A stretch of 64,000 nt of DNA from Pseudomonas hormoni. GTDB lineage: Bacteria; Pseudomonadota; Gammaproteobacteria; Pseudomonadales; Pseudomonadaceae. The translations under genes were made by a program, and so were the position numbers. Below are positions 1 through 64,000 of this stretch, in pieces (within the stretch, counting starts at the first letter, position 1; every line of letters begins with the position of its first letter). The notes beneath the pieces are model-generated. The model saw only the letters and a list, made by a program, of their open reading frames with translations. It did not search any database and was not told where the DNA came from. Location: the NCBI RefSeq assembly GCF_018502625.1, contig NZ_CP075566.1:4715001-4779000 (forward strand), read 5' to 3'.

Positions 1-79
1 CCCAAGCCTGATAGAGCCAAAGCAACGGCCATACCGCCGCCGCGATAAAGACGGCCACTCGCCACAACGGATATCGCAT
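1..79 (-). CDS. msrQ: MsrQ heme-containing membrane subunit, N-terminal fragment (cut by window edge)
   Basis: Only the first 26 codons are inside the window ([12 protein letters not shown]..., then a hydrophobic stretch typical of the first membrane helix). MsrQ is the inner-membrane b-type heme protein that passes electrons to the periplasmic methionine sulfoxide reductase MsrP. The ATG at 79 shares its A with the TGA of msrP, so the two genes are translationally coupled. Identity rests on this position and on the N-terminal sequence; the rest of the gene lies to the left of the window. Confidence 0.85.
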   Translation of the reverse strand, partial: MRYPLWRVAVFIAAAVWPLLWLYQAW

Positions 80-1092
80 CAGTAATTCTTCCGCAGATCG
101 AGCCCTGCATATAAAGCAGCGACTTCATCCGAGTAGCCGTTGAACATTTGCGTGTCGCGCACATTGGGCTTGAACAGACCGCTCGGCAAACGTCGTTCCC
201 GTGCCTGGGTCCAGCGTGGATGATCGACAGTCGGGTTCACGTTGGCATAAAAGCCGTACTCGTCCGCAGCAATGCTTTGCCAGGTGGTTTTCGGCTGTTC
301 GCTGACCAGACTGATCCGCACGATGGACTTGATGCTCTTAAAGCCATACTTCCACGGCACCACCAGACGCAGAGGCGCGCCATTCTGGTTAGGCAATTCG
401 CGCCCATACATGCCCACCGCAAGAATCGCCAACGGGTTCATGGCCTCATCCAGGCGCAACCCTTCTACATAAGGCCAGTCGATCAAGGCAAAACCAGAGC
501 GCTGCCCCGGCATGGTCTTCGGATCCTGCAGGGTTTCGAAGCGAATGAACCTGGCTTTGGAAGTCGGCTCGACTTCCTTGAGCAAGGCCGATATGGGAAA
601 ACCGATCCACGGGATGACCATCGACCAGGCCTCCACGCAGCGAAGACGATAAATGCGCTCCTCCAACTGGTATGGCTTCATGAAGTCTTCCAGCGCATAT
701 CGACCCGGCTTGCCCACCTCCCCGTCCACCACCACGCTCCAAGGCTCAGTTTTCAGCGCGCCAGCGTTGGCCGCCGGATCACCTTTATCGGTGCCGAATT
801 CATAGAAGTTGTTGTAGTGGGTCGCATCCTTGAATGGCGTGATCGCTTCATCCTTGACGTTGACCGCCCCCCACTTGGTAGAAGGAAGTTTCTCGGCAAA
901 CCAGGAAGGTGCCTTGCCAGGCTCGACATCCGGATAGCGCCCGGCATCGTCCGCGCTGGCCCAGCTCGGCAAGCTGCTCACCGCTAAACCGGCAACGGCG
1001 GCACCCAGCACATTTCGACGAGATAGATAGAGGGATTCGGGCGTGACGTCCGACTCATGGCAGTCGGATGTCTTGGGGACTTTGATCAGCAT
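79..1092 (-). CDS. msrP: Protein-methionine-sulfoxide reductase catalytic subunit MsrP
   Basis: This is a 337-residue molybdopterin-dependent periplasmic enzyme that reduces methionine sulfoxide in envelope proteins, using electrons from MsrQ. The N-terminus carries a twin-arginine signal ([17 protein letters not shown], then an AxA cleavage region), so export is by Tat. The conserved cysteine in [10 protein letters not shown] is the expected molybdenum ligand of the sulfite-oxidase fold. I chose the ATG at 1092 ([10 protein letters not shown]), which puts the twin arginines about 25 residues in; the reading frame is open 67 codons further upstream, but that extension is low-complexity and lies outside the family length. 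It is followed directly by msrQ. Confidence 0.95.
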
Positions 1093-1150
1093 GGCAACTC
1101 CGCAGCATTGGAGGACAGATGCACCAATAGACTGCGGAGTATGAGGGAAA

Positions 1151-2005
1151 TTACGTGTTTTTGTGCCGACGAAGACGTAACAGATATTGAACCGGACCCG
1201 ATGCTGCGTAGGCGAGGAAAACCAGCAGCAGGATGCGCGGCGGATCACTGAATACGACGGCGAACACCAGCACGACAGCAAGGATCGCCACAAAAGGTAC
1301 GCGCCCTTTCAGGTCCAGCTCCTTGAAGCTGTTGTACTTGATGTTACTGACCATCAGCATGCCGGCGGCCGCGACCATCAGCGCTACCAGGAAAGACATC
1401 TTGGAGCCCTGGATGCCGTAATCACTGAATGCCCAGACAATGCCTGCAACCACACCCGCTGCAGCCGGACTGGCCAAGCCGATGAAGTAACGTTTGTCGG
1501 CGGTGCCCACCTGGGTGTTGAAACGAGCCAGACGCAGTGCAGCGCCAGCGACATAAATGAAGGCGACCATCCAGCCGACCTTGCCCATATCGCCCAAGGC
1601 CCAGCCAAATGCCAGCAGTGCCGGAGCGACACCGAAGGCGACCATATCGGACAGAGAGTCGTACTCGGCACCGAAGGCGCTCTGGGTGTTGGTCATACGG
1701 GCAACGCGACCGTCTAGGCCGTCGAGTACCATGGCGACAAAAATGGCGATCGCGGCAAAAGCAAAATACTTGCTCGCACCAATTGCATCACCGGCACTCA
1801 AGGCGCTCTGTGCACTCATCGAGTTGATGATGGAGTAGAACCCTGCGAACAGGTTCGCAGTGGTGAACAGATTCGGCAGAAGATAGATACCACGATGCCG
1901 GACTTTACGACCTTCAGCGTCATGCCCTTCTTCGATGTGCTCATCGATGGGCAGCAGGCTTTCGGCGTCAGAAGCCTGGTTTGGCTCTTCGGGACGTTCG
2001 CTCAT
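1151..2005 (-). CDS. pssA: CDP-diacylglycerol--serine O-phosphatidyltransferase
   Basis: This integral membrane enzyme makes phosphatidylserine from CDP-diacylglycerol and L-serine, the committed step to phosphatidylethanolamine. The CDP-alcohol phosphotransferase signature is intact (DGLDGRVAR followed by G and two D at the family spacing, ending [14 protein letters not shown]), and several hydrophobic helices follow. An acidic hydrophilic N-terminus of about 40 residues precedes the first helix. Two in-frame ATGs exist; the one at 2005 lies 8 nt after an AAGG, whereas the one at 2011 is only 2 nt from it, so 2005 is preferred (284 residues). It is downstream of the ilv operon on the same strand, behind the ilvC terminator. 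Confidence 0.93.
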
Positions 2006-2108
2006 GGACATTACCTTGCAACGGGGTGGAAAGTTTCGACAGGTGTCTGGGACGACGGTTCGGCCGCAAACGATGCAGCTTTATACCAGAACCGGCTCCC
2101 CAAACGAA

Positions 2109-2132
2109 AAAACGCGGCCTAGGCCGCGTTTT
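2109..2132 (-). terminator. Rho-independent terminator after ilvC
   Basis: A perfect 11-bp inverted repeat (AAAACGCGGCC, 2-nt loop, GGCCGCGTTTT) lies 18 bp past the ilvC stop. The A/T flanks make it usable on both strands; it probably ends the ilvINC transcript before pssA. Confidence 0.8.
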
Positions 2133-2149
2133 CCGTACAAGTGTGCGAC

Positions 2150-3175
<1,026 letters not shown>

Positions 3176-3214
3176 CTATATATCCAGGCCGTTCAGGCCA
3201 TTCACTAATTTGGT

Positions 3215-3706
3215 TTAGATGCTGAGTACTTTGTCGCCGCGAGCGATACCGGTTACGCCGCTACGGACGGTTTCCAGAATCGACGCGGTGCCGATGGACT
3301 GAATGAAGCTGTCGAGCTTGTCGCTGGTACCGGTCAATTGAACGGTATACACGCTAGCGCTGACATCGACGATCTGCCCACGGTAAATATCGGTGGTGCG
3401 CTTGATCTCGGCGCGCTGGGCGCCGGTGGCCTTGACCTTGACCAGCATCAGTTCGCGCTCGATGTGAGCACTTTCCGACAGGTCGACCAGTTTGACCACT
3501 TCAATCAGCTTGTTCAGGTTCTTGGTGATCTGCTCGATGATCTCATCGTGGCCCACCGTGGTCAGCGTCAGACGCGACAGGGTCGGGTCTTCGGTTGGCG
3601 CCACGGTCAGGCTTTCGATGTTGTAGTTGCGCTGCGAGAACAGGCCGACTACACGAGACAAAGCGCCGGGTTCGTTTTCCAGAAGCAAGGAAATAATGTG
3701 CCGCAT
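3215..3706 (-). CDS. ilvN: Acetolactate synthase small (regulatory) subunit
   Basis: This 163-residue regulatory subunit binds valine and activates the large subunit. An ACT domain starts at once (LLLENEPGALSRVVGLFSQR, with NIESLTV after it) and the ALS-small C-terminal domain follows. The start at 3706 (MRHIISLLL) gives the family length and leaves a 2-nt gap after the stop of the large subunit, a normal coupled arrangement. The frame stays open ten codons upstream into ilvI, but that would overlap and disagree with the ACT-domain start. Confidence 0.97.
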   Translation of the reverse strand: MRHIISLLLENEPGALSRVVGLFSQRNYNIESLTVAPTEDPTLSRLTLTTVGHDEIIEQITKNLNKLIEVVKLVDLSESAHIERELMLVKVKATGAQRAEIKRTTDIYRGQIVDVSASVYTVQLTGTSDKLDSFIQSIGTASILETVRSGVTGIARGDKVLSI

Positions 3707-3708
3707 GA

Positions 3709-5433
3709 TTAAGTACGCTCCGTCTTGCTCAGCCACATATCGCGCATGGAGCCGTCTTTGATCTGCATCGGGTAGACGTGCTCACCGGCGTCGACCTTGA
3801 TGTCGATGAACACCAGACGATCCTTCATCGCAAATGCTTGCTCCATCATCGGCTTCAAATCCTTCAAGTCCGTGATGCGCATCCCGACGTGGCCGTAGGC
3901 TTCGGCCAACTTGACGAAGTCCGGCAACGATTCCATGTAGGAGTGCGAGTGACGCGCGCCGTAGCTCATGTCCTGCCACTGACGGACCATGCCGAGCACG
4001 CCGTTGTTGAGCAGGATGATCTTCACCGGCAGGTCATGCTGCAGACAAGTGGACAGCTCCTGGATGTTCATCTGGATGCTGCCTTCACCGGTCACACAGG
4101 CCACATCAGCATCGGGGAAGCTCAGCTTCACGCCCATCGCGGCCGGGAAACCGAAGCCCATCGTGCCCAGGCCGCCGGAGTTGATCCAGCGATTCGGCTT
4201 GTCGAAGCGGTAATACTGCGCCGCAAACATCTGATGTTGACCCACGTCGGAAGCCACATAGGCATCGCCCTTGGTCACTTCGTGCAAGGTCTCGATCACG
4301 GTCTGCGGCTTGATGATGCTGCCGTCGCCCTTGTTGTAGGGGAACATGTCGCGATCACCGCGCCACTCTTCAACTTGCTTCCACCAGGCAGCTACCGAGT
4401 CCTTGTTAGGGGTCTCGCCGATTTCCTTGAAGGTAGCGACCATTTCGGTCAATACACTTTCCACCGGGCCTACGATAGGAACATCGGCCTTGATGGTCTT
4501 GGAGATCGAAGCCGGGTCGATGTCGATGTGAATGATCTTGGCATTCGGGCAGAACTTCGACGCGCCGTTGATCACGCGATCGTCAAAACGCGCGCCCACA
4601 GCCATGATCACGTCGGCATGATGCATCGCCAGGTTGGCGGTGTAGCTGCCGTGCATACCGAGCATGCCAAGGAACTGGCGGTCGCTGCCCGGATAGGCGC
4701 CAAGGCCCATCAAGGTATTGGTGACCGGTGCGTTCAGCAGTTGCGCCAGCTCTGTCAACGGCGCGGAGCCGTTACCCAGAATGACGCCGCCGCCGGCATA
4801 GATGATCGGCCGCTTGGCCGCCAACAGCATTTCCACCGCTTTGCGGATCTGGCCCGAGTGACCACGAACCGCCGGGCTATAGGAACGCAGCTTGGCTTTT
4901 TTCGGGAAGATGTATTCGAACTTCTCGGCCGGGTTGGTCATGTCTTTCGGGATATCGACAACGACAGGACCAGGACGACCGGATTGCGCCAGGTAGAACG
5001 CCTTTTTCATGATCTCCGGGATTTCCGAAGCATGCTTGATCATGAAACTGTGTTTCACGATCGGCCGGGAGATACCGATCATGTCGGTTTCCTGGAAGGC
5101 GTCGGTACCGACCATGGTGCTCGGCACTTGGGCGGTCAGGATCACCATCGGGATCGAGTCCATGTAAGCAGTAGCAATACCGGTAATGACGTTGGTCGCG
5201 CCGGGACCGGAAGTCACCAGTACGACGCCGGCCTTGCCGGTGGCGCGCGCATAGCCGTCAGCCATGTGCGTGGCAGCCTGCTCATGACGAACGAGAATAT
5301 GTTGAACGGCTGGTTCTTTGAACAGCGCGTCGTAGATATGCAATGCGGCACCACCCGGGTACCCATAGATATATTTGACGCCTTCGTCACGCAAAAAGCG
5401 GACAAGCATCTCACCGCCAGATAAAAGCTCCAC
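3709..5433 (-). CDS. ilvI: Acetolactate synthase large (catalytic) subunit
   Basis: This 574-residue ThDP-, FAD- and Mg2+-dependent enzyme condenses two pyruvates, or pyruvate with 2-oxobutyrate, as the first step of branched-chain amino acid synthesis. The catalytic glutamate for ThDP lies in [17 protein letters not shown]. The ThDP/Mg motif is [15 protein letters not shown] and then [12 protein letters not shown] (GEGS in place of the commoner GDGS/GDAS). I chose a GTG start at 5433 ([10 protein letters not shown]), because AGAGG sits 8 nt upstream and the length then equals the family norm; upstream in-frame codons to 5514 lack a ribosome site. It leads the ilvINC operon and is preceded by a long leader. 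Confidence 0.97.
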
Positions 5434-5729
5434 GTTGTTCACCTCTAAAACGCCAGAATACCGTCCACATAAAAGGGGGACGGGTCTTAATAGGTTTACT
5501 TCTCGGCAGAGCATGAGCGACGGTGGTCGCCGACTACGTCAGCACTGACTGAGCAAGTATTGGGATCGTCCCAAGTGTTGCGGGCCTTTCCCACCCAGCG
5601 CGAGGTAACGCGTTGCGGGTGTAACAGGTCGGCGCGGATGTGCGCCTCATGATCTGCCGAGTGGGTCTGCTTCTGGCAGTCCCTCTACAGCGGACTTTGG
5701 ATTCTTCTGTTTCGTCCCCTGCAAGTCAA
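5434..5729 (-). promoter_or_regulatory. ilvI promoter and long structured leader
   Basis: Reading toward ilvI, TTGACT (5724-5729), a 17-nt spacer and AAGAAT (5701-5706) form a plausible sigma-70 promoter; transcription would start near 5694 and leave about 260 nt of leader. The leader holds two compact dyads (GGCGC/GCGCC at 5631-5646; TTGGGA-TCG-TCCCAA at 5560-5574). It also has a short frame beginning ATGAGGCGCACA near 5651 that encodes about 38 residues and is richer in Leu, Ile and Val near its end, but has no run of regulatory codons. No T-tract terminator was seen. A further AT-rich dyad (GTGCTT...AAGCAC, 5739-5759) lies upstream. Confidence 0.5.
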
Positions 5730-5834
5730 GTCGTCAATGTGCTTTATTGAAGTAAGCACATGAGAAAGCAAGAAAAAACCGCTAAACAGCAACTGTGTTA
5801 GCTTCAATTGCGCAACCCAATACAAGGAAATGGC

Positions 5835-6257
5835 ATGCGAACGTTATTCCTGACCGCCAGCCTGCTGATCGGCATCAGCCCTGTGTCCATGGCCGCCCAG
5901 GTTTACAAATGGGTCGATGAGCAGGGCGTTACCCACTTCGATGCACAACCGCCCCAGGGCCGGGAAGCCGCTACCGTCGTCACGCCCTCCCCCTCTGCGG
6001 GCAAGCCGGCTACGCTGCCACGCAGTAACGCCATCGGCGATCAACAGGCCATCGACAAGACAGTGAAAAAACAGGTCGCCGAGCAGCAAGCCCAGCTGAA
6101 GGTGTTCTGCGAGCAGGCGCGGACGAACCTGGCTCAACTGCAGAACAATCCGCGACTGCGGGAGGATGTCGACGGTGAGATGCGCCGCCTGACTGACGAG
6201 CAACGCCAGGAGCGCACCGCCGAAGCACAGCGACAGATCACAGAAAACTGTCAGTAG
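5835..6257 (+). CDS. Secreted DUF4124-domain protein
   Basis: This 140-residue protein has a signal peptide (MRTLFLTASLLIG... ending SMAA), followed directly by the DUF4124 core QVYKWVDEQGVTHFDAQPP. The second half is Gln/Ala/Glu-rich and probably helical or coiled-coil. The ATG at 5835 has AAGGA 7 nt upstream; an ATG nine codons earlier would put a hydrophilic piece before the signal. DUF4124 proteins are common periplasmic proteins of unknown role in Pseudomonas. It is divergent from the ilv operon and stands alone; no function is assigned. Confidence 0.85.
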   Translation: MRTLFLTASLLIGISPVSMAAQVYKWVDEQGVTHFDAQPPQGREAATVVTPSPSAGKPATLPRSNAIGDQQAIDKTVKKQVAEQQAQLKVFCEQARTNLAQLQNNPRLREDVDGEMRRLTDEQRQERTAEAQRQITENCQ

Positions 6258-6262
6258 GAACT

Positions 6263-6357
6263 TGTAGGAGCTGAGCTTGCTCGCGAAAGCGGTGGATCAG
6301 TCAACATACCTTTTGAAGGTTAGGCCGCCTTCGCGAGCAAGCTCTGCTCCTACAAAG
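6263..6357. repeat. REPIN (paired inverted REP elements)
   Basis: Two REP palindromes face each other: TGTAGGAGCTGAGCTTGCTC (from 6263) and the inverse form ending GCTCCTACA (to about 6355). About 40 nt lies between them, including GCGGTGGATCAGTC, which recurs in other REPINs of the window. It lies between convergent genes. Confidence 0.9.
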
Positions 6358-6365
6358 GAACGGGG

Positions 6366-6701
6366 TCAGCGGGAGGCGGTGATCAGCAGGTCGAACTCTT
6401 TGAGCAGAACCTGCAACTGCCGATCCTTGCCCTGAACATTGCGGGCGGCGAAGACCATTTCGGCCATCTCCTGAATGCCCGAAGCATTGGGCAGCGGTAA
6501 ATCCTGCTCGAGGATTGTTTTCATGCGCGGCAGAAAAATCCATTGCAGCCACTGCTCGAAATCCAGCGTATCGACCGAAAAGGGCTCTACACTGGACAAC
6601 GCTTCGACGGATGGCGAGACATCGTCCCACCACCCCTGAACGCGCAGTTCGCGCTCGATCAACAGCAACTGCTCGGCAATCTTTGGAAAGCGTGCGTCCA
6701 T
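6366..6701 (-). CDS. YqcC family protein
   Basis: This 111-residue acidic helical protein of the YqcC (DUF446) family contains the conserved FEQWLQWIFLPRMKTIL segment. The function of the family is not established. The ATG at 6701 overlaps the TGA of the upstream lipoprotein gene (TGATG); a GTG one codon earlier is also possible. It is the last gene of an apparent mrcB-lipoprotein-yqcC transcription unit. Confidence 0.85.
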   Translation of the reverse strand: MDARFPKIAEQLLLIERELRVQGWWDDVSPSVEALSSVEPFSVDTLDFEQWLQWIFLPRMKTILEQDLPLPNASGIQEMAEMVFAARNVQGKDRQLQVLLKEFDLLITASR

Positions 6702-7435
6702 CACGACAAAACCTTGGCCTTCTGACGGGCCAGTGATGCACCTGCGGAATCACCCTGTTTCTCACGAGCTTGCGCGATCAATTCCCACAGGCTGGCCTGA
6801 AGTGCCGGACGACCATTGGCCAAGGTCAGACCACGACGAGCGAACTGTTCGGCTTGTGCAGCATCGCCTTGAGCCATGCGGACCTGAGCCAGACGATAAA
6901 GCACTTGCGGCTCACGCGGCGCGACACGTTGAGCACGCTCGAGACTGGAAGAGGCACCGTTGAGGTCGCCACCGGCCTGTTGCTGCTGAGCGGTGGTCAG
7001 CAATGCCAACACCGGGCCGTCCAGCTGTTCGTCGGCAGACAGGCCGCCGGCGCTCGACGAAGGAATCCCGCTCGGAGTCGACGGCATGCTGTAGCTGCCC
7101 TGATTGATCGGCGCCGACTGAACCGGCGAGGTGTCGATCGGACCCGAAGTAATCGGGCCAGGCGTAATCGGCGAGGTGCTGATCGGTGCCGAGGCAACTG
7201 CACCACCACCTGGCACCATCACCACGACGCCGGTGTCACCTTGCGGAATCGCTTGCGTCTGGGCTTGCACAGGACGCTTGGTCGTCGTCTGACGATAACC
7301 GCCATTTGCCGAAATCCGCTCACTGTTGGAAACGGCGCTGCCGGAATCCACAACCGGGATCGAACCGCGCTGTACGCTGGAACAACCGCTGAGCAAAGCC
7401 ACGGCGGTTACCGCTGGAATCAACCACTTGTTCAC
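6701..7435 (-). CDS. TPR-containing outer-membrane lipoprotein
   Basis: This 244-residue protein has a lipoprotein signal (MNKWLIPAVTAVALLSGCSS, lipobox cysteine 18). A Pro/Ser/Thr-rich linker with repeated PI(T/D)(S/P)(S/G)P units covers roughly residues 75-125, and a C-terminal tetratricopeptide-like domain follows (about 140-244, with LYRLAQVRMAQGDAAQAEQF). It lies 16 bp downstream of mrcB on the same strand, which suggests a role as a partner or regulator of PBP1B similar in logic to the Lpo activators; that is inference from position, as sequence similarity to LpoB was not evident. Confidence 0.85.
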   Translation of the reverse strand: MNKWLIPAVTAVALLSGCSSVQRGSIPVVDSGSAVSNSERISANGGYRQTTTKRPVQAQTQAIPQGDTGVVVMVPGGGAVASAPISTSPITPGPITSGPIDTSPVQSAPINQGSYSMPSTPSGIPSSSAGGLSADEQLDGPVLALLTTAQQQQAGGDLNGASSSLERAQRVAPREPQVLYRLAQVRMAQGDAAQAEQFARRGLTLANGRPALQASLWELIAQAREKQGDSAGASLARQKAKVLS

Positions 7436-7451
7436 TTGAAACCCTCTTTGC

Positions 7452-9776
7452 TTAATTCATCCAGCCCTTGACCCAATCCATCACCGTTTCGCCGTTAACG
7501 GGGCTTTCGCCACCGCACGCGGCGCCGGGAGGCGGTTCGCTGCCGCGAATATACGGCATCTGCACGGCGCCTGGGCAGTTGGCATCAGAGCCTTGTCCGG
7601 TATGCGAGTCGACCCAGGCCTGAACCACATTATCCGGCTGCGGCATGTCCAGCGGCAACGGATCGGCCTTGCGCATGAAACTGGTCCAGACCTGCAACGC
7701 GCCGGTGGCACCGGTAAACGGTGTCTTGCCGTTGTCGTCGCGACCCAGCCACACCACCGCCAGCAAGTCCTGACTGAAACCGGCGAACCAGCTGTCTCGC
7801 GAATCGTTACTGGTACCGGTCTTGCCCGCCAGCGTCAGGGTTTTCGGCAACACGTTGTAAACCGAACTGCCGGTGCCTTCACGCATGACCCGCTGCATGG
7901 CGCTCTGGATCAGGTAAATAGAAGCCGGATCGAAACGCTGCTGAATCTGAAACGGATACCGCTTGAGCGGCTCGCCCTCGGCCGTCAGAACGCTGCGAAT
8001 CCCGCGCATCGGCGTATTGAAGCCACCATTGGCGAGTGTCTGGTACATGGTCGCCACTTCGATCGGGGTCATGCCGCCCGCGCCGAGCAACATCGACGGG
8101 AATGCCGGGAACTCGCGACTCACACCCAGGCGAGCCAGCGTCTTCAAGACATTCGGCACGCCCACCGCCAACCCGAGACGCGCAGTCGACAGGTTGTAGG
8201 AATGCGCCAGGCCTTGATACAGGAAAACCGTGCCGTGGGAACGGCGATCATAGTTCTGCGGTTTCCAGACCTGACCATCCGCGCCTTTCACCGAGAAGGA
8301 TTCGTCCGACAGCCAACTGGTCAGCGTGTACTGGCTCGGCTTCTCAAGGGCTGTCAGATAAACCGCCGGTTTTATCAGCGAGCCGATCGGTCGGACAGCA
8401 TCCAGTGCCCGGTTGAAACCGGCGAAGCTCGCCTGACGACTGCCGATCATAGCCTGGACTTCGCCGGTTTCCGGGTTGGTCACGACCATCGCCGCTTCAA
8501 CGTCATCGGAACCTTTGCGCCCGGACAAACGCTTGAACGTATCGTTGACCGACGCTTCCGCTTTCATCTGCAAAATAGGATCGAAACTGGTGAAGATCCG
8601 CAGGCCTTCTTCGGTCAAGTCTTCATCGCGATAGTCTTCGCGCAGCTGACGTTTAACCAGATCGATAAAACCAGGGAACGAGCTGTCGGCCAACTTGCCG
8701 CGCGTCGTCACGCCCAGCGGCATTTTCTTCGCAGCAGCAACCTGCTCGGCGCTAGCGACGCCTTGTTGCTCAAGTACATCGAGCACCAGGTTGCGTCGCT
8801 CGAGCGCCCGCTCCGGGTTGCGACGCGGGTTGTAATAGGACGGCCCCTTGACCATGCCTACCAGCATCGCGACTTGATGCAGTTTCAACTCGGACAACGG
8901 CTGCGCGAAGAAGAACTGGCTAGCCAGACCGAAACCGTGCACCGCGCGCTGGCCGTCCTGACCAACGAACACTTCGTTGAGGTAAGCCTCAAGAATTTCT
9001 CGTTTGTCGTAATGCAGCTCCAGCAACATCGCCATCATGGCTTCAGTGAGCTTGCGGGTCAGGCTGCGCTCGCTGGTCAGGTAGAAATTCTTCACCAGCT
9101 GCTGTGTCAGCGTACTACCGCCCTGGGTCATCTTGCCGCCAGAGGTATTGACCCAGATCGCACGGGCAATCGACTTGGGCGACACACCCCAATGGCTATA
9201 GAAGTCCCGGTCTTCCACTGCAACCAGGGTTTCCAGCAGATACGGAGGGACCTGATCAATCTTGATCAGAATGCGGTCTTCGAGATTCTTCGGGTAAATC
9301 CCGCCGATCAGCAGCGGTTCCAGCCGCACTACAGATAGCTTCGAACCGTTGGTCGCCGAAAGCTCGGCCACGTAATCGCCGGAGAACCGCACACGCACGG
9401 GCTGGGCGTTTTCCAGGCCTTCATAGAACTGGAAACCACGGGTATTCAAGTCGACGGTGTTGCCGTTGACCGCCGCCGCGCCGGGGCCGTTGCTCACGCT
9501 TTCGCGACGATAGCCCAAGGCATCGAGCTCGGTGAGGAAGTCTTCCTTGCTCAGCTTCTGGCCGGTGAACAGCTCCAGAGGGCGCGCATACACCTTGGCC
9601 GGGATGGTCCAGCGCTTGCCGGAGAACTTCTCCTGAACGATGGCATCGAGGTAAACCGCGAATCCGGCGAGCACCACAAGGCCGACCAGACTGAGTTTAA
9701 GGGCCCAGCCCAGCCAGGGGCTCAGGCCTCTGGAAGGTGGTTTTTTGGGGGTGCGGGGGGATCGAGTACGAGTCAT
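7452..9776 (-). CDS. mrcB: Penicillin-binding protein 1B (bifunctional glycosyltransferase/transpeptidase)
   Basis: This class A PBP of 774 residues polymerises and crosslinks peptidoglycan at the inner membrane. It has a basic, proline-rich cytoplasmic tail and a membrane helix at about 22-43, then the UB2H region. The GT51 domain holds the catalytic E188 in EDRDFYSHWG and the GGSTLTQQLVKN motif (219-230). The transpeptidase domain has SLIK (nucleophile S466), SYN (526-528) and KTGTS (652-656). All catalytic motifs are intact. It is divergent from the APH-AAA gene and heads the unit with the TPR lipoprotein. Confidence 0.97.
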   Translation of the reverse strand: MTRTRSPRTPKKPPSRGLSPWLGWALKLSLVGLVVLAGFAVYLDAIVQEKFSGKRWTIPAKVYARPLELFTGQKLSKEDFLTELDALGYRRESVSNGPGAAAVNGNTVDLNTRGFQFYEGLENAQPVRVRFSGDYVAELSATNGSKLSVVRLEPLLIGGIYPKNLEDRILIKIDQVPPYLLETLVAVEDRDFYSHWGVSPKSIARAIWVNTSGGKMTQGGSTLTQQLVKNFYLTSERSLTRKLTEAMMAMLLELHYDKREILEAYLNEVFVGQDGQRAVHGFGLASQFFFAQPLSELKLHQVAMLVGMVKGPSYYNPRRNPERALERRNLVLDVLEQQGVASAEQVAAAKKMPLGVTTRGKLADSSFPGFIDLVKRQLREDYRDEDLTEEGLRIFTSFDPILQMKAEASVNDTFKRLSGRKGSDDVEAAMVVTNPETGEVQAMIGSRQASFAGFNRALDAVRPIGSLIKPAVYLTALEKPSQYTLTSWLSDESFSVKGADGQVWKPQNYDRRSHGTVFLYQGLAHSYNLSTARLGLAVGVPNVLKTLARLGVSREFPAFPSMLLGAGGMTPIEVATMYQTLANGGFNTPMRGIRSVLTAEGEPLKRYPFQIQQRFDPASIYLIQSAMQRVMREGTGSSVYNVLPKTLTLAGKTGTSNDSRDSWFAGFSQDLLAVVWLGRDDNGKTPFTGATGALQVWTSFMRKADPLPLDMPQPDNVVQAWVDSHTGQGSDANCPGAVQMPYIRGSEPPPGAACGGESPVNGETVMDWVKGWMN

Positions 9777-9893
9777 GGCGCCGGATTATACGCACTTTAT
9801 TCATACTCAACAGGAGCCCTCCGAGGTTTGCGTCAGACGGACTTGCGGCCATAATGACCGCCGTGAATTTTCCCAGACTATAAAGGAACGCTT

Positions 9894-11450
9894 GTGAGCC
9901 AGTCCCTGATCGCCGCCCTGCAAAACCCGGCCCTCTACCCGCATCCGGTAGACGGGTTCCAGGTCATCGAAACCCACATTTCCTGGGTGATTCTCACAGG
10001 CCCCTTTGCTTATAAAGTGAAGAAGCCGGTCAATTTCGGCTTCCTCGACTTCACTAGCCTCGATGCTCGCGAGCACTTCTGCGGTGAAGAGCTGCGCTTG
10101 AACCAGCGCCTGACCAATGACTTGTATCTCGAAGTGTTGCCGATCACTGGCAACGCTGAAGCACCGCAATTCGGTGGCGGCGGCCCAGTCGTCGATTACG
10201 CGTTGAAAATGCGTCAGTTCCCGCAAAGCCAGTTGCTCAGCACCCTGCAGGCCAACGGCGAATTGACCACCGCGCACATCGACGAGATGGCCGCACAGAT
10301 TGCTCAATTCCACCTCACCGCGCCAAAAGTGCCTGCCGAACACGAAGCCGGCACCCCGGACAGCGTCATGGCGCCGGTGCGGCAGAACTTCGAACAGATC
10401 CGCCCGTTCCTGAGTGACAAGGCCGACCTGCTGCAACTCGACGCCCTGCAAGCCTGGGCCGAAAGTAGCTTCGAACGCCTCAAGCCGCTGTTCGCCCAAC
10501 GCAAGGCCGAAGGCTTCATCCGCGAGTGCCACGGTGACATCCACCTGGGTAACGCCACCGTTATCGATGGCAAAGTCGTGATCTTCGACTGCATCGAATT
10601 CAACGAACCGTTCCGCTTCACCGACGTCTATGCCGACACCGGTTTCCTGGCGATGGACCTTGAAGACCGCGGCCTGAAGAGCCTGGCCCGTCGCTTCATC
10701 AGCCAATACCTGGAGTTGACCGGCGATTACCAGGGCCTGGAACTGCTGAACTTCTATAAAGCCTACCGCGCACTGGTTCGTGCCAAGGTCAGCCTGTTCA
10801 GCATGCCGGCCGAAGCCGACCCGGTGCAGCGCGCCACCACCCTGCGCCAGTACCGCAACTACGCCAACCTGGCGGAAAGCTACAGCACCATTCCTTCGCG
10901 CTTCATGGCCATTACTCACGGCGTTTCCGCTGTCGGCAAAAGTCATGTGGCCATGCGACTGGTGGAAGCGCTGGGCGCGATTCGCCTGCGCTCCGATGTA
11001 GAACGCAAACGCCTGTTCGGCGAGCAAACCGTCGCGAACGATCCGCAAGTCGGCATTTATAGCGCTGACGCCAGCGCCGCGACCTACACCCGCCTGCATG
11101 AAATTGCCGCCGTGATCCTGCGTGCCGGCTTCCCGGTGGTGGTCGATGCCACTTACCTCAAGCGCGATCAGCGTGATGGCGCGGCGAAAATCGCCGAAGC
11201 CACCGGCGCGCCGTTCCTGATCCTTGATTGCAACGCACCACAAGCGGTGATCGAAAGCTGGCTGGCCCTGCGTCAGGCCGACAAAAAGGATCCATCCGAC
11301 GCCAACCTGGCCGTTATCGCCGCTCAGCAAGCCAGTCGTGAAGCCCTGACGCCTGAAGAAATTCTGTGCAGCAAGCGCGTTCAGACCAATGAAAGCGGAA
11401 CCCTCGACACCGTCGTTGCGCAAATTCGCCAACGCTTGCCGGGGCTGTAA
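9894..11450 (+). CDS. Aminoglycoside-phosphotransferase-like / P-loop kinase fusion
   Basis: This 518-residue two-domain protein has an N-terminal kinase-like half with the APH catalytic loop CHGDIHLGN and the downstream metal aspartate in FDCIEFNEPFRF, at about residues 210-240. The C-terminal half is a P-loop ATPase or kinase with Walker A GVSAVGKSH at about residue 345 and a later DATYLKRDQRD block. Both halves look catalytically intact, but the substrate is unknown. It uses a GTG start at 9894 with AAGGA upstream. The family is conserved in Pseudomonas and is not a known resistance determinant. Confidence 0.85.
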   Translation: MSQSLIAALQNPALYPHPVDGFQVIETHISWVILTGPFAYKVKKPVNFGFLDFTSLDAREHFCGEELRLNQRLTNDLYLEVLPITGNAEAPQFGGGGPVVDYALKMRQFPQSQLLSTLQANGELTTAHIDEMAAQIAQFHLTAPKVPAEHEAGTPDSVMAPVRQNFEQIRPFLSDKADLLQLDALQAWAESSFERLKPLFAQRKAEGFIRECHGDIHLGNATVIDGKVVIFDCIEFNEPFRFTDVYADTGFLAMDLEDRGLKSLARRFISQYLELTGDYQGLELLNFYKAYRALVRAKVSLFSMPAEADPVQRATTLRQYRNYANLAESYSTIPSRFMAITHGVSAVGKSHVAMRLVEALGAIRLRSDVERKRLFGEQTVANDPQVGIYSADASAATYTRLHEIAAVILRAGFPVVVDATYLKRDQRDGAAKIAEATGAPFLILDCNAPQAVIESWLALRQADKKDPSDANLAVIAAQQASREALTPEEILCSKRVQTNESGTLDTVVAQIRQRLPGL

Positions 11451-11541
11451 GAAAGTATTTCAGCCGTGGAGCCTTCGCCGGCTTCACGGCTGTTAAATAG
11501 TGGCACTATACTGGCGTCATAAAACCAACAGGTGATGTGAC

Positions 11542-11886
11542 ATGAGCCAGCCCAAATTTCTCGACACCCCGCTTTTTGCCTTGCTGCACAAAGACGACAT
11601 CACAGGTTTCAACAACGAACGTCCAAAAGACGGACCTATCGACATGGTCGGTGGTGATTTCCGTGGCCTGGACCTGCGTGAGCTGAACGCCGACGGTGTC
11701 GACTTTACCGACGCCTATTTCCGTTCCGCCGACTTGCGCGGCATCGACTTCACTCATTCCAACCTTGAAGGGGCCAGCCTGGCCCACGCGCAGATTTCCG
11801 GCGCCTACTTTCCCCCGGAACTGAGTGCCGACGAAATCCTGATGTCGATGAATTTCGGCACACGCCTGCGTTATCGCACCCGTTAA
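11542..11886 (+). CDS. Small pentapeptide-repeat protein
   Basis: This 114-residue protein has a central block of A(D/N)LXX-type repeats (DFRGLDLRELNADGVDF..., with DLRGIDF and LEGASLAHAQI later), about eight units, enough for a short right-handed beta helix. It is much smaller than the Qnr and MfpA DNA mimics, and there is no signal peptide. The function is unknown. An imperfect-loop hairpin without a T-tract (GTCCAGCG / CGCTGGAC, 11907-11933) follows the stop. Confidence 0.85.
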   Translation: MSQPKFLDTPLFALLHKDDITGFNNERPKDGPIDMVGGDFRGLDLRELNADGVDFTDAYFRSADLRGIDFTHSNLEGASLAHAQISGAYFPPELSADEILMSMNFGTRLRYRTR

Positions 11887-12130
11887 AAACGACCGATATT
11901 CAATACGTCCAGCGCCCCCGCCTTGCGCTGGACTGTGGGCATTTTCAGCTTGAGAACCTGACACCCTCCTGCCTGTTCCCATCGTGTTCGCGTACTTTTA
12001 CGCCGCTCAACGGACTTGCCTCTTAGAAGCATTTGCTCCGAAACCGACCAAACAATCACGCTTTTCCTACTGATGGCTACACTCCTCAGAAGCTTGCCCA
12101 CGCACCGTTCGGCCGTCGCAAGGAGGCTTG

Positions 12131-12403
12131 ATGAATGATGAACTGCAGCACCTGAAGAATCTTGGCAAGACGTCGGCGCAATGGCTGCATGCCGTGGGCA
12201 TCCACAGCGCCTCGGACTTGCGTCGCCTGGGGGCGGTGGATGCTTATCGGGCCGTGCGCACACGCGGATTTCGGGCATCCAAGGTGTTGTTGTATGCGAT
12301 CGAAGGCGCTTTGATGGACGTGCACTGGAACGACATTCCCGCCGAGCGCAAGGAAGCCCTGAATAAACAGCTGGAAGCGATCTCGTCACGCCACAAGAAT
12401 TGA
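12131..12403 (+). CDS. TfoX/Sxy C-terminal-domain protein
   Basis: This 90-residue protein consists only of the TfoX C-terminal helical domain (LKNLGKTSAQWLHAVGI, LRRLGAVDAYRAVR, ALMDVHWNDIPAERKEAL). The N-terminal TfoX domain of competence regulators is missing, as is common for stand-alone members of this family. A strong AGGAGG sits 4 nt before the ATG at 12131. No role in competence can be claimed. Confidence 0.85.
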   Translation: MNDELQHLKNLGKTSAQWLHAVGIHSASDLRRLGAVDAYRAVRTRGFRASKVLLYAIEGALMDVHWNDIPAERKEALNKQLEAISSRHKN

Positions 12404-12538
12404 ACGGGCGCAGCCGTCATGTACTTGCTGAACCAGCAGGTTACGCAGAGCGCGCTCAAGAGCTCACCCTGCAACCCAGTGTTTACAGGGCTTTCCGGCA
12501 ACCGGCAGGTGATTTTCAAATAAATGAAGAATCAGCGG

Positions 12539-12570
12539 TTGACTTGGTAATGAGAATCGCTATGATTATC
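12539..12570 (+). promoter_or_regulatory. prrF promoter overlapped by a Fur box
   Basis: TTGACT (12539-12544) and TATGAT (12561-12566) are separated by 16 nt. A Fur-box-like sequence (TAATGAGAATCGCTATGATT, continuing ATC; 12548-12570) covers the spacer and the -10 element, so iron-loaded Fur would block transcription. This is the arrangement known for PrrF genes. Confidence 0.85.
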
Positions 12571-12572
12571 AC

Positions 12573-12684
12573 AACTGGTCGCGAGACTGGTCGATATTTG
12601 AAAAGCCCTTGGTTCGGACTCTCAGATATCTCCTCATCAGGCTAATCACGGTTATTTGACCCGGCTCTTGCCGGGTCTTTTTTT
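12573..12684 (+). ncRNA. prrF: PrrF iron-responsive small RNA
   Basis: This RNA of about 112 nt starts near ACTGGTCGCGAG, contains the conserved pairing core CTCCTCATCAGGCTAATCAC (12630-12649), and ends in a terminator (ACCCGG, 6-nt loop, CCGGGT, then seven T; 12659-12684). PrrF RNAs act with Hfq to block translation of non-essential iron proteins when iron is low. Only one copy is present here, not the tandem pair of P. aeruginosa; fluorescens-group strains are known to keep the two copies apart. Its 3' end faces the heme operon. Confidence 0.93.
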
Positions 12685-12705
12685 GCCTGTGGAAAAGTAC
12701 CTTAT

Positions 12706-13557
12706 CTATTTGCCGAACTGCTTGCGCATCTCTGCACAATAATCCGGTGCCGGTGTGGCGGGCGTATACCAAACATAGTCAGCCATCTCATCCGTGACCT
12801 CACTGCCCTGCTGCGCCAGCATCAATACCGTTGGCGCTTCGGGCGCCCCCAGATCAAGTGTATGAATCGGCACACCCACATCCTTGCGCGCGTGATAAGC
12901 GCCGGCAAACAGCAATGCAGGTGTGGGTGCCGCCAGCAACCGCTCAGCCATGCGGCGGTCACGTTGCTGCTGAACCGCGAGCATCGCCGGCATTTGCGAG
13001 GCGGGCAGCAGGCCGCAATGGGACTCGCTGATCTGGGCCAGCAACTCAGCCTTCACCGGTGCGGTATTGGAGCGAGCGCCACTCAATATCGGCGTTCGGG
13101 CGTAGAAAGCACGCACCTCGACGGTGTCCAGATTGGCGGCCAGCAGTGGATACGGTTGGGTCAGGGCAAAACGGACGATCGGGCCGTAGAGATTCCAGTC
13201 CCAGCCAGGCTCCCAGGCCAATGCATCGGGCAAGTCGGTGGGCCGCGTCGAGGCATGACGAACATCATCGACGCGCTGTTGTTGATCCGGCGTGAGCATT
13301 TCCAACAGCAGACTGCCTTGCGGGCGCTGCTCTCCCAGCTCCTGCAATAACCAGCGTTGCAGTTCATGGTGATCGCGATTGTCATGCTGCTCCCCCACAA
13401 TCAGTCGCGAAGGCTTGGCCAGTCGCAGCACCAGTTCCTGCGCCGTCAGCGCCTGGCCGGTGCGCAGGTCGCGGATCTCGCCGACGATCGGTGGCGGCGT
13501 CGAAACATGCTGACAAGCACTGAGCACCAGCACAGCCAGAATCATCATTAAACGCAT
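12706..13557 (-). CDS. ChaN family heme-binding lipoprotein (PhuW-like)
   Basis: This 283-residue lipoprotein has signal MRLMMILAVLVLSAC (lipobox cysteine 15) and the ChaN domain (IVGEQHDNRDHH near residue 55, AYHARKDVG near 220). ChaN-family proteins bind stacked hemes at the outer membrane, and in P. aeruginosa the homologous PhuW is the last gene of the phu heme-uptake operon. Here it lies 21 bp after hmuV in the same position, so a role in heme acquisition is likely. Its stop is only about 20 bp from the convergent prrF terminator. Confidence 0.9.
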   Translation of the reverse strand: MRLMMILAVLVLSACQHVSTPPPIVGEIRDLRTGQALTAQELVLRLAKPSRLIVGEQHDNRDHHELQRWLLQELGEQRPQGSLLLEMLTPDQQQRVDDVRHASTRPTDLPDALAWEPGWDWNLYGPIVRFALTQPYPLLAANLDTVEVRAFYARTPILSGARSNTAPVKAELLAQISESHCGLLPASQMPAMLAVQQQRDRRMAERLLAAPTPALLFAGAYHARKDVGVPIHTLDLGAPEAPTVLMLAQQGSEVTDEMADYVWYTPATPAPDYCAEMRKQFGK

Positions 13558-13578
13558 GAGCTCCCCCCTATCAAAAAC

Positions 13579-14346
13579 CTAGCGGGCGATGATCAGCGGA
13601 TGCCCGCGCTCCGGGTGCTGTTGCACCAGCACTTCCAGCCCGAATACTGCCTTGAGCGGCTCAGGGCGCAACACCTGCTCGGGAGTGTCGAGCGCCACCG
13701 GGCGCCCGCCTTCGAGCAGTAACAGGCGATCACAATAACGCGCCGCCAGGTTCAGATCATGCAGGATCACCAACACGGACCCGCCGCGATCGGCAAACTC
13801 GCGCACCGCTTGCAAGGTGGTGTGCTGGTGCAGCGGATCGAGCATCGAAGTCGGCTCATCGAGCAGCAGCGTTTGCCCCACTTCGCCCGGCCAGAGTTGC
13901 GCCAGCACCCGCGCCAGATGCACCCGCTGTCGTTCGCCGCCGGACAACGCCAGATAGCTGCGACCGCTCAGATGCCCGGCATCGGCGGCCTGCAACGCGG
14001 CGGCGACGATTTCATCGTCCCGGACCCGGCCGCTCTGATGCGGTAAACGACCCATACCGACGACTTCCTCGACGCGAAAGGCGAAGTCCAGGGTCGAGGC
14101 TTGCGGCAATACCGCCAGACGCTGGGCTCGCTGTGCACCGGTCCAGTCACTCAACTCGCGCTCATCGAGCCACACGCTGCCATGATTCGCCGGCAACTCA
14201 CCACACAAGGCACCCAGCAACGTACTTTTGCCGGCACCGTTAGGCCCCAGTACGCCGAGGACTTCCCCCGGATTGAGCTCAAGCGTGATGTCCGTCAGGA
14301 CGATCTTGCGGCCCCGGAGGATTTGCAGATTTTGCGTTCGCAACAT
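13579..14346 (-). CDS. hmuV: Heme ABC transporter ATP-binding protein
   Basis: This 255-residue ATPase energises heme import. It has Walker [10 protein letters not shown], signature [15 protein letters not shown], Walker [12 protein letters not shown] and the H-loop histidine in [11 protein letters not shown]. The ATG at 14346 ([17 protein letters not shown]) shares one base with the stop of the permease gene. The open frame upstream inside hmuU is discounted because it is Arg/Gly-rich shadow sequence. Confidence 0.96.
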
Positions 14347-15383
14347 CAGGCACGCCCTCGGAGCAGTAAATAGAGGAAGAACGGTGCGCCGATGAACGCG
14401 GTGACGATTCCGATCGGCAGTTCGGCGGGTGCCAGCGCCAGTCGTGCCACCAGATCGGCGAACAACAGGAGACTGGCGCCCGCCAGCACCGAGGCCGGCA
14501 ACAACACCCGATGATCGGGACCAGCCAGCAGACGCACCAGATGCGGCACCACCAACCCGACAAATCCGATCATCCCCGCCGCAGCCACTGCCGCGCCAAC
14601 ACCCAGCGCCGTGCAAAACACCAACTCGCGCTTGAGCCTTTCGACATCGATACCCAGGTGACCGGCCTCAGACTCTCCCAGCAGCAAGGCATTCAGGGCC
14701 TTGGCCCGGCGCGGCAACCACAACGCAACGCCGACACTGATCAGCAGCAACGGCCAGAGTCGCGAATAGCTGGCGCCATTGAGACTGCCCAGGTTCCAGA
14801 AGGTCAGCGTGCGCAGGGTCGCGTCGTCCGCCAGATAGGTGAACAGTCCCACTGCCGAGCCTGCCAGCGCCGTCAATGCGATACCCGCCAGGAGCATGGT
14901 CGCGACATTGGTTTGCCCGTTACGCCGGCCCAGTCGATACACCAGCGCGGTCACGCCAAGGCCACCCAGAAACGCGCACAGCGATAACAGATAAGGCCCG
15001 AAGGATTCCGGCAAACCGCCAAATACGGAACCGCCGACAATCGCAATCGCCGCGCCTAATGCCGCGCCACTGGAAACACCTACCAGGCCCGGATCGGCCA
15101 GCGGGTTGCGAAACAACCCCTGCATCGCTACGCCCGAGAGCGCCAGTACACCGCCCACCGCCAACCCCAGCAAGGTACGCGGCAGGCGAATTTGCCCGAG
15201 GATCAGTTCGGCCTGCTCCAGTCCGTCATGCGCTATAGGCAAGCCGATCATGCGCAACGTCGCACGCAAGGTATCGAGCAACGGCAGGCTCACCGGCCCC
15301 AGCGCCAATGACAGCCAGATCGCCAGCAAACACAGAAGGCTCAGGCCAATGAACAGCGTTCGGGGTTTTACCAGAACGGTCAT
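14346..15383 (-). CDS. hmuU: Heme ABC transporter permease (FecCD family)
   Basis: This 345-residue permease has about ten hydrophobic helices and the FecCD family landmarks [40 protein letters not shown] and [20 protein letters not shown]. It forms the inner-membrane channel for heme with HmuV and HmuT. It overlaps both neighbours by a few bases (4 nt with hmuT, 1 nt with hmuV). Confidence 0.96.
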
Positions 15384-16252
15384 TGGGCAGCCGTGCCCGG
15401 ATAGAAGCCGTCACTGATTTTTTTCAACGCCTGCGGCAATCGCGGGCCAAGCCCACCCACCAGCAGCGTCGGATCAAGCTCCATGACGCGCCCGTCCTTG
15501 GCGGCGCGGGTCGAGGACAGAATCGGGTTTTCCTTGAACAGCGCCACGCGCGCCGCCTCGCCGGTCAGTGCACGGTCGGCAAACACCAGCACTTCAGGGT
15601 CCAGGCTGATCAAGGACTCGTTGGAAAAAGGTTTGTAACCGGTGTGCGTCGCCAGATTGTGCCCGCCGGCCTTCTGGATCAACCAATCGGCGGCGGTGTC
15701 CTTGCCGGCGATCAGCGGCTTGCCGCCCGCGTGACCGAGCAGCACCAGTACACCAGGTGATGTTTGCGCCAGTTGTGCCTGGGTGACGCGGATTTTTTGT
15801 TGATCGAGTTGCTGCTGATAAGCCTCGAACAATTGCGCAGCCTTGTCTTCTGCGCCGAGCAACTTGCCCAACTGCTGCAAGTTCCCTTGCAGCGTCGGCA
15901 GATCCGGCCGGGCCGAGAACAGTTCGACTTGCACGCCCGCCGTACGAATCTGCGACAGCACCGCCGGCGGGCCCATTTCTTCGGTGCCGACCAGGATTTG
16001 CGGGCGTAAGCTCAGGACGCCTTCTGCGGACAACTGCCGCTGATAGCCGATGCTGGGTAACGCCTTGAGGGCTTCCGGATGCTGACTGGTGGTATCGACC
16101 CCCACCAGTTTTGATTCGCCGCCCAGCGCACTGACCCACTCTGACAAGGCCCCGCCGGCGCTGACCCAGCGTTGTGGCAACTCGGCCGCCGCGGCGTGAT
16201 GGCTGACAAGGAGTCCGACACACAACGCGGCAACGCGGGTACTCAGGCGCAT
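15380..16252 (-). CDS. hmuT: Heme ABC transporter periplasmic heme-binding protein
   Basis: This 290-residue periplasmic binding protein has signal peptide MRLSTRVAALCVGLLVSHHA ending AAA, then the two-lobed class III fold (RWVSAGGALSEWVSALGGES; LRPQILVGTEEMGPP; the conserved tail GGLGPRLPQAL). It carries heme to HmuUV. I chose the ATG at 16252, with AAGGAAG about 6-8 nt upstream; an in-frame extension upstream would put 44 hydrophilic residues before the signal. It is the first gene of hmuT-hmuU-hmuV-chaN; the outer-membrane receptor and the cytosolic HmuS are not in this window. Confidence 0.93.
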   Translation of the reverse strand: MRLSTRVAALCVGLLVSHHAAAAELPQRWVSAGGALSEWVSALGGESKLVGVDTTSQHPEALKALPSIGYQRQLSAEGVLSLRPQILVGTEEMGPPAVLSQIRTAGVQVELFSARPDLPTLQGNLQQLGKLLGAEDKAAQLFEAYQQQLDQQKIRVTQAQLAQTSPGVLVLLGHAGGKPLIAGKDTAADWLIQKAGGHNLATHTGYKPFSNESLISLDPEVLVFADRALTGEAARVALFKENPILSSTRAAKDGRVMELDPTLLVGGLGPRLPQALKKISDGFYPGTAAQ

Positions 16253-16348
16253 AAACAGCTTCCTTTTAAGGTTTTCCCAGGCATTGAAGTGACAGGCCAA
16301 GTATCCTCGGCGTCCGGCACCTGCACCCGACGGGCAAGGCGGCCATTT

Positions 16349-16367
16349 GATAATTGTTTGCATTTGA
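16349..16367 (-). promoter_or_regulatory. Candidate Fur box upstream of hmuT
   Basis: Read toward hmuT, the 19-mer TCAAATGCAAACAATTATC matches 12 of 19 positions of the classical Fur consensus, best in its right half. It sits about 100 bp upstream of hmuT, in the divergent space shared with the Rieske gene, so it could serve both. Confidence 0.55.
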
Positions 16368-16418
16368 ACGTCAAGCTCGGACATATCCGGTCACGAGCCG
16401 GCGGAGTTGAGGATAGAC

Positions 16419-16736
16419 ATGAAGTTTCTTTGCACAGGCTCTGAGCTGGCCGATTCCAGCAGCCGCGGTTTCGACCTCGACGGCCAGAAGCTCTTTGCCG
16501 TGCGCCGGGCCGGTCAGGTCTACGTTTACATCAACCGCTGCCCGCACCGTGGCGTCGGGCTGGAATGGACACCCGACCAGTTTCTTGACCCCAGCAACAG
16601 CCTGATCCAGTGCGCCACTCATGGCGCATTGTTCTTGATCGAAGACGGCGAGTGCGTCGCCGGCCCGTGCGCCGGGCAATCCCTGACCACCGTTGAAAGC
16701 CGCGAAGACGACCAAGGGATCTGGATCAATCTTTAA
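16419..16736 (+). CDS. Small Rieske [2Fe-2S] protein
   Basis: This 105-residue single-domain Rieske ferredoxin has cluster ligands in CPHRG and CATHG with the normal C-x-H ... C-x-x-H spacing. There is no signal peptide or membrane anchor, so it is probably a cytosolic electron carrier or oxygenase partner. The ATG at 16419 follows TGAGG by 6 nt. It is divergent from the heme-uptake operon and its last four bases overlap the end of convergent sfsA. The partner enzyme is unknown; no oxygenase lies nearby. Confidence 0.88.
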
Positions 16737-17446
16737 CCGCCGAGCACCACCTCCAGACGCCGATCGACCACCATTTCTTCATGGGTCAAGCGCACGCCGT
16801 ATGCCAACACCTCGACCCCGCACGCCACTGCTTCTCGCAAAGCGGCCGCGTAGGCCGAATCGATTTCGTCTGCAGGACGCACGGCATCGATGCCGGTGAG
16901 GTTCACGCAATACAACTGCACCGCGCGAATTCCGTCCCGAGCCAAATGGGCCAACTCCCGTAAATGCTTGGCGCCACGCTGGGTGACTGCATCGGGAAAC
17001 GCCGCGACTGACGAGCCATCGAACCCCAGCGTGACGCTTTTGACTTCCACATACGCCGGCCCGCTCGGGTAATCGAGGCGAAAGTCGATGCGACTGCTTT
17101 CCTGACCGTAGGCCACTTCACGCTTCAGCTCGGTGAAACCGTTGAGTTCGCTGATGACGCCAGCCCTGAGCGCCTCTTCGATCAAACCGTTGGCTCGGCC
17201 GGTGTTCACGCAAAACAGCCGACCCTGAGGGGTTTCGCCAACTTCCCAGGTGCCCGGCAACTTGCGCTTGGGATCATTGGAACGACTGAACCACACCTGC
17301 CCGCCCTCGACCTGGCAATTGAGCATCGAGCCAGTGTTCGGGCAGTGAATGGTCAACAACTCGCCGCGAACGGTTTCGATATCGGCGAGAAAACGCTTGT
17401 ACCGCCGAATCAGACGACCTTCTTCGAGGGGAGGATGAAAACGCAT
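16733..17446 (-). CDS. sfsA: DNA/RNA nuclease SfsA
   Basis: This 237-residue SfsA protein has an OB-fold N-terminus ([26 protein letters not shown]) and a PD-(D/E)XK-type C-terminal nuclease-like core ([33 protein letters not shown]). It was first described as a sugar fermentation stimulation protein; nuclease activity is reported for family members. The start overlaps the TGA of the aminotransferase gene (TGATG). Confidence 0.95.
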
Positions 17447-18618
17447 CAGCCTTGCCAGCTCTTCAAGCCGCGAGCGATGCGCTCGACCGCTTCCTGCAGG
17501 CGCGGGAGACTTTGGGTGTAGGCAAACCGAACGTGATGGCCGGCCTGATAACGCCCGAAGTCGAGCCCCGGCGTGATCGCCACATGCTCGGTTTCGAGAA
17601 AGTGCCGGCAGAATGCGAAGGCATCGCCACCGAACTTGCTGATATCGGCGTACAAATAGAACGCCCCTTCCGGCTCGACGGCGATACCGAAACCCAACTC
17701 CCGCAAGGCGGGCAAGAGGAAATCACGGCGGCGGCCGAATTCGGCGCGACGCTCTTCCAGGATGGCGATGGTCGCGGGTTCGAAACAGGCCAGCGCTGCG
17801 TGCTGGGCCATGCTTGGGGCACTGATGTAAAGGTTCTGCGCAAGCTTTTCCAGCTCACCGACCGCCGCTTCGGGCGCCACCAGCCAGCCAAGCCGCCAGC
17901 CGGTCATGCCAAAATACTTCGAAAAACTATTGAGCACGAAGGCGTTGTCGTCGACTTCCAGCACGCTGGCCGCGTCGGTGCCGTAAGTCAGGCCGTGATA
18001 GATCTCGTCCACCACCAGATGGCCGTGGCGTTCCTTGATCGCGGTCGACAGCCCCGCCAGCTCGTCGCGGGTCAGAATCGTTCCGGTCGGGTTGGCCGGC
18101 GATGCCACCAACGCGCCGACGCTGTCGTGATCCCAATGACGGGCGATCAGGTCCGGTGTCAGTTGATAACGTACGTCCGGACCTACAGGAACAAGCTGCG
18201 CCGCGCCTTCCACCAACCGCAGGAAATGCCGGTTGCACGGGTAACCCGGGTCTGCCAGCAGCCAGTGTTTGCCCGGATCCACCAGCAAGGCGCTGGCCAG
18301 CAGCAACGCGCCGGAACCGCCGGGCGTGATGAGGATTCGCTGAGGGTCGATGTTCAAACCGTAACGCTGTTGATAGAAGCCTGAAATCGCTTCACGCAGC
18401 TCGGGAATGCCACGGGCGGCGGTGTAACGGGTCTTCCCCGCCGTCAGTGCGGCCTGCCCGGCCTGGATGATCGGCTCGGCGGTGGTGAAGTCCGGTTCGC
18501 CGATTTCCAGGTGAATCACATCGTGGCCGGCGGCTTGCAGTTCATTGGCCCGCGCCAGCAGCGCCATGACATGGAACGGTTCGATCGCGCGACTGCGGGC
18601 ACTGTAGGACTGAGCCAT
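17446..18618 (-). CDS. PLP-dependent class I/II aminotransferase
   Basis: This fold-type I aminotransferase of 390 residues has PLP lysine in [16 protein letters not shown], the cofactor aspartate region [12 protein letters not shown], the substrate-binding ASPANPTGT loop and the C-terminal arginine in [14 protein letters not shown]. It resembles aspartate- and alanine-type transaminases of subgroup I-gamma; the substrate cannot be read from sequence. It is cotranscribed with sfsA. Confidence 0.92.
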
Positions 18619-18952
18619 TAGCCTTCCTTCAACAGGGAAAAAAACCGATTCTACCCAAGCGCAGGAACGAGCGAGAACCTAAAGCGGTCAGACGCGTTAA
18701 GACCCTGGCCACAAACGACTCATGCGAGTGCGCAAGGTTTGACTAAAATCATTAATTGATCAGGTCTCCAGCACCACCAGTCAAGGCTTTGCAATCATTT
18801 GCAAGCCCTTCGGGCCACTACCTCGACATCCGGGAGTAGCGCGGCCCGATTTGATCTGGTAAGTTCGCCCGCTTGCAGCCGCAGGGCCGGCAGGTGTCGG
18901 TGATGGAGCAATCCTGCGCAGATGGATTACAAGAGTAGAGGCGGTCCATTTC
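18619..18952. other. Intergenic region before dksA
   Basis: The 334 bp separate the divergent aminotransferase and dksA genes and contain no convincing gene. A near-perfect dyad GGCTTTGCAA-TCAT-TTGCAAGCC lies at 18785-18807, and an AT-rich patch (TTGACTAAAATCATTAATTG) precedes it at about 18737-18756. These probably belong to the dksA promoter/leader. Confidence 0.5.
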
Positions 18953-19393
18953 ATGCCCACCCAAGCAAAGCAGCAAAATCAGTCGATCAGCGGCTTCGAA
19001 CCCTACAAAGAAGTAAAGGGCGAGGAGTACATGGGCAAACCCATGCGCGCTCACTTCACCAAGATCCTGAACAAGTGGAAACAGGACTTGATGCAGGAAG
19101 TCGACCGCACGGTTGATCACATGAAGGACGAAGCGGCCAACTTCCCTGACCCGGCAGATCGTGCCAGCCAGGAAGAAGAATTCAGCCTTGAATTGCGCGC
19201 CCGCGACCGTGAGCGCAAGTTGATCAAGAAGATCGACAAGACGCTGCAATTGATCGAAGACGAAGAATATGGCTGGTGCGAGTCCTGCGGCGTCGAGATC
19301 GGCGTCAAGCGACTGGAAGCCCGCCCTACCGCCGACATGTGCGTTGACTGCAAGACCCTGGCGGAAATCAAGGAAAAGCAAGTCGGCAAGTAA
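18953..19393 (+). CDS. dksA: RNA polymerase-binding transcription factor DksA
   Basis: This 146-residue DksA acts with ppGpp in the secondary channel of RNA polymerase. It has the coiled-coil tip with the essential acidic pair in DPADRASQEEEF, the basic helix RDRERKLIKKIDKTL, and a complete C4 zinc finger (CESCG and CVDC). The ATG at 18953 has AGAGG about 11 nt upstream, somewhat long spacing. A terminator and a REP element follow, then gluQ, the usual dksA-gluQ order in Pseudomonas. Confidence 0.97.
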   Translation: MPTQAKQQNQSISGFEPYKEVKGEEYMGKPMRAHFTKILNKWKQDLMQEVDRTVDHMKDEAANFPDPADRASQEEEFSLELRARDRERKLIKKIDKTLQLIEDEEYGWCESCGVEIGVKRLEARPTADMCVDCKTLAEIKEKQVGK

Positions 19394-19411
19394 TCTCGAC
19401 TTGAACGAAGA

Positions 19412-19437
19412 ACGGAGCGTGCGAACGCTCCGTTTTT
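19412..19437 (+). terminator. Rho-independent terminator after dksA
   Basis: A 9-bp perfect stem (ACGGAGCGT, GCGA loop, ACGCTCCGT) is followed by five T, 19 bp after the dksA stop. Confidence 0.9.
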
Positions 19438-19478
19438 GTTTCTGATATTTGCTGATATTTGTTGCGTCTTCGAAATTG

Positions 19479-19541
19479 CCTTCGCGAGCAAGCTTCGCTC
19501 CTACAAAGGCTGGCGCAATCTCCTGTAGGAGCGAAGGCGGC
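19479..19541. repeat. REP pair
   Basis: CCTTCGCGAGCAAGCTTCGC...TCCTACA (19479-19505) and a shorter inverse copy TGTAGGAGCGAAGGCGGC (about 19524-19541) form a compact inverted pair between the dksA terminator and gluQ. Confidence 0.85.
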
Positions 19542-19584
19542 TTCAAGCCATGCTCAAAACGATTGGACAGCCTGACATCGCCTT

Positions 19585-20481
19585 ATGACCACCATCGCCT
19601 CCCCCGCCTACATCGGACGCTTCGCCCCCACGCCAAGCGGCCACTTGCATTTCGGTTCGCTGGTCGCAGCACTGGCTTCGTACCTCGACGCGCGTGCGGT
19701 GGGTGGTCGCTGGCTGATGCGCATGGAAGACCTCGATCCGCCACGGGAAGAACCCGGCGCGCAAGCCGCCATTCTCAAGGCGCTGGAAAGCTACGGTTTC
19801 GAGTGGGACGGCGAACTGGTCCGACAGAGCGACCGGCACGACGCCTACGCTGAAGTGCTCAATCGCCTGTCCAATCATGGCCTGGCCTACGCCTGCACCT
19901 GTTCGCGAAAACAGCTGGAGCCCTATCACGGCATTTACCCGGGCCTGTGCCGCAATGCTGGCCATGGCACCGAAGACGCCGCGATTCGACTGCGCGTGCC
20001 CGAGCTCGAATACCACTTCATCGACCGCGTGCAAGGCGAATACCGCCAGCATCTGGGTCGGGATGTCGGTGATTTCGTGATCCGTCGCCGCGACGGACTC
20101 TACGCCTATCAACTGGCCGTGGTGCTCGATGACGCCTGGCAAGGCATCAGCGACATCGTCCGGGGCGCAGACCTGCTCGACTCCACGCCACGTCAGCTCT
20201 ATCTGCAAGAACTGCTGGGTTTCTCGCAACCGCGCTATCTGCACATCCCGCTGATTACCCAGCCTGACGGCAACAAGCTCGGCAAGTCCTACCGTTCGCC
20301 GCCGCTGACCGAAGATCAGGCCACGCCTTTATTACTGCGTGCATTGCGCGCGCTCGGGCAGAATCCGGGCGCCGAACTGGCGTATGCCACCCCGCGTGAA
20401 GTGCTGAACTGGGGAATCGTCCACTGGGATGCACTGAAGATCCCGCGCACACTCACCTTGCCCGAAGCGCAACTACAGTGA
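19585..20481 (+). CDS. gluQ: Glutamyl-Q tRNA(Asp) synthetase
   Basis: This 298-residue paralog of the GluRS catalytic domain attaches glutamate to queuosine at position 34 of tRNA(Asp). The HIGH-like motif is APTPSGHLHFGSL, the KMSKS-like motif is GNKLGKSYR, and the zinc ligands are in CTCSRKQLE and YPGLCR. The anticodon-binding domain is absent, as expected for GluQ-RS. It is downstream of dksA behind a terminator and REP pair, so readthrough or its own promoter is needed. Confidence 0.95.
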   Translation: MTTIASPAYIGRFAPTPSGHLHFGSLVAALASYLDARAVGGRWLMRMEDLDPPREEPGAQAAILKALESYGFEWDGELVRQSDRHDAYAEVLNRLSNHGLAYACTCSRKQLEPYHGIYPGLCRNAGHGTEDAAIRLRVPELEYHFIDRVQGEYRQHLGRDVGDFVIRRRDGLYAYQLAVVLDDAWQGISDIVRGADLLDSTPRQLYLQELLGFSQPRYLHIPLITQPDGNKLGKSYRSPPLTEDQATPLLLRALRALGQNPGAELAYATPREVLNWGIVHWDALKIPRTLTLPEAQLQ

Positions 20482-20558
20482 TCACACTTGCAGTGACGCG
20501 CCCATCCGTTACCATCGCCGCACGTTTTCGGGCACGCGCATAAAAAAGAGAGGCCGGG

Positions 20559-20735
20559 ATGTACATCTATCGCTTGGTCCTGCTCCTGGTAGTGGGGATT
20601 TATCTGTTCTCCCCGGCCATCATGGATTGGTGGATCGACGCCACTGGCGCCTGGTATCGCCCTTATCTGCTCTGGCTGATTCTGATCGTTGTGACCTTCA
20701 TCCTGCAGAGCCAAAAAGATGCCGATGAGCTTTAG
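20559..20735 (+). CDS. cbrX: CbrX, small membrane protein coupled to cbrA
   Basis: This 58-residue protein (MYIYRLVLLLVVGIYLFSPA..., C-terminus QSQKDADEL) has two hydrophobic helices at about 3-22 and 36-51. AAGAGAGG lies just upstream of the ATG. Its 3' end overlaps the start of cbrA by 11-17 nt, while cbrA lacks a good ribosome site of its own, which points to translational coupling. The position and size match the small ORF described as cbrX ahead of cbrA in other pseudomonads. Confidence 0.85.
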   Translation: MYIYRLVLLLVVGIYLFSPAIMDWWIDATGAWYRPYLLWLILIVVTFILQSQKDADEL

Positions 20736-23673
20736 CCTGACCCAGATGATCCTGATCAGCGCCGCGTACCTGGCGGTGCTGTTCGGCGTGGCCTGGATCA
20801 GCGAACGGGGCATGATCCCCCGGGCGATCATTCGCCACCCGCTGACGTACACCCTGTCGTTGGGTGTTTACGCCAGTGCCTGGGCGTTTTACGGCACCGT
20901 GGGCCTGGCCTATCAGTACGGCTACGGTTTTCTCTCCAGCTATCTAGGCGTTTCCGGTGCATTTCTGCTGGCGCCGGTGTTGCTGTATCCGATCCTGAAG
21001 ATCACCCGCACGTATCAACTGTCGTCGCTGGCCGACCTGTTCGCGTTCCGTTTCCGCAGCACCTGGGCCGGCGCACTGACCACTATCTTCATGCTGATCG
21101 GCGTGCTGCCATTGCTGGCGCTGCAGATTCAAGCGGTCGCCGACTCCATTGGCATCCTCACCCGCGAACCGGTGCAGCATCGTGTCGCCCTGAGCTTTTG
21201 CGCGCTGATTACGCTGTTCACGATTTTCTTTGGCTCGCGCCATATCGCCACCCGCGAGAAACACGAAGGGCTGGTGTTCGCGATTGCCTTTGAGTCGGTG
21301 ATCAAGCTGATCGCGATTGGCGGCGTTGGCCTATATGCGTTGTATGGCGTGTTCGACGGCCCGCAACAGCTGGAACTGTGGCTGCTGCAAAACCAGACCG
21401 CCCTCGCCGCTTTGCACACGCCTCTGCAGGAAGGCCCGTGGCGCACGCTGCTGCTGGTGTTCTTCGCCTCGGCGATCGTGATGCCGCACATGTACCACAT
21501 GACGTTTACCGAAAACCTCAACCCGCGCTCGCTGGTCAGTGCGAGCTGGGGCTTGCCGTTGTTCCTGCTGCTGATGAGCCTGGCCGTGCCGCTCATTCTC
21601 TGGGCCGGGCTGAAACTCGGCGCCACCACCAATCCTGAATATTTCACGCTGGGCATCGGTATCGCCGCCAACAGCAAGGCCTTGGCGCTGTTGGCGTATG
21701 TCGGCGGGCTATCGGCAGCGAGCGGGCTGATCATCGTCACCACCCTCGCACTGTCCGGGATGGCGCTGAACCACCTGGTGCTGCCGCTTTATCAGCCACC
21801 GGCAGAAGGCAACATCTACCGCTGGCTGAAGTGGACGCGTCGGGCGCTGATCGTCGCAATCATCATGGCTGGCTACGGTTTCTACCTGTTGCTGGGCGCT
21901 GAGCAGGATTTGGCCAACCTCGGCATCGTCGCGTTTGTGGCGACCTTGCAGTTCCTGCCGGGCGTGCTGTCTGTCCTTTATTGGCCGACCGCCAACCGTC
22001 GCGGCTTCATCGCCGGTTTGCTGGCGGGGATTCTGGTGTGGCTGGTGACCATGCTGCTGCCGCTGGTCGGCAACCTGCAAGGCTTCTACATCCCGCTGCT
22101 GAACATGATCTACGTGCTGGACGACACCAGTTGGCACATGGCCGCGATCGCCTCGCTGGCCGCCAACGTGCTGATGTTCACCCTGATCTCGCTGTTCACC
22201 AATGCCAGCCCCGAAGAGGCCAGCGCTGCCGAAGCCTGCGCCGTGGACAACGTGCGTCGCCCGCAACGCCGTGAACTGCACGCTGCCTCGCCCCAGGAGT
22301 TCGCCACGCAACTGGCCAAACCTTTGGGCGCCAAGGCTGCGCAGAAAGAAGTCGAACAAGCGCTGCGCGATCTCTATCTGCCGTTCGACGAGCGCCGGCC
22401 TTATGCCTTGCGCCGCTTGCGCGACCGGATCGAAGCCAACCTCTCGGGCCTGATGGGGCCGAGCGTCGCGCAGGACATGGTCGAGACTTTCCTGCCTTAT
22501 AAGGCCGGCGGTGAAAACTACGTCACCGAGGACATCCACTTCATCGAAAGCCGCCTCGAGGACTACCACTCGCGCCTCACCGGCCTTGCCGCCGAACTCG
22601 ATGCCCTGCGCCGTTATCACCGCCAGACCTTGCAGGAATTGCCGATGGGCGTCTGCTCACTGGCCAAGGATCAGGAAATCCTCATGTGGAACAAAGCCAT
22701 GGAGGAGCTGACCGGGATTGCCGCGCAGCGCGTGGTCGGCTCACGACTGAGCACCATTGCCGATCCGTGGAAAGAACTGCTGCAAGGCTTCATCAACCTG
22801 CCGGACGAACACTTGCACAAGCAACATCTGGCGCTTGATGGCCAGACTCGCTGGCTGAACCTGCACAAAGCGGCGATCGATGAACCGCTCGCGCCGGGTA
22901 ACAGCGGCCTCGTATTGCTGGTCGAAGACCTCACTGAAACCCAGATGCTCGAAGACAAGCTGGTGCACTCCGAGCGCCTGGCCAGTATCGGCCGCCTGGC
23001 CGCCGGCGTGGCCCATGAAATCGGCAACCCGATCACCGGCATCGCCTGTCTGGCGCAGAATCTGCGCGAAGAACGTGAAGACGATGGCGAGCTGAAGGAA
23101 ATCAGCGGACAGATTCTGGAGCAGACCAAACGCGTGTCGCGCATCGTTCAGTCGCTGATGAGTTTTGCCCACGCCGGCAGTCATCAGCACAGTGACGAGC
23201 CCGTCTGTCTGGCCGAAGTGGCCCAGGATGCCATCGGTTTGCTGGCCCTGAACCGACGCAATTTCGAAGTGCAGTTCTACAACCTGTGCGACCCCGATCA
23301 CTGGGTCGAAGGCGATCCGCAGCGACTCGCCCAGGTACTGATCAATCTGCTCTCAAACGCCCGTGACGCCTCGCCTCCCGGCAGCGCGGTGCGGGTCAAA
23401 AGCGAAGCCGGCGAACACACGGTCGACCTGATCGTGGAAGACGAAGGCAGCGGTATTCCGAAGAACATCATGGATAGATTGTTCGAACCTTTCTTCACCA
23501 CCAAGGATCCTGGCGAAGGCACCGGTCTGGGCCTTGCACTGGTCTATTCCATCGTTGAAGAGCATTATGGACAAATCACCATCGACAGCCCGGCTGATGT
23601 TCAAAGCCAACGCGGCACCCGTATCCGGGTGACCTTGCCGCGTCATGTCGAAGCGACGTCCGCTGTGAACTGA
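20725..23673 (+). CDS. cbrA: Sensor histidine kinase CbrA (transporter-fused)
   Basis: This kinase controls carbon/nitrogen balance and amino acid use with CbrB. The N-terminal half is a sodium/solute-symporter-like domain with about 13 helices (residues 1-500). A linker and a PAS domain (from [18 protein letters not shown]) come next, then the HisKA domain with the phosphorylated histidine in VAHEIGNP (residue 764 counted from this start) and HATPase_c with [19 protein letters not shown] and GTGLGLAL. All catalytic boxes are intact. A second ATG two codons upstream (20719) is equally possible (984 instead of 982 residues). It overlaps cbrX and precedes cbrB. Confidence 0.96.
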
Positions 23674-23695
23674 GACCGTCGAGAGTATCGAATCA

Positions 23696-25132
23696 ATGCC
23701 GCACATTTTGATCGTCGAAGACGAAACAATTATCCGCTCCGCCTTGCGCCGCCTGCTGGAACGTAACCAGTACCAGGTCAGCGAAGCCGGTTCAGTGCAG
23801 GAAGCACAAGAACGCTTCACCATTCCCACGTTCGACCTGATCGTCAGTGACCTGCGCCTGCCTGGCGCGCCGGGCACCGAGTTGATCAAACTCGGCCAGG
23901 GCACTCCGGTGCTGATCATGACCAGCTACGCCAGCCTGCGTTCGGCGGTCGACTCAATGAAGATGGGCGCGGTGGATTACATCGCCAAGCCTTTCGACCA
24001 CGATGAAATGCTCCAGGCCGTCGCGCGCATCCTGCGTGACCGGCAATCGGTGCAGGCCAGCGGTGAACCTGCCGTCGGCAAAGCCGCCAATGGTGCGGCG
24101 AAACCGGGTATCGACAACAGCAACGGCGAAATCGGAATCATCGGCTCGTGCCCGCCGATGCAGGATCTGTACAGCAAGATCCGCAAAGTCGCGCCCACCG
24201 ATTCCAATGTCCTGATTCAGGGCGAGTCCGGCACCGGTAAAGAACTGGTGGCGCGCGCCCTGCACAACCTGTCCAAACGCGCCAAGGCACCGATGATTTC
24301 GGTGAACTGCGCGGCCATTCCGGAAAGCCTGATCGAGTCCGAACTGTTCGGCCACGAAAAAGGCGCGTTCACCGGCGCCAGCGCCGGACGTGCCGGCCTG
24401 GTAGAAGCGGCGGACGGCGGTACCTTGTTTCTCGATGAAATCGGCGAACTGCCGCTGGAAGCCCAGGCTCGCTTGCTGCGCGTGTTGCAGGAAGGCGAAA
24501 TTCGCCGGGTGGGCTCGGTGCAGTCGCAGAAGGTCGATGTGCGTTTGATCGCCGCGACCCACCGCGACCTCAAGAGCCTGGCCAAGATCGGTCAGTTCCG
24601 TGAAGACTTGTATTACCGCCTCCACGTGATCGCCCTGAAACTGCCGGCCCTGCGCGAGCGTGGCGCCGACGTGAATGAAATCGCCAATGCCTTCCTGGCG
24701 CGGCAGAGCGCGCGGGTCAACCGTACCGACCTGAAGTTCGCCCCGGACGCCGAGCAGGCGATTCGTCATTACTCCTGGCCGGGCAACGTGCGCGAGCTGG
24801 AAAACGCAGTCGAGCGCGCGGTCATCCTGTGCGAAAGCCCGGAGATTTCCGCCGAGCTGCTGGGCATCGACATCGAGCTGAGCGGGCTGGAGGACGACGA
24901 GTTCATTGGCCTGCCGCCGCAACAGGGCAACGGCGCCGGCAACAACAATCATGAGCCGACCGAAGACCTGTCGCTGGAAGACTACTTCCAGCACTTCGTT
25001 CTCGAGCATCAGGACCACATGACCGAAACCGAGCTGGCACGCAAACTCGGGGTCAGCCGCAAATGCCTGTGGGAGCGTCGTCAGCGCCTGGGTATCCCGC
25101 GGCGCAAGACCGGGGTGGCCAGCGAGAGCTGA
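23696..25132 (+). CDS. cbrB: Sigma-54-dependent response regulator CbrB
   Basis: This 478-residue NtrC-family activator has a receiver domain with acceptor D52 in [10 protein letters not shown]. The central AAA+ domain has Walker A GESGTGKE, the sigma-54 contact loop GAFTGA and Walker [14 protein letters not shown]-terminal Fis-type helix-turn-helix follows ([20 protein letters not shown]). With CbrA it activates crcZ, and so relieves catabolite repression by Crc/Hfq. It lies 22 bp after cbrA; its own target promoter lies directly downstream. Confidence 0.97.
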
Positions 25133-25161
25133 ACGGGTAACACATGACTTTGTGAAAAAAC

Positions 25162-25187
25162 TGTTACCCCAGCTTTTTCACGTAACA
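25162..25187 (+). promoter_or_regulatory. CbrB upstream activator site
   Basis: TGTTAC, exactly 14 nt, then GTAACA. This equals the palindrome reported for CbrB binding upstream of crcZ. A further half-site GTAACA lies at 25137-25142, and a GGTAAC lies inside the loop of the cbrB terminator. The centre is about 135 bp from the crcZ start, normal for a sigma-54 enhancer. Confidence 0.8.
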
Positions 25188-25190
25188 GAA

Positions 25191-25225
25191 GCCGGGGCTT
25201 ACGGTAACGAAGCCCCGGTTTTTTT
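25191..25225 (+). terminator. Rho-independent terminator of cbrB
   Basis: CCGGGGCTT, a 9-nt loop, AAGCCCCGG and then seven T. It lies between the CbrB activator site and the crcZ promoter, insulating crcZ from cbrAB readthrough. Confidence 0.92.
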
Positions 25226-25284
25226 GGCCTCGGAAAACCTGATCAGGTGGCGCAACCCCTTGTTTTGCCGGGCCTCGCAAAAGT

Positions 25285-25300
25285 TGGCACGCACCCTGCT
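25285..25300 (+). promoter_or_regulatory. Sigma-54 (-24/-12) promoter of crcZ
   Basis: TGGCACG-CACC-CTGCT matches the RpoN consensus, with GG and GC at the required spacing. The predicted start is about 12 nt downstream, near 25311. Confidence 0.9.
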
Positions 25301-25310
25301 ATATGTTTGG

Positions 25311-25682
25311 TACAACAACAATAACAAGCAATGCACAAGACAATAAAAATAAGACGAATCGACTCACGCACAATAAAAACAAGACGGCGAGAGGCGCAGC
25401 TAACTGATTCTTTTGGAGAGGCGTTGTATTTGGGGCTTGCCCCACGACCAGGCCGAGAACAACAAAAACTGTCTTGAGACAGAGCCTGAACTGGTTGGAT
25501 CGCAAGATCACTGCAGCACAGCGACCAAAGCAATCCGTTTGCTCTTGGCTCCCGATTGGGAGGGTCATGAAGGAAAACTTCATGACGCGGGCACTCAACA
25601 AAAACAAGAAGCCCGAAACCAATAACAAAAATAGAACATGCAACTACTTCTTGGGGAGCTTCGGCTCCCCTTGTAGTTTCTG
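25311..25682 (+). ncRNA. crcZ: CrcZ, Crc/Hfq-sequestering small RNA
   Basis: This untranslated RNA of about 370 nt lies between cbrB and pcnB, the conserved position of crcZ. It carries six A-rich CA motifs of the AANAANAA type (about 25312-25328, 25340-25353, 25370-25383, 25458-25469, 25597-25609, 25620-25634), which bind Hfq/Crc and titrate it from target mRNAs. It ends in a GGGGAGC-TTCG-GCTCCCC hairpin (25653-25670) with a T-rich tail. The start is inferred from the -24/-12 promoter. Confidence 0.93.
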
Positions 25683-25701
25683 CGATTTGGAAACCCCGCT
25701 T

Positions 25702-25830
25702 CCTGTAGGAGCAGCCGGTCGACGCTCGATCGCTCGCGAAAAACGCAGGGACACCGCTGTGCATCAGGTTTGACGCGTTATCGTTAACGACCTTCGTCGG
25801 AACGCCGCCCGGAGCAAGCTCGCTCCTACA
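25702..25830. repeat. REPIN, diverged
   Basis: Outer arms CCTGTAGGAGC (25702-25712) and GGAGCAAGCTCGCTCCTACA (25811-25830) face each other across a long spacer. The spacer contains ACGCGTTATCGTTAACG (25773-25789), identical to 17 nt in the REPIN at 34447-34556. Confidence 0.8.
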
Positions 25831-25953
25831 GTGTGCGGCTTACAGCTCATATCTGCTGTGTCCTACACCATCCCCCGACTAAATGCTAGAATCCCCGCCC
25901 ATCATGCGGTCATTCTTCGTTATGGCCGAACATTCCTTCAAACAGTGCATCCC

Positions 25954-27357
25954 ATGCTGAAGAAGCTGTTCCAGTCATTCCGTTCTCCCAAGCGTCATAC
26001 GCAACACATCCGCAGCACGCCTGAAGTGCTTAACAGCGGCCAACATTCGCTGCAAAAGGCGCAATTCAGCCGTTACGCGGTGAATATCGTCGAACGCCTG
26101 CAGAACGCCGGTTACCAGGCTTACCTGGTCGGCGGTTGTGTGCGTGACATGATGCTCGGCATCACGCCAAAAGATTTCGACGTCGCCACCAGCGCCACGC
26201 CTGAACAGGTTCGCGCCGAATTCCGCAATGCGCGGATCATCGGTCGTCGCTTCAAACTGGTGCATATCCACTTTGGTCGCGAAATCATCGAAGTCGCGAC
26301 CTTCCGCGCCAATCACCCGCAAAACGACGAAGAGGAAGACAGTAACCAGTCTTCCCGCAACGAGAGCGGGCGCATCCTGCGCGATAACGTCTATGGCACG
26401 CTGGAAGAAGACGCGCAACGCCGCGACTTCACCATCAACGCCCTGTATTACGACCCGGTCAGCGAGCGCATTCTCGACTACGCCAACGGCGTACACGACA
26501 TCCGCAACCACCTGATCCGCCTGATTGGCGATCCGAAGCAACGTTACCAGGAAGACCCGGTACGGATGCTGCGGGCCGTGCGTTTCGCCGCCAAGCTGAA
26601 TTTCGGCATCGAAAAACACAGCGCCCTGCCGATCCGCGATCTGGCGCCGATGCTGCGCGAGATCCCGTCGGCCCGCCTGTTCGAAGAAGTGCTCAAGCTG
26701 TTCCTCTCCGGCCATGCCGCGGACACCTTCGAGATGCTGGTCGACCTGCAGCTGTTCGATCCGCTGTTCCCGGCCAGTGCCGAGGCGCTGGAATACAACC
26801 CGACGTACACCCACACCCTGATCAGCGAAGCGCTGGTCAACACCGACCTGCGGATCAAGCAAAACAAACCGGTGACCCCGGCGTTCCTGTTTGCAGCCCT
26901 GCTCTGGCCTGCCCTGCCGGCTCGCGTGTTGCGCTTGCAGGAACGTGGCATGCCGCCGATCCCTGCGATGCAGGAAGCGGCGCACGAGCTGATTGCCGAA
27001 CAGTGCCAGCGGATCGCGATTCCAAAACGTTTCACCATGCCGATCCGCGAAATCTGGGACATGCAGGAACGTCTGCCACGTCGCAGCGGTAAACGTGCCG
27101 ACCTGTTGCTGGACAACCCGCGGTTCCGCGCCGGTTACGACTTCCTGCTGCTGCGCGAAAGCGCCGGCGAGCAGACCGATGGCCTGGGCGAATGGTGGAC
27201 GGATTATCAGGACGCCAACGAAAGCGAACGTCGCGACATGATCCGCGACCTCAGCGGCAAGGACGACGGCGCAAGCGGTGCGCCACGCAAGCGTCGCCGC
27301 AGCGGCGGTGCCAAGCGCAAACGCGCGGCCGGCGCACCGAGCACCACGGGCGAGTAA
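25954..27357 (+). CDS. pcnB: Poly(A) polymerase PcnB
   Basis: This 467-residue enzyme adds poly(A) tails that speed RNA decay. It has class II nucleotidyltransferase motifs YLVGGCVRDMMLG and the catalytic DFD in KDFDVATSATPEQ, then the RRDFTIN and EDPVRMLRAVRFAAK blocks. The C-terminus is strongly basic (PRKRRRSGGAKRKRA), as in gammaproteobacterial PcnB. The ATG at 25954 (MLKKLFQSF) gives the family length; the frame is open upstream into the REPIN but without family similarity. It precedes folK by 2 bp. Confidence 0.96.
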   Translation: MLKKLFQSFRSPKRHTQHIRSTPEVLNSGQHSLQKAQFSRYAVNIVERLQNAGYQAYLVGGCVRDMMLGITPKDFDVATSATPEQVRAEFRNARIIGRRFKLVHIHFGREIIEVATFRANHPQNDEEEDSNQSSRNESGRILRDNVYGTLEEDAQRRDFTINALYYDPVSERILDYANGVHDIRNHLIRLIGDPKQRYQEDPVRMLRAVRFAAKLNFGIEKHSALPIRDLAPMLREIPSARLFEEVLKLFLSGHAADTFEMLVDLQLFDPLFPASAEALEYNPTYTHTLISEALVNTDLRIKQNKPVTPAFLFAALLWPALPARVLRLQERGMPPIPAMQEAAHELIAEQCQRIAIPKRFTMPIREIWDMQERLPRRSGKRADLLLDNPRFRAGYDFLLLRESAGEQTDGLGEWWTDYQDANESERRDMIRDLSGKDDGASGAPRKRRRSGGAKRKRAAGAPSTTGE

Positions 27358-27359
27358 AC

Positions 27360-27845
27360 ATGGAACGCATCTACATCGGCATGGGCAGCAACCTGGCTGA
27401 CCCCGCCGAACAATTGCGCAGCGCCGTCGAGGCGCTGGCGCAGTTGCCGCAGACCGAACTGGTCGGGGTTTCGGCGTTTTATCAAAGCGACTCGCTGCTG
27501 CCCGGCCAACCGCGCTACACCAACGCGGTCGCCGCCCTCGACAGCACGCTTGCCCCGCTGGCGCTGCTCGATGCGCTGCAAGCCATCGAGAACGGTCAGG
27601 GCCGCGAACGCCAGGAACGCTGGGGGCCGCGCACGCTGGATCTCGATATTCTGCTGTTCGGCGATCGACTGATCGATGAACCTCGCCTCAAGGTGCCTCA
27701 CTACCATATGCAGGAACGCGCGTTTGTTCTGTATCCGCTGGCCGAGCTGGCGCCGGTGGATTTGCGTTTGGCGGATGGGCGCAGCCTCAAGGACTTACTC
27801 GCAGAATGCCCGTTCGTCGGGCTGGAACGCCTCCCCCAAAATTGA
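27360..27845 (+). CDS. folK: 6-hydroxymethyl-7,8-dihydropterin pyrophosphokinase
   Basis: This 161-residue cytosolic folate enzyme transfers pyrophosphate from ATP to hydroxymethyl-dihydropterin. It has the N-terminal GMGSNLADPAEQLRSAV and the HPPK signature RWGPRTLDLDILLFGD. It lies 2 bp after pcnB, an arrangement conserved in Pseudomonas. A REPIN separates it from panB. Confidence 0.96.
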   Translation: MERIYIGMGSNLADPAEQLRSAVEALAQLPQTELVGVSAFYQSDSLLPGQPRYTNAVAALDSTLAPLALLDALQAIENGQGRERQERWGPRTLDLDILLFGDRLIDEPRLKVPHYHMQERAFVLYPLAELAPVDLRLADGRSLKDLLAECPFVGLERLPQN

Positions 27846-27852
27846 CAAAAAT

Positions 27853-27941
27853 CCCCTGTGGGAGCGAGCCTGCTCGCGATAGCGGTGGATCAGTCGGCAT
27901 CAATGCTGAATGACACACCGCATTCGCGAGCAAGCCCGCAC
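27853..27941. repeat. REPIN between folK and panB
   Basis: Arms CCCCTGTGGGAGCGAGCCTG and the inverse ending GAGCAAGCCCGCAC. The inner sequence (GGATCAGTCGGCATCAATGC, then TGAATGACACACC) recurs in inverted orientation in the REPIN after panC. Confidence 0.85.
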
Positions 27942-27990
27942 ACATTAGTTTTGTGTCGGGCATAAGATCTGTGGCTGCTGAATCGCATCA

Positions 27991-28030
27991 GTTACTCCGG
28001 TAACACCTCACGCGTAACAACGCGGTAACA
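27991..28030 (+). promoter_or_regulatory. Cluster of GTAACA repeats upstream of panB
   Basis: GTTAC-TCCG-GTAAC (27991-28004) is followed by two more GTAACA copies (28014-28019, 28025-28030), start-to-start 14 and 11 bp. They lie 180-220 bp before panB, ahead of a TTGACT at about 28038. The hexamer equals a CbrB half-site, but the full N14 palindrome is absent. It is reported as a repeat cluster of unknown function in the 365-bp folK-panB gap. Confidence 0.4.
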
Positions 28031-28210
28031 CACGCAATTGACTTCCCGAGTTCTCCTCACGACTATAGGCGTCCCGCTGCCGCCAACGCGGCGTTGAAGG
28101 GCGCAATCCAGGCCTTAAAAGCACGACAACAGACCGTGCGCCTGTATTTAACGAAGAATCACGCGCGTTACTCGCAGTAGTTTCCACAGCGCCTGAATGA
28201 GGAACTTTTC

Positions 28211-29011
28211 ATGCCAGCCATCACCCTGACCACTCTGCAAGGTCTCAAGCAAAAAGGTGAAAAAATCACCATGCTGACCTGCTATGACGCGACCTTCGCC
28301 CACGCCTGCAATGAGGCCGGCGTCGAAGTTCTGCTGGTGGGCGACTCCCTCGGCATGGTTCTCCAAGGTCACGACAGCACCCTGCCGGTGACCACCGCCG
28401 AGATGGCTTATCACGTCGCGTCCGTCAAACGCGGTAACACCGACGCGTTGATCCTCGCCGACTTGCCATTCATGGCCTACGCCACTCCCGAACAAGCCAT
28501 GACCAACAGTGCCCTGTTGATGCAGGCTGGTGCGCACATGGTCAAGGTCGAAGGCGCGCTGTGGCTGGCGGACTCGATCCGTCTGCTGGCCGAGCGCGGC
28601 ATCCCGGTGTGCGCGCACATGGGGCTGACGCCGCAGTCGGTGAATATCCTCGGCGGTTACAAAGTCCAGGGTCGCAATGAAAACCAGGCGCGGCAGATGC
28701 GTGCCGACGCGATCTCCCTCGAACAGGCTGGCGCGGCGATGCTGTTGCTCGAGTGCGTGCCGAGCGAACTGGCCGAAGAAATCACCCAGGCCGTGAAGAT
28801 CCCGGTGATCGGAATCGGCGCCGGCAGTGGCACCGACGGCCAGGTTCTGGTGCTGCACGACATGCTCGGTCTGTCGATCACTGGCCGGGTGCCGAAATTC
28901 GTGAAGAACTTCATGGCCGGGCAACAAAACATTCAGGCGGCACTTGGCGCTTATGTCTCCGAAGTCAAAGCAGTCACTTTCCCTGGTATCGAACACGGAT
29001 TCTCTGCATGA
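28211..29011 (+). CDS. panB: 3-methyl-2-oxobutanoate hydroxymethyltransferase
   Basis: This 266-residue TIM-barrel enzyme makes ketopantoate from 2-oxoisovalerate and methylene-tetrahydrofolate, the first step to pantothenate. Conserved blocks are [16 protein letters not shown] (metal aspartate), [10 protein letters not shown] and [25 protein letters not shown] precedes the ATG. Its last bases overlap panC (ATGA). The folate requirement and the adjacent folK make biochemical sense together. Confidence 0.97.
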
Positions 29012-29868
29012 ACACCGTAAAAACCGTACGCGAACTGCGGGCCGCCGTGGCCCGCGCCCGTAGCGAAGGCAAGCGCATTGCCTTCGTGCCGACCATGGGC
29101 AACCTGCACAGCGGTCACATCGCACTGATTACCAAAGCCAGCCAACGGGCGGATTTCGTGGTCGCGAGCATTTTCGTCAACCCGCTGCAATTCGGTGCCG
29201 GCGAAGACCTCGACAAGTACCCCCGTACCCTCGCGGCAGACCAGGAACAACTGTTCCAGGCCGGTTGCCACTTGCTGTTCGCGCCGACCGTTGAAGAGAT
29301 GTACCCCGACGGCATGGCTGGCCAGACCCGCGTCAGCGTGCCGCAACTGTCCGAAGGCCTGTGCGGTGCCAGCCGTCCGGGGCATTTCGAAGGTGTGGCG
29401 ACGGTGGTCAGCAAACTGTTCAACATGGTCCAGCCGGATCTGGCGATCTTTGGCCAGAAAGACTTCCAGCAACTGGCCGTGATTCGCGCGCTGGTGCATG
29501 ACCTGAATATGCCGATCCAGATCATCGGCGAGCCGACGGTCCGCGCAGCTGATGGGCTGGCACTGTCGTCGCGCAATGGATTCCTCAATGAAGAACAGCG
29601 AGCGGTTGCGCCAGTGGTGTACCGGACGCTGTCGTCGATTGCCGAAGCCATTAAACAAGGTGATCGCGATTACCCGGCGCTGATCACGGCACAACAGCAG
29701 CAACTTGAAGCCGCGGGCCTGCGTACCGACTACCTGGAAATCCGCCATGCGCTGACGTTGCGCCCGGCGACCGCGGAAGATCGGGACCTGGTGATTCTGG
29801 TGGCGGCGTTCCTCGGCACCACGCGGTTGATCGATAACCTGCACCTGAACCTCGACGCACCCGCCTGA
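29008..29868 (+). CDS. panC: Pantothenate synthetase
   Basis: This 286-residue ATP-dependent ligase joins pantoate and beta-alanine. The HIGH motif is TMGNLHSGH, the nucleotide-binding block is [18 protein letters not shown], and the KMSKS-like loop is ALSSRNGFL. The start at 29008 shares ATGA with the panB stop, so the two are coupled; the frame open further upstream lies inside panB. Confidence 0.97.
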
Positions 29869-29880
29869 ACATCACAAAAC

Positions 29881-29975
29881 CCTGAGGAGCCGAGCTTGCT
29901 CGCGAAAGCGGTGTGTCATTCAGCATTGATGTCGACTGATCCACCGCTTTCGCGAGCAAGCTCGGCTCCTACAGG
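29881..29975. repeat. REPIN between panC and panD
   Basis: Arms GAGGAGCCGAGCTTGCTCGC type (from 29881) and CTTTCGCGAGCAAGCTCGGC...TCCTACA (to 29975). The core is the reverse complement of the core of the REPIN at 27853-27941. Confidence 0.9.
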
Positions 29976-30062
29976 GTCCTGCGTTGCCTCGCCCCCTTAT
30001 TGCCGCCCTTTAAGCCTTCGGGCAAACTGCCCGCCGTTCGATTCCGACCTGGGGAAACACTC

Positions 30063-30443
30063 ATGCACGCCATCATGCTCAAGGCCAAGCTGCATCGCGC
30101 CGAAGTCACCCACGCAGTTCTCGATTACGAAGGTTCCTGCGCCATCGATGGCGAATGGCTGGACTTGTCCGGCATCCGTGAATACGAACAGATACAGATC
30201 TACAACGTCGACAACGGCGAACGCTTCACCACCTACGCGATTAGTGGCGAAGCCGGCTCGCGGATGATTTCGGTCAACGGCGCCGCGGCGCACAAGGCCA
30301 AGGTCGGCGACCGTGTGATCATCTGCGCTTACGCTCACTACAGCGAAGCCGAGCTGCTCAACTTCAAGCCGCGCATGCTCTACATGGCGCCGGGTAACGA
30401 GTTGAGCCACACCAGCAATGCTATTCCAGTTCAGGTTGCCTGA
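30063..30443 (+). CDS. panD: Aspartate 1-decarboxylase (pyruvoyl enzyme precursor)
   Basis: This 126-residue proenzyme makes beta-alanine from aspartate for PanC. The self-cleavage site is YEGSCAIDG, with Gly24-Ser25 in the canonical position, so Ser25 becomes the pyruvoyl cofactor. It also has the catalytic K9 and the Y58-region [10 protein letters not shown]. The ATG at 30063 sets that numbering; an open frame upstream would break it. Confidence 0.97.
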
Positions 30444-30663
30444 CCGAACCTCCTCTTCCGTTTGTCGGACCGTTCCCTGCCTGATGTATAAAAAAGTACC
30501 GGGAACGGGTCAGACAAAGTCAAGACAGATCGCAGCGCGAGGTTTACTGTATTCGCCCTGTGCCATGAAATCGTGTCGACGCAGTTGACCGGACGCCCAC
30601 CCACAGCGCTCCGGGATTTTTAGTGTTCAAAAGGCCGTTCAAGTAAAAAGGAAACCCGCAGCG

Positions 30664-32328
30664 ATGGCGTACTACCGCACTCCTCACGACGTGACCGCTC
30701 TGCCCGCCTGGCAAGCGCTGAATGACCACCGCCAAGCCATGCAGGATTTCAGCATGCGCGAAGCCTTCAATGCCGATCCGCAGCGCTTTACTCAATTCAC
30801 CCTCAGCAGCTGCGGCCTGTTTCTCGACTACTCGAAGAACCTGATCAACGCCGAGACCCGCGACCTGCTGGTAGGCCTGGCCAACGAAGTCGACCTTCAG
30901 GGCGCGATCAAAGCGCTGTTCGACGGCGAGATCGTCAACTCTTCCGAAGGTCGCCCGGCCCTGCACACCGCGCTGCGCCGTCCAGTGGGCGACAAGTTGT
31001 CGGTCAATGGCGTCAACGTGATGCCCGAAGTACACAAGGTGTTGAACAAGATCACTGACCTCGTGGGCCGCATCCACGACGGTATGTGGCGCGGTTACAC
31101 CGAGAAGCCGATCACCGACGTGGTGAACATCGGCATCGGTGGCTCGTTCCTCGGCCCCGAGCTGGTCTCCGAAGCGCTGCTGTCCTACGCCCAGAAAGGC
31201 GTGCGCTGCCATTACCTGGCGAACATCGACGGCACTGAGCTCCATGAACTGACCATGAAGCTGCGCGCCGAGACCACGCTGTTCATCGTTTCGTCGAAGT
31301 CCTTCAACACCCTCGAAACCCTGAAGAATGCCCAGGCCGCTCGCGCCTGGTACCTGGCTCAGGGCGGTTCGGAAGCCGAGCTGTATCGTCACTTCATCGC
31401 CGTCTCCAGCAACAACGCGGCGGCCGTGGCGTTCGGTATCCGCGAAGAAAACATCTTCCCGATGTGGGACTGGGTCGGCGGTCGTTACTCGCTGTGGTCG
31501 GCCATCGGTTTGCCGATTGCCCTGGCCATCGGCATGTCCAACTTCAAGGAGCTGCTGTCCGGTGCCTACACCATGGACCAGCATTTCCAGAGCGCGCCGT
31601 TCGAACAGAACATGCCGGTGCTGCTGGCGTTGCTCGGTGTCTGGTACGGCAACTTCTGGGGCGCGCAGAGCCACGCGATCCTGCCGTACGACCATTACCT
31701 GCGTAACATCACCAAGCATTTGCAACAGCTGGACATGGAATCCAACGGCAAGAGCGTGCGTCAGGACGGCACGCCGGTGTCTACCGACACTGGCCCGGTG
31801 ATCTGGGGCGGCGTGGGTTGCAACGGTCAGCACGCGTATCACCAGTTGCTGCACCAAGGGACCCAACTGATTCCGGCCGATTTCATCGTGCCGATCGTCA
31901 GCTTCAACCCGGTCTCCGATCACCACCAGTGGCTGTACGCCAACTGCCTGTCGCAAAGCCAGGCACTGATGCTCGGCAAGACCCGCGCCGAGGCCGAAGC
32001 CGAGTTGCGGGACAAGGGCATGGCCGAAGCGGACGTGCAGAAACTCGCGCCGCACAAGGTGATCCCGGGCAACCGTCCGAGCAACACGTTGGTAGTCGAA
32101 CGCATCAGCCCGCGTCGTCTCGGCGCACTGGTGGCGATGTACGAACACAAAGTCTTCGTGCAAAGCGTGGTCTGGGGCATCAACGCCTTCGACCAGTGGG
32201 GCGTGGAGCTGGGCAAAGAGCTGGGCAAAGGCGTCTACAATCGCCTGGTCGGCAGCGAAGAAACCCCGGCTGACGATGCGTCCACCCAAGGGCTGATCAA
32301 TTACTTCCGCGGTCGTCACCGCGGGTAA
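30664..32328 (+). CDS. pgi: Glucose-6-phosphate isomerase
   Basis: This 554-residue cytosolic enzyme interconverts glucose-6-phosphate and fructose-6-phosphate. In pseudomonads, which lack phosphofructokinase, it works mainly in gluconeogenesis and hexose recycling. Signatures [19 protein letters not shown] and [17 protein letters not shown] are intact, with phosphate-binding [13 protein letters not shown] and [17 protein letters not shown] lies upstream of the ATG. Confidence 0.97.
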
Positions 32329-32336
32329 CTCCCATC

Positions 32337-32430
32337 CCTGTAGGAGCGAAGCTTGCTCGCGAAGAACGATAACTCGGTGTCCCTGATACACCGAGTCGCC
32401 TTCTTCGCGAGCAAGCTTCGCTCCTACAGG
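32337..32430. repeat. REPIN between pgi and acs
   Basis: Near-perfect inverted arms CCTGTAGGAGCGAAGCTTGC... and ...GCAAGCTTCGCTCCTACAGG. The spacer itself carries an inner dyad (ACTCGGTGT...ACACCGAGT), so the whole RNA would fold as one long hairpin. Confidence 0.92.
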
Positions 32431-32497
32431 GTGGTGTTTGTTCTCGGGTCGGCGCATCTTTATTACTTGTTTACCAAAACAAGAATAAGGAACCGTC

Positions 32498-34435
<1,938 letters not shown>

Positions 34436-34446
34436 CGCACCACCCT

Positions 34447-34556
34447 TTGTAGGAGCGAGCTTGCTCGCGATGAACTCAAGCGCACCGCGTTTATTCGGGA
34501 AATACGCGTTATCGTTAACGTCCATCGCCGGCAAGCCGGTCTCGCTCCCAAAAGGG
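34447..34556. repeat. Mixed REP pair
   Basis: One arm is of the GTAGGAGCGAGCTTGCTCGC type (from 34449), the other of the CCGGCAAGCCGGTCTCGCTC type (to about 34549). The arms therefore come from two REP subfamilies. The spacer has ACGCGTTATCGTTAACG (34504-34520), shared with the element at 25702. Confidence 0.8.
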
Positions 34557-34601
34557 AGCAATACAGAGTTTGCCGCGTTTCATTTTCACCACTGAGTCGC
34601 C

Positions 34602-35474
34602 ATGGAATTCATCCGCAGCCGCATCGAAACCCAGGTCATGAGCCTCACCGGTCTGTCCCTCGGCAAGCTCGACCTGGAAAACCCCAAGGGCGATCCTGGC
34701 CTGTTCGGTCCCGACTCGGTGAGTTGGCAGGTTCACGGCGACTTCAGCAGCATGCTCATCGGCGGTATCAGCGCGCTGATGCTGCAAGCCCTGCACCCAT
34801 TGGCGCTGGCCGGGGTCTGGGACCATTCGAATTTTCGCGAGGACATGCTCGGTCGCCTGCGCCGCACCGGGCAGTTCATTTCCGGCACCACGTTCGGCTC
34901 GCGCCAGGATGCGGACTGGCTGATCGAGAAAGTGCGCACCATCCACCTGCAAGTGACCGGCACCGCGCCGGATGGTCGGCCTTACGCCGCGAGTAATCCC
35001 GATCTGCTGACCTGGGTGCACGTAGCCGAGGTCAGCAATTTTCTCGCGGCGCATTTGCGTTACCGCAATCCGCACCTGTCTGCGGCCGATCAGGACCGTT
35101 ACTACAATGAAATCGCCTTAATCGCCGAACGACTCGGTGCTCGTGGTGTGCCCCGTTCGCGACAGGAAATAGCCGATTACCTTGAGCGCATACGTCCACA
35201 ACTGCTGTGCGACGATCGCAGTCGCGAGGTGTTGCGACTGCTGTTGAACGCCCCGGCCCCCAGCCGTCTGGCCAAGCCGTTCGGCGGGTTGATGATGCAG
35301 GCCGGCATCGACCTGCTGCCGGATTGGGCGAGTGACATGCTGGGCGTCCGCCAGACTCCGCTGCAACGCACGCTGATCCGCGCCAGCGTCAACCGCAGTG
35401 CACCGATGCTGCGATGGGCCGTGCGTAATGGCTCGGTGCATCGGGCGAAGCGGCGGATGGGATTGTTGACCTGA
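34602..35474 (+). CDS. MpaB-type oxygenase family protein (DUF2236)
   Basis: This 290-residue protein of the ER-bound oxygenase MpaB/latex-clearing-protein superfamily has the family core WQVHGDFSSML, LQALHPLALAGVWDHSNF and RRTGQFISGTTFGS, plus HVAEVSNFLAAHLRY. The conserved histidines are compatible with b-heme binding. There is no signal peptide. The substrate is unknown. It stands alone between two REPINs. Confidence 0.8.
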   Translation: MEFIRSRIETQVMSLTGLSLGKLDLENPKGDPGLFGPDSVSWQVHGDFSSMLIGGISALMLQALHPLALAGVWDHSNFREDMLGRLRRTGQFISGTTFGSRQDADWLIEKVRTIHLQVTGTAPDGRPYAASNPDLLTWVHVAEVSNFLAAHLRYRNPHLSAADQDRYYNEIALIAERLGARGVPRSRQEIADYLERIRPQLLCDDRSREVLRLLLNAPAPSRLAKPFGGLMMQAGIDLLPDWASDMLGVRQTPLQRTLIRASVNRSAPMLRWAVRNGSVHRAKRRMGLLT

Positions 35475-35482
35475 TCCATATT

Positions 35483-35573
35483 TGTAGGAGCGAGGCTTGC
35501 CCGCGAAGAACGATAGCGCGGTGTATCCGCCAGACCGCGCGGCATTCTTCGCGGGCAAGCCTCGCTCCTACAG
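35483..35573. repeat. REPIN
   Basis: Perfect 28-bp inverted arms (TGTAGGAGCGAGGCTTGCCC...GAAGAA at 35483-35510 and its complement at 35546-35573) enclose a 35-nt spacer containing GCGCGGTG...ACCGCGCG. Confidence 0.93.
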
Positions 35574-35638
35574 GTTCTCCGTCGCTCAAGCTGTTAAACT
35601 CCCGCGCCAAATTCCCTCCCTCCTGCAAGGCGCCCAGC

Positions 35639-36655
35639 ATGTCTTCCTTGAATCAGGCGCTGCGCGCCGCCCTCGATCATCGCCAGGACCTGCTTGCCGA
35701 ACTGCATCAGCAAGGCACCGATTGCTATCGCCTGTTCCATGGCAGCCAGGAAGGTGCTGGCGGCCTGACCATCGACCGCTACGGCCCGCAACTGTTGGTG
35801 CAGAGCTTTCACCAGGCACTGGAGCGCGATGCCCTGCTGCAACTGCACGAAGCGATCAATCAACACCTGGGCTTCGAGACTCTGCTGGTCTACAACGACC
35901 GCTCCCGGGGCAACTCGCGCATCGACCGCGAAGACACCGTTTACCGCGCCGATGAAGCCGCCCTGCAAGACCTGGTCGGCCACGAATGGGGCCTGAACTA
36001 TCGGGTCCGTGGCCGCCACGCCGGTCAGGACCCGTTGCTGTTCCTCGACCTGCGCAACACCCGCGGCTGGGTCAAGGAACACAGCCAGCACAAAAGCGTG
36101 CTGAACCTGTTTGCCTACACCTGCGGCGTCGGCCTGAGCGCTGCGGCCGGTGGCGCAAGCGAAGTGTGCAACCTGGATTTCGCCGAGGGCAATCTGGCGG
36201 TTGGCCGCGAAAACGGTCTGCTCAATCCGCAGTTGCCGACCATGCAGTTCATCCAGTCCGATTACTTCCCGGCCATTCGCCAGCTCGCCGGTCTGCCCAT
36301 CAGCCAGCGCCGCGGGCAGAAATTGCCGAGCTATCAACGCCTGGAACAACGTCAATACGACCTGGTGTTGCTGGACCCACCGGCCTGGGCCAAGAGCGCT
36401 TTCGGCACCGTCGACCTGCTGCGCGACTACCAGAGCCTGCTCAAACCCGCGCTGCTGACAACCGCCGACAATGGCGTGCTGATTTGCTGCAACAACCTGG
36501 CAAAAGTCAGCATGGACGACTGGCGCGAACAGGTATTGCGTTGCGCCGAGAAAGCCGGGCGACCGGTGCGCGAGTGGACGGTGATGAAACCGGGCGGCGA
36601 TTTCCCGTCCCTGGATCAACAGCCACCGCTGAAAACCCTGATCCTGCAACTCTGA
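35639..36655 (+). CDS. Class I SAM-dependent methyltransferase, RlmI-like
   Basis: This 338-residue protein has an N-terminal substrate-binding region (DCYRLFHGSQEGAGGLTIDRYG, a PUA-associated element) and a Rossmann methyltransferase domain: SAM loop LNLFAYTCGVGLSAAAGGA, LDFAEGNL acidic position and catalytic-site LDPPAWAKS. It resembles the RlmI/RlmK group of 23S rRNA m5C/m7G methyltransferases but lacks the full PUA domain, so the exact RNA target is open. AAGG lies 8 nt before the ATG. Confidence 0.85.
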   Translation: MSSLNQALRAALDHRQDLLAELHQQGTDCYRLFHGSQEGAGGLTIDRYGPQLLVQSFHQALERDALLQLHEAINQHLGFETLLVYNDRSRGNSRIDREDTVYRADEAALQDLVGHEWGLNYRVRGRHAGQDPLLFLDLRNTRGWVKEHSQHKSVLNLFAYTCGVGLSAAAGGASEVCNLDFAEGNLAVGRENGLLNPQLPTMQFIQSDYFPAIRQLAGLPISQRRGQKLPSYQRLEQRQYDLVLLDPPAWAKSAFGTVDLLRDYQSLLKPALLTTADNGVLICCNNLAKVSMDDWREQVLRCAEKAGRPVREWTVMKPGGDFPSLDQQPPLKTLILQL

Positions 36656-36760
36656 AACTCAAAGAAACTTTCAGATAAATCCTGTAACGCAGGGTGGCTT
36701 CGGAACCGGATTCGCGTGCCATACTCCAACGCACTCCGATTCAGACAGATGAAGCCACAC

Positions 36761-39700
36761 ATGCCCAAAGGATTGATCCGCGCTATCGGCGCCTTGTTGA
36801 CTGCTCTGGCCCTCTACAGCCTGCTGGGGTTTCTGATTTTGCCGGGCATCGCATTGCGGGTGGCCAACCAACAATTGGCCAACTACGCCACGACGCCCGC
36901 GACCATTCAGCGAATCGAACTCAACCCCTTCAGTCTTGAAGTCACCCTGTGGGGCCTGATCATCGGCGAGCCGGGCAAGGAACAGGTCGGCTTCGAACGC
37001 CTGTACGCCAACCTGCAGATCGACAGCCTGTGGACCAAAGCGCTGCATCTGTCCGATATCGAACTGGACAAACCCAAGACCGAAATCCTCTTCGGCAAGG
37101 ACGGCAAACTCAATCTGCTCGGCCTGTTCAAAATCCCCGCCAGCGAACCGACCCCGGCCGACCCGAACGCCAAACCGTTTCCACTGCGCGTAGAGCGGAT
37201 CAAACTGGCCGACGGTGCCGTGCACTTCAAGGATGACCGTCCCAGCGAAGCTATCGAGTTCCTCTACGACAAACTCGATTTCGAGCTGAAAAACCTCAGC
37301 ACCCTGCCCGAAGACAGCGCCGACATGACCCTTGTGGCCATCGGCCCGAACGGTGGGCAGCTCGACTGGACCGGCAATTTCAGCCTGATCCCGATCGCCT
37401 CCGAAGGTAAGCTGAAAGTCACCGACGGTCAGATGAAAGCCTTTTGGCCCTATGTGCGTGACGCGCTGCCGCTGGTGCTGGAAAACGGCGTGCTGAACCT
37501 GAGCACCGACTACAAACTCAATCTGTCCAAGGAAACCGAACTGCTGCTGAGCAACGTCGCGGTCAGCGTGGCGCCTTTCGCCATCAACGCCCCGGACGGT
37601 CGACCGCTGGCGAAGCTCGCGCGACTGGACATCACCGACACCACGGTGGACCTGGCCAAACAGCAAGTAGTGGTTGGTAAAATCCGCAGCAATAAATTGG
37701 AAACCTGGGCGGCGCTTGAAGCTGACGGCCAACTCGACTGGCAGAAGCTGTTCGCCAGCCAACCGTCCAAGGAAGCCGCGAAAGCCAAAGCCGAACCCGT
37801 CAGCACGCCAGCAGCAGCCGACTCGCCGAAAACCCCTGCCGCGCCAAGCAAGCCTTGGCAGGTGTTGCTCAAAGACGTGCAACTGCGCGATTACCAGGTG
37901 CACCTGGCCGATCGAAAAGCGCAACCCGCCGTGACGCTGGACCTGAACCCGCTGAACCTGGACCTGCAGAATTTCGACAGTCTCAATGGATCGCCCTTTA
38001 CCCTCAAGCTCGACACCGGCGTAGGCAAGCAAGGCAAGATCACCGCGGATGGCGAGGTCAATCTGGCCCCGGTCAGCGCCAGACTCAACGTGCAGACCAA
38101 GGACATCGACCTGCGGGTTGCCCAGTCCTACATCAACCCGTTCATTCGCCTCGAACTGCGCAGCGGCATGCTTGGCAGCGACCTGGCGGTCAACCTGAAA
38201 AGCACCGAGCCGCTGGCGCTCAGCGTGACAGGACGCGCGCAGATCGATCAACTGCACACCCTCGACACCCTGAAAACCCGCGACTTCCTCAAATGGCAGC
38301 AGGTGGTGCTCGAAGGCTTGAATTATCAACACGGCGACAGCCTGTCGATCGACAGGATCAACCTGTTCCAACCCTATGTGCGCTTCATGATCAACGATGA
38401 CCGCACCACCAACGTCGATGACCTGCTGATCCCCCAGCCGCCTGACTCCGGTGCCAAAACGGCCGCCGCCAAACCGGCCGCCAGCAAGGACAAACCGCTG
38501 GGCATCCATATCGGTGGCATTGCCATCAATGACGGCTCGGCCAACTTTGCCGACTTCAGTTTGACCCCGAATTTCGCTACCGCCGTGCAACAACTCAACG
38601 GCCAGATCGGCACCATCGACAGCCGTCAGGCGAAACCGGCGACCGTGGATATCAAAGGTAAGGTCGATCGTTATGCACCGGTGACCATCAAGGGTTCGGT
38701 CAATCCGTTCGATCCGATGGCCAGCCTCGACATCGCCACCAGTTTCAAACGGGTGGAACTGACCACGCTGACGCCCTACTCCGGCAAGTTCGCCGGCTAC
38801 CGAATCCGCAAGGGCCGGCTCAATCTCGACTTGCATTACCTGATCACCAAAGGTCAGCTCAAGGCTGAAAACAAAGTGGTGGTCGAGCAGTTGCAGCTCG
38901 GTGAAAAGGTCGACAGCCCGGACGCAGTCAGCCTGCCGTTGAAACTGGCGATTGCCCTGCTCAAGGACGTCGACGGCAAGATCTCCATCGAACTGCCGGT
39001 CACCGGCGACCTCAACAATCCACAGTTCAGCGTTATGCCGATTGTCTGGCAGACCCTGCGCAACCTGATCGTCAAGGCCGCCGCTGCGCCGTTCAAAATG
39101 ATCGGCGGACTGGTCAGTGGCGGTGGTTCGGAAGACCTGGGCACCGTGTCGTTCGCGCCGGGCTCAAGCGACCTGAGCAAGGAGGCCGAGGGTTCCTTGG
39201 TCAAGCTGTCCCAGGCCCTCAAGGAACGCCCGGCCCTGCGCCTGGAAATCGAAGGCACCGCTGCCGCCAAGAGCGATGGCCCGCTGATCGCCGAGCAACG
39301 CCTGGAACGGGAATACCAGTACAACTACTACAAAATGCTCCAGCGGCGCGGCGACAAGGTGCCGGCGCAAGCCTCGTTGCTGCAAGTACCGGACGGCGAG
39401 AAAGACCCGCTGCTGGAAGGCATCTACCGCACTCGCCTGAAAACCCAGCCGCCCGCCGAATGGAAGGATCTGGGCAAGGAAGAACGCACCGTGAAAATGC
39501 GCGCGGACGTGATCAAGTTCTGGAGTACCAGCGACGTGCTGTTGCGCCAACTCGGCCAGGATCGCGCCAGCAGCATCAAGGATTATCTGGTCGACAAGGG
39601 TCAGTTGGCCGATGAGCGCGTATATTTCATCGACGCCAGCCTCGGCGAACCGGAAAGTGACGGTAAGGTGGTGACACCACTGCATCTGGACGCCGAATGA
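36761..39700 (+). CDS. Large AsmA-like DUF748 envelope protein
   Basis: This protein of about 979 residues has a single N-terminal membrane helix (about 10-35 from MPKGLIRAIGALL) and a long periplasmic region of repeated beta-rich AsmA/DUF748 segments (IELNPFSLEVTLWGL, KPWQVLLKDVQLRDYQVHLADRKA). A C-terminal part from about 805 resembles an OmpA-like core (FAPGSSDLSKEAEGSLVKLSQAL). AsmA-like proteins form grooves that move lipids between membranes; that role here is inference. Two starts are possible, 36749 and 36761; GAAG sits 6 nt before the latter. It overlaps the next gene by 4 nt. Confidence 0.82.
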   Translation: MPKGLIRAIGALLTALALYSLLGFLILPGIALRVANQQLANYATTPATIQRIELNPFSLEVTLWGLIIGEPGKEQVGFERLYANLQIDSLWTKALHLSDIELDKPKTEILFGKDGKLNLLGLFKIPASEPTPADPNAKPFPLRVERIKLADGAVHFKDDRPSEAIEFLYDKLDFELKNLSTLPEDSADMTLVAIGPNGGQLDWTGNFSLIPIASEGKLKVTDGQMKAFWPYVRDALPLVLENGVLNLSTDYKLNLSKETELLLSNVAVSVAPFAINAPDGRPLAKLARLDITDTTVDLAKQQVVVGKIRSNKLETWAALEADGQLDWQKLFASQPSKEAAKAKAEPVSTPAAADSPKTPAAPSKPWQVLLKDVQLRDYQVHLADRKAQPAVTLDLNPLNLDLQNFDSLNGSPFTLKLDTGVGKQGKITADGEVNLAPVSARLNVQTKDIDLRVAQSYINPFIRLELRSGMLGSDLAVNLKSTEPLALSVTGRAQIDQLHTLDTLKTRDFLKWQQVVLEGLNYQHGDSLSIDRINLFQPYVRFMINDDRTTNVDDLLIPQPPDSGAKTAAAKPAASKDKPLGIHIGGIAINDGSANFADFSLTPNFATAVQQLNGQIGTIDSRQAKPATVDIKGKVDRYAPVTIKGSVNPFDPMASLDIATSFKRVELTTLTPYSGKFAGYRIRKGRLNLDLHYLITKGQLKAENKVVVEQLQLGEKVDSPDAVSLPLKLAIALLKDVDGKISIELPVTGDLNNPQFSVMPIVWQTLRNLIVKAAAAPFKMIGGLVSGGGSEDLGTVSFAPGSSDLSKEAEGSLVKLSQALKERPALRLEIEGTAAAKSDGPLIAEQRLEREYQYNYYKMLQRRGDKVPAQASLLQVPDGEKDPLLEGIYRTRLKTQPPAEWKDLGKEERTVKMRADVIKFWSTSDVLLRQLGQDRASSIKDYLVDKGQLADERVYFIDASLGEPESDGKVVTPLHLDAE

Positions 39701-39996
39701 TGATCAGACAATTGCTGTTCGGCCTGGCGCTGGCACTGGCGGCCAGTCAGGCTTCGGCCGCCGATACCCTGCGCTGCGGCAGTCAGTTGGTCAGCGTCGG
39801 GGACAGGTCCAGCGAGGTGCTGCAGAAGTGCGGTGAACCGGTCAGCCGCGATCTGTTGGGCTACAAGCGCAGTGCCAATCGGCGGGAAGAATTCCAGGTC
39901 GAGGAATGGACCTACGGGCCTAGCGGCGGGATGTATCAGTACCTGCGGTTTGAAGGGAATCGGTTGAAGCAGATCACCAGCAAGCGCGGTAATTGA
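39697..39996 (+). CDS. Small secreted DUF2845 protein
   Basis: This 99-residue protein has signal peptide MMIRQLLFGLALALAASQASA, then the DUF2845 core (TLRCGSQLVSVGDRSSEVLQKCGEP, EEWTYGPSGGMYQYLRFEGNRL) with two cysteines likely to form a disulfide. It is coupled to the DUF748 gene by an ATGA overlap, which suggests a shared envelope function; none is known. Confidence 0.85.
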   Translation: MMIRQLLFGLALALAASQASAADTLRCGSQLVSVGDRSSEVLQKCGEPVSRDLLGYKRSANRREEFQVEEWTYGPSGGMYQYLRFEGNRLKQITSKRGN

Positions 39997-40011
39997 ACCC
40001 AATACAAAACC

Positions 40012-40059
40012 AAAAGTGTGGGAGCGAGACCGGCAAGCCGGTCTCGCTCCCACACTTTT
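40012..40059. repeat. Perfect REP-type palindrome acting as likely bidirectional terminator
   Basis: 22-bp perfect arms (AAAAGTGTGGGAGCGAGACC..., loop CAAG) with A and T tracts on either side, 15 bp after the DUF2845 stop. It combines the second REP subtype of this genome (GAGACCGGCAAGCCGGTCTC) with a terminator shape. Confidence 0.88.
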
Positions 40060-40083
40060 TGATTTTGCGGTGCCCACAATAGA

Positions 40084-40115
40084 ACAGGCCCCAAACACGA
40101 ATGTCCGGGGCCTGT
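40084..40115 (-). terminator. Hairpin downstream of the BON-domain gene
   Basis: Stem ACAGGCCCC / GGGGCCTGT with a 14-nt loop, followed on the minus strand by TCTATTGTG, a weak T-tract. It lies about 105 bp after the BON gene and could end its transcript. Confidence 0.5.
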
Positions 40116-40220
40116 AATGGCCACATCCTTGTGGCCGTCGCATGAACTCTCAAGTGGCGGCAGACGTATGACTCGGCTCGTCTACCGCGTCTTCTCCCGG
40201 TCCAGGCGAGAAGTCTTGCC

Positions 40221-40574
40221 TTACTCGGCTTTCAGGCCGTCAGCGGAGACCGCTTTGACGCCTTTGATTTTCTTGGTGATGGCCACAGCAGTGGCTTTCT
40301 GAGCGTCAGTCACCGCGACGGTAGACGACAGGGATACAACACCTTTGTTGGTTTCGACTTTGATGTCGGTACCAGGAATGCCTTTTTCGGTAACCAGGTC
40401 ACTTTTGACTTTGGTGGTGATCCAGGTATCGGAGGTAGCTTCCTTGGCCTTGGTCACTTCTCCGGCAGCCAGGGTCATTGGCGCTTGGGTGACTTGGGTC
40501 TGTGCAAATGCAGCGTTGGCCATGGTCAGGGTCAGAGCGGTAGCAGCAGCGGCAGCGATAGCGAACTTCTTCAT
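40221..40574 (-). CDS. Periplasmic BON-domain protein
   Basis: This 117-residue protein has a signal peptide (MKKFAIAAAAATALTLTMAN, cleavage at AFA-Q) and one BON domain (WITTKVKSDLVTEKGIPGTDIKVETNKGVVSLSS cut here into WITTKVKSDLVTEKGIPGTD and VVSLSSTV). It resembles single-BON relatives of OsmY that respond to envelope or osmotic stress. AGGAG lies 7-8 nt before the ATG. It is monocistronic. Confidence 0.88.
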   Translation of the reverse strand: MKKFAIAAAAATALTLTMANAAFAQTQVTQAPMTLAAGEVTKAKEATSDTWITTKVKSDLVTEKGIPGTDIKVETNKGVVSLSSTVAVTDAQKATAVAITKKIKGVKAVSADGLKAE

Positions 40575-40838
40575 ACGAGTAACTCCTGTTTTTCTAGAAA
40601 GTCTGCTGCGTGTCTTGTCAGCAGGGTTACCAGAGATATTGCGAACGCTGTGCCAACTTTTAGGTGGATGATAAATCCTTATAAATCAGTATGTTATGGA
40701 AAAGGCTAATTTTCGGAATCATGCAAAATGCATGACTTCGGAATTATGTACATGCAAGTTGCGGGTTTTAGCACAGGCCTAAGGCCATGAATTATTGGAA
40801 GTTTTCTCAATTACTCCAATTTGCCCCGAACGGCGAAC
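40575..40838. other. AT-rich intergenic region between the BON gene and pilA
   Basis: No gene was found. The region is clearly AT-richer than its surroundings and contains a small dyad ATGCA-AAA-TGCAT (about 40723-40735) and nearby CGGAATCATG / CGGAATTATG repeats. I looked for a tRNA gene here, because pilA sits beside one in some pseudomonads, and saw none. Confidence 0.4.
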
Positions 40839-40873
40839 AAAAAAAATGCCCCGCGTCGTGAAACGCGGGGCAT
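40839..40873 (-). terminator. Rho-independent terminator of pilA
   Basis: On the minus strand, ATGCCCCGCGT, a 6-nt loop and ACGCGGGGCAT are followed by seven T, 17 bp beyond the pilA stop. Confidence 0.93.
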
Positions 40874-40889
40874 GGAACAGACTTGGAAT

Positions 40890-41300
40890 TCAGACGCCAG
40901 GGCAACCGTTAGGCGCGTACTCTTTGGGTACGGTCGATTTACAAGTCCAGCCACCGGCCAGCGCCCGCGAAAGCGTTATGGTCTTGCCGGCCACCTGACC
41001 GTTTGCATTGAGGATCGTGCAGCCAATACTGCCAACACCAGTAGTGATGGTGCCCGCCACCGCAATCGTGCAATTGCCTGTGGTCGCGCTAACGCCGAGC
41101 AGAGCGAGGGTGGGGGTGGTGCCTTGATTCATAATGTCTTCGTAGGGGACCTTCAATGCCGATATTTCAGCAAGACCGGCGGTGACCTTCGCCCGCGACT
41201 GATACTTCGAATACTGCGGCAGCGCAACCGACGCCAGAATCCCGATGATCGCCACCACGATCAACAGCTCGATCAGGGTAAAACCTTTTTGAGTATTCAT
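40890..41300 (-). CDS. pilA: Type IV major pilin PilA
   Basis: This 136-residue prepilin has a short leader MNTQKG, cleavage before F7, and the type IVa N-terminal helix [20 protein letters not shown] with Glu5 of the mature form. The globular domain has four cysteines; the last two ([15 protein letters not shown]) bound the C-terminal D-loop. PilD, in this window, would cleave and methylate it. GGAG lies 7 nt before the ATG. It is divergent from pilB. Confidence 0.95.
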
Positions 41301-41349
41301 AGACAAGCTCCATGCATGAGTCGAAATCTCATGATCTGAACTAGCCACA

Positions 41350-41364
41350 GCACAGCCCATGCCA
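41350..41364 (-). promoter_or_regulatory. Sigma-54 promoter of pilA
   Basis: Minus-strand TGGCATG-GGCT-GTGC keeps GG and GC at the -24/-12 spacing. The start would lie near 41338, giving a leader of about 38 nt. Upstream, CCAAGCCCTT is repeated (41363-41372, 41403-41412) around a GCCCCC/GGGGGC dyad (41373-41390), a candidate PilR-binding region. Confidence 0.75.
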
Positions 41365-41525
41365 AGCCCTTCGCCCCCAGTTATGGGGGCACGAGGCCAA
41401 CACCAAGCCCTTTCCTACCCCCAGAATCCGCACTATCTGACACTTTTTGTCACCTGAGCAGCGCTGGTTAGGTTCCTCCGTTTGACTAGGCTATAAGTCA
41501 TGAACTGTCTGAGTCCGGTATCCCA

Positions 41526-43226
41526 ATGAATGACATCGCCCTTAGCGGTCTGGCCAAGCAATTGGTGCTGGCCGAACTGCTCACTGATAAAAGCGCGCAA
41601 CAGGCGTATCAGCAGTCCCTTCGCAATCGCATCTCCCTGGTCACGTACCTGGTGCAGAACAAACTGGTGCAAAGCCGCCAGATTGCCGAGATCGCATCGG
41701 AACACTTTGGCATAGCCTTGCTGGACCTCAACTGCCTGAACAAGGAGGCCCAGCCCAAGGGACTGGTCAGCGAGAAACTGCTCCGTCAGCACCACGCCCT
41801 GCCCCTCTGGCGGCGCGGCAACAAGTTGTTCGTGGGCGTTTCCGACCCGACCAATCATCAAGCCATCAATGACATCCAGTTCAGCACCGGGCTGAATACC
41901 GAAGCCATCCTGGTGGAGGACGACAAGCTCAGCGACGCCATCGAGAAATTTTTCGACAGCCACAGTACCGGCCTGGAAGACATGGCCGACGTCGACCTCG
42001 ATGGCGTCGACATCGATTCGATCGATGGCCACAACCAGGACGCCATCGCCGGGCAAGACGCCGACGACGCGCCGGTGGTGCGCTTTGTCCACAAGATGTT
42101 GCTCGACGCGATCAAGAGCGGCTCATCCGACCTGCACTTCGAACCCTACGAGAAAACCTACCGCGTGCGGATGCGCACCGACGGCATGCTGCGTGAAGTC
42201 GCCAAGCCACCGATTCAACTGGCCAACCGCATCGCTGCGCGCCTGAAAGTCATGGCCAGCCTCGACATCTCCGAGCGACGCAAACCGCAGGACGGGCGGA
42301 TCAAGATGCGCCTGTCCAAGAGCAAGTCCATCGACTTCCGGGTCAATACCCTGCCGACCCTGTGGGGCGAGAAAGTGGTGATCCGGATCCTCGACCCGTC
42401 CAGCGCCCAAATGGGCATCGACGCCCTTGGCTACGAGTCGGACCAGAAAGATCTGTACATGGCCGCGTTGAAGCAGCCGCAAGGGATGATTCTGGTGACC
42501 GGCCCCACCGGTTCGGGCAAGACCGTGTCGCTCTATACCGGGCTGAATATTCTCAACACTGTGGACATCAATATCTCCACCGCCGAAGACCCGGTGGAGA
42601 TCAACATGGAAGGCATCAACCAGGTCAACGTCAATCCCAAGCAAGGACTGGGTTTTGCCCAGGCACTGCGCTCGTTTTTGCGCCAGGACCCGGACGTGAT
42701 CATGGTCGGCGAAATTCGCGATCTGGAAACCGCCGAAATTGCTATCAAGGCCGCCCAGACCGGGCACCTGGTGCTATCGACCCTGCACACCAACAGCGCG
42801 GCGGAAACCCTGACCCGCCTGCACAACATGGGGATTCAGGGATTCAACATCGCCACTTCGGTCAGCCTGATCATCGCCCAGCGCCTGGCGCGCAAACTGT
42901 GCAGCCATTGCAAGAAACCCATCGATATTCCCCGCGAGGCATTGATCAAGGAAGGCTTCCCCGAGGAACGCATTGGCTCGTTCACGATCTATGAACCGGT
43001 CGGTTGCGACCAGTGCAATGTTGGCTACAAGGGGCGCGTGGGGATTTATGAAGTGGTGAAGAACACACCAGACCTGCAACGACTGATCATGGCCGAAGGC
43101 AATTCGCTGGAAATCGATATCCAGATGCGCAAGGACGGCTTCAACGATCTGCGTACTTCCGGGCTGATCAAGGCCATGCAGGGCATCACCAGCCTTGAAG
43201 AAATCAACCGGGTCACCAAGGACTGA
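41526..43226 (+). CDS. pilB: Type IV pilus extension ATPase PilB
   Basis: This 566-residue hexameric ATPase drives pilin polymerisation. It has an N-terminal MshEN-type domain (about 1-160), Walker A GPTGSGKT, Asp box and Walker B IMVGEIRDLETAEIA, the His box in TLHTNSAAETLTRL, and a C4 zinc motif (CSHC...CDQC). An acidic spacer DMADVDLDGVDIDSIDG separates the N domain from the motor. It is followed 2 bp later by pilC. Confidence 0.97.
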   Translation: MNDIALSGLAKQLVLAELLTDKSAQQAYQQSLRNRISLVTYLVQNKLVQSRQIAEIASEHFGIALLDLNCLNKEAQPKGLVSEKLLRQHHALPLWRRGNKLFVGVSDPTNHQAINDIQFSTGLNTEAILVEDDKLSDAIEKFFDSHSTGLEDMADVDLDGVDIDSIDGHNQDAIAGQDADDAPVVRFVHKMLLDAIKSGSSDLHFEPYEKTYRVRMRTDGMLREVAKPPIQLANRIAARLKVMASLDISERRKPQDGRIKMRLSKSKSIDFRVNTLPTLWGEKVVIRILDPSSAQMGIDALGYESDQKDLYMAALKQPQGMILVTGPTGSGKTVSLYTGLNILNTVDINISTAEDPVEINMEGINQVNVNPKQGLGFAQALRSFLRQDPDVIMVGEIRDLETAEIAIKAAQTGHLVLSTLHTNSAAETLTRLHNMGIQGFNIATSVSLIIAQRLARKLCSHCKKPIDIPREALIKEGFPEERIGSFTIYEPVGCDQCNVGYKGRVGIYEVVKNTPDLQRLIMAEGNSLEIDIQMRKDGFNDLRTSGLIKAMQGITSLEEINRVTKD

Positions 43227-43228
43227 AC

Positions 43229-44446
43229 ATGGCGGTCAAAGCAGCGAAAATCAGTGTGTACGCCTGGGAAGGCACCGATAAAAAAGGCACGAAAATGACC
43301 GGCGAACTCACCGGTCAGAACCCGGCGTTGATCAAGGCGCAATTGCGCAAGCAAGGCATCAACCCCGGTAAGGTGCGCAAGAAATCCGCATCGATTCTCA
43401 GCCTCGGCCAACGCATCAAGGCGCATGACATTGCCCTGTTCACCCGGCAGATGGCGACCATGATGAAAGCCGGTGTGCCGCTGTTGCAGTCGTTCGACAT
43501 CATTGGCGAAGGCTTCGATAACCCGGCCATGCGTAAACTGGTGGACGAAGTGAAACAGGAGGTCGCGGCGGGTAACAGCTTCGCCGCGGCCCTGCGCAAA
43601 AAGCCCCAGTATTTCGACGAGCTCTATTGCAACCTGGTGGATGCCGGCGAGCAGGCCGGCGCGCTGGACACCCTGCTGGAGCGCGTCGCGACCTACAAGG
43701 AAAAGAGCGAAAGCCTCAAGGCCAAAATCAAGAAAGCCATGACTTATCCGCTGGCCGTGGTGATCGTCGCGATCATCGTCACCGGGATTCTGCTGATCAA
43801 GGTGGTGCCGCAGTTCAAGTCGGTGTTTGAAGGTTTTGGTGCCCAACTGCCTGCGTTCACGTTGATGGTCATCAGCCTGTCGCAGTTCCTGCAGGATTGG
43901 TGGTGGTTGATGCTTGGCGTGCTGATCCCTGTGATATTCGGTGTGCGCCACGCCTTCAAGAAATCTCAGGGCTTTCGGGACTGGACAGACACCTGGCTGC
44001 TGAAACTGCCGCTGGTTGGCGCGTTGATGTACAAATCCGCCGTGGCCCGTTACGCCCGTACACTGTCGACCACCTTCGCCGCCGGCGTCCCGCTTGTGGA
44101 GGCGCTGGAGTCAGTGGCGGGCGCGACCGGCAACATCGTGTTCAAGCGTGCGGTGCTGCGCATCAAGCAGGATGTGTCGACGGGGATGCAGCTGAACTTC
44201 TCCATGCGCACCTCCGGCGTCTTTCCGAACATGGCGATTCAGATGACGGCCATTGGCGAAGAGTCCGGCGCACTGGACGACATGCTCGACAAGGTCGCCA
44301 GTTTCTATGAGGCCGAGGTCGACAACATGGTCGATAACCTCACCAGCCTGATGGAACCGTTCATCATGGTGGTGCTGGGTGTTATCGTCGGCGGCCTGGT
44401 GGTTGCGATGTACCTGCCCATCTTCCAACTCGGCAATGCGATCTGA
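43229..44446 (+). CDS. pilC: Type IV pilus inner-membrane platform protein PilC
   Basis: This 405-residue GspF-family protein has two homologous cytoplasmic helical domains (ALFTRQMATMMKAGVPLLQS and ARTLSTTFAAGVPLVEALE) and three membrane helices (about 170-195, 220-245, 375-400). It couples PilB to pilus assembly. Confidence 0.97.
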   Translation: MAVKAAKISVYAWEGTDKKGTKMTGELTGQNPALIKAQLRKQGINPGKVRKKSASILSLGQRIKAHDIALFTRQMATMMKAGVPLLQSFDIIGEGFDNPAMRKLVDEVKQEVAAGNSFAAALRKKPQYFDELYCNLVDAGEQAGALDTLLERVATYKEKSESLKAKIKKAMTYPLAVVIVAIIVTGILLIKVVPQFKSVFEGFGAQLPAFTLMVISLSQFLQDWWWLMLGVLIPVIFGVRHAFKKSQGFRDWTDTWLLKLPLVGALMYKSAVARYARTLSTTFAAGVPLVEALESVAGATGNIVFKRAVLRIKQDVSTGMQLNFSMRTSGVFPNMAIQMTAIGEESGALDDMLDKVASFYEAEVDNMVDNLTSLMEPFIMVVLGVIVGGLVVAMYLPIFQLGNAI

Positions 44447-44447
44447 C

Positions 44448-45320
44448 ATGCCCTTGAACGAAATCCTGACCGTGTACCCGTTGGCGTTTGTCGTCATTGC
44501 ACTGACGGTCGGCTTGCTGGTCGGCAGCTTCCTCAACGTGGTGATCTGGCGCCTGCCGAAAATGCTCGCGCGCGAGTGGCGACTGCAGGCCTACGACATT
44601 CTGGGCCTGCCGGGCGATACGCCGCAGCCGACCTATAACCTGATGCTGCCCCACTCCCAGTGCCCGCACTGTGGGCACAGGATCCGCGCTTGGGAAAACA
44701 TTCCGGTGCTCAGTTATGTGTTTTTACGTGGGCGATGCTCGAGTTGCGCAACGCCCATCAGCAAACGCTATCCATTGACCGAACTGGCCTGCGGCCTGCT
44801 GTCAGCGTTCATCGCCTGGCATTTCGGTTTCGGTTGGCAGGCCGTGATGGTGCTGATGTTGAGTTGGGGTTTGTTGGCCATGAGCCTGATCGACGCCGAG
44901 CATCAACTGTTGCCGGATGTACTGGTGCTGCCGCTGCTGTGGCTGGGATTGATCGTCAACAGCTTCGAGTTGTTCGTGCCATTGACTGAGGCACTGTGGG
45001 GCGCAATTGCGGGCTACATGGCGCTGTGGTCGGTGTTCTGGCTGTTCAAGCTGATCACCGGCAAGGATGGCATCGGCCACGGCGATTTCAAGCTGTTGGC
45101 CATGCTGGGCGCCTGGGGTGGCTGGCAGATTTTGCCGCTGACCCTTTTGTTGTCATCTCTGGTCGGAGCCGTTATCGGCGTTATTTTGCTGAGCCTGCGC
45201 AACGCGAAAACCTCGACGCCGATCCCCTTCGGTCCCTATCTGGCGATTGCCGGCTGGATTGCCTTGCTCTGGGGTGGTCAAATAACCGGCTTCTATTGGC
45301 AGTTTGTCGGTTTGAAATGA
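44448..45320 (+). CDS. pilD: Prepilin peptidase / N-methyltransferase PilD
   Basis: This 290-residue membrane aspartic protease cleaves and N-methylates prepilins and type II pseudopilins. It has the cytoplasmic zinc site CPHC...CSSC and the two catalytic aspartates in [12 protein letters not shown] and GIGHGDFK. The start at 44448 is 1 bp after pilC and its stop overlaps coaE (ATGA). Confidence 0.97.
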
Positions 45321-45940
45321 ATACCCCTGTGGAAAAACCCTGGATTCTCGGCCTGACCGGCGGCATCGGCAGCGGCAAAAGCGCGGCCGCCCAGCACTTC
45401 ATCGACCTGGGCGTGCACGTGGTCGATGCCGATCATGCGGCGCGCTGGGTCGTAGAACCCGGTCGCCCGGCACTGACCCGGATCGCCGAACATTTCGGCC
45501 CCGGCGTGTTGCAGGCCGACGGTCAACTGGATCGTGCGGCGTTGCGCAAACTGATCTTCGAAGTGCCTGAGCAACGCCTCTGGCTCGAGGCGCTTTTGCA
45601 TCCGCTGATCGCCAGGGAAATCGCCGATCACTTGGGCAAGGCACAATCGTCTTACGCGATTCTGGTTTCGCCGTTGCTGATCGAGTCCGGGCAGTACGCC
45701 ATGACTCAGCGTGTGCTGGTGATCGATGCACCCGAACAGTTACAGATCGAACGCACCCTGCAGCGCGACAACACCAGCGAACAGCAGGTCCAGGCGATCC
45801 TCAAGGCGCAATCCAGCCGCGAGGATCGTGTGAGCCATGCCGACGATGTGGTGGTCAACGACCGCGACCTCGCCTGGCTGCACAGCGAGGTCGAACGCCT
45901 GCATCACTTTTACCTAACATTGCGTGGAGGCCAGTCATGA
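45317..45940 (+). CDS. coaE: Dephospho-CoA kinase
   Basis: This 207-residue P-loop kinase phosphorylates dephospho-CoA, the last step of coenzyme A synthesis; the pan genes earlier in the window feed the same pathway. It has Walker [24 protein letters not shown] and the lid region [14 protein letters not shown]. It overlaps pilD and yacG by 4 nt each, the conserved pilD-coaE-yacG order. Confidence 0.97.
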
Positions 45941-46137
45941 GCCAGACCCCAACCGTTGAATGCCCGACCTGCGGCGCCCCTGTCGAATGGAGTTCCGAGA
46001 GTAAATTCCGGCCGTTCTGCTCCGACCGTTGCAAACTGATCGACCTGGGCGCGTGGGCATCGGAAGAACACAAGATTCCAGTGGCACCCGATGCCGAGGA
46101 CGAGTTGTTCAGCGGCGACTTCGACCCGCGTCACTGA
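45937..46137 (+). CDS. yacG: DNA gyrase inhibitor YacG
   Basis: This 66-residue zinc protein has C9 and C12 (CPTC) paired with a later CSDRC, followed by the family block [11 protein letters not shown] and an acidic tail. YacG binds GyrB and blocks DNA binding. It is the last gene of pilBCD-coaE-yacG. Confidence 0.95.
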
Positions 46138-46538
46138 TCCCGATCGCCGGGGGCTGACTTGTGCCAGAAATCGACGAAATGAGTCAGGCTGTGACGCCGC
46201 TTTTAGTATCAAGACAATTGCTATTGCCATTTTCTCTTCATCCTATTCCTGTTGCTCATTGCTTATGCGCAAGCATCGCCACGGACGTCCAGGCAGGGCA
46301 GACAAGTACCACCCGTGGTGGCAAGTCAGTAAAAAGTATAGTGCCATCGGGTTGGGCCGTGAGGTCGGCGAGCGAGACCCGGTTGCCAGCTATACTCAAT
46401 CTCAGATTCGCATGGCAGAGGTTGGCCAGAAGCGGCCCAAAAAAACGAACCCTGCCCATGCGTAATGATCAGATAAGTGATGGCATTGAGAAGAGACAAG
46501 AGCTACAGAATCCAGCAGCCCACGACGGAGGTTTCGTT
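46138..46538. other. Unassigned intergenic region after yacG
   Basis: The 400 bp have lower GC and weaker codon bias than their neighbours. Open frames of 66-67 codons exist on both strands (plus 46265-46465, beginning MRKHRHGRPGRADKYHPWW; minus 46459-46256, beginning MGRVRFFGPLLANLCHANLR), neither with a good ribosome site. I cannot tell whether either is real. Confidence 0.35.
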
Positions 46539-46874
46539 ATGAGTGCCCTGACGATCGAAGGCTGGTGCAAAACCAGCCCCGACCAAAAATCCACCCCAAT
46601 AGGTGAAATCCATTTTTACGTCGATGTCCCACTTCGTCAGCGCCTGGAGCAGGCTGAAGAACACCTGAAGAGTTCCCATGAGCCTGAAGCCATGGTTGAT
46701 GTCGACATGAGCACCCTGGATTTGAAATTGCCAGAGGGATACGACCCCTTGTCCGACTGCAAAATGCGCGTCTATTTGCACCTCGATCGTGGTCAATACC
46801 ATTTGGTCGGGCACCGAGCAAGCGATGGTAGCTTGATCTATAGCAACGCGGTTTTGATTGATCAGCAGATTTAG
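46539..46874 (+). CDS. Hypothetical protein, 111 residues
   Basis: This small soluble acidic protein (MSALTIEGWCKTSPDQKSTP..., ending YSNAVLIDQQI) has a strong GGAGG 8 nt before the ATG. The middle is predicted helical (VPLRQRLEQAEEHLKSS) and the C-terminus beta-rich (MRVYLHLDRGQYHLVGHRA). I recognise no domain. The same frame is open further upstream, but that part looks non-coding. Confidence 0.65.
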   Translation: MSALTIEGWCKTSPDQKSTPIGEIHFYVDVPLRQRLEQAEEHLKSSHEPEAMVDVDMSTLDLKLPEGYDPLSDCKMRVYLHLDRGQYHLVGHRASDGSLIYSNAVLIDQQI

Positions 46875-46931
46875 GGAACCGCTGGAAAAACGGAGTATGG
46901 GATCGCCATCATTTGGCGGATTTCAAAGGGG

Positions 46932-47621
46932 TCAAGACTTGGGATCGTCGTCCTTCCAGGGCGCCGACAGATAGCGCGTGCGGTTGAAGGTCTCCAGCCA
47001 TTCGGGGCAGAACACCACCAGCGCACTGACCACCATGCCGTTGATGAACGCCTCTGGAAAAATGATCAACCACAAGTAACCCACAAAATCCTCCAGCCAA
47101 TAGGGCATGGCAAAACGCTCGTCGAACCACAACACCCACAGTGCCAGCAACAGGCACAGCAACGCCGACAGCGCCGCCGCAAAGAAACCGGAAACGAAGA
47201 TGTAGACAAAGGGATTTCGTGGCTGCGCTCGCTCAACCAGGATCGCGCAGCACTCGGTGATCAGCACCGGCAACAGGATCAACAGCGCGCCATTCACCCC
47301 CATTGCGACCAGGTCCTGTCGGCCGAGTAGCATCAGACCGGTTTGCGCCACCAGACCACCGATGATCGCCAGCGGCCAGTCCAGAAGCAGGGTCACTGCG
47401 GTCATGCCGAGGAAGTGATAGGACACGCCGGTGTCGAAATCCCGGCGTACCAGCCAGAGCATGAATAGCGCGAAGACTGTGCCGAATAACAGGTGCTGGC
47501 GGCGGCTGTCGCTGAACAGTTCGACCCACGGGGCTCGTGCGATGGCCCAGATCAGTGCCGGGACGTAGATCAGCCAGCCGACGGTGAGGGTTTCGGGGGA
47601 CAGTAGCTCGGCGCCGATCAT
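46932..47621 (-). CDS. CbiM-like energy-coupling-factor permease family protein
   Basis: This 229-residue protein has about six hydrophobic helices and the CbiM-type landmarks FHLGMTAVT-like YHFLGMTAVTLLLDWPLAI and FPEAFINGMVVSAL. CbiM/NikM proteins are substrate components of cobalt or nickel ECF transporters, but no ATPase or second permease is next to it, and the N-terminal metal-binding Met-His start of true CbiM is not present. The substrate is uncertain. Confidence 0.7.
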   Translation of the reverse strand: MIGAELLSPETLTVGWLIYVPALIWAIARAPWVELFSDSRRQHLLFGTVFALFMLWLVRRDFDTGVSYHFLGMTAVTLLLDWPLAIIGGLVAQTGLMLLGRQDLVAMGVNGALLILLPVLITECCAILVERAQPRNPFVYIFVSGFFAAALSALLCLLLALWVLWFDERFAMPYWLEDFVGYLWLIIFPEAFINGMVVSALVVFCPEWLETFNRTRYLSAPWKDDDPKS

Positions 47622-47716
47622 GGCTGGGGTTGCTCCTTTTTCTTTGCCGGAGGAGGACTGGTTCTCAGTCTACACCGGGCTTTGAATGTGCTTCGTCTTT
47701 GCTTCGCGGGGACGAT

Positions 47717-48149
47717 TGGGGGCATATCCATTCCTGCGGTAACGGCGGCTATTGGTTCCGCTCTTACGGCGGGTTACTTGGAAGAGCGCCAAGTAACCAA
47801 GCGCCTGCGCCCCTGACGTACGGTGGCTCGCCTAGGCTCGCCATACCCTCGCTCCGGTCCTGCGCTCGGCCTTCCGACGGGGCAGATCAAGATCAAGATC
47901 AACAGCCAAAGCGAGGCGGCCTGATAGCCGACCTGAAGTGCGTCAAGGTCATCGGCGGTGAGCCCCCGGCCATGGATGGCCGATGGCGGCGGGCCCACGG
48001 AGCAGGACCGGAACGAGGGCATGGCGAGCCTTAGCGAGGCACCGAACGAAAGGGGCAAAAGCGCTTGGTTACTTGGCGCTTTTCCAAGTAACCCGCTGTA
48101 AGAGCGGAACCGCCAGCCGCCGTTACCGCAGAAACGGATATACACCCAA
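47717..48149. repeat. Long imperfect inverted-repeat element (about 430 bp)
   Basis: Left arm (about 47717-47875) and right arm (about 47990-48149) are about 85-90% complementary over 150 nt, sharing blocks such as CTGCGGTAACGGCGGCT, GGTTCCGCTCTTAC, GCGGGTTACTTGGAA and GCGCCAAGTAACCAAGCGC. The unpaired middle of about 110 nt includes GATCAAGATCAAGATCAA. There is no transposase and no long open frame with good codon use. Similar repeats are frequent between genes in fluorescens-group genomes; this one looks like a non-autonomous mobile or palindromic element. Confidence 0.8.
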
Positions 48150-48265
48150 TCAACCAGAGCGATTGTTACGTTTCCTGCAACGCTGAATCAGCCCCCGCCC
48201 CCTTTATCGATCCCAACCAAGGACTAAACTTCATAGCATCAGAACCAACCCCGGAACCGACAAAA

Positions 48266-48508
48266 ATGAAAACCCTGACCACCCTGCTTCTGACCCTACT
48301 CGCCACGTCAGCCATGGCCGCCACCAACGAGCCAGTCGCCACCCCGTACAACCCGGCGCAACCACTGGACATCGCCAAGGTGGTTTCAGTGACCGACACC
48401 GCAACCGCGTGCGACGTCGTGCCGGCAACCATGGTCTACATCGATCATCAAGGCCAGACCCACAGCGTGACCTACCCAGTCATGGGCAACTGCACCAGCA
48501 GCCTGTAA
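48266..48508 (+). CDS. Small secreted DUF2790 protein
   Basis: This 80-residue protein has a signal peptide (MKTLTTLLLTLLATSAMA) and the DUF2790 core DIAKVVSVTDTATACDVVPA, then MVYIDHQGQTHSVTYPVMG; two cysteines could pair. The function is unknown. The family is often copper- or stress-associated in Pseudomonas, but nothing here shows that. It is convergent with the chemoreceptor-like gene. Confidence 0.85.
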   Translation: MKTLTTLLLTLLATSAMAATNEPVATPYNPAQPLDIAKVVSVTDTATACDVVPATMVYIDHQGQTHSVTYPVMGNCTSSL

Positions 48509-48526
48509 CGCCGGGCAACCCACGAC

Positions 48527-49174
48527 TCACACGATCAGCCGTTTCGCCTGCAACGCCAAATCATGCAGGCCGGCCAAACGCGCCATGATCCGTTCGACCA
48601 CCTCGACCCTGGCCACCGCACCGCTTTGCAATTCACCCATCGAGTGCAACGCCACTCCAGCTTTTTCCAGACCCAGACGGGTTGACCCGGATAACTGCTG
48701 AAGCCCTTGGCGCGCCTGCTCCGCGGACTGTTCCAGCCCCGTGGCGATTTGCCGGATCTGCGCACTGGAGTCCGCCGCCTGACGCGAGAGATTGCGCACC
48801 TCATCGGCGACCACCGCAAACCCTCGGCCATGGCTGCCCGCCCTCGCCGCCTCAATCGCTGCGTTCAGCGCCAACAGGTTGGTCTGACGGGCAATGTCCT
48901 GGATGCTGCCGACAATCGCGCCGATGCGCATCGACTGACTGCCGAGCTCATCGAACACCTGATCCAGACGTTGCATGTAGAGGTTCAGATCCTCCAGCAC
49001 ACCGGCCGAAGACTGCATGCTCTGCGCACTCGCCTTGACCCGTTCCCCGGCCGTGCGCGCCAGTTGATTGGCAAAACGCATGTCCTCCTCGGTTTGCAGC
49101 ACCGACTCGGTCAATTGCTCCAGCTTGACCTGCAAGCCGATTTTGTAAGTGGGTTGTTCTTTTTCAGGGGTCAT
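48527..49174 (-). CDS. Soluble methyl-accepting chemotaxis signalling protein without sensor domain
   Basis: These 215 residues consist of an MCP signalling coiled coil and its conserved hairpin tip ([20 protein letters not shown], then [19 protein letters not shown]) with helices on both sides. There is no membrane helix and no ligand-binding domain; only about 60 residues precede the coiled coil. It should reach CheA/CheW arrays. The ATG at 49174 overlaps the stop of the benzoate porin gene (ATGA), so it is translated with the benzoate uptake operon. That context suggests a link between benzoate uptake and taxis, which is inference. Confidence 0.88.
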
Positions 49175-50442
49175 AGCAGCGTCCACGTGTAGCTAAGGAT
49201 CAGGCGGTTTTCGTCGATATCACTGCGGTAGTTCGAACGCGCCATCACGTTGCGCACCCGAATCCCGAGGCCCTTGAGGCTACCGCTCTGCAGCACATAA
49301 CCAAGATCAAGATCACGCTCGCGATCCTTGCCCTCGAAGCCCTGCCCGGTGTCGACGTTGTTGCCGGAGATGTAACGCACGGTGCTGGTCAGCCCCGGTA
49401 CACCCAACGCGGCAAAGTCGTAGTCGTAACGCGCCTGCCAGGAGCGCTCATCGGTGTAGGCAAATTCGTAGGTCGGCACCTCGTTGCCCAGCGGCGTGAT
49501 GTTGGCAAAGACCCGCGGGAAAGCACTGTCACCGAACATTCCCTGATAACCGACATAAAACGTGTGGCCACCGCGCTTGGCCGACAACAGCGAGAAGAAC
49601 GCCTGGTTATCGATGTTGCCCAGCAGCTTCTTGCCGTCTTCGCGCGAATCGTAGTAACCAAGGTTGGCACCCAGAATCCAGTCACCCATCGGCTGGCTGT
49701 GCTTGAGACCGAGAAAGCGCTGGTTGTAGATATCTTCCAGTTGTCCGAACCAGGCGCTGACCGAACTGCGTTTATCGTTGAAGGCGTAATCGGCACCGGC
49801 GAAATTGAAGCCATCACTGCTGACCTGACGCTGCGGAACATGACCGAGCATGGCCTGCATCTTTTCGTCGCCGGCCTCGTTGCGCAGGCTGGTGGTACTC
49901 AAGTGGCCACCCTGCAAGGTCAGGCCATTGATCTCATTGGAACTGATGCTAGCGCCCTGATAGCTGGGCGGCAGCAGGCGGATATCGCTGAACGCCAGCA
50001 CCGGCAGATTGGGTTGCAACTCACCCACTTTCAGCTCGGTTCTGGAGTAGCGCACCTTCAACGCCGCTTCGAGACGGCTGTAATCATTCGCCGCGCGCCC
50101 GTCATCTTTGACGGGCAGCAAACCGGTATTGACCCGATCCGGGCTGCTGTCGAGCTTGAGGCCGAGCAGGCCGATCACATCCACCCCGAATCCAACAGGC
50201 CCTTGGGTGTAACCGGATTTGACGTTAAGGATGAAGCCCTGCGCCCACTCTTCGGCCTTCGACTGTTTGTTCGCCCCGACGATGTCGGAAAAGTCCCGGC
50301 TGAAGTAGTAATTGCGTGCTTGCAAGGTGGCCGTGGTGTCTTCGATAAAGCCGCTCTCGGCTGCCGTTGCCCCCGCAGAGAAACCCGAGGCGAGCGCCAT
50401 GGACAACACTGAACCGGTTGTTGGAAGAATCTGTTTCATCAT
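49171..50442 (-). CDS. benF: OprD-family outer-membrane porin, BenF-like
   Basis: This 423-residue 18-strand porin has signal peptide (to GATAAESG) and the OprD family start [20 protein letters not shown], with the terminal aromatic-rich strand [10 protein letters not shown]. Position after benE and benK supports the benzoate-specific branch (BenF). The start may be either of two adjacent ATGs. Confidence 0.9.
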
Positions 50443-50450
50443 ATTTTCTC

Positions 50451-51662
50451 TTATTTTTTTCGATCGACAGTTGGAAGTGCTTCAGCCGCCGCGCTTTCGC
50501 GACGGGCGTTTAACAACACGTGGGTGACCATGCCGAAAATCAGTCCCCAAAAAGCCGCGGACAAACCCAACAGCGACATCCCCGACGCGGTGGTGAGAAA
50601 GGTCACCAACGCGGCTTCGCGATCACTCGGCACCGCCATTGCGCCAGCCAACGCCCCGGCAATCGCGGCGAACAGCGCCAGCCCGGCGAGCGCCGCGATC
50701 AGTTCTTTGGGGAACGCCGAAAACAGCGAAACCAGGGTGGCGCCGAAGATCCCCAGCACCAGGTAACAGAGTCCGCCGACAACCCCGGCGACGTAGCGTT
50801 TGCCAGGGTTTTCATGGGTCTCGCGCCCGGTACAAATGGCTGCGGTGATCGCTGCCAGATTCAGTCCGTGACACCCGAACGGGGCCAACAACGCCGTGCC
50901 CAAGGCGCTGCTGGCGATGATCGGACCGGCCGGTGTTGCATAGCCGCTGGCGCGCAGCACCGCCATCCCGGGCACGAACTGGCCGGTCAGGGCGACCATC
51001 ACCAGTGGCAATGCAATATTCAGGGTGGCGCTCAGGCTGAACTCGGGCGTGATCCACACCGGCGTGGCCAAGCCGATCACCAACGCTTCGCTGTGCAAAT
51101 CGCCGGCGAGAAAAGCGATCGAGCAGCCCACCAGCAGCACCATCAACACCGCATAACGCGGCATCAATCGTTTGCAGATCAGGTACGTGGCAAACATCGC
51201 CAGCACCAGCAACGGCTTGGCCTGCAACGACACGAACAACCCGGTGCCGAAACTGAACAGAATCCCCGCCAGCATCGCCGCCGCAATCGCCGCCGGCAGT
51301 TTGCCGATGATCCGGTCAAACGCCCCCGACACGCCGACCAGGAAAATGATCAGGCTGCTGACCAGATACGCCCCCACCGCCTCCGACATGGAAATGCCCG
51401 GCAACAGCGCCACCAGCAACGCCGAACCCGGCGCCGACCACGCGATGATCACCGGCACGCGGTAACGCAGGCTCAAACCGATGCCGAGCACCGCGCTGCC
51501 GATGGAAATCGCCCAGACCCACGATGACAGCACTTCCCGCGACAGCTGCGCGGTCTCGGCGGCCTGGAAAACAATCACCAACGGGCCGGCGTAGGAAATC
51601 ACCGTGGCAATGAATCCGGCGACCGCCGCCGACAGGGAAAAGTCCCGGACTAACGCCCTCAT
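50451..51662 (-). CDS. benE: Benzoate/H+ symporter BenE
   Basis: This 403-residue inner-membrane protein of the BenE family has about 12 helices and the conserved segments [30 protein letters not shown] and [19 protein letters not shown]. It imports benzoate. It overlaps benK by 4 nt and benF follows 8 nt later. Confidence 0.95.
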
Positions 51663-53026
51663 GAAGCTTCGCCGACAGACTCGCCCGCCGTACCGTGGCG
51701 CAAGTCCGCCAACGCCTGTCGGGTGCTGCGCTGGCTGCTGATGGCGAACACGGTCATGGCGATCGCGGCCACCGCACCGGGCAAGGCGAACGCCATGAAA
51801 TTCAGTTGCAGCGGCAGGCTGATCCCGAGCAACGCACCGCCCAGCAGCGGGCCGACAATCGCGCCGTTGCGCCCGATGCCCGAGGCCCAGCCCAGACCGG
51901 TGGAGCGAATGGTCATGGAGTAGAACTGCGCGGCACAGGCGTACAGCAGAATCTGCGAGCCGATGGTGGTAGCGCCGGCCATGGCGATCAGCAGGTACAA
52001 CACCGGCATCGGGCTGTTAAAGCCCAGCAAAGTGATCGACACCGCCGCCAGGGCAAAGAACACCGCCAACACCCGCGGCAGGTTCAATTTGTCGCCCAGA
52101 ACGCCGCCGCCCACCGCGCCGAAAATGGCGCCGAAATTGAGCACCAACAGGAACGACAGGCTCGAGCCCAGGCTGTAACCGGCGTTGGCCATCAGCTTCG
52201 GCAGCCACGAACTCAAGGCGTAGACCATCAGCAGGCAGCAGAAAAACGCCAGCCACAGCATCAGAGTGCGCAGTGCCCGTCCCTCGCGAAACAGTTGCAG
52301 CACGGGGGTGCCGGTGCCCTTCACTTCGCTCATGTTCAGCTGATCGCTGGTCTGCGCGATGTACGCCGGATCGACCCGCTGAAGAATCGTGCGCGCCTCT
52401 TCATTGCGCCCCTGACGCAGCATGAAACCCACCGACTCGGGCAGGAAGTACATGATCAGCGGCAACAACACCAACGGCAGCACCGCGACGTAAAACACCG
52501 ACTGCCAGCCGAAGCTCGGGATCAGCACGATGCCCAGTCCCGCCGAGAGCATGCCGCCCACGGAGTAACCGCTGAACATGATCGCCACCAGCGTGCTGCG
52601 GATTTTTTTCGGCGCGTACTCGTTCATCAGCGCCACGACATTGGGCATCACCCCGCCGATGCCCAGCCCGGCGATGAACCGGCAGATTCCAAACTCGGTG
52701 GGATTACGGGCAAAACCGTTGAGGACGGTAAAACCGCTGAAGAGCATCACGCAGATCGTGATGGCTTTCTTGCGGCCGATCCTGTCCGAGAGCGGGCCGA
52801 AAAACAGCGCGCCGAACATCATTCCAAACAATGCGTAACTGCCCAGCGCGCCAGCCTGCAAGGGACTGAGCCCCCACTCTTTCATCAGCATCGGCAGCAC
52901 GACCCCGTAGATCACCAGGTCGTACCCGTCGAAGATGATGATCAGGGCACACCAGAACAGCACCATCCAGTGGAAGCGGTTGAATCGTGCGTTGTCGATA
53001 ACCTCATGTACGTCAATCTTGCGCAT
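51659..53026 (-). CDS. benK: Benzoate/aromatic acid MFS transporter BenK
   Basis: This 455-residue major facilitator of the aromatic acid:H+ symporter family has FDGYDLVIYGVVLP in helix 1, the loop 2-3 motif GPLSDRIGRKKA, and the loop 8-9 counterpart GGGVLGDKLNLPR; both are hallmarks of PcaK/BenK. It is the first gene of a benK-benE-benF-MCP operon. The catabolic genes benABCD and the regulator gene benR are not in the window, so uptake and catabolism are apparently separated. Confidence 0.92.
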   Translation of the reverse strand: MRKIDVHEVIDNARFNRFHWMVLFWCALIIIFDGYDLVIYGVVLPMLMKEWGLSPLQAGALGSYALFGMMFGALFFGPLSDRIGRKKAITICVMLFSGFTVLNGFARNPTEFGICRFIAGLGIGGVMPNVVALMNEYAPKKIRSTLVAIMFSGYSVGGMLSAGLGIVLIPSFGWQSVFYVAVLPLVLLPLIMYFLPESVGFMLRQGRNEEARTILQRVDPAYIAQTSDQLNMSEVKGTGTPVLQLFREGRALRTLMLWLAFFCCLLMVYALSSWLPKLMANAGYSLGSSLSFLLVLNFGAIFGAVGGGVLGDKLNLPRVLAVFFALAAVSITLLGFNSPMPVLYLLIAMAGATTIGSQILLYACAAQFYSMTIRSTGLGWASGIGRNGAIVGPLLGGALLGISLPLQLNFMAFALPGAVAAIAMTVFAISSQRSTRQALADLRHGTAGESVGEAS

Positions 53027-53116
53027 GGCATTTATCTCTTGTTGTTTTTATAAAAGGCTCGGTAAAGCGGCTAACGTCCCGTAAAGCCGAGGGTAAAGTT
53101 GCCAGGCGCGGGGCAA

Positions 53117-53152
53117 TATCCGCTTTGCGCAGACCGCTATCCGTTTTGTGCA
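53117..53152 (-). promoter_or_regulatory. Tandem XylS/BenR-type operator upstream of benK
   Basis: Read toward benK: TGCA-CAAAAC-GGATA (53152-53138) and TGCG-CAAAGC-GGATA (53131-53117). They are direct repeats 21 bp apart, matching the TGCA-N6-GGNTA motif and the spacing known for XylS at Pm and for BenR. The proximal copy lies about 91 bp before the benK start. Confidence 0.8.
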
Positions 53153-53257
53153 ATGCCCTGAACCGGGCGTGGGATGTAGAAATGTCGTGGCAGGCTTTTG
53201 CTCTTCTCCGACAAACTGTCTTCTTTGCGATCGCATTTGAACGCTAAGCTTGGGCCT

Positions 53258-53884
53258 ATGGATGACTCAGATTATTTACGCCTGCTGACCATTGCGGCCG
53301 AGCAGGCCAACGCGTTCCTCTCCAATGCCCGCAAATGGGAGCGTGAGCGTTGGGTGTGCCAGCGCCTGCTGCAGGGCCTGAACATTCCTTACCGCGTCGA
53401 CGAATTCGCCCCCGCCGGGGAGCCGCCGGACGTTTTGTTTCGCGATGCGAATTTCGAAGTGTTTTTCGTGCTCGACGAGGGCCGGCGTCTCAATGATGAG
53501 TGGCGCGATGAGCTGCAGCGGCGGCGCAGTGCGTTTTCCCTGAGTTCGCTGGTGCGCCGTGAGGCCAAGCCCAGACGCATTCCGGCCAATGAATTCCTGC
53601 TGAGACTGGCGCCGACCTTGCGCAAGAAAGCGCACAACTACAAAGAACGCGGCATGGACCTGGGCGAGCTGGACATCATCGCCTTCGCCAGCCTCAAGCG
53701 CGAAGTGCTCGACCTCAACAGCCATTTCCCGCCGCCCACCGAATACTTGCGCCAGGGCTGGCGCTCGTTGTCGCTGGTGGGCCCGACATTCGCTCGCGTG
53801 CTGTTCGCCCATCCGGATGCACCGGACTTTCTGCGCAGCAACCTGGGGCGCAGCATCCTCTTCGATGTCGGGATCAGCTTGTGA
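53258..53884 (+). CDS. DUF1780 family protein
   Basis: This 208-residue cytosolic protein (MDDSDYLRLLTIAAEQANAF...) has a restriction-endonuclease-like core suggested by FEVFFVLDEGRRLNDEWRDE and the later GELDIIAFASLKR; the family is annotated as putative endonuclease without proven activity. The ATG at 53258 is preferred over an ATG 20 codons upstream in the benK promoter region. It overlaps the MOSC gene (GTGA). Confidence 0.85.
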   Translation: MDDSDYLRLLTIAAEQANAFLSNARKWERERWVCQRLLQGLNIPYRVDEFAPAGEPPDVLFRDANFEVFFVLDEGRRLNDEWRDELQRRRSAFSLSSLVRREAKPRRIPANEFLLRLAPTLRKKAHNYKERGMDLGELDIIAFASLKREVLDLNSHFPPPTEYLRQGWRSLSLVGPTFARVLFAHPDAPDFLRSNLGRSILFDVGISL

Positions 53885-54405
53885 GCCCATTGCAGGAATT
53901 GCTTGCCGAGGTGCCGCAACAGGGTCGTGTCCGCTGGATCGGCGTGCGCCCGGAACCTCACGTGCCGATGATCGAACTGGAGGCCGTAGAGGCGCGGCTT
54001 GAAGCCGGGTTGACCGGTGATCGCGCTCGCCCTGGCGTACGCAACGCGCGGCAGGTCACGTTGATTCAGTGGGAGCATCTGCCGGTGATCAGTTCGCTGA
54101 TGGGCCGGCCGGACGACCCAGTGTTGCCTAATGATTTGCGGCGCAACCTCGTTATCAGCGGTATCAACCTGTTCAGCCTCAAGGGCCGTCGCTTCAAAAT
54201 CGGCCAGGCGATATTCGAAACCACCGGTTGGTGCCAGCCTTGCGCACGCCTGCAAAACAACCTTGGCCCTGGGACCTTTCAGGCCGTTCGCGGACATGGC
54301 GGAATCACCGCTCGAGTGTTACAAAGTGGAATCATTCGCCTGGACGATACAGTCAGCGTCGAGCCGATTCCGGCCAGCGGCTATGCTCCGTTCAACGTGG
54401 GGTAA
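53881..54405 (+). CDS. MOSC-domain protein
   Basis: This 174-residue protein is a single MOSC beta-barrel domain (LTGDRARPGVRNARQVTLIQ; RRNLVISGINLFSLKGRRF; the cysteine-containing TTGWCQPCARL). MOSC domains handle sulfur carried on molybdenum cofactor or related chemistry. It uses a GTG start overlapping the DUF1780 stop, so the two are coupled. No molybdoenzyme is adjacent. Confidence 0.88.
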   Translation: MSPLQELLAEVPQQGRVRWIGVRPEPHVPMIELEAVEARLEAGLTGDRARPGVRNARQVTLIQWEHLPVISSLMGRPDDPVLPNDLRRNLVISGINLFSLKGRRFKIGQAIFETTGWCQPCARLQNNLGPGTFQAVRGHGGITARVLQSGIIRLDDTVSVEPIPASGYAPFNVG

Positions 54406-54459
54406 AAACCCCTGTAGCTTCTACACATTCAGCAACGTCTACCCCTGACGAGGCCCGAT

Positions 54460-54633
54460 ATGACCAGCCGCCTGAACCCCGACGACCAGAAGCATGTCGA
54501 AGAGTACCTGCAACTGTCCCAGCACCGAGTCGAGCGCCGGCCTTTCCGGCCGTGGATGCTCCTGGTGGTGGTGTTGGCAGTGACCATTGGCCTGGGCCTG
54601 TTGAGCCGACTTATCAGTTACCTGACGCTATGA
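54460..54633 (+). CDS. DUF3094 small membrane protein
   Basis: This 57-residue protein (MTSRLNPDDQKHVEEYLQLS..., then VERRPFRPWMLLVVVLAVTI) has a hydrophilic N-terminus and one C-terminal membrane helix (about residues 35-54). The family is conserved in Pseudomonas and has no known function. It precedes ndh by 60 bp. Confidence 0.85.
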   Translation: MTSRLNPDDQKHVEEYLQLSQHRVERRPFRPWMLLVVVLAVTIGLGLLSRLISYLTL

Positions 54634-54693
54634 GCTGCTTCGCGCTCGCTCGGGTAATTGCACCGATTTCTTTTAGCCTTGCGAGATATCCCC

Positions 54694-55992
54694 ATGACTC
54701 ATCGTATTGTCATCGTTGGCGGCGGCGCCGGCGGTCTGGAGTTGGCTACCCGTCTGGGTAAGACTCTGGGCAAGCGCGGCACGGCCAGTGTGATGCTGGT
54801 CGACGCGAACCTGACCCATATCTGGAAACCGCTGTTGCACGAAGTGGCGGCCGGGTCGCTGAACTCTTCCGAAGACGAACTCAACTATGTTGCCCAGGCG
54901 AAATGGAACCACTTCGAGTTTCAGCTGGGTCGCATGAGCGGGCTTGATCGCGCGCAGAAGAAAATCCAGTTGGCGGCCACTTACGATGAAGCCGGCCTGG
55001 AATTGGTGCCGGCGCGTGAAGTGGCTTACGACTCGCTGGTGATCGCCGTCGGCAGCACCACCAACGATTTCGGCACCCAGGGCGCGGCGCAGCATTGCCT
55101 GTTCCTCGACACCCGTAAACAGGCCGAGCGTTTCCACCAGCAACTGCTGAACCATTATTTGCGCGCTCACGCCGGGCAAACGGATGTGGTGCAGCAGATC
55201 AGCGTAGCGATCGTCGGCGCCGGCGCCACGGGCGTCGAACTGGCCGCCGAGCTACACAACGCCGCGCATGAATTGGCGGCTTATGGTCTGGACCGGATCA
55301 AACCGGAGAACATGCACATCACCCTGATCGAAGCCGGTCCACGGGTGCTGCCAGCGTTGCCGGAACGCATCGGCGGGCCTGTGCATAAAACCCTGGAGAA
55401 ACTCGGGGTCAACGTCATGACCAATGCGGCCGTCAGTGAAGTCACCGCCGACAGCCTGATCACCGCCGACGGCAAAGTGATCAACGCCAGCCTCAAGGTC
55501 TGGGCCGCCGGCATTCGTGCGCCGGGTTTCCTCAAGGACATCGACGGTCTGGAAACCAATCGCATCAACCAGCTGCAAGTGCTGCCGACCCTGCAAACCA
55601 CCCGCGACGAAAACATCTTCGCCTTCGGTGACTGCGCGGCCTGCCCGCAGCCGGGCACCGATCGCAATGTGCCGCCGCGCGCCCAGGCTGCGCATCAACA
55701 GGCGTCATTGCTGGCCAAGTCATTGAAGCTGCGGATCGAAGGCAAGCCGTTGCCTGTGTACAAGTACACCGACTACGGCTCGCTGATTTCGCTGTCACGT
55801 TTTTCGGCTGTGGGTAACTTGATGGGCAACCTGACCGGCAGCGTGATGCTCGAGGGCTGGCTGGCGCGGATGTTTTATGTGTCGCTGTACCGCATGCACC
55901 AGATGGCGCTGTATGGCGCGTTTCGTACGGCGATGTTGATGTTGGGCAGCAAGATCGGGCGCGGGACTGAGCCGCGGCTGAAGTTGCACTAA
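54694..55992 (+). CDS. ndh: Type II NADH dehydrogenase
   Basis: This 432-residue FAD enzyme oxidises NADH and reduces ubiquinone without pumping protons. It has FAD-binding VIVGGGAGGLELATRLG, NAD-binding VAIVGAGATGVELAAELH and the FAD-contact ENIFAFGDCA. The C-terminus (from about 385, LTGSVMLEGWLARMFYVSLY) is the amphipathic membrane-attachment region. The ATG at 54694 is chosen at the family start MTHRIVIVGG. Confidence 0.95.
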   Translation: MTHRIVIVGGGAGGLELATRLGKTLGKRGTASVMLVDANLTHIWKPLLHEVAAGSLNSSEDELNYVAQAKWNHFEFQLGRMSGLDRAQKKIQLAATYDEAGLELVPAREVAYDSLVIAVGSTTNDFGTQGAAQHCLFLDTRKQAERFHQQLLNHYLRAHAGQTDVVQQISVAIVGAGATGVELAAELHNAAHELAAYGLDRIKPENMHITLIEAGPRVLPALPERIGGPVHKTLEKLGVNVMTNAAVSEVTADSLITADGKVINASLKVWAAGIRAPGFLKDIDGLETNRINQLQVLPTLQTTRDENIFAFGDCAACPQPGTDRNVPPRAQAAHQQASLLAKSLKLRIEGKPLPVYKYTDYGSLISLSRFSAVGNLMGNLTGSVMLEGWLARMFYVSLYRMHQMALYGAFRTAMLMLGSKIGRGTEPRLKLH

Positions 55993-56017
55993 AATCTTCG
56001 GCGTCTATTCGGGCCTC

Positions 56018-56082
56018 TTCGCGGGCAAGCCTCGCTCCTACAGGTCAGTGGTGATCTTGTAGGAGCGAGGCTTGCCCGCGAA
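56018..56082. repeat. REPIN with perfect 25-bp arms
   Basis: TTCGCGGGCAAGCCTCGCTC...CTACA (56018-56042) and its exact complement (56058-56082), 15-nt spacer, just after ndh. Confidence 0.93.
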
Positions 56083-56308
56083 TGAGGGCACCTCGGTCCA
56101 GCCTGCAAACACATGTGTGTCTCACTGTATCTCCCCCCGCGATTTCGCCCCTTCGCTTACAAACTCCCCCTTGCGCGACACAGTAGCGATACACCCCGAC
56201 CGTTAAATGGCCACATCCGGGCAAGGCACCTCGCCAGCTACGGTTATCGCCGCACTTACGTGGCGTCCTTTTTCGAACGGTTGTGTTGTGCAACCCAGGA
56301 GATTTGAA

Positions 56309-56707
56309 ATGTCCCGTACCACCAAAAACACTATCGGTTTGCTCGGTGCTGTCCTTGCAGGCGGCATGATGTTGACCGGCGCCGCTTTCGCTTCGCAGCC
56401 TTTGACCCAGGGCTACCTGCTGGCCTCGGCCGAACAAGTGGTGAAGACCCCTGAAGGCAAATGCGGCGAAGGCAAGTGTGGCGATGCATCGATGGCAAAA
56501 ACCGACACCGATGGTGACGGCAAGGTCTCTCGCGCTGAATTCCAGAAAGTTGCGCCGAAGTCCAACTTCGACAAGATCGACACCAACCACGACGGCTTCA
56601 TCGACGAGCAAGAGGCTTACGACAACGTGAAAGCCAACTTCGAAGCCAATGGCAAGAAAATGCCAAAAGGCCTGTTCGAGCACCTGAAAGACCAAGACGG
56701 CGCCTAA
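56309..56707 (+). CDS. Secreted EF-hand protein with tandem EGKCG motif
   Basis: This 132-residue protein has a signal peptide (MSRTTKNTIGLLGAVLAGGM..., cleavage near AFA-S29) and the motif EGKCGEGKCG at residues 49-58, which holds its only two cysteines. Two canonical EF-hand loops follow (DTDGDGKVSRAE, 66-77; DTNHDGFIDEQE, 91-102). The tandem EGKCG unit is the modification site of HvfA-type copper-binding RiPP precursors, in which an MNIO enzyme (DUF692) with a DUF2063-type partner converts the cysteines. No such genes are in this window. AGGAG lies 7 nt before the ATG. The calcium-binding part is clear; cysteine modification is inference. Confidence 0.8.
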   Translation: MSRTTKNTIGLLGAVLAGGMMLTGAAFASQPLTQGYLLASAEQVVKTPEGKCGEGKCGDASMAKTDTDGDGKVSRAEFQKVAPKSNFDKIDTNHDGFIDEQEAYDNVKANFEANGKKMPKGLFEHLKDQDGA

Positions 56708-56720
56708 GCCTACAAGAAAA

Positions 56721-56757
56721 AAGCCGCGCTTCTCGATCGAGAAACGCGGCTTTTTTT
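56721..56757. terminator. Bidirectional rho-independent terminator
   Basis: AAGCCGCG...CGCGGCTT with an inner TTCTC-GATC-GAGAA stem, A-tract before and T-tract after. It serves the EF-hand gene and the convergent O-antigen operon. Confidence 0.92.
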
Positions 56758-56791
56758 CGTCTGGCGGATTTACACCCAGCCTCCGTATCCG

Positions 56792-58789
56792 TCAAACGTC
56801 GTCGGAACAACCCGACTTCTGACGGCGCTCATGAATCAGGTCGACAATGTGGCATTCGGGTTCGTAGCCGTTGACCGTATCGCGCAACAGCGTGCGAACT
56901 TGCACATAGTCATCCTCCGCAACGGCTTCCAACAGCGCTGAAATCGCCTGTTTGAAGTCTTCCCACGGCAGATGCTCTTCGTCGGCGCGCATGATCATCG
57001 CGTGTTCGGTCGGGGACACGTTGTCACCGATCAGCAACTCTTCATAGAGCTTTTCGCCTCGGCGCAGGCCAGTAAACTCGATCGCAATGTCCCCATTCGG
57101 TCGCTCTTCGCTACGCAGGGAAAGGCCGGACAGGTGGACCATCTTTTCCGCCAGGTCGGCGATCTTCACCGGTTGCCCCATGTCGAGCACGAACACGTCG
57201 CCACCCTGCCCCATTGAGCCCGCCTGGATCACCAGTTGCGCGGCCTCGGGAATGGTCATGAAATAGCGGGTCATGTTCGGATGGGTCACCGTAATCGGCC
57301 CACCATTCTTGATTTGCTCGCGAAACAGCGGGATCACCGAACCGGACGAACCCAGCACATTGCCGAAACGCACCATGGTGAACCGGGTCGCGTTGGTGCA
57401 AGGCGCCGTGAAGTGCTCACCCAGCAGCAGCGGATTGGACTCGCGGCTCAGGGCCTGCAGTGTCATCTCGGCCAGCCGCTTGGTGCACCCCATGACATTG
57501 GTCGGTCGCACCGCCTTGTCGGTGGAGATCAGCACGAAGTGCTCGACCCCCGCCTGCACGGCCGCCTGCGCAGTCTGCAAGGTCCCGAGGACGTTGTTCA
57601 ACACGCCTTCGGCAACGTTATGCTCGACGATCGGCACATGTTTATAGGCCGCGGCGTGATAGACCGTCTTCACGCTCCAGGTGCGCATCACATCCAGCAG
57701 ACGCTCGCTGTTGCGAATCGAACCGAGGATCGGCACCAACTCCAGGTTCAGCCCCTCGCTTTGGATCAATCTCTCCAACTCGCTATGAATGCTGTAGAGA
57801 TTGAACTCACTGTGTTCAAACAGAATCAGTGCCGTCGGTTTGCTGGTGAGGATTTGCCGGCACAGCTCGGAACCAATGGAACCGCCCGCTCCGGTCACCA
57901 TGACCACCTGGCCACGAATGCAGCGCTCGAAAAGAGTCTGCTGCGCCGCAACCGAGTCTCGCCCGAGCAGATCGATAATATCGACTTCCTGCAGATCGCT
58001 GACACTGACCCGGCCATTGGCCAGATCCATAAACCCCGGAATCGTGCGCACGTGCAATGGATAAGACTCAAGCGCACTCAGAATCTCTCGACGCCTTGCA
58101 CGTGATGCCGATGGAATGGCCAGCAACACTTCTGTTGCACCGGTTTCCTCGATCAGCTGTTCAATATCCTTGGACGGATAAACCTTGAGACCGGCGATCA
58201 CCCGACCTGCAATGCTCGGGTCATCATCGATCAAGGCGACCGGACGCATCGCCTTCTCCATGCGCAGTGCTGCCACCAGCTGATTGCCTGCCGCCCCGCC
58301 ACCATAGATGGCGACCCTGGTGGCGTCATCGTCCTGGCGCAGGAAAGGAACATGCTGTCCGGCGAGAAACCAGTCACCGAGAAAATACTGGCGCATGAAC
58401 AAACGCAGGCCGCCGACCATCAACAAACTCAGCCACCAGTAATTGACGATCAGCGAGCGTGGTACCAGTACGCCAGGGCGGTACAAATAGACGTAGACCG
58501 TCAACAGCAGCGCCGACAAGGTCACGGCCTTGAAGATACTGAGCAGGGCATCGTTGCCGAAATAACGCATCACCGCGCGATACAGGCCGAGGTTGATAAA
58601 GATGGGGATTGCAATGACCGGCGCAGCCGCGAACAGCCACGCATAATCCCCGAAAGGATTCACGGGTCGCTCAATACCCAGACGCACGACAAACGCCAAC
58701 CAGAGCGCCACCCAGACCAGCACTATGTCAATCAGCAACTGCAAGACGCGCTTATAGCTACGCGGCAGATTCAATAAACGCTCACGCAT
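56792..58789 (-). CDS. wbpM: WbpM-like nucleotide-sugar 4,6-dehydratase (polysaccharide biosynthesis)
   Basis: This 665-residue membrane-anchored dehydratase converts UDP-GlcNAc to the 4-keto-6-deoxy sugar in B-band O-antigen synthesis. It has four N-terminal helices (about 15-135), a first Rossmann unit YGGGAAGNQLV, and a C-terminal SDR domain starting VTGAGGSIGSELCRQI. Its catalytic site has Met in place of Tyr (TNVMGCTKRLAE), as in WbpM. The length equals P. aeruginosa WbpM. The ATG at 58789 (MRERLLNL) is preferred to one 12 codons upstream. It is the last gene of the cluster. Confidence 0.93.
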   Translation of the reverse strand: MRERLLNLPRSYKRVLQLLIDIVLVWVALWLAFVVRLGIERPVNPFGDYAWLFAAAPVIAIPIFINLGLYRAVMRYFGNDALLSIFKAVTLSALLLTVYVYLYRPGVLVPRSLIVNYWWLSLLMVGGLRLFMRQYFLGDWFLAGQHVPFLRQDDDATRVAIYGGGAAGNQLVAALRMEKAMRPVALIDDDPSIAGRVIAGLKVYPSKDIEQLIEETGATEVLLAIPSASRARRREILSALESYPLHVRTIPGFMDLANGRVSVSDLQEVDIIDLLGRDSVAAQQTLFERCIRGQVVMVTGAGGSIGSELCRQILTSKPTALILFEHSEFNLYSIHSELERLIQSEGLNLELVPILGSIRNSERLLDVMRTWSVKTVYHAAAYKHVPIVEHNVAEGVLNNVLGTLQTAQAAVQAGVEHFVLISTDKAVRPTNVMGCTKRLAEMTLQALSRESNPLLLGEHFTAPCTNATRFTMVRFGNVLGSSGSVIPLFREQIKNGGPITVTHPNMTRYFMTIPEAAQLVIQAGSMGQGGDVFVLDMGQPVKIADLAEKMVHLSGLSLRSEERPNGDIAIEFTGLRRGEKLYEELLIGDNVSPTEHAMIMRADEEHLPWEDFKQAISALLEAVAEDDYVQVRTLLRDTVNGYEPECHIVDLIHERRQKSGCSDDV

Positions 58790-58840
58790 TACACGATTTC
58801 CCTTCGCTCGACTTACTGCCTGCAATCCACCCTCTCCCTG

Positions 58841-59803
58841 TCACACTCGCGGCTCCAGAAAGTCTTTCGCGGTCTTTGCCAACGCCCCATCCACACTGAT
58901 CGCCGGGGTCCATTCGAGCAACGCTTTGGTTTTCTCGATATCAACCTGAAGCGACCCGCAGAGACGCTGCGACAAGGCCTTTTTTCCCAGCAGTTGCGCA
59001 GTGCCGCTCAACAGCCACATCGGCAATGGCAGCAAGCGCGCCGGCCGGCCCAAAGCCCGGGCCATACGTCGCAGCAGATCGCTGGTGGACAGATCCTCGT
59101 CGTCGCTCACCAGGAAAACCTGATTGGCAGCGGCGGGATGATGGATGCAGCTCACGATCAGGTCGACCAGATTGTCCAGGGCCACCAGGCTGCGCTTGTT
59201 GGTAATGGCTCCCAGCGGCAATGGCACGCCTTTATTGAGCCAACCCATCATGCTGCGAAAGTTGGCCTTCACCCCAGGGCCATAGACCAGCACCGGACGA
59301 ATGATCACCACTTCCATACCGGTTTTCGCCGCCAGGGCTTGCAATGCCTGCTCAGCCTCCAGTTTGGAGACACCATAAGGATCCAGCGGAGCGGGCTGGT
59401 CATCGGCCGTATAAGGGTGGCCGGGCAGTGTGCCCTCACCGTTGACCTTGATCGAACTCAGATAGATGAAACGCCGGACACCGGTCTGGGCTGCTTCCTC
59501 CGCAAGACGTAACGTCCCCTGCACATTGGCCCGACGAAAGGCGGCCAGCGGATCGGCTTCGCGCTCGTTCATGACATGCACGCGGGCAGCACAGTGAATC
59601 ACGGCTTCGACGCCCTCGAGCGGCACCTGCCAGTCGGTGTCCGGCTCAAGTCCGGACACCTGACAGACTTCCAGGCGGGGCGAGGACTGCGGCGGTAGCT
59701 GTCGATAGACAGCACGCACTGCAAATTGAGGATCAGTCAGCAGACGAGCCTGGACCGCAGACCCGACAAAGCCGCTGGCCCCCGTCAAAAGGACTCGCAT
59801 CAT
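58841..59803 (-). CDS. NAD-dependent sugar epimerase/dehydratase (WbpV-like SDR)
   Basis: This 320-residue extended SDR has VLLTGASGFVGSAV and catalytic YGVSK. It resembles UDP-GlcNAc/QuiNAc 4-epimerases or reductases that end O-antigen clusters (WbpV type). It normally works with a WbpL-type glycosyl-phosphate transferase that starts the O-unit; here no wbpL lies between it and wbpM (51-bp gap). Two adjacent ATGs (59803, 59800) are possible starts. Confidence 0.85.
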   Translation of the reverse strand: MMRVLLTGASGFVGSAVQARLLTDPQFAVRAVYRQLPPQSSPRLEVCQVSGLEPDTDWQVPLEGVEAVIHCAARVHVMNEREADPLAAFRRANVQGTLRLAEEAAQTGVRRFIYLSSIKVNGEGTLPGHPYTADDQPAPLDPYGVSKLEAEQALQALAAKTGMEVVIIRPVLVYGPGVKANFRSMMGWLNKGVPLPLGAITNKRSLVALDNLVDLIVSCIHHPAAANQVFLVSDDEDLSTSDLLRRMARALGRPARLLPLPMWLLSGTAQLLGKKALSQRLCGSLQVDIEKTKALLEWTPAISVDGALAKTAKDFLEPRV

Positions 59804-59810
59804 AGTGGGC

Positions 59811-60938
59811 TCAAGCCTTGCTCCACACCGTGCGATTGATGTAGTCGGTGTAACTCAGGACAACGCGAACCACCTGCAGCGAAACCGGTCCGCCTTGATA
59901 ATCCGGCACCAGTGGCACCTTGCGCTGTTCGCGAGAATGCTGGCTGGTCACCACCCGCACCGCATCCATCACGGAACCGCGCTTCAGGCCGCTCATGATC
60001 AGCGTACCTTCATCCATCCCTTCGGGACGCTCATGGGCGTTGCGCAGGGTGACGGCAGGCAGGTTAAGCAAGGACGCTTCTTCGGTAATGGTGCCGCTGT
60101 CAGAAAGCACACAGAACGCCGACATCTGCAGCTTGATGTAGTCCAGCAGACCGAAAGGTTTGACGAAGCGGATCAACGGGTGATCAAGGGATTCACCCAA
60201 GGCTTCCAGACGCTTGCGCGTACGTGGATGAGTCGAAACGATCAACGGGAAACCATATTGATCGGCCAGGGCCCGCAGGGTATCCAGCAAATCGCGCAGG
60301 TTGTCCGGCGTGTCGACGTTTTCCTCGCGGTGGATACTGACGATGAAGAACTTGTCCTGCTCGAGGCCACTGCGCGTCAGCACATCGGACAGCTCGATCT
60401 TGGGCATGTAGTGCTCGAGGACTTCCTGCATGTGCGAGCCGGTCTTGATGATCGTTTCAGGGCGAATACCCTCGGCGATCAGGTAACGGCGAGCATGCTC
60501 GGTCAGCACCATGTTGATGTCGCTGAGGTGATCGAGCACCTTGCGGTTCAATTCTTCAGGCACGCGCTGGTCGAAGCAGCGGTTGCCCGCCTCCATATGG
60601 AACACCGGAATCTTGCGACGCTTGGCAGAAATCACCGCGAGGCAGGTATTGGTGTCGCCGTACAGCAGCAAGGCGTCAGGCTTTTCCAGTTCGAAGATTT
60701 CATCGGACTTGGCAATGACTTCGGCGATGGTCTTGGCAGCCGTATCGCCGGCAGCGCCGAGGAAATGATCCGGCTTGCGGATTTCCAGGTCGTCGAAGAA
60801 CACCTGATTGAGTTCGTAATCGTAATTCTGCCCGGAGTGCACCAGGACATGATTGACCTGGCGATCCAGCTCGGCGATGACCCGGCTCATCTTGATCAGC
60901 TCGGGACGTGTACCGACCAGCGTCATGACCTTAAGCAT
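59811..60938 (-). CDS. UDP-N-acetyl-sugar 2-epimerase (WbjD/WbvD/FnlC type)
   Basis: This 375-residue GT-B-fold epimerase has LVGTRPELIKMSRVI, GDTNTCLA, HMEAGNRCFDQRVPEE, SIHREENVD and LSDSGTITEEAS. The HMEAGNRCFDQRVPEE block is typical of the enzymes that invert C2 of UDP-L-6-deoxy-amino sugars rather than of classical WecB. It follows the 4,6-dehydratase with an 8-nt overlap and probably makes the final UDP-L-QuiNAc or UDP-L-FucNAc. Confidence 0.88.
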   Translation of the reverse strand: MLKVMTLVGTRPELIKMSRVIAELDRQVNHVLVHSGQNYDYELNQVFFDDLEIRKPDHFLGAAGDTAAKTIAEVIAKSDEIFELEKPDALLLYGDTNTCLAVISAKRRKIPVFHMEAGNRCFDQRVPEELNRKVLDHLSDINMVLTEHARRYLIAEGIRPETIIKTGSHMQEVLEHYMPKIELSDVLTRSGLEQDKFFIVSIHREENVDTPDNLRDLLDTLRALADQYGFPLIVSTHPRTRKRLEALGESLDHPLIRFVKPFGLLDYIKLQMSAFCVLSDSGTITEEASLLNLPAVTLRNAHERPEGMDEGTLIMSGLKRGSVMDAVRVVTSQHSREQRKVPLVPDYQGGPVSLQVVRVVLSYTDYINRTVWSKA

Positions 60939-61941
60939 CGAGTTGCTCCTTGATGTAATCGAGTTTCAGCAACAGCTCCTTGATACCCGGTACATCCAGA
61001 CGCTCGGTATTATGCGAGGTGTAGTCGTCGAACTCGGATATACGTTCCTCGCCCTCGACAAAGTACTTGTTGTAGTTCAGGTCACGGTTGTCGGCCGGAA
61101 TCCGGTAATAACGCCCCATGTCCTCGGCCTTGGCCATTTCCTCGCGAGAAACCAGCGACTCGTACAGTTTCTCGCCGTGGCGAGTACCGATCACCTTGAC
61201 ATCGTTTTTCTTGCCGAACAGTTGCTTGAGCGCTTCGGCCAGGTCGCCGACTGTCGAGGCCGGGGCTTTCTGGACGAACAGATCGCCTTGCTGGCCGTGC
61301 TCGAAAGCATGCAGAACCAGATCAACAGAATCTTCAAGCGACATGAGGAAGCGAGTCATTTCCGGGTCGGTCACCGTCAGTGCGCCACCCGTGCGAAGCT
61401 GGTCGACGAACAACGGAATTACCGAGCCGCGCGAGGCCATGACGTTGCCATAACGGGTCGCGCAAATGACCGGGCCATTGGCCGGGATCATGCGCGACTT
61501 GGCGACCATCAACTTCTCGGACATTGCCTTGGAGATGCCCATGGCGTTGATCGGATAGACCGCCTTGTCAGTGCTCAACACCACAACCCGCTGCACGCCG
61601 CTGGCGATGGCCGCGTTCAGCACGTTCTCGGTGCCCAGCACGTTGGTGCGCACCGCTTCCATCGGATAGAACTCGCAGGACGGAACCTGCTTCAGCGCCG
61701 CAGCATGGAAGATGTAATCCACACCGACCATCGCCTGACGCAAGCTGTCGTAATCGCGAACATCGCCGATGTAGAACTTGACCTTGTCATTGGCCAGGGC
61801 GATACGCATGTCTTCCTGCTTCTTCTCATCGCGACTGAAGATGCGAATCTCGCGCACAGCGGTATTGAGAAAACGCTTGAGGACCGTATGGCCGAAAGAA
61901 CCGGTGCCACCGGTGATCATCAATACCTTGTCGTCGAACAT
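60931..61941 (-). CDS. UDP-GlcNAc 4,6-dehydratase/5-epimerase (WbjB/WbvB/FnlA type)
   Basis: This 336-residue SDR has MITGGTGSFGHTVLKRFL, RIFSRDEKKQEDMR and active site AVYPINAMGISKAMSE (Met at the usual Tyr). It lacks the membrane domain of WbpM. It makes UDP-4-keto-6-deoxy-L-sugars from UDP-GlcNAc. The ATG at 61941 has AAGG 6 nt upstream; in-frame ATGs at 61959 and 61971 lack this. Confidence 0.9.
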   Translation of the reverse strand: MFDDKVLMITGGTGSFGHTVLKRFLNTAVREIRIFSRDEKKQEDMRIALANDKVKFYIGDVRDYDSLRQAMVGVDYIFHAAALKQVPSCEFYPMEAVRTNVLGTENVLNAAIASGVQRVVVLSTDKAVYPINAMGISKAMSEKLMVAKSRMIPANGPVICATRYGNVMASRGSVIPLFVDQLRTGGALTVTDPEMTRFLMSLEDSVDLVLHAFEHGQQGDLFVQKAPASTVGDLAEALKQLFGKKNDVKVIGTRHGEKLYESLVSREEMAKAEDMGRYYRIPADNRDLNYNKYFVEGEERISEFDDYTSHNTERLDVPGIKELLLKLDYIKEQLDA

Positions 61942-62064
61942 GTAAACCTTCTGAATCATGGGGCTTCGCAACGAAGCGCAATTTAAGATAAAGCCATCTA
62001 GCTCGTCGGCTACAAATTACCCAAAACGTCTAGCAGCACCAACAACAGTCAAAATCACCAATAT

Positions 62065-62925
62065 TCAACGATCCGTATTCATCCTGCGAATCAGCTCTGG
62101 CCAACCCGGCGCCACGTAGCCAGTTGCCTCACGAAAACGTGAACCGTCCAGCGAGCGATCAATGACCAGTGCATCATCGGGCCGAATATCAATCTGCTTG
62201 CCGTACTCAGAGGCGACCAAAGCCAGTAAATCGAACTTGGCGATAGGCTCGGCAGCGACATGATACAGGCCATTGAGACTCAAGTGAGGAACGACGAAGT
62301 CTTTCATGACCCGCGCCAGTTCAACCGTCGGCAGCCCGGAGAAGATCGCCTTGGTAAATCCCTTTGCGCTCCCCTGCTGGGACAGGAACCAATCGACCAA
62401 TGCATGGCTCGAACCCAGCTCATGCCCGATGATCGAGGTACGCAGCGTGATCGCATGGGGCAAATCATGCAGCTCACCGATGTACTTGGACTTGCCATAC
62501 AAATCTTCTGCATCCGACGTATCGGACTCCAGGTAGCCACCCTTACGCCCGGAAAACACGCAGTCGGTGCTGACATGGATTAGCCGCGCACCGCTCAGCT
62601 CGCACAACCGGGCCAGCCGATGCGGCAGCATTGCATTAATCGGCAGAGCGGTGAGCGGATCCTTTGCATCGGCCAAATGCTTGATCAGCCCGACACAGTT
62701 AATCACCACATCTGGCCTGACCCGGGAGAATGCCGCCGCCAGCGCATCCTGGTCGAGCGCATCTACGCCAACCAGCAAACGCTCATGCGCTTGCAACGGA
62801 AAATTCCGGAGCGCCGACGCACTGCGCAGCGTACCCCATGTTTCATGGTGTGCATCAGCAGAGAACACACGAAAAACAGCATTGCCGAGCATGCCGGTAA
62901 CACCAAGAACCAGAACCCGTGCCAT
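62065..62925 (-). CDS. RmlD-like NDP-sugar reductase (WbvR-type)
   Basis: This 286-residue SDR of the dTDP-4-dehydrorhamnose reductase family has VLGVTGMLGNAVFRVF, HVSTDCVFSGRKGGY and catalytic YGKSK. In the UDP-L-FucNAc pathway the equivalent reductase (WbjC/FnlB/CapF) carries an additional C-terminal cupin domain and is about 370 residues; this protein ends without one and so looks like WbvR of the UDP-L-QuiNAc pathway. It lies in the same transcription direction, 123 bp ahead of the dehydratase gene. Confidence 0.85.
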   Translation of the reverse strand: MARVLVLGVTGMLGNAVFRVFSADAHHETWGTLRSASALRNFPLQAHERLLVGVDALDQDALAAAFSRVRPDVVINCVGLIKHLADAKDPLTALPINAMLPHRLARLCELSGARLIHVSTDCVFSGRKGGYLESDTSDAEDLYGKSKYIGELHDLPHAITLRTSIIGHELGSSHALVDWFLSQQGSAKGFTKAIFSGLPTVELARVMKDFVVPHLSLNGLYHVAAEPIAKFDLLALVASEYGKQIDIRPDDALVIDRSLDGSRFREATGYVAPGWPELIRRMNTDR

Positions 62926-62948
62926 GAATCGTAAACCTTCTTAAAATT

Positions 62949-64000
62949 TCAAGTCTTGTAGGAATAGCGCAGAAATCTATCAACGGAAAATAGAATCAGA
63001 ACATTCAACAATATGGAGCCGAACAGCATGTAGCTTTGCAATGGTACGTAACCAAAGCTGGTATAGCGAAAAGCTATAACCTGCGCTATCAACGCACAGA
63101 ACACCAGGTTCTTTCCACCCAGCCGGTAAACCATGTACTCAACAAACGCTGCAACTACTGAGAACGCAAATACTGCGCAGAACAAAAAGAGATAGGACCC
63201 AGGATAAAACAGAAATGCGATATATCCTGGCAAGGAAACGAAGTGCGTGCCATCACCGCGGGAGTTATCGTAGGAAGACTCCACAAAATGCTTGTCATAA
63301 AACGAGTTAACCGTTTTATCGAATTTCTCGGAAAGTGCCTCTTTGAACATCGGCCAACCTTTGTCTGTTGAACCCACCACAGACATGACACCTTCCACAC
63401 CCACCCAGCGATCAAGAAAAAGAGTGGACGTTTGTTCTACAACCGCTCCTTCACGCTGAGCCGGGGTGTAATCAGTATAATAAGTTTTAGCCCGCAAGTA
63501 GTTGACAGACAACACCGATGCGACAAATAAGGTACCGAAAACCACTACAACAAATCCCGCCAACCCTAAACGCAAGCGAGGCTCTTGCCGCCGAAACTGC
63601 GCCACGGCACCATACATCAAGGCAGACCCGTTGAGGATCATACCTCGACTCCACAAGGAGACATTGGACAATGCCACCTCCAGGAGAGCGATGACGATTG
63701 CGACCCAATAACGATCTCGGTTCAATTCGAACTCAAAACGCAAGATGATTGCAGAAACGGACGCCATCCCAAACATCAACAACCAGGCATAAACACCATT
63801 AAGCCCGAAAGGCAACTTCACCCGTTCAACCAGGCCTCTCTGGTAAATACCGAACCATGCATTGGAAATGCAGACGGCCAACACAGCCAAAATAAAGGCG
63901 GTCAGCAGTGCGATTCGATATTTTCGATAAAAAGCATACAACCCGGTATAGGAGATATCCGGCATCGTATCGGGATAACTAAAAAAGAAGCGCTGACGAA
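62949..64000 (-). CDS. Multi-spanning membrane protein, possible O-antigen polymerase Wzy (5' end outside window)
   Basis: 349 codons are visible and the frame stays open to the right edge, so the start is beyond the window; an internal ATG at 63965 is unlikely to be the true start. There are about seven hydrophobic helices and one large central periplasmic-type loop (about residues 160-240 of the visible part, rich in Tyr/Asp/Lys), the layout of Wzy polymerases. GC content is visibly lower than in the genes to its left, as usual for serotype-specific genes. I see no family signature; Wzy is inference from topology and from the O-antigen neighbours. Confidence 0.6.
   Translation of the reverse strand, partial: RQRFFFSYPDTMPDISYTGLYAFYRKYRIALLTAFILAVLAVCISNAWFGIYQRGLVERVKLPFGLNGVYAWLLMFGMASVSAIILRFEFELNRDRYWVAIVIALLEVALSNVSLWSRGMILNGSALMYGAVAQFRRQEPRLRLGLAGFVVVVFGTLFVASVLSVNYLRAKTYYTDYTPAQREGAVVEQTSTLFLDRWVGVEGVMSVVGSTDKGWPMFKEALSEKFDKTVNSFYDKHFVESSYDNSRGDGTHFVSLPGYIAFLFYPGSYLFLFCAVFAFSVVAAFVEYMVYRLGGKNLVFCALIAQVIAFRYTSFGYVPLQSYMLFGSILLNVLILFSVDRFLRYSYKT

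Follow-up and report, generated by a model that had tools for sequence, protein, structure and literature searches.

An EGKCG and EF-hand protein of Pseudomonas hormoni as a candidate substrate of a distant HvfB/HvfC pair with a common composite promoter

The window studied here is a stretch of 64,000 nucleotides of the Pseudomonas hormoni genome, and one of its genes encodes an EfhP-like protein in which two EGKCG repeats precede two EF-hands. The EGKCG cysteines of this protein are proposed to be modified in trans by an HvfB/HvfC pair encoded elsewhere in the genome, within a dispersed BfmR-type regulon, and the product would be an exported protein that binds Ca2+ and probably copper. We give this reading a probability of about 0.7. 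The anatomy of the protein, the enzyme pair, its co-occurrence with the protein and the common promoter were computed from the genome sequences. An earlier note on this DNA left two alternatives, namely maturation enzymes acting from another locus or an unmodified metal-binding role. The first is now favored and the second is less favored, because a substrate-less HvfB/HvfC pair exists elsewhere in the genome, co-occurs with the protein and has the same promoter architecture.

The protein and its locus

The gene at positions 56309–56707 (+ strand) was annotated, from its translation, domain profiles and 52% identity to the P. aeruginosa protein P0107, as encoding an EfhP-like Buf_EGKCG/EF-hand protein of 132 aa and a candidate HvfBC substrate. 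Translation confirmed the earlier statement that the only cysteines, at residues 52 and 57, both lie within EGKCGEGKCG. A putative Sec signal peptide (residues 1–28; 56309–56392, + strand) was recognized by eye in the translation: the hydrophobic N-terminus ends at AFA/SQP, and QPLTQGY then precedes EGKCGEGKCG. The hydrophobic N-terminus indicates that the protein is probably exported. With cleavage at this site, placed by eye, the mature protein (residues 29–132) would have an unmodified mass of 11,239 Da. An L-x-x-G-Y element found by motif count (residues 32–36; 56402–56416, + strand) is located between the signal peptide and the repeats. It was counted in 73 of 74 distinct EGKCG precursors, a set with many near-identical members, and is missing only from the decayed gene of genome G011; among the 120 listed homologs of the window protein (341 found), 108 have it. 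The element could be a recognition segment; note that for FonA, a related precursor, every position ahead of the core was reported to be individually dispensable (PMC12668002). A universal L..GY element was ruled out, the P. aeruginosa sequence being LGQGL.

The EGKCGEGKCG core (Cys52 and Cys57; 56453–56482, + strand) was assigned from the translation, an NCBIfam profile and ortholog conservation. The motif passed the cut-off of the NCBIfam domain model NF050137, KCGExKCG_twice (24.8 vs. 19.5 bits), and the window protein failed that of NF050188, the full-length HvfA (oxazolin) equivalog (23.6 vs. 95 bits). The two calcium-binding loops named in the earlier note were also found, as two EF-hand stretches with PF13202 above the Pfam cut-off (38.5 vs. 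25.9 bits). Loop 1 occupies residues 66–77 (DTDGDGKVSRAE; 56504–56539, + strand; PF13202/PF00036) and loop 2 residues 91–102 (DTNHDGFIDEQE; 56579–56614, + strand; PF13499/PF13405), and both are helix-strand-helix in the structure model. The mean pLDDT of this model was 59.4, with blocks of 40–56 in the repeat region and about 70–80 in the EF-hand pair. PF10048 (DUF2282, bufferin) was not among the 8 families matched by the protein at E up to 1. With EGKCG repeats N-terminal to two EF-hand_5 domains, the protein falls into the Buf_EGKCG/EF-hand_5 (EfhP) family.

P0107 (155 aa), which was equated with EfhP from its length and repeat number and not from its accession, showed 52% identity over 92% with the window protein (E 1.0e-36). 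The conservation of EGKCG, proposed earlier as a check, proved high: the EGKCGEGKCG core is kept in all 60 intact close orthologs, the window's own included, and the linker flanking this constant core varies among them. These orthologs were the 60 fetched out of 62 found at >220 bits, and the broken genes of G046 and G011 are outside the set. Among the best 120 of 341 homologs, obtained in a search that was seeded on shared 5-residue words and so biased towards motif-bearing proteins, at least one EGKCG was found in all 120 and at least two in 117. Free loss of the EGKCG cysteines, named earlier as a possible refutation, is thus not seen in the listed homologs, and conservation in the two sets ruled out a chance occurrence of EGKCG.

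Upstream of the window gene are ndh (identified with the Pyr_redox_2 profile) and a DUF1780 gene, and the downstream ORFs are, by inspection, nucleotide-sugar/O-antigen type genes, so the neighbors were described correctly before. It was also correct that the window has no DUF692 gene, and when an HvfC-type partner was used as the whole-genome query for DUF2063, the pair members lay outside the window. The gene is adjoined by ndh in 25 of 26 loci (own included); in the remaining locus, L014, a contig end interrupts the sequence. The window gene looks monocistronic because it is followed by an intrinsic-terminator-like hairpin with a terminal T run (56716–56757, + strand; fold −25.5 kcal/mol, z −5.71) and because a near-perfect REP-like hairpin (56018–56082; z −11.0) is located between ndh and its promoter. 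The terminator-like hairpin was seen by folding and is absent from the list of a simple terminator scan. A homolog in P. fluorescens Pf0-1 adjoins DUF1780/DUF3094 genes, with no DUF692 or DUF2063 in the description given of that locus (PMC4053335), and the window locus appears to be of this type because a DUF1780 gene lies upstream. The EfhP-type gene is followed by clpB at L071–L074, the four loci of relatives with the most flanking sequence; positions 56792–64000 of the window gave no clpB match and contain the O-antigen type cluster in its place.

The enzyme pair and its distribution in the genus

A whole-genome search for DUF692/DUF2063 pairs, advised in the earlier note, revealed two DUF692/MNIO genes. 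The gene at 1.696 Mb encodes HvfB (equivalog cut-off passed, 420.9 vs. 360), and its partner is HvfC (259 vs. 142). Both enzymes expected for an MNIO-matured captophorin are therefore encoded in this genome, but hvfBC is 3.08 Mb from the window gene rather than next to it. No precursor gene was found adjacent to hvfBC at the 1.696-Mb locus; directly upstream is a formamidase/acetamidase gene (PF03069; L001 88–1323 = G000:C1:1694371–1695606), whose true start is probably further upstream. The second MNIO gene, at 0.136 Mb, encodes BufB (360 vs. 310), with a DUF2282 precursor of its own and a DUF2063 gene adjacent, and a DoxX-like gene was noticed by inspection at the same locus. The accompanying search for further EGKCG proteins gave two more genes, so that three genes carry the EGKCGEGKC pattern, none of them beside hvfBC: the window gene, a short EGKCG gene followed by doxX at 2.822 Mb, and, at 2.893 Mb, a second EF-hand paralog, this one with four repeats. 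The window protein, earlier called an orphan, is thus not truly one, as the genome has one precursor-less HvfB/HvfC pair in addition to BufB.

Among PDB sequences, the best match of HvfB was 3BWW, which is reported as 72.4% identical to Haemophilus HvfB (PMC13419390), and the sole match of HvfC was 3DEE. The DVNN and DTHG stretches, which would hold the HvfB site-3 residues N175, D242 and H244, are present in the 3BWW alignment (matched by eye). In a 60-row MNIO tree, in which bootstrap values were unsettled and some branches were long, HvfB of this genome was placed within a 100/100 clade of 25 that contains all 16 EGKCG-labelled rows. Fifteen of these labels come from an EGKCG gene in the examined stretch, that of the enzyme studied here being assigned and not based on adjacency; for nine rows of the clade, the examined stretch contains no EGKCG gene, and L034 and L130 are one gene in two rows of the tree. 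The four DUF2282-linked rows fall outside the EGKCG clade.

The distribution of the protein was compared with that of the enzyme in 398 genomes of the genus (carrier, E ≤ 1e-12; HvfB type, E ≤ 1e-85). HvfB of this type was found in 147 of 151 carriers and in 26 of 247 non-carriers, with a Fisher p of about 2.5e-75 that ignores phylogeny, the lineages not being independent. At least six of the 26 HvfB-bearing non-carriers (G012, G069, G077, G078, G109 and G118) have a weaker EGKCG-type match directly before hvfB. In a set of 119 genomes, which is included in the 398, the window protein (E ≤ 1e-3) was present in 51, any MNIO in 96 and the HvfB type in 52 (at least 57% identity, the next matches being at most 47%). 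The HvfB type was found in 50 of these 51 carriers, the overlap being counted by eye.

Four carriers lack the HvfB type. In G315, a full hvfB is lacking only because the assembly, which is 78% complete, breaks off within the gene at a contig end. G011, the sole such carrier in the 119-genome set, has a decayed window-type gene with the promoter box still upstream; the decay counts for modification in trans and the retained box against it. In G183, hvfB is cut to residues 1–55 and hvfC matches only from residue 26 (locus L118), and an intact EfhP-type gene with EGKCGEGKCG and the promoter is located elsewhere in the genome. G233 likewise has an intact gene with EGKCGEGKCG and the promoter. In addition, G046 has an intact HvfB gene and a window-type gene (L032) broken into two pieces in different frames. 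The intact motifs of G183 and G233 and the broken gene of G046 count against the in-trans reading, and a rule that loss of the enzyme is always followed by decay of the substrate gene was rejected: the gene is decayed in G011, intact in G183 and G233, and broken in G046 despite the presence of the enzyme. The earlier suggestion that carriers might have no MNIO gene therefore fails for the 147 carriers with the HvfB type and retains some force for G183 and G233, as far as the HvfB type is concerned.

A common composite promoter

Five genes of the genome, namely the window gene, hvfB, the formamidase gene, the short EGKCG gene and the EF-hand paralog, were found to have a common composite promoter. 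In all five, a reversed TGTATC-N4-TGTATC-like box is followed exactly 61 bp on by a RAYACA-N5-GATACA box. Before the window gene, the reversed BfmR-like box (56116–56131, − strand) reads TGTGTC-N4-TGTATC on the + strand, and the forward BfmR-like box, 61 bp after it (56177–56193, + strand), is GACACA-N5-GATACA; each matches in 11 of 12 letters. A −10-like TTAAAT was seen by inspection 9 bp after the GATACA box (56203–56208, + strand), and a similar T[T/G/C]AA[A/C]T occurs at the same distance in the other four promoters; a sigma-70 consensus scan listed no promoter at TTAAAT. The bufA1 promoter contains neither the reversed nor the forward box. The formamidase gene, directly upstream of hvfBC, has a composite promoter separate from that of hvfB.

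Against a background of 3,955 stretches drawn at random from the window, the forward box had an empirical p of 0.0003 in all five promoters, and the reversed box had one of 0.0003 in four and of 0.034 at hvfB. A joint scan for the two boxes in the rest of the window and the four loci that contain the other genes of the set (193,272 positions, about 1.5% of the genome, with both strands searched) revealed only the other four promoters. The pattern RAYACANNNNNGATACA has 7 sites in the 6.48-Mb genome, five of them upstream of the gene set, with none for the reversed-pattern control, a count that is partly circular, these promoters having supplied the pattern. More independent evidence is given by the fixed spacing and by the relatives. 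Of 60 window-type genes, that of the window among them, 59 have a spacing of 60–62 bp, and the remaining one is truncated at a contig end. Among 11 operons of relatives that contain hvfB, the best-scoring boxes are 61 bp apart in 10, and L124 shows this spacing under a relaxed match; L127 and L128 have the box ahead of a short EGKCG gene that precedes hvfB. The spacing was also 61 bp in 4/4 formamidase promoters of relatives (a match in L121, in two pieces, was left out) and in 2/2 EF-hand paralogs. Where a precursor lies beside hvfBC, the spacing was 60–61 bp in four of six clusters, and L134 and L135 have no composite promoter. In L131, the box is located before doxX and an EF-hand gene, with none directly before hvfB. 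The last three loci count against the regulon reading.

Strict sites were counted in the 119 genomes, with 203 in all vs. 33 for the reversed control (our own count of the listing). The mean per genome was 4.3 where HvfB has at least 80% identity (31 genomes), 0.90 where the HvfB type is lacking (67) and 0.43 where HvfB is more divergent (21). The last value counts against a strict motif shared by the whole genus, and the sites in genomes without HvfB imply that the box has other targets. Two further box sites of the P. hormoni genome were dropped as members of the set, the reversed box being missing by eye. The first, L141 (GATACAAACCGGATACA; G000:C1:2617450–2617466, − strand), is followed by TTAACG at 9 bp and precedes a 62-aa membrane ORF; its 17-mer is identical in more than 10 genomes of the genus, which suggests a further conserved target. 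The second, L140 (GACACATTCCAGATACA; G000:C1:1939022–1939038), is identical in G005 and G049, and an ORF near it is presumably YbdD-like.

The composite promoter fits an activator of the OmpR family of the BfmR type, and BfmR would be the candidate binder of its boxes. In P. aeruginosa, the efhP-PA4106-PA4105 operon was reported as a direct BfmR target and efhP as the gene most activated by BfmR (11,268-fold), with sites GATACAnnGC (footprint) and TACAA-N3-GATACA (ChIP-seq) (PMC4148453, PMC8025907). A GATACA-type direct-repeat box likewise lies upstream of the window gene. The period of the reversed box is 10 bp, as in the published BfmR sites; that of the forward box is 11, which counts against the BfmR reading. 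So does the different BfmR motif of CGTAC repeats described in PMC10924945, which was not found by eye in these boxes. The genome contains two BfmRS-like pairs with OmpR-type regulators (Response_reg and Trans_reg_C), one of them about 2.5 kb from hvfBC, and GATACA-N4-GATACA is present upstream of both bfmR-like genes. The BfmRS-like name derives from a 72–73% match to part of the kinase beside the EfhP-HvfBC cluster of G057 and not from P. aeruginosa BfmS.

Proposed mechanism, rival readings and known systems

In the proposed mechanism, a BfmR-type regulator, once active, would switch on hvfBC and three precursors jointly. HvfC would contact the precursor near its N-terminal segment, and HvfB, an iron enzyme, would oxidize each EGKCG cysteine by four electrons, probably to 5-thiooxazole; the oxazolone/thioamide ligands named in the earlier note are superseded, this chemistry having been reassigned to 5-thiooxazole (PMC12668002, PMC13419390). 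The exported product would then hold Ca2+ in its EF-hands and a soft metal, copper or another, at its core. The parts of the system, including doxX with the short EGKCG gene, would be tied by regulation and not by linkage. Modification in trans, export, the binding of BfmR to the boxes, the copper role and any coupling of Ca2+ with copper are what we infer from the sequences. FonBC was reported to modify a two-repeat peptide (−8 Da) and not a one-repeat peptide (PMC12668002), and the window protein has exactly two EGKCG repeats. A more detailed version, to which we would give even odds, is that one HvfBC pair serves three unlinked EGKCG precursors, two of them with EF-hands, under a 61-bp promoter of the BfmRS type, and that Ca2+ may tune a 5-thiooxazole copper site.

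It is unlikely, in our view, that the cysteines remain plain thiols in a periplasmic sensor of Ca2+ that has an additional site for iron, copper or redox chemistry, as suggested for EfhP. Iron sensing via the EGKCG cysteines of EfhP has been raised (PMC11559002), recombinant EfhP from E. coli changes its structure upon Ca2+ binding (PMC9132961), and EGKCG is kept in G183 and G233, which lack the HvfB type. However, plain thiols leave unexplained the co-occurrence with one MNIO type, the common promoter and the EF-hand protein that adjoins HvfBC in other genomes (PMC4053335). Still less probably, the real substrate of HvfBC is the short EGKCG gene product (L003 type), and the EF-hand protein, in which the motif is a relic, receives little or no modification. 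HvfB could serve that precursor first, since the short gene directly precedes hvfB in G053 and G100 (L127 and L128), with the EF-hand gene elsewhere. This reading is opposed by the presence of EGKCGEGKCG in all 60 close orthologs next to a varying linker; the EF-hand gene also has the same promoter and, in other genomes (L130–L132), is itself the member of the hvfB cluster. Maturation by the BufB pair (L002) is very improbable: DUF2282-linked BufB or other MNIO genes are present in this genome and in G183, G233 and G011, but BufB lies beside its own DUF2282 precursor, which lacks the common promoter, and outside the EGKCG clade, and any MNIO occurs in 96 of 119 genomes vs. 51 with the protein.

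RiPP precursors are usually discovered in the neighborhood of the enzyme gene, and a common promoter offers a route for pairing orphan precursors with remote enzymes. The more detailed version above would, if correct, make EfhP, whose study as a Ca2+ sensor used protein from E. coli, a metallophore that is modified after translation. For EfhP-type proteins in general, a modification is predicted that recombinant protein produced in the absence of the enzymes would not have.

EfhP (PA4107) resembles the window protein in its signal-peptide-like N-terminus, EGKCG repeats and two EF-hands, with 52% identity for P0107. EfhP is described with four repeats (PMC11559002), vs. two in the window protein, and the P. 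aeruginosa proteins inspected have 2, 4 or 5. Control of EfhP by BfmR has been published (PMC4148453, PMC8025907), and efhP forms one operon with DUF692 and DUF2063 genes (PA4107-PA4106-PA4105; PMC4053335), whereas the enzymes are 3.08 Mb away here. Oxazolin/HvfABC and fontiphorin/FonABC, which are captophorins, share the EGKCG core and an HvfB/HvfC-type pair with the system described here; a band at roughly 305 nm is reported for oxazolin (PMC12668002). They are gene clusters with repeat precursors, whereas the present precursor has EF-hands, is unlinked and scores below the HvfA cut-off. Bufferin 1 (DUF2282) clusters, one of which is in the same genome, also combine an MNIO with a DUF2063 partner, but differ in precursor, MNIO clade and the lack of the common promoter. 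A link between BfmR and MNIO maturation was not found in the parts of the open-licence PMC literature searched. The protein architecture, the enzyme family and the BfmR control of efhP are each separately in print. The architecture, regarded earlier as unusual, is that of the published fusion of Buf_EGKCG with an EF-hand domain (PMC12452194), a relative of EfhP with the same domain order as in the window protein, and stand-alone precursor genes are mentioned in that publication. The chimaera is described there, in the text concerning it, without a shared regulon, trans-encoded HvfBC or a 61-bp promoter, all three of which are proposed here.
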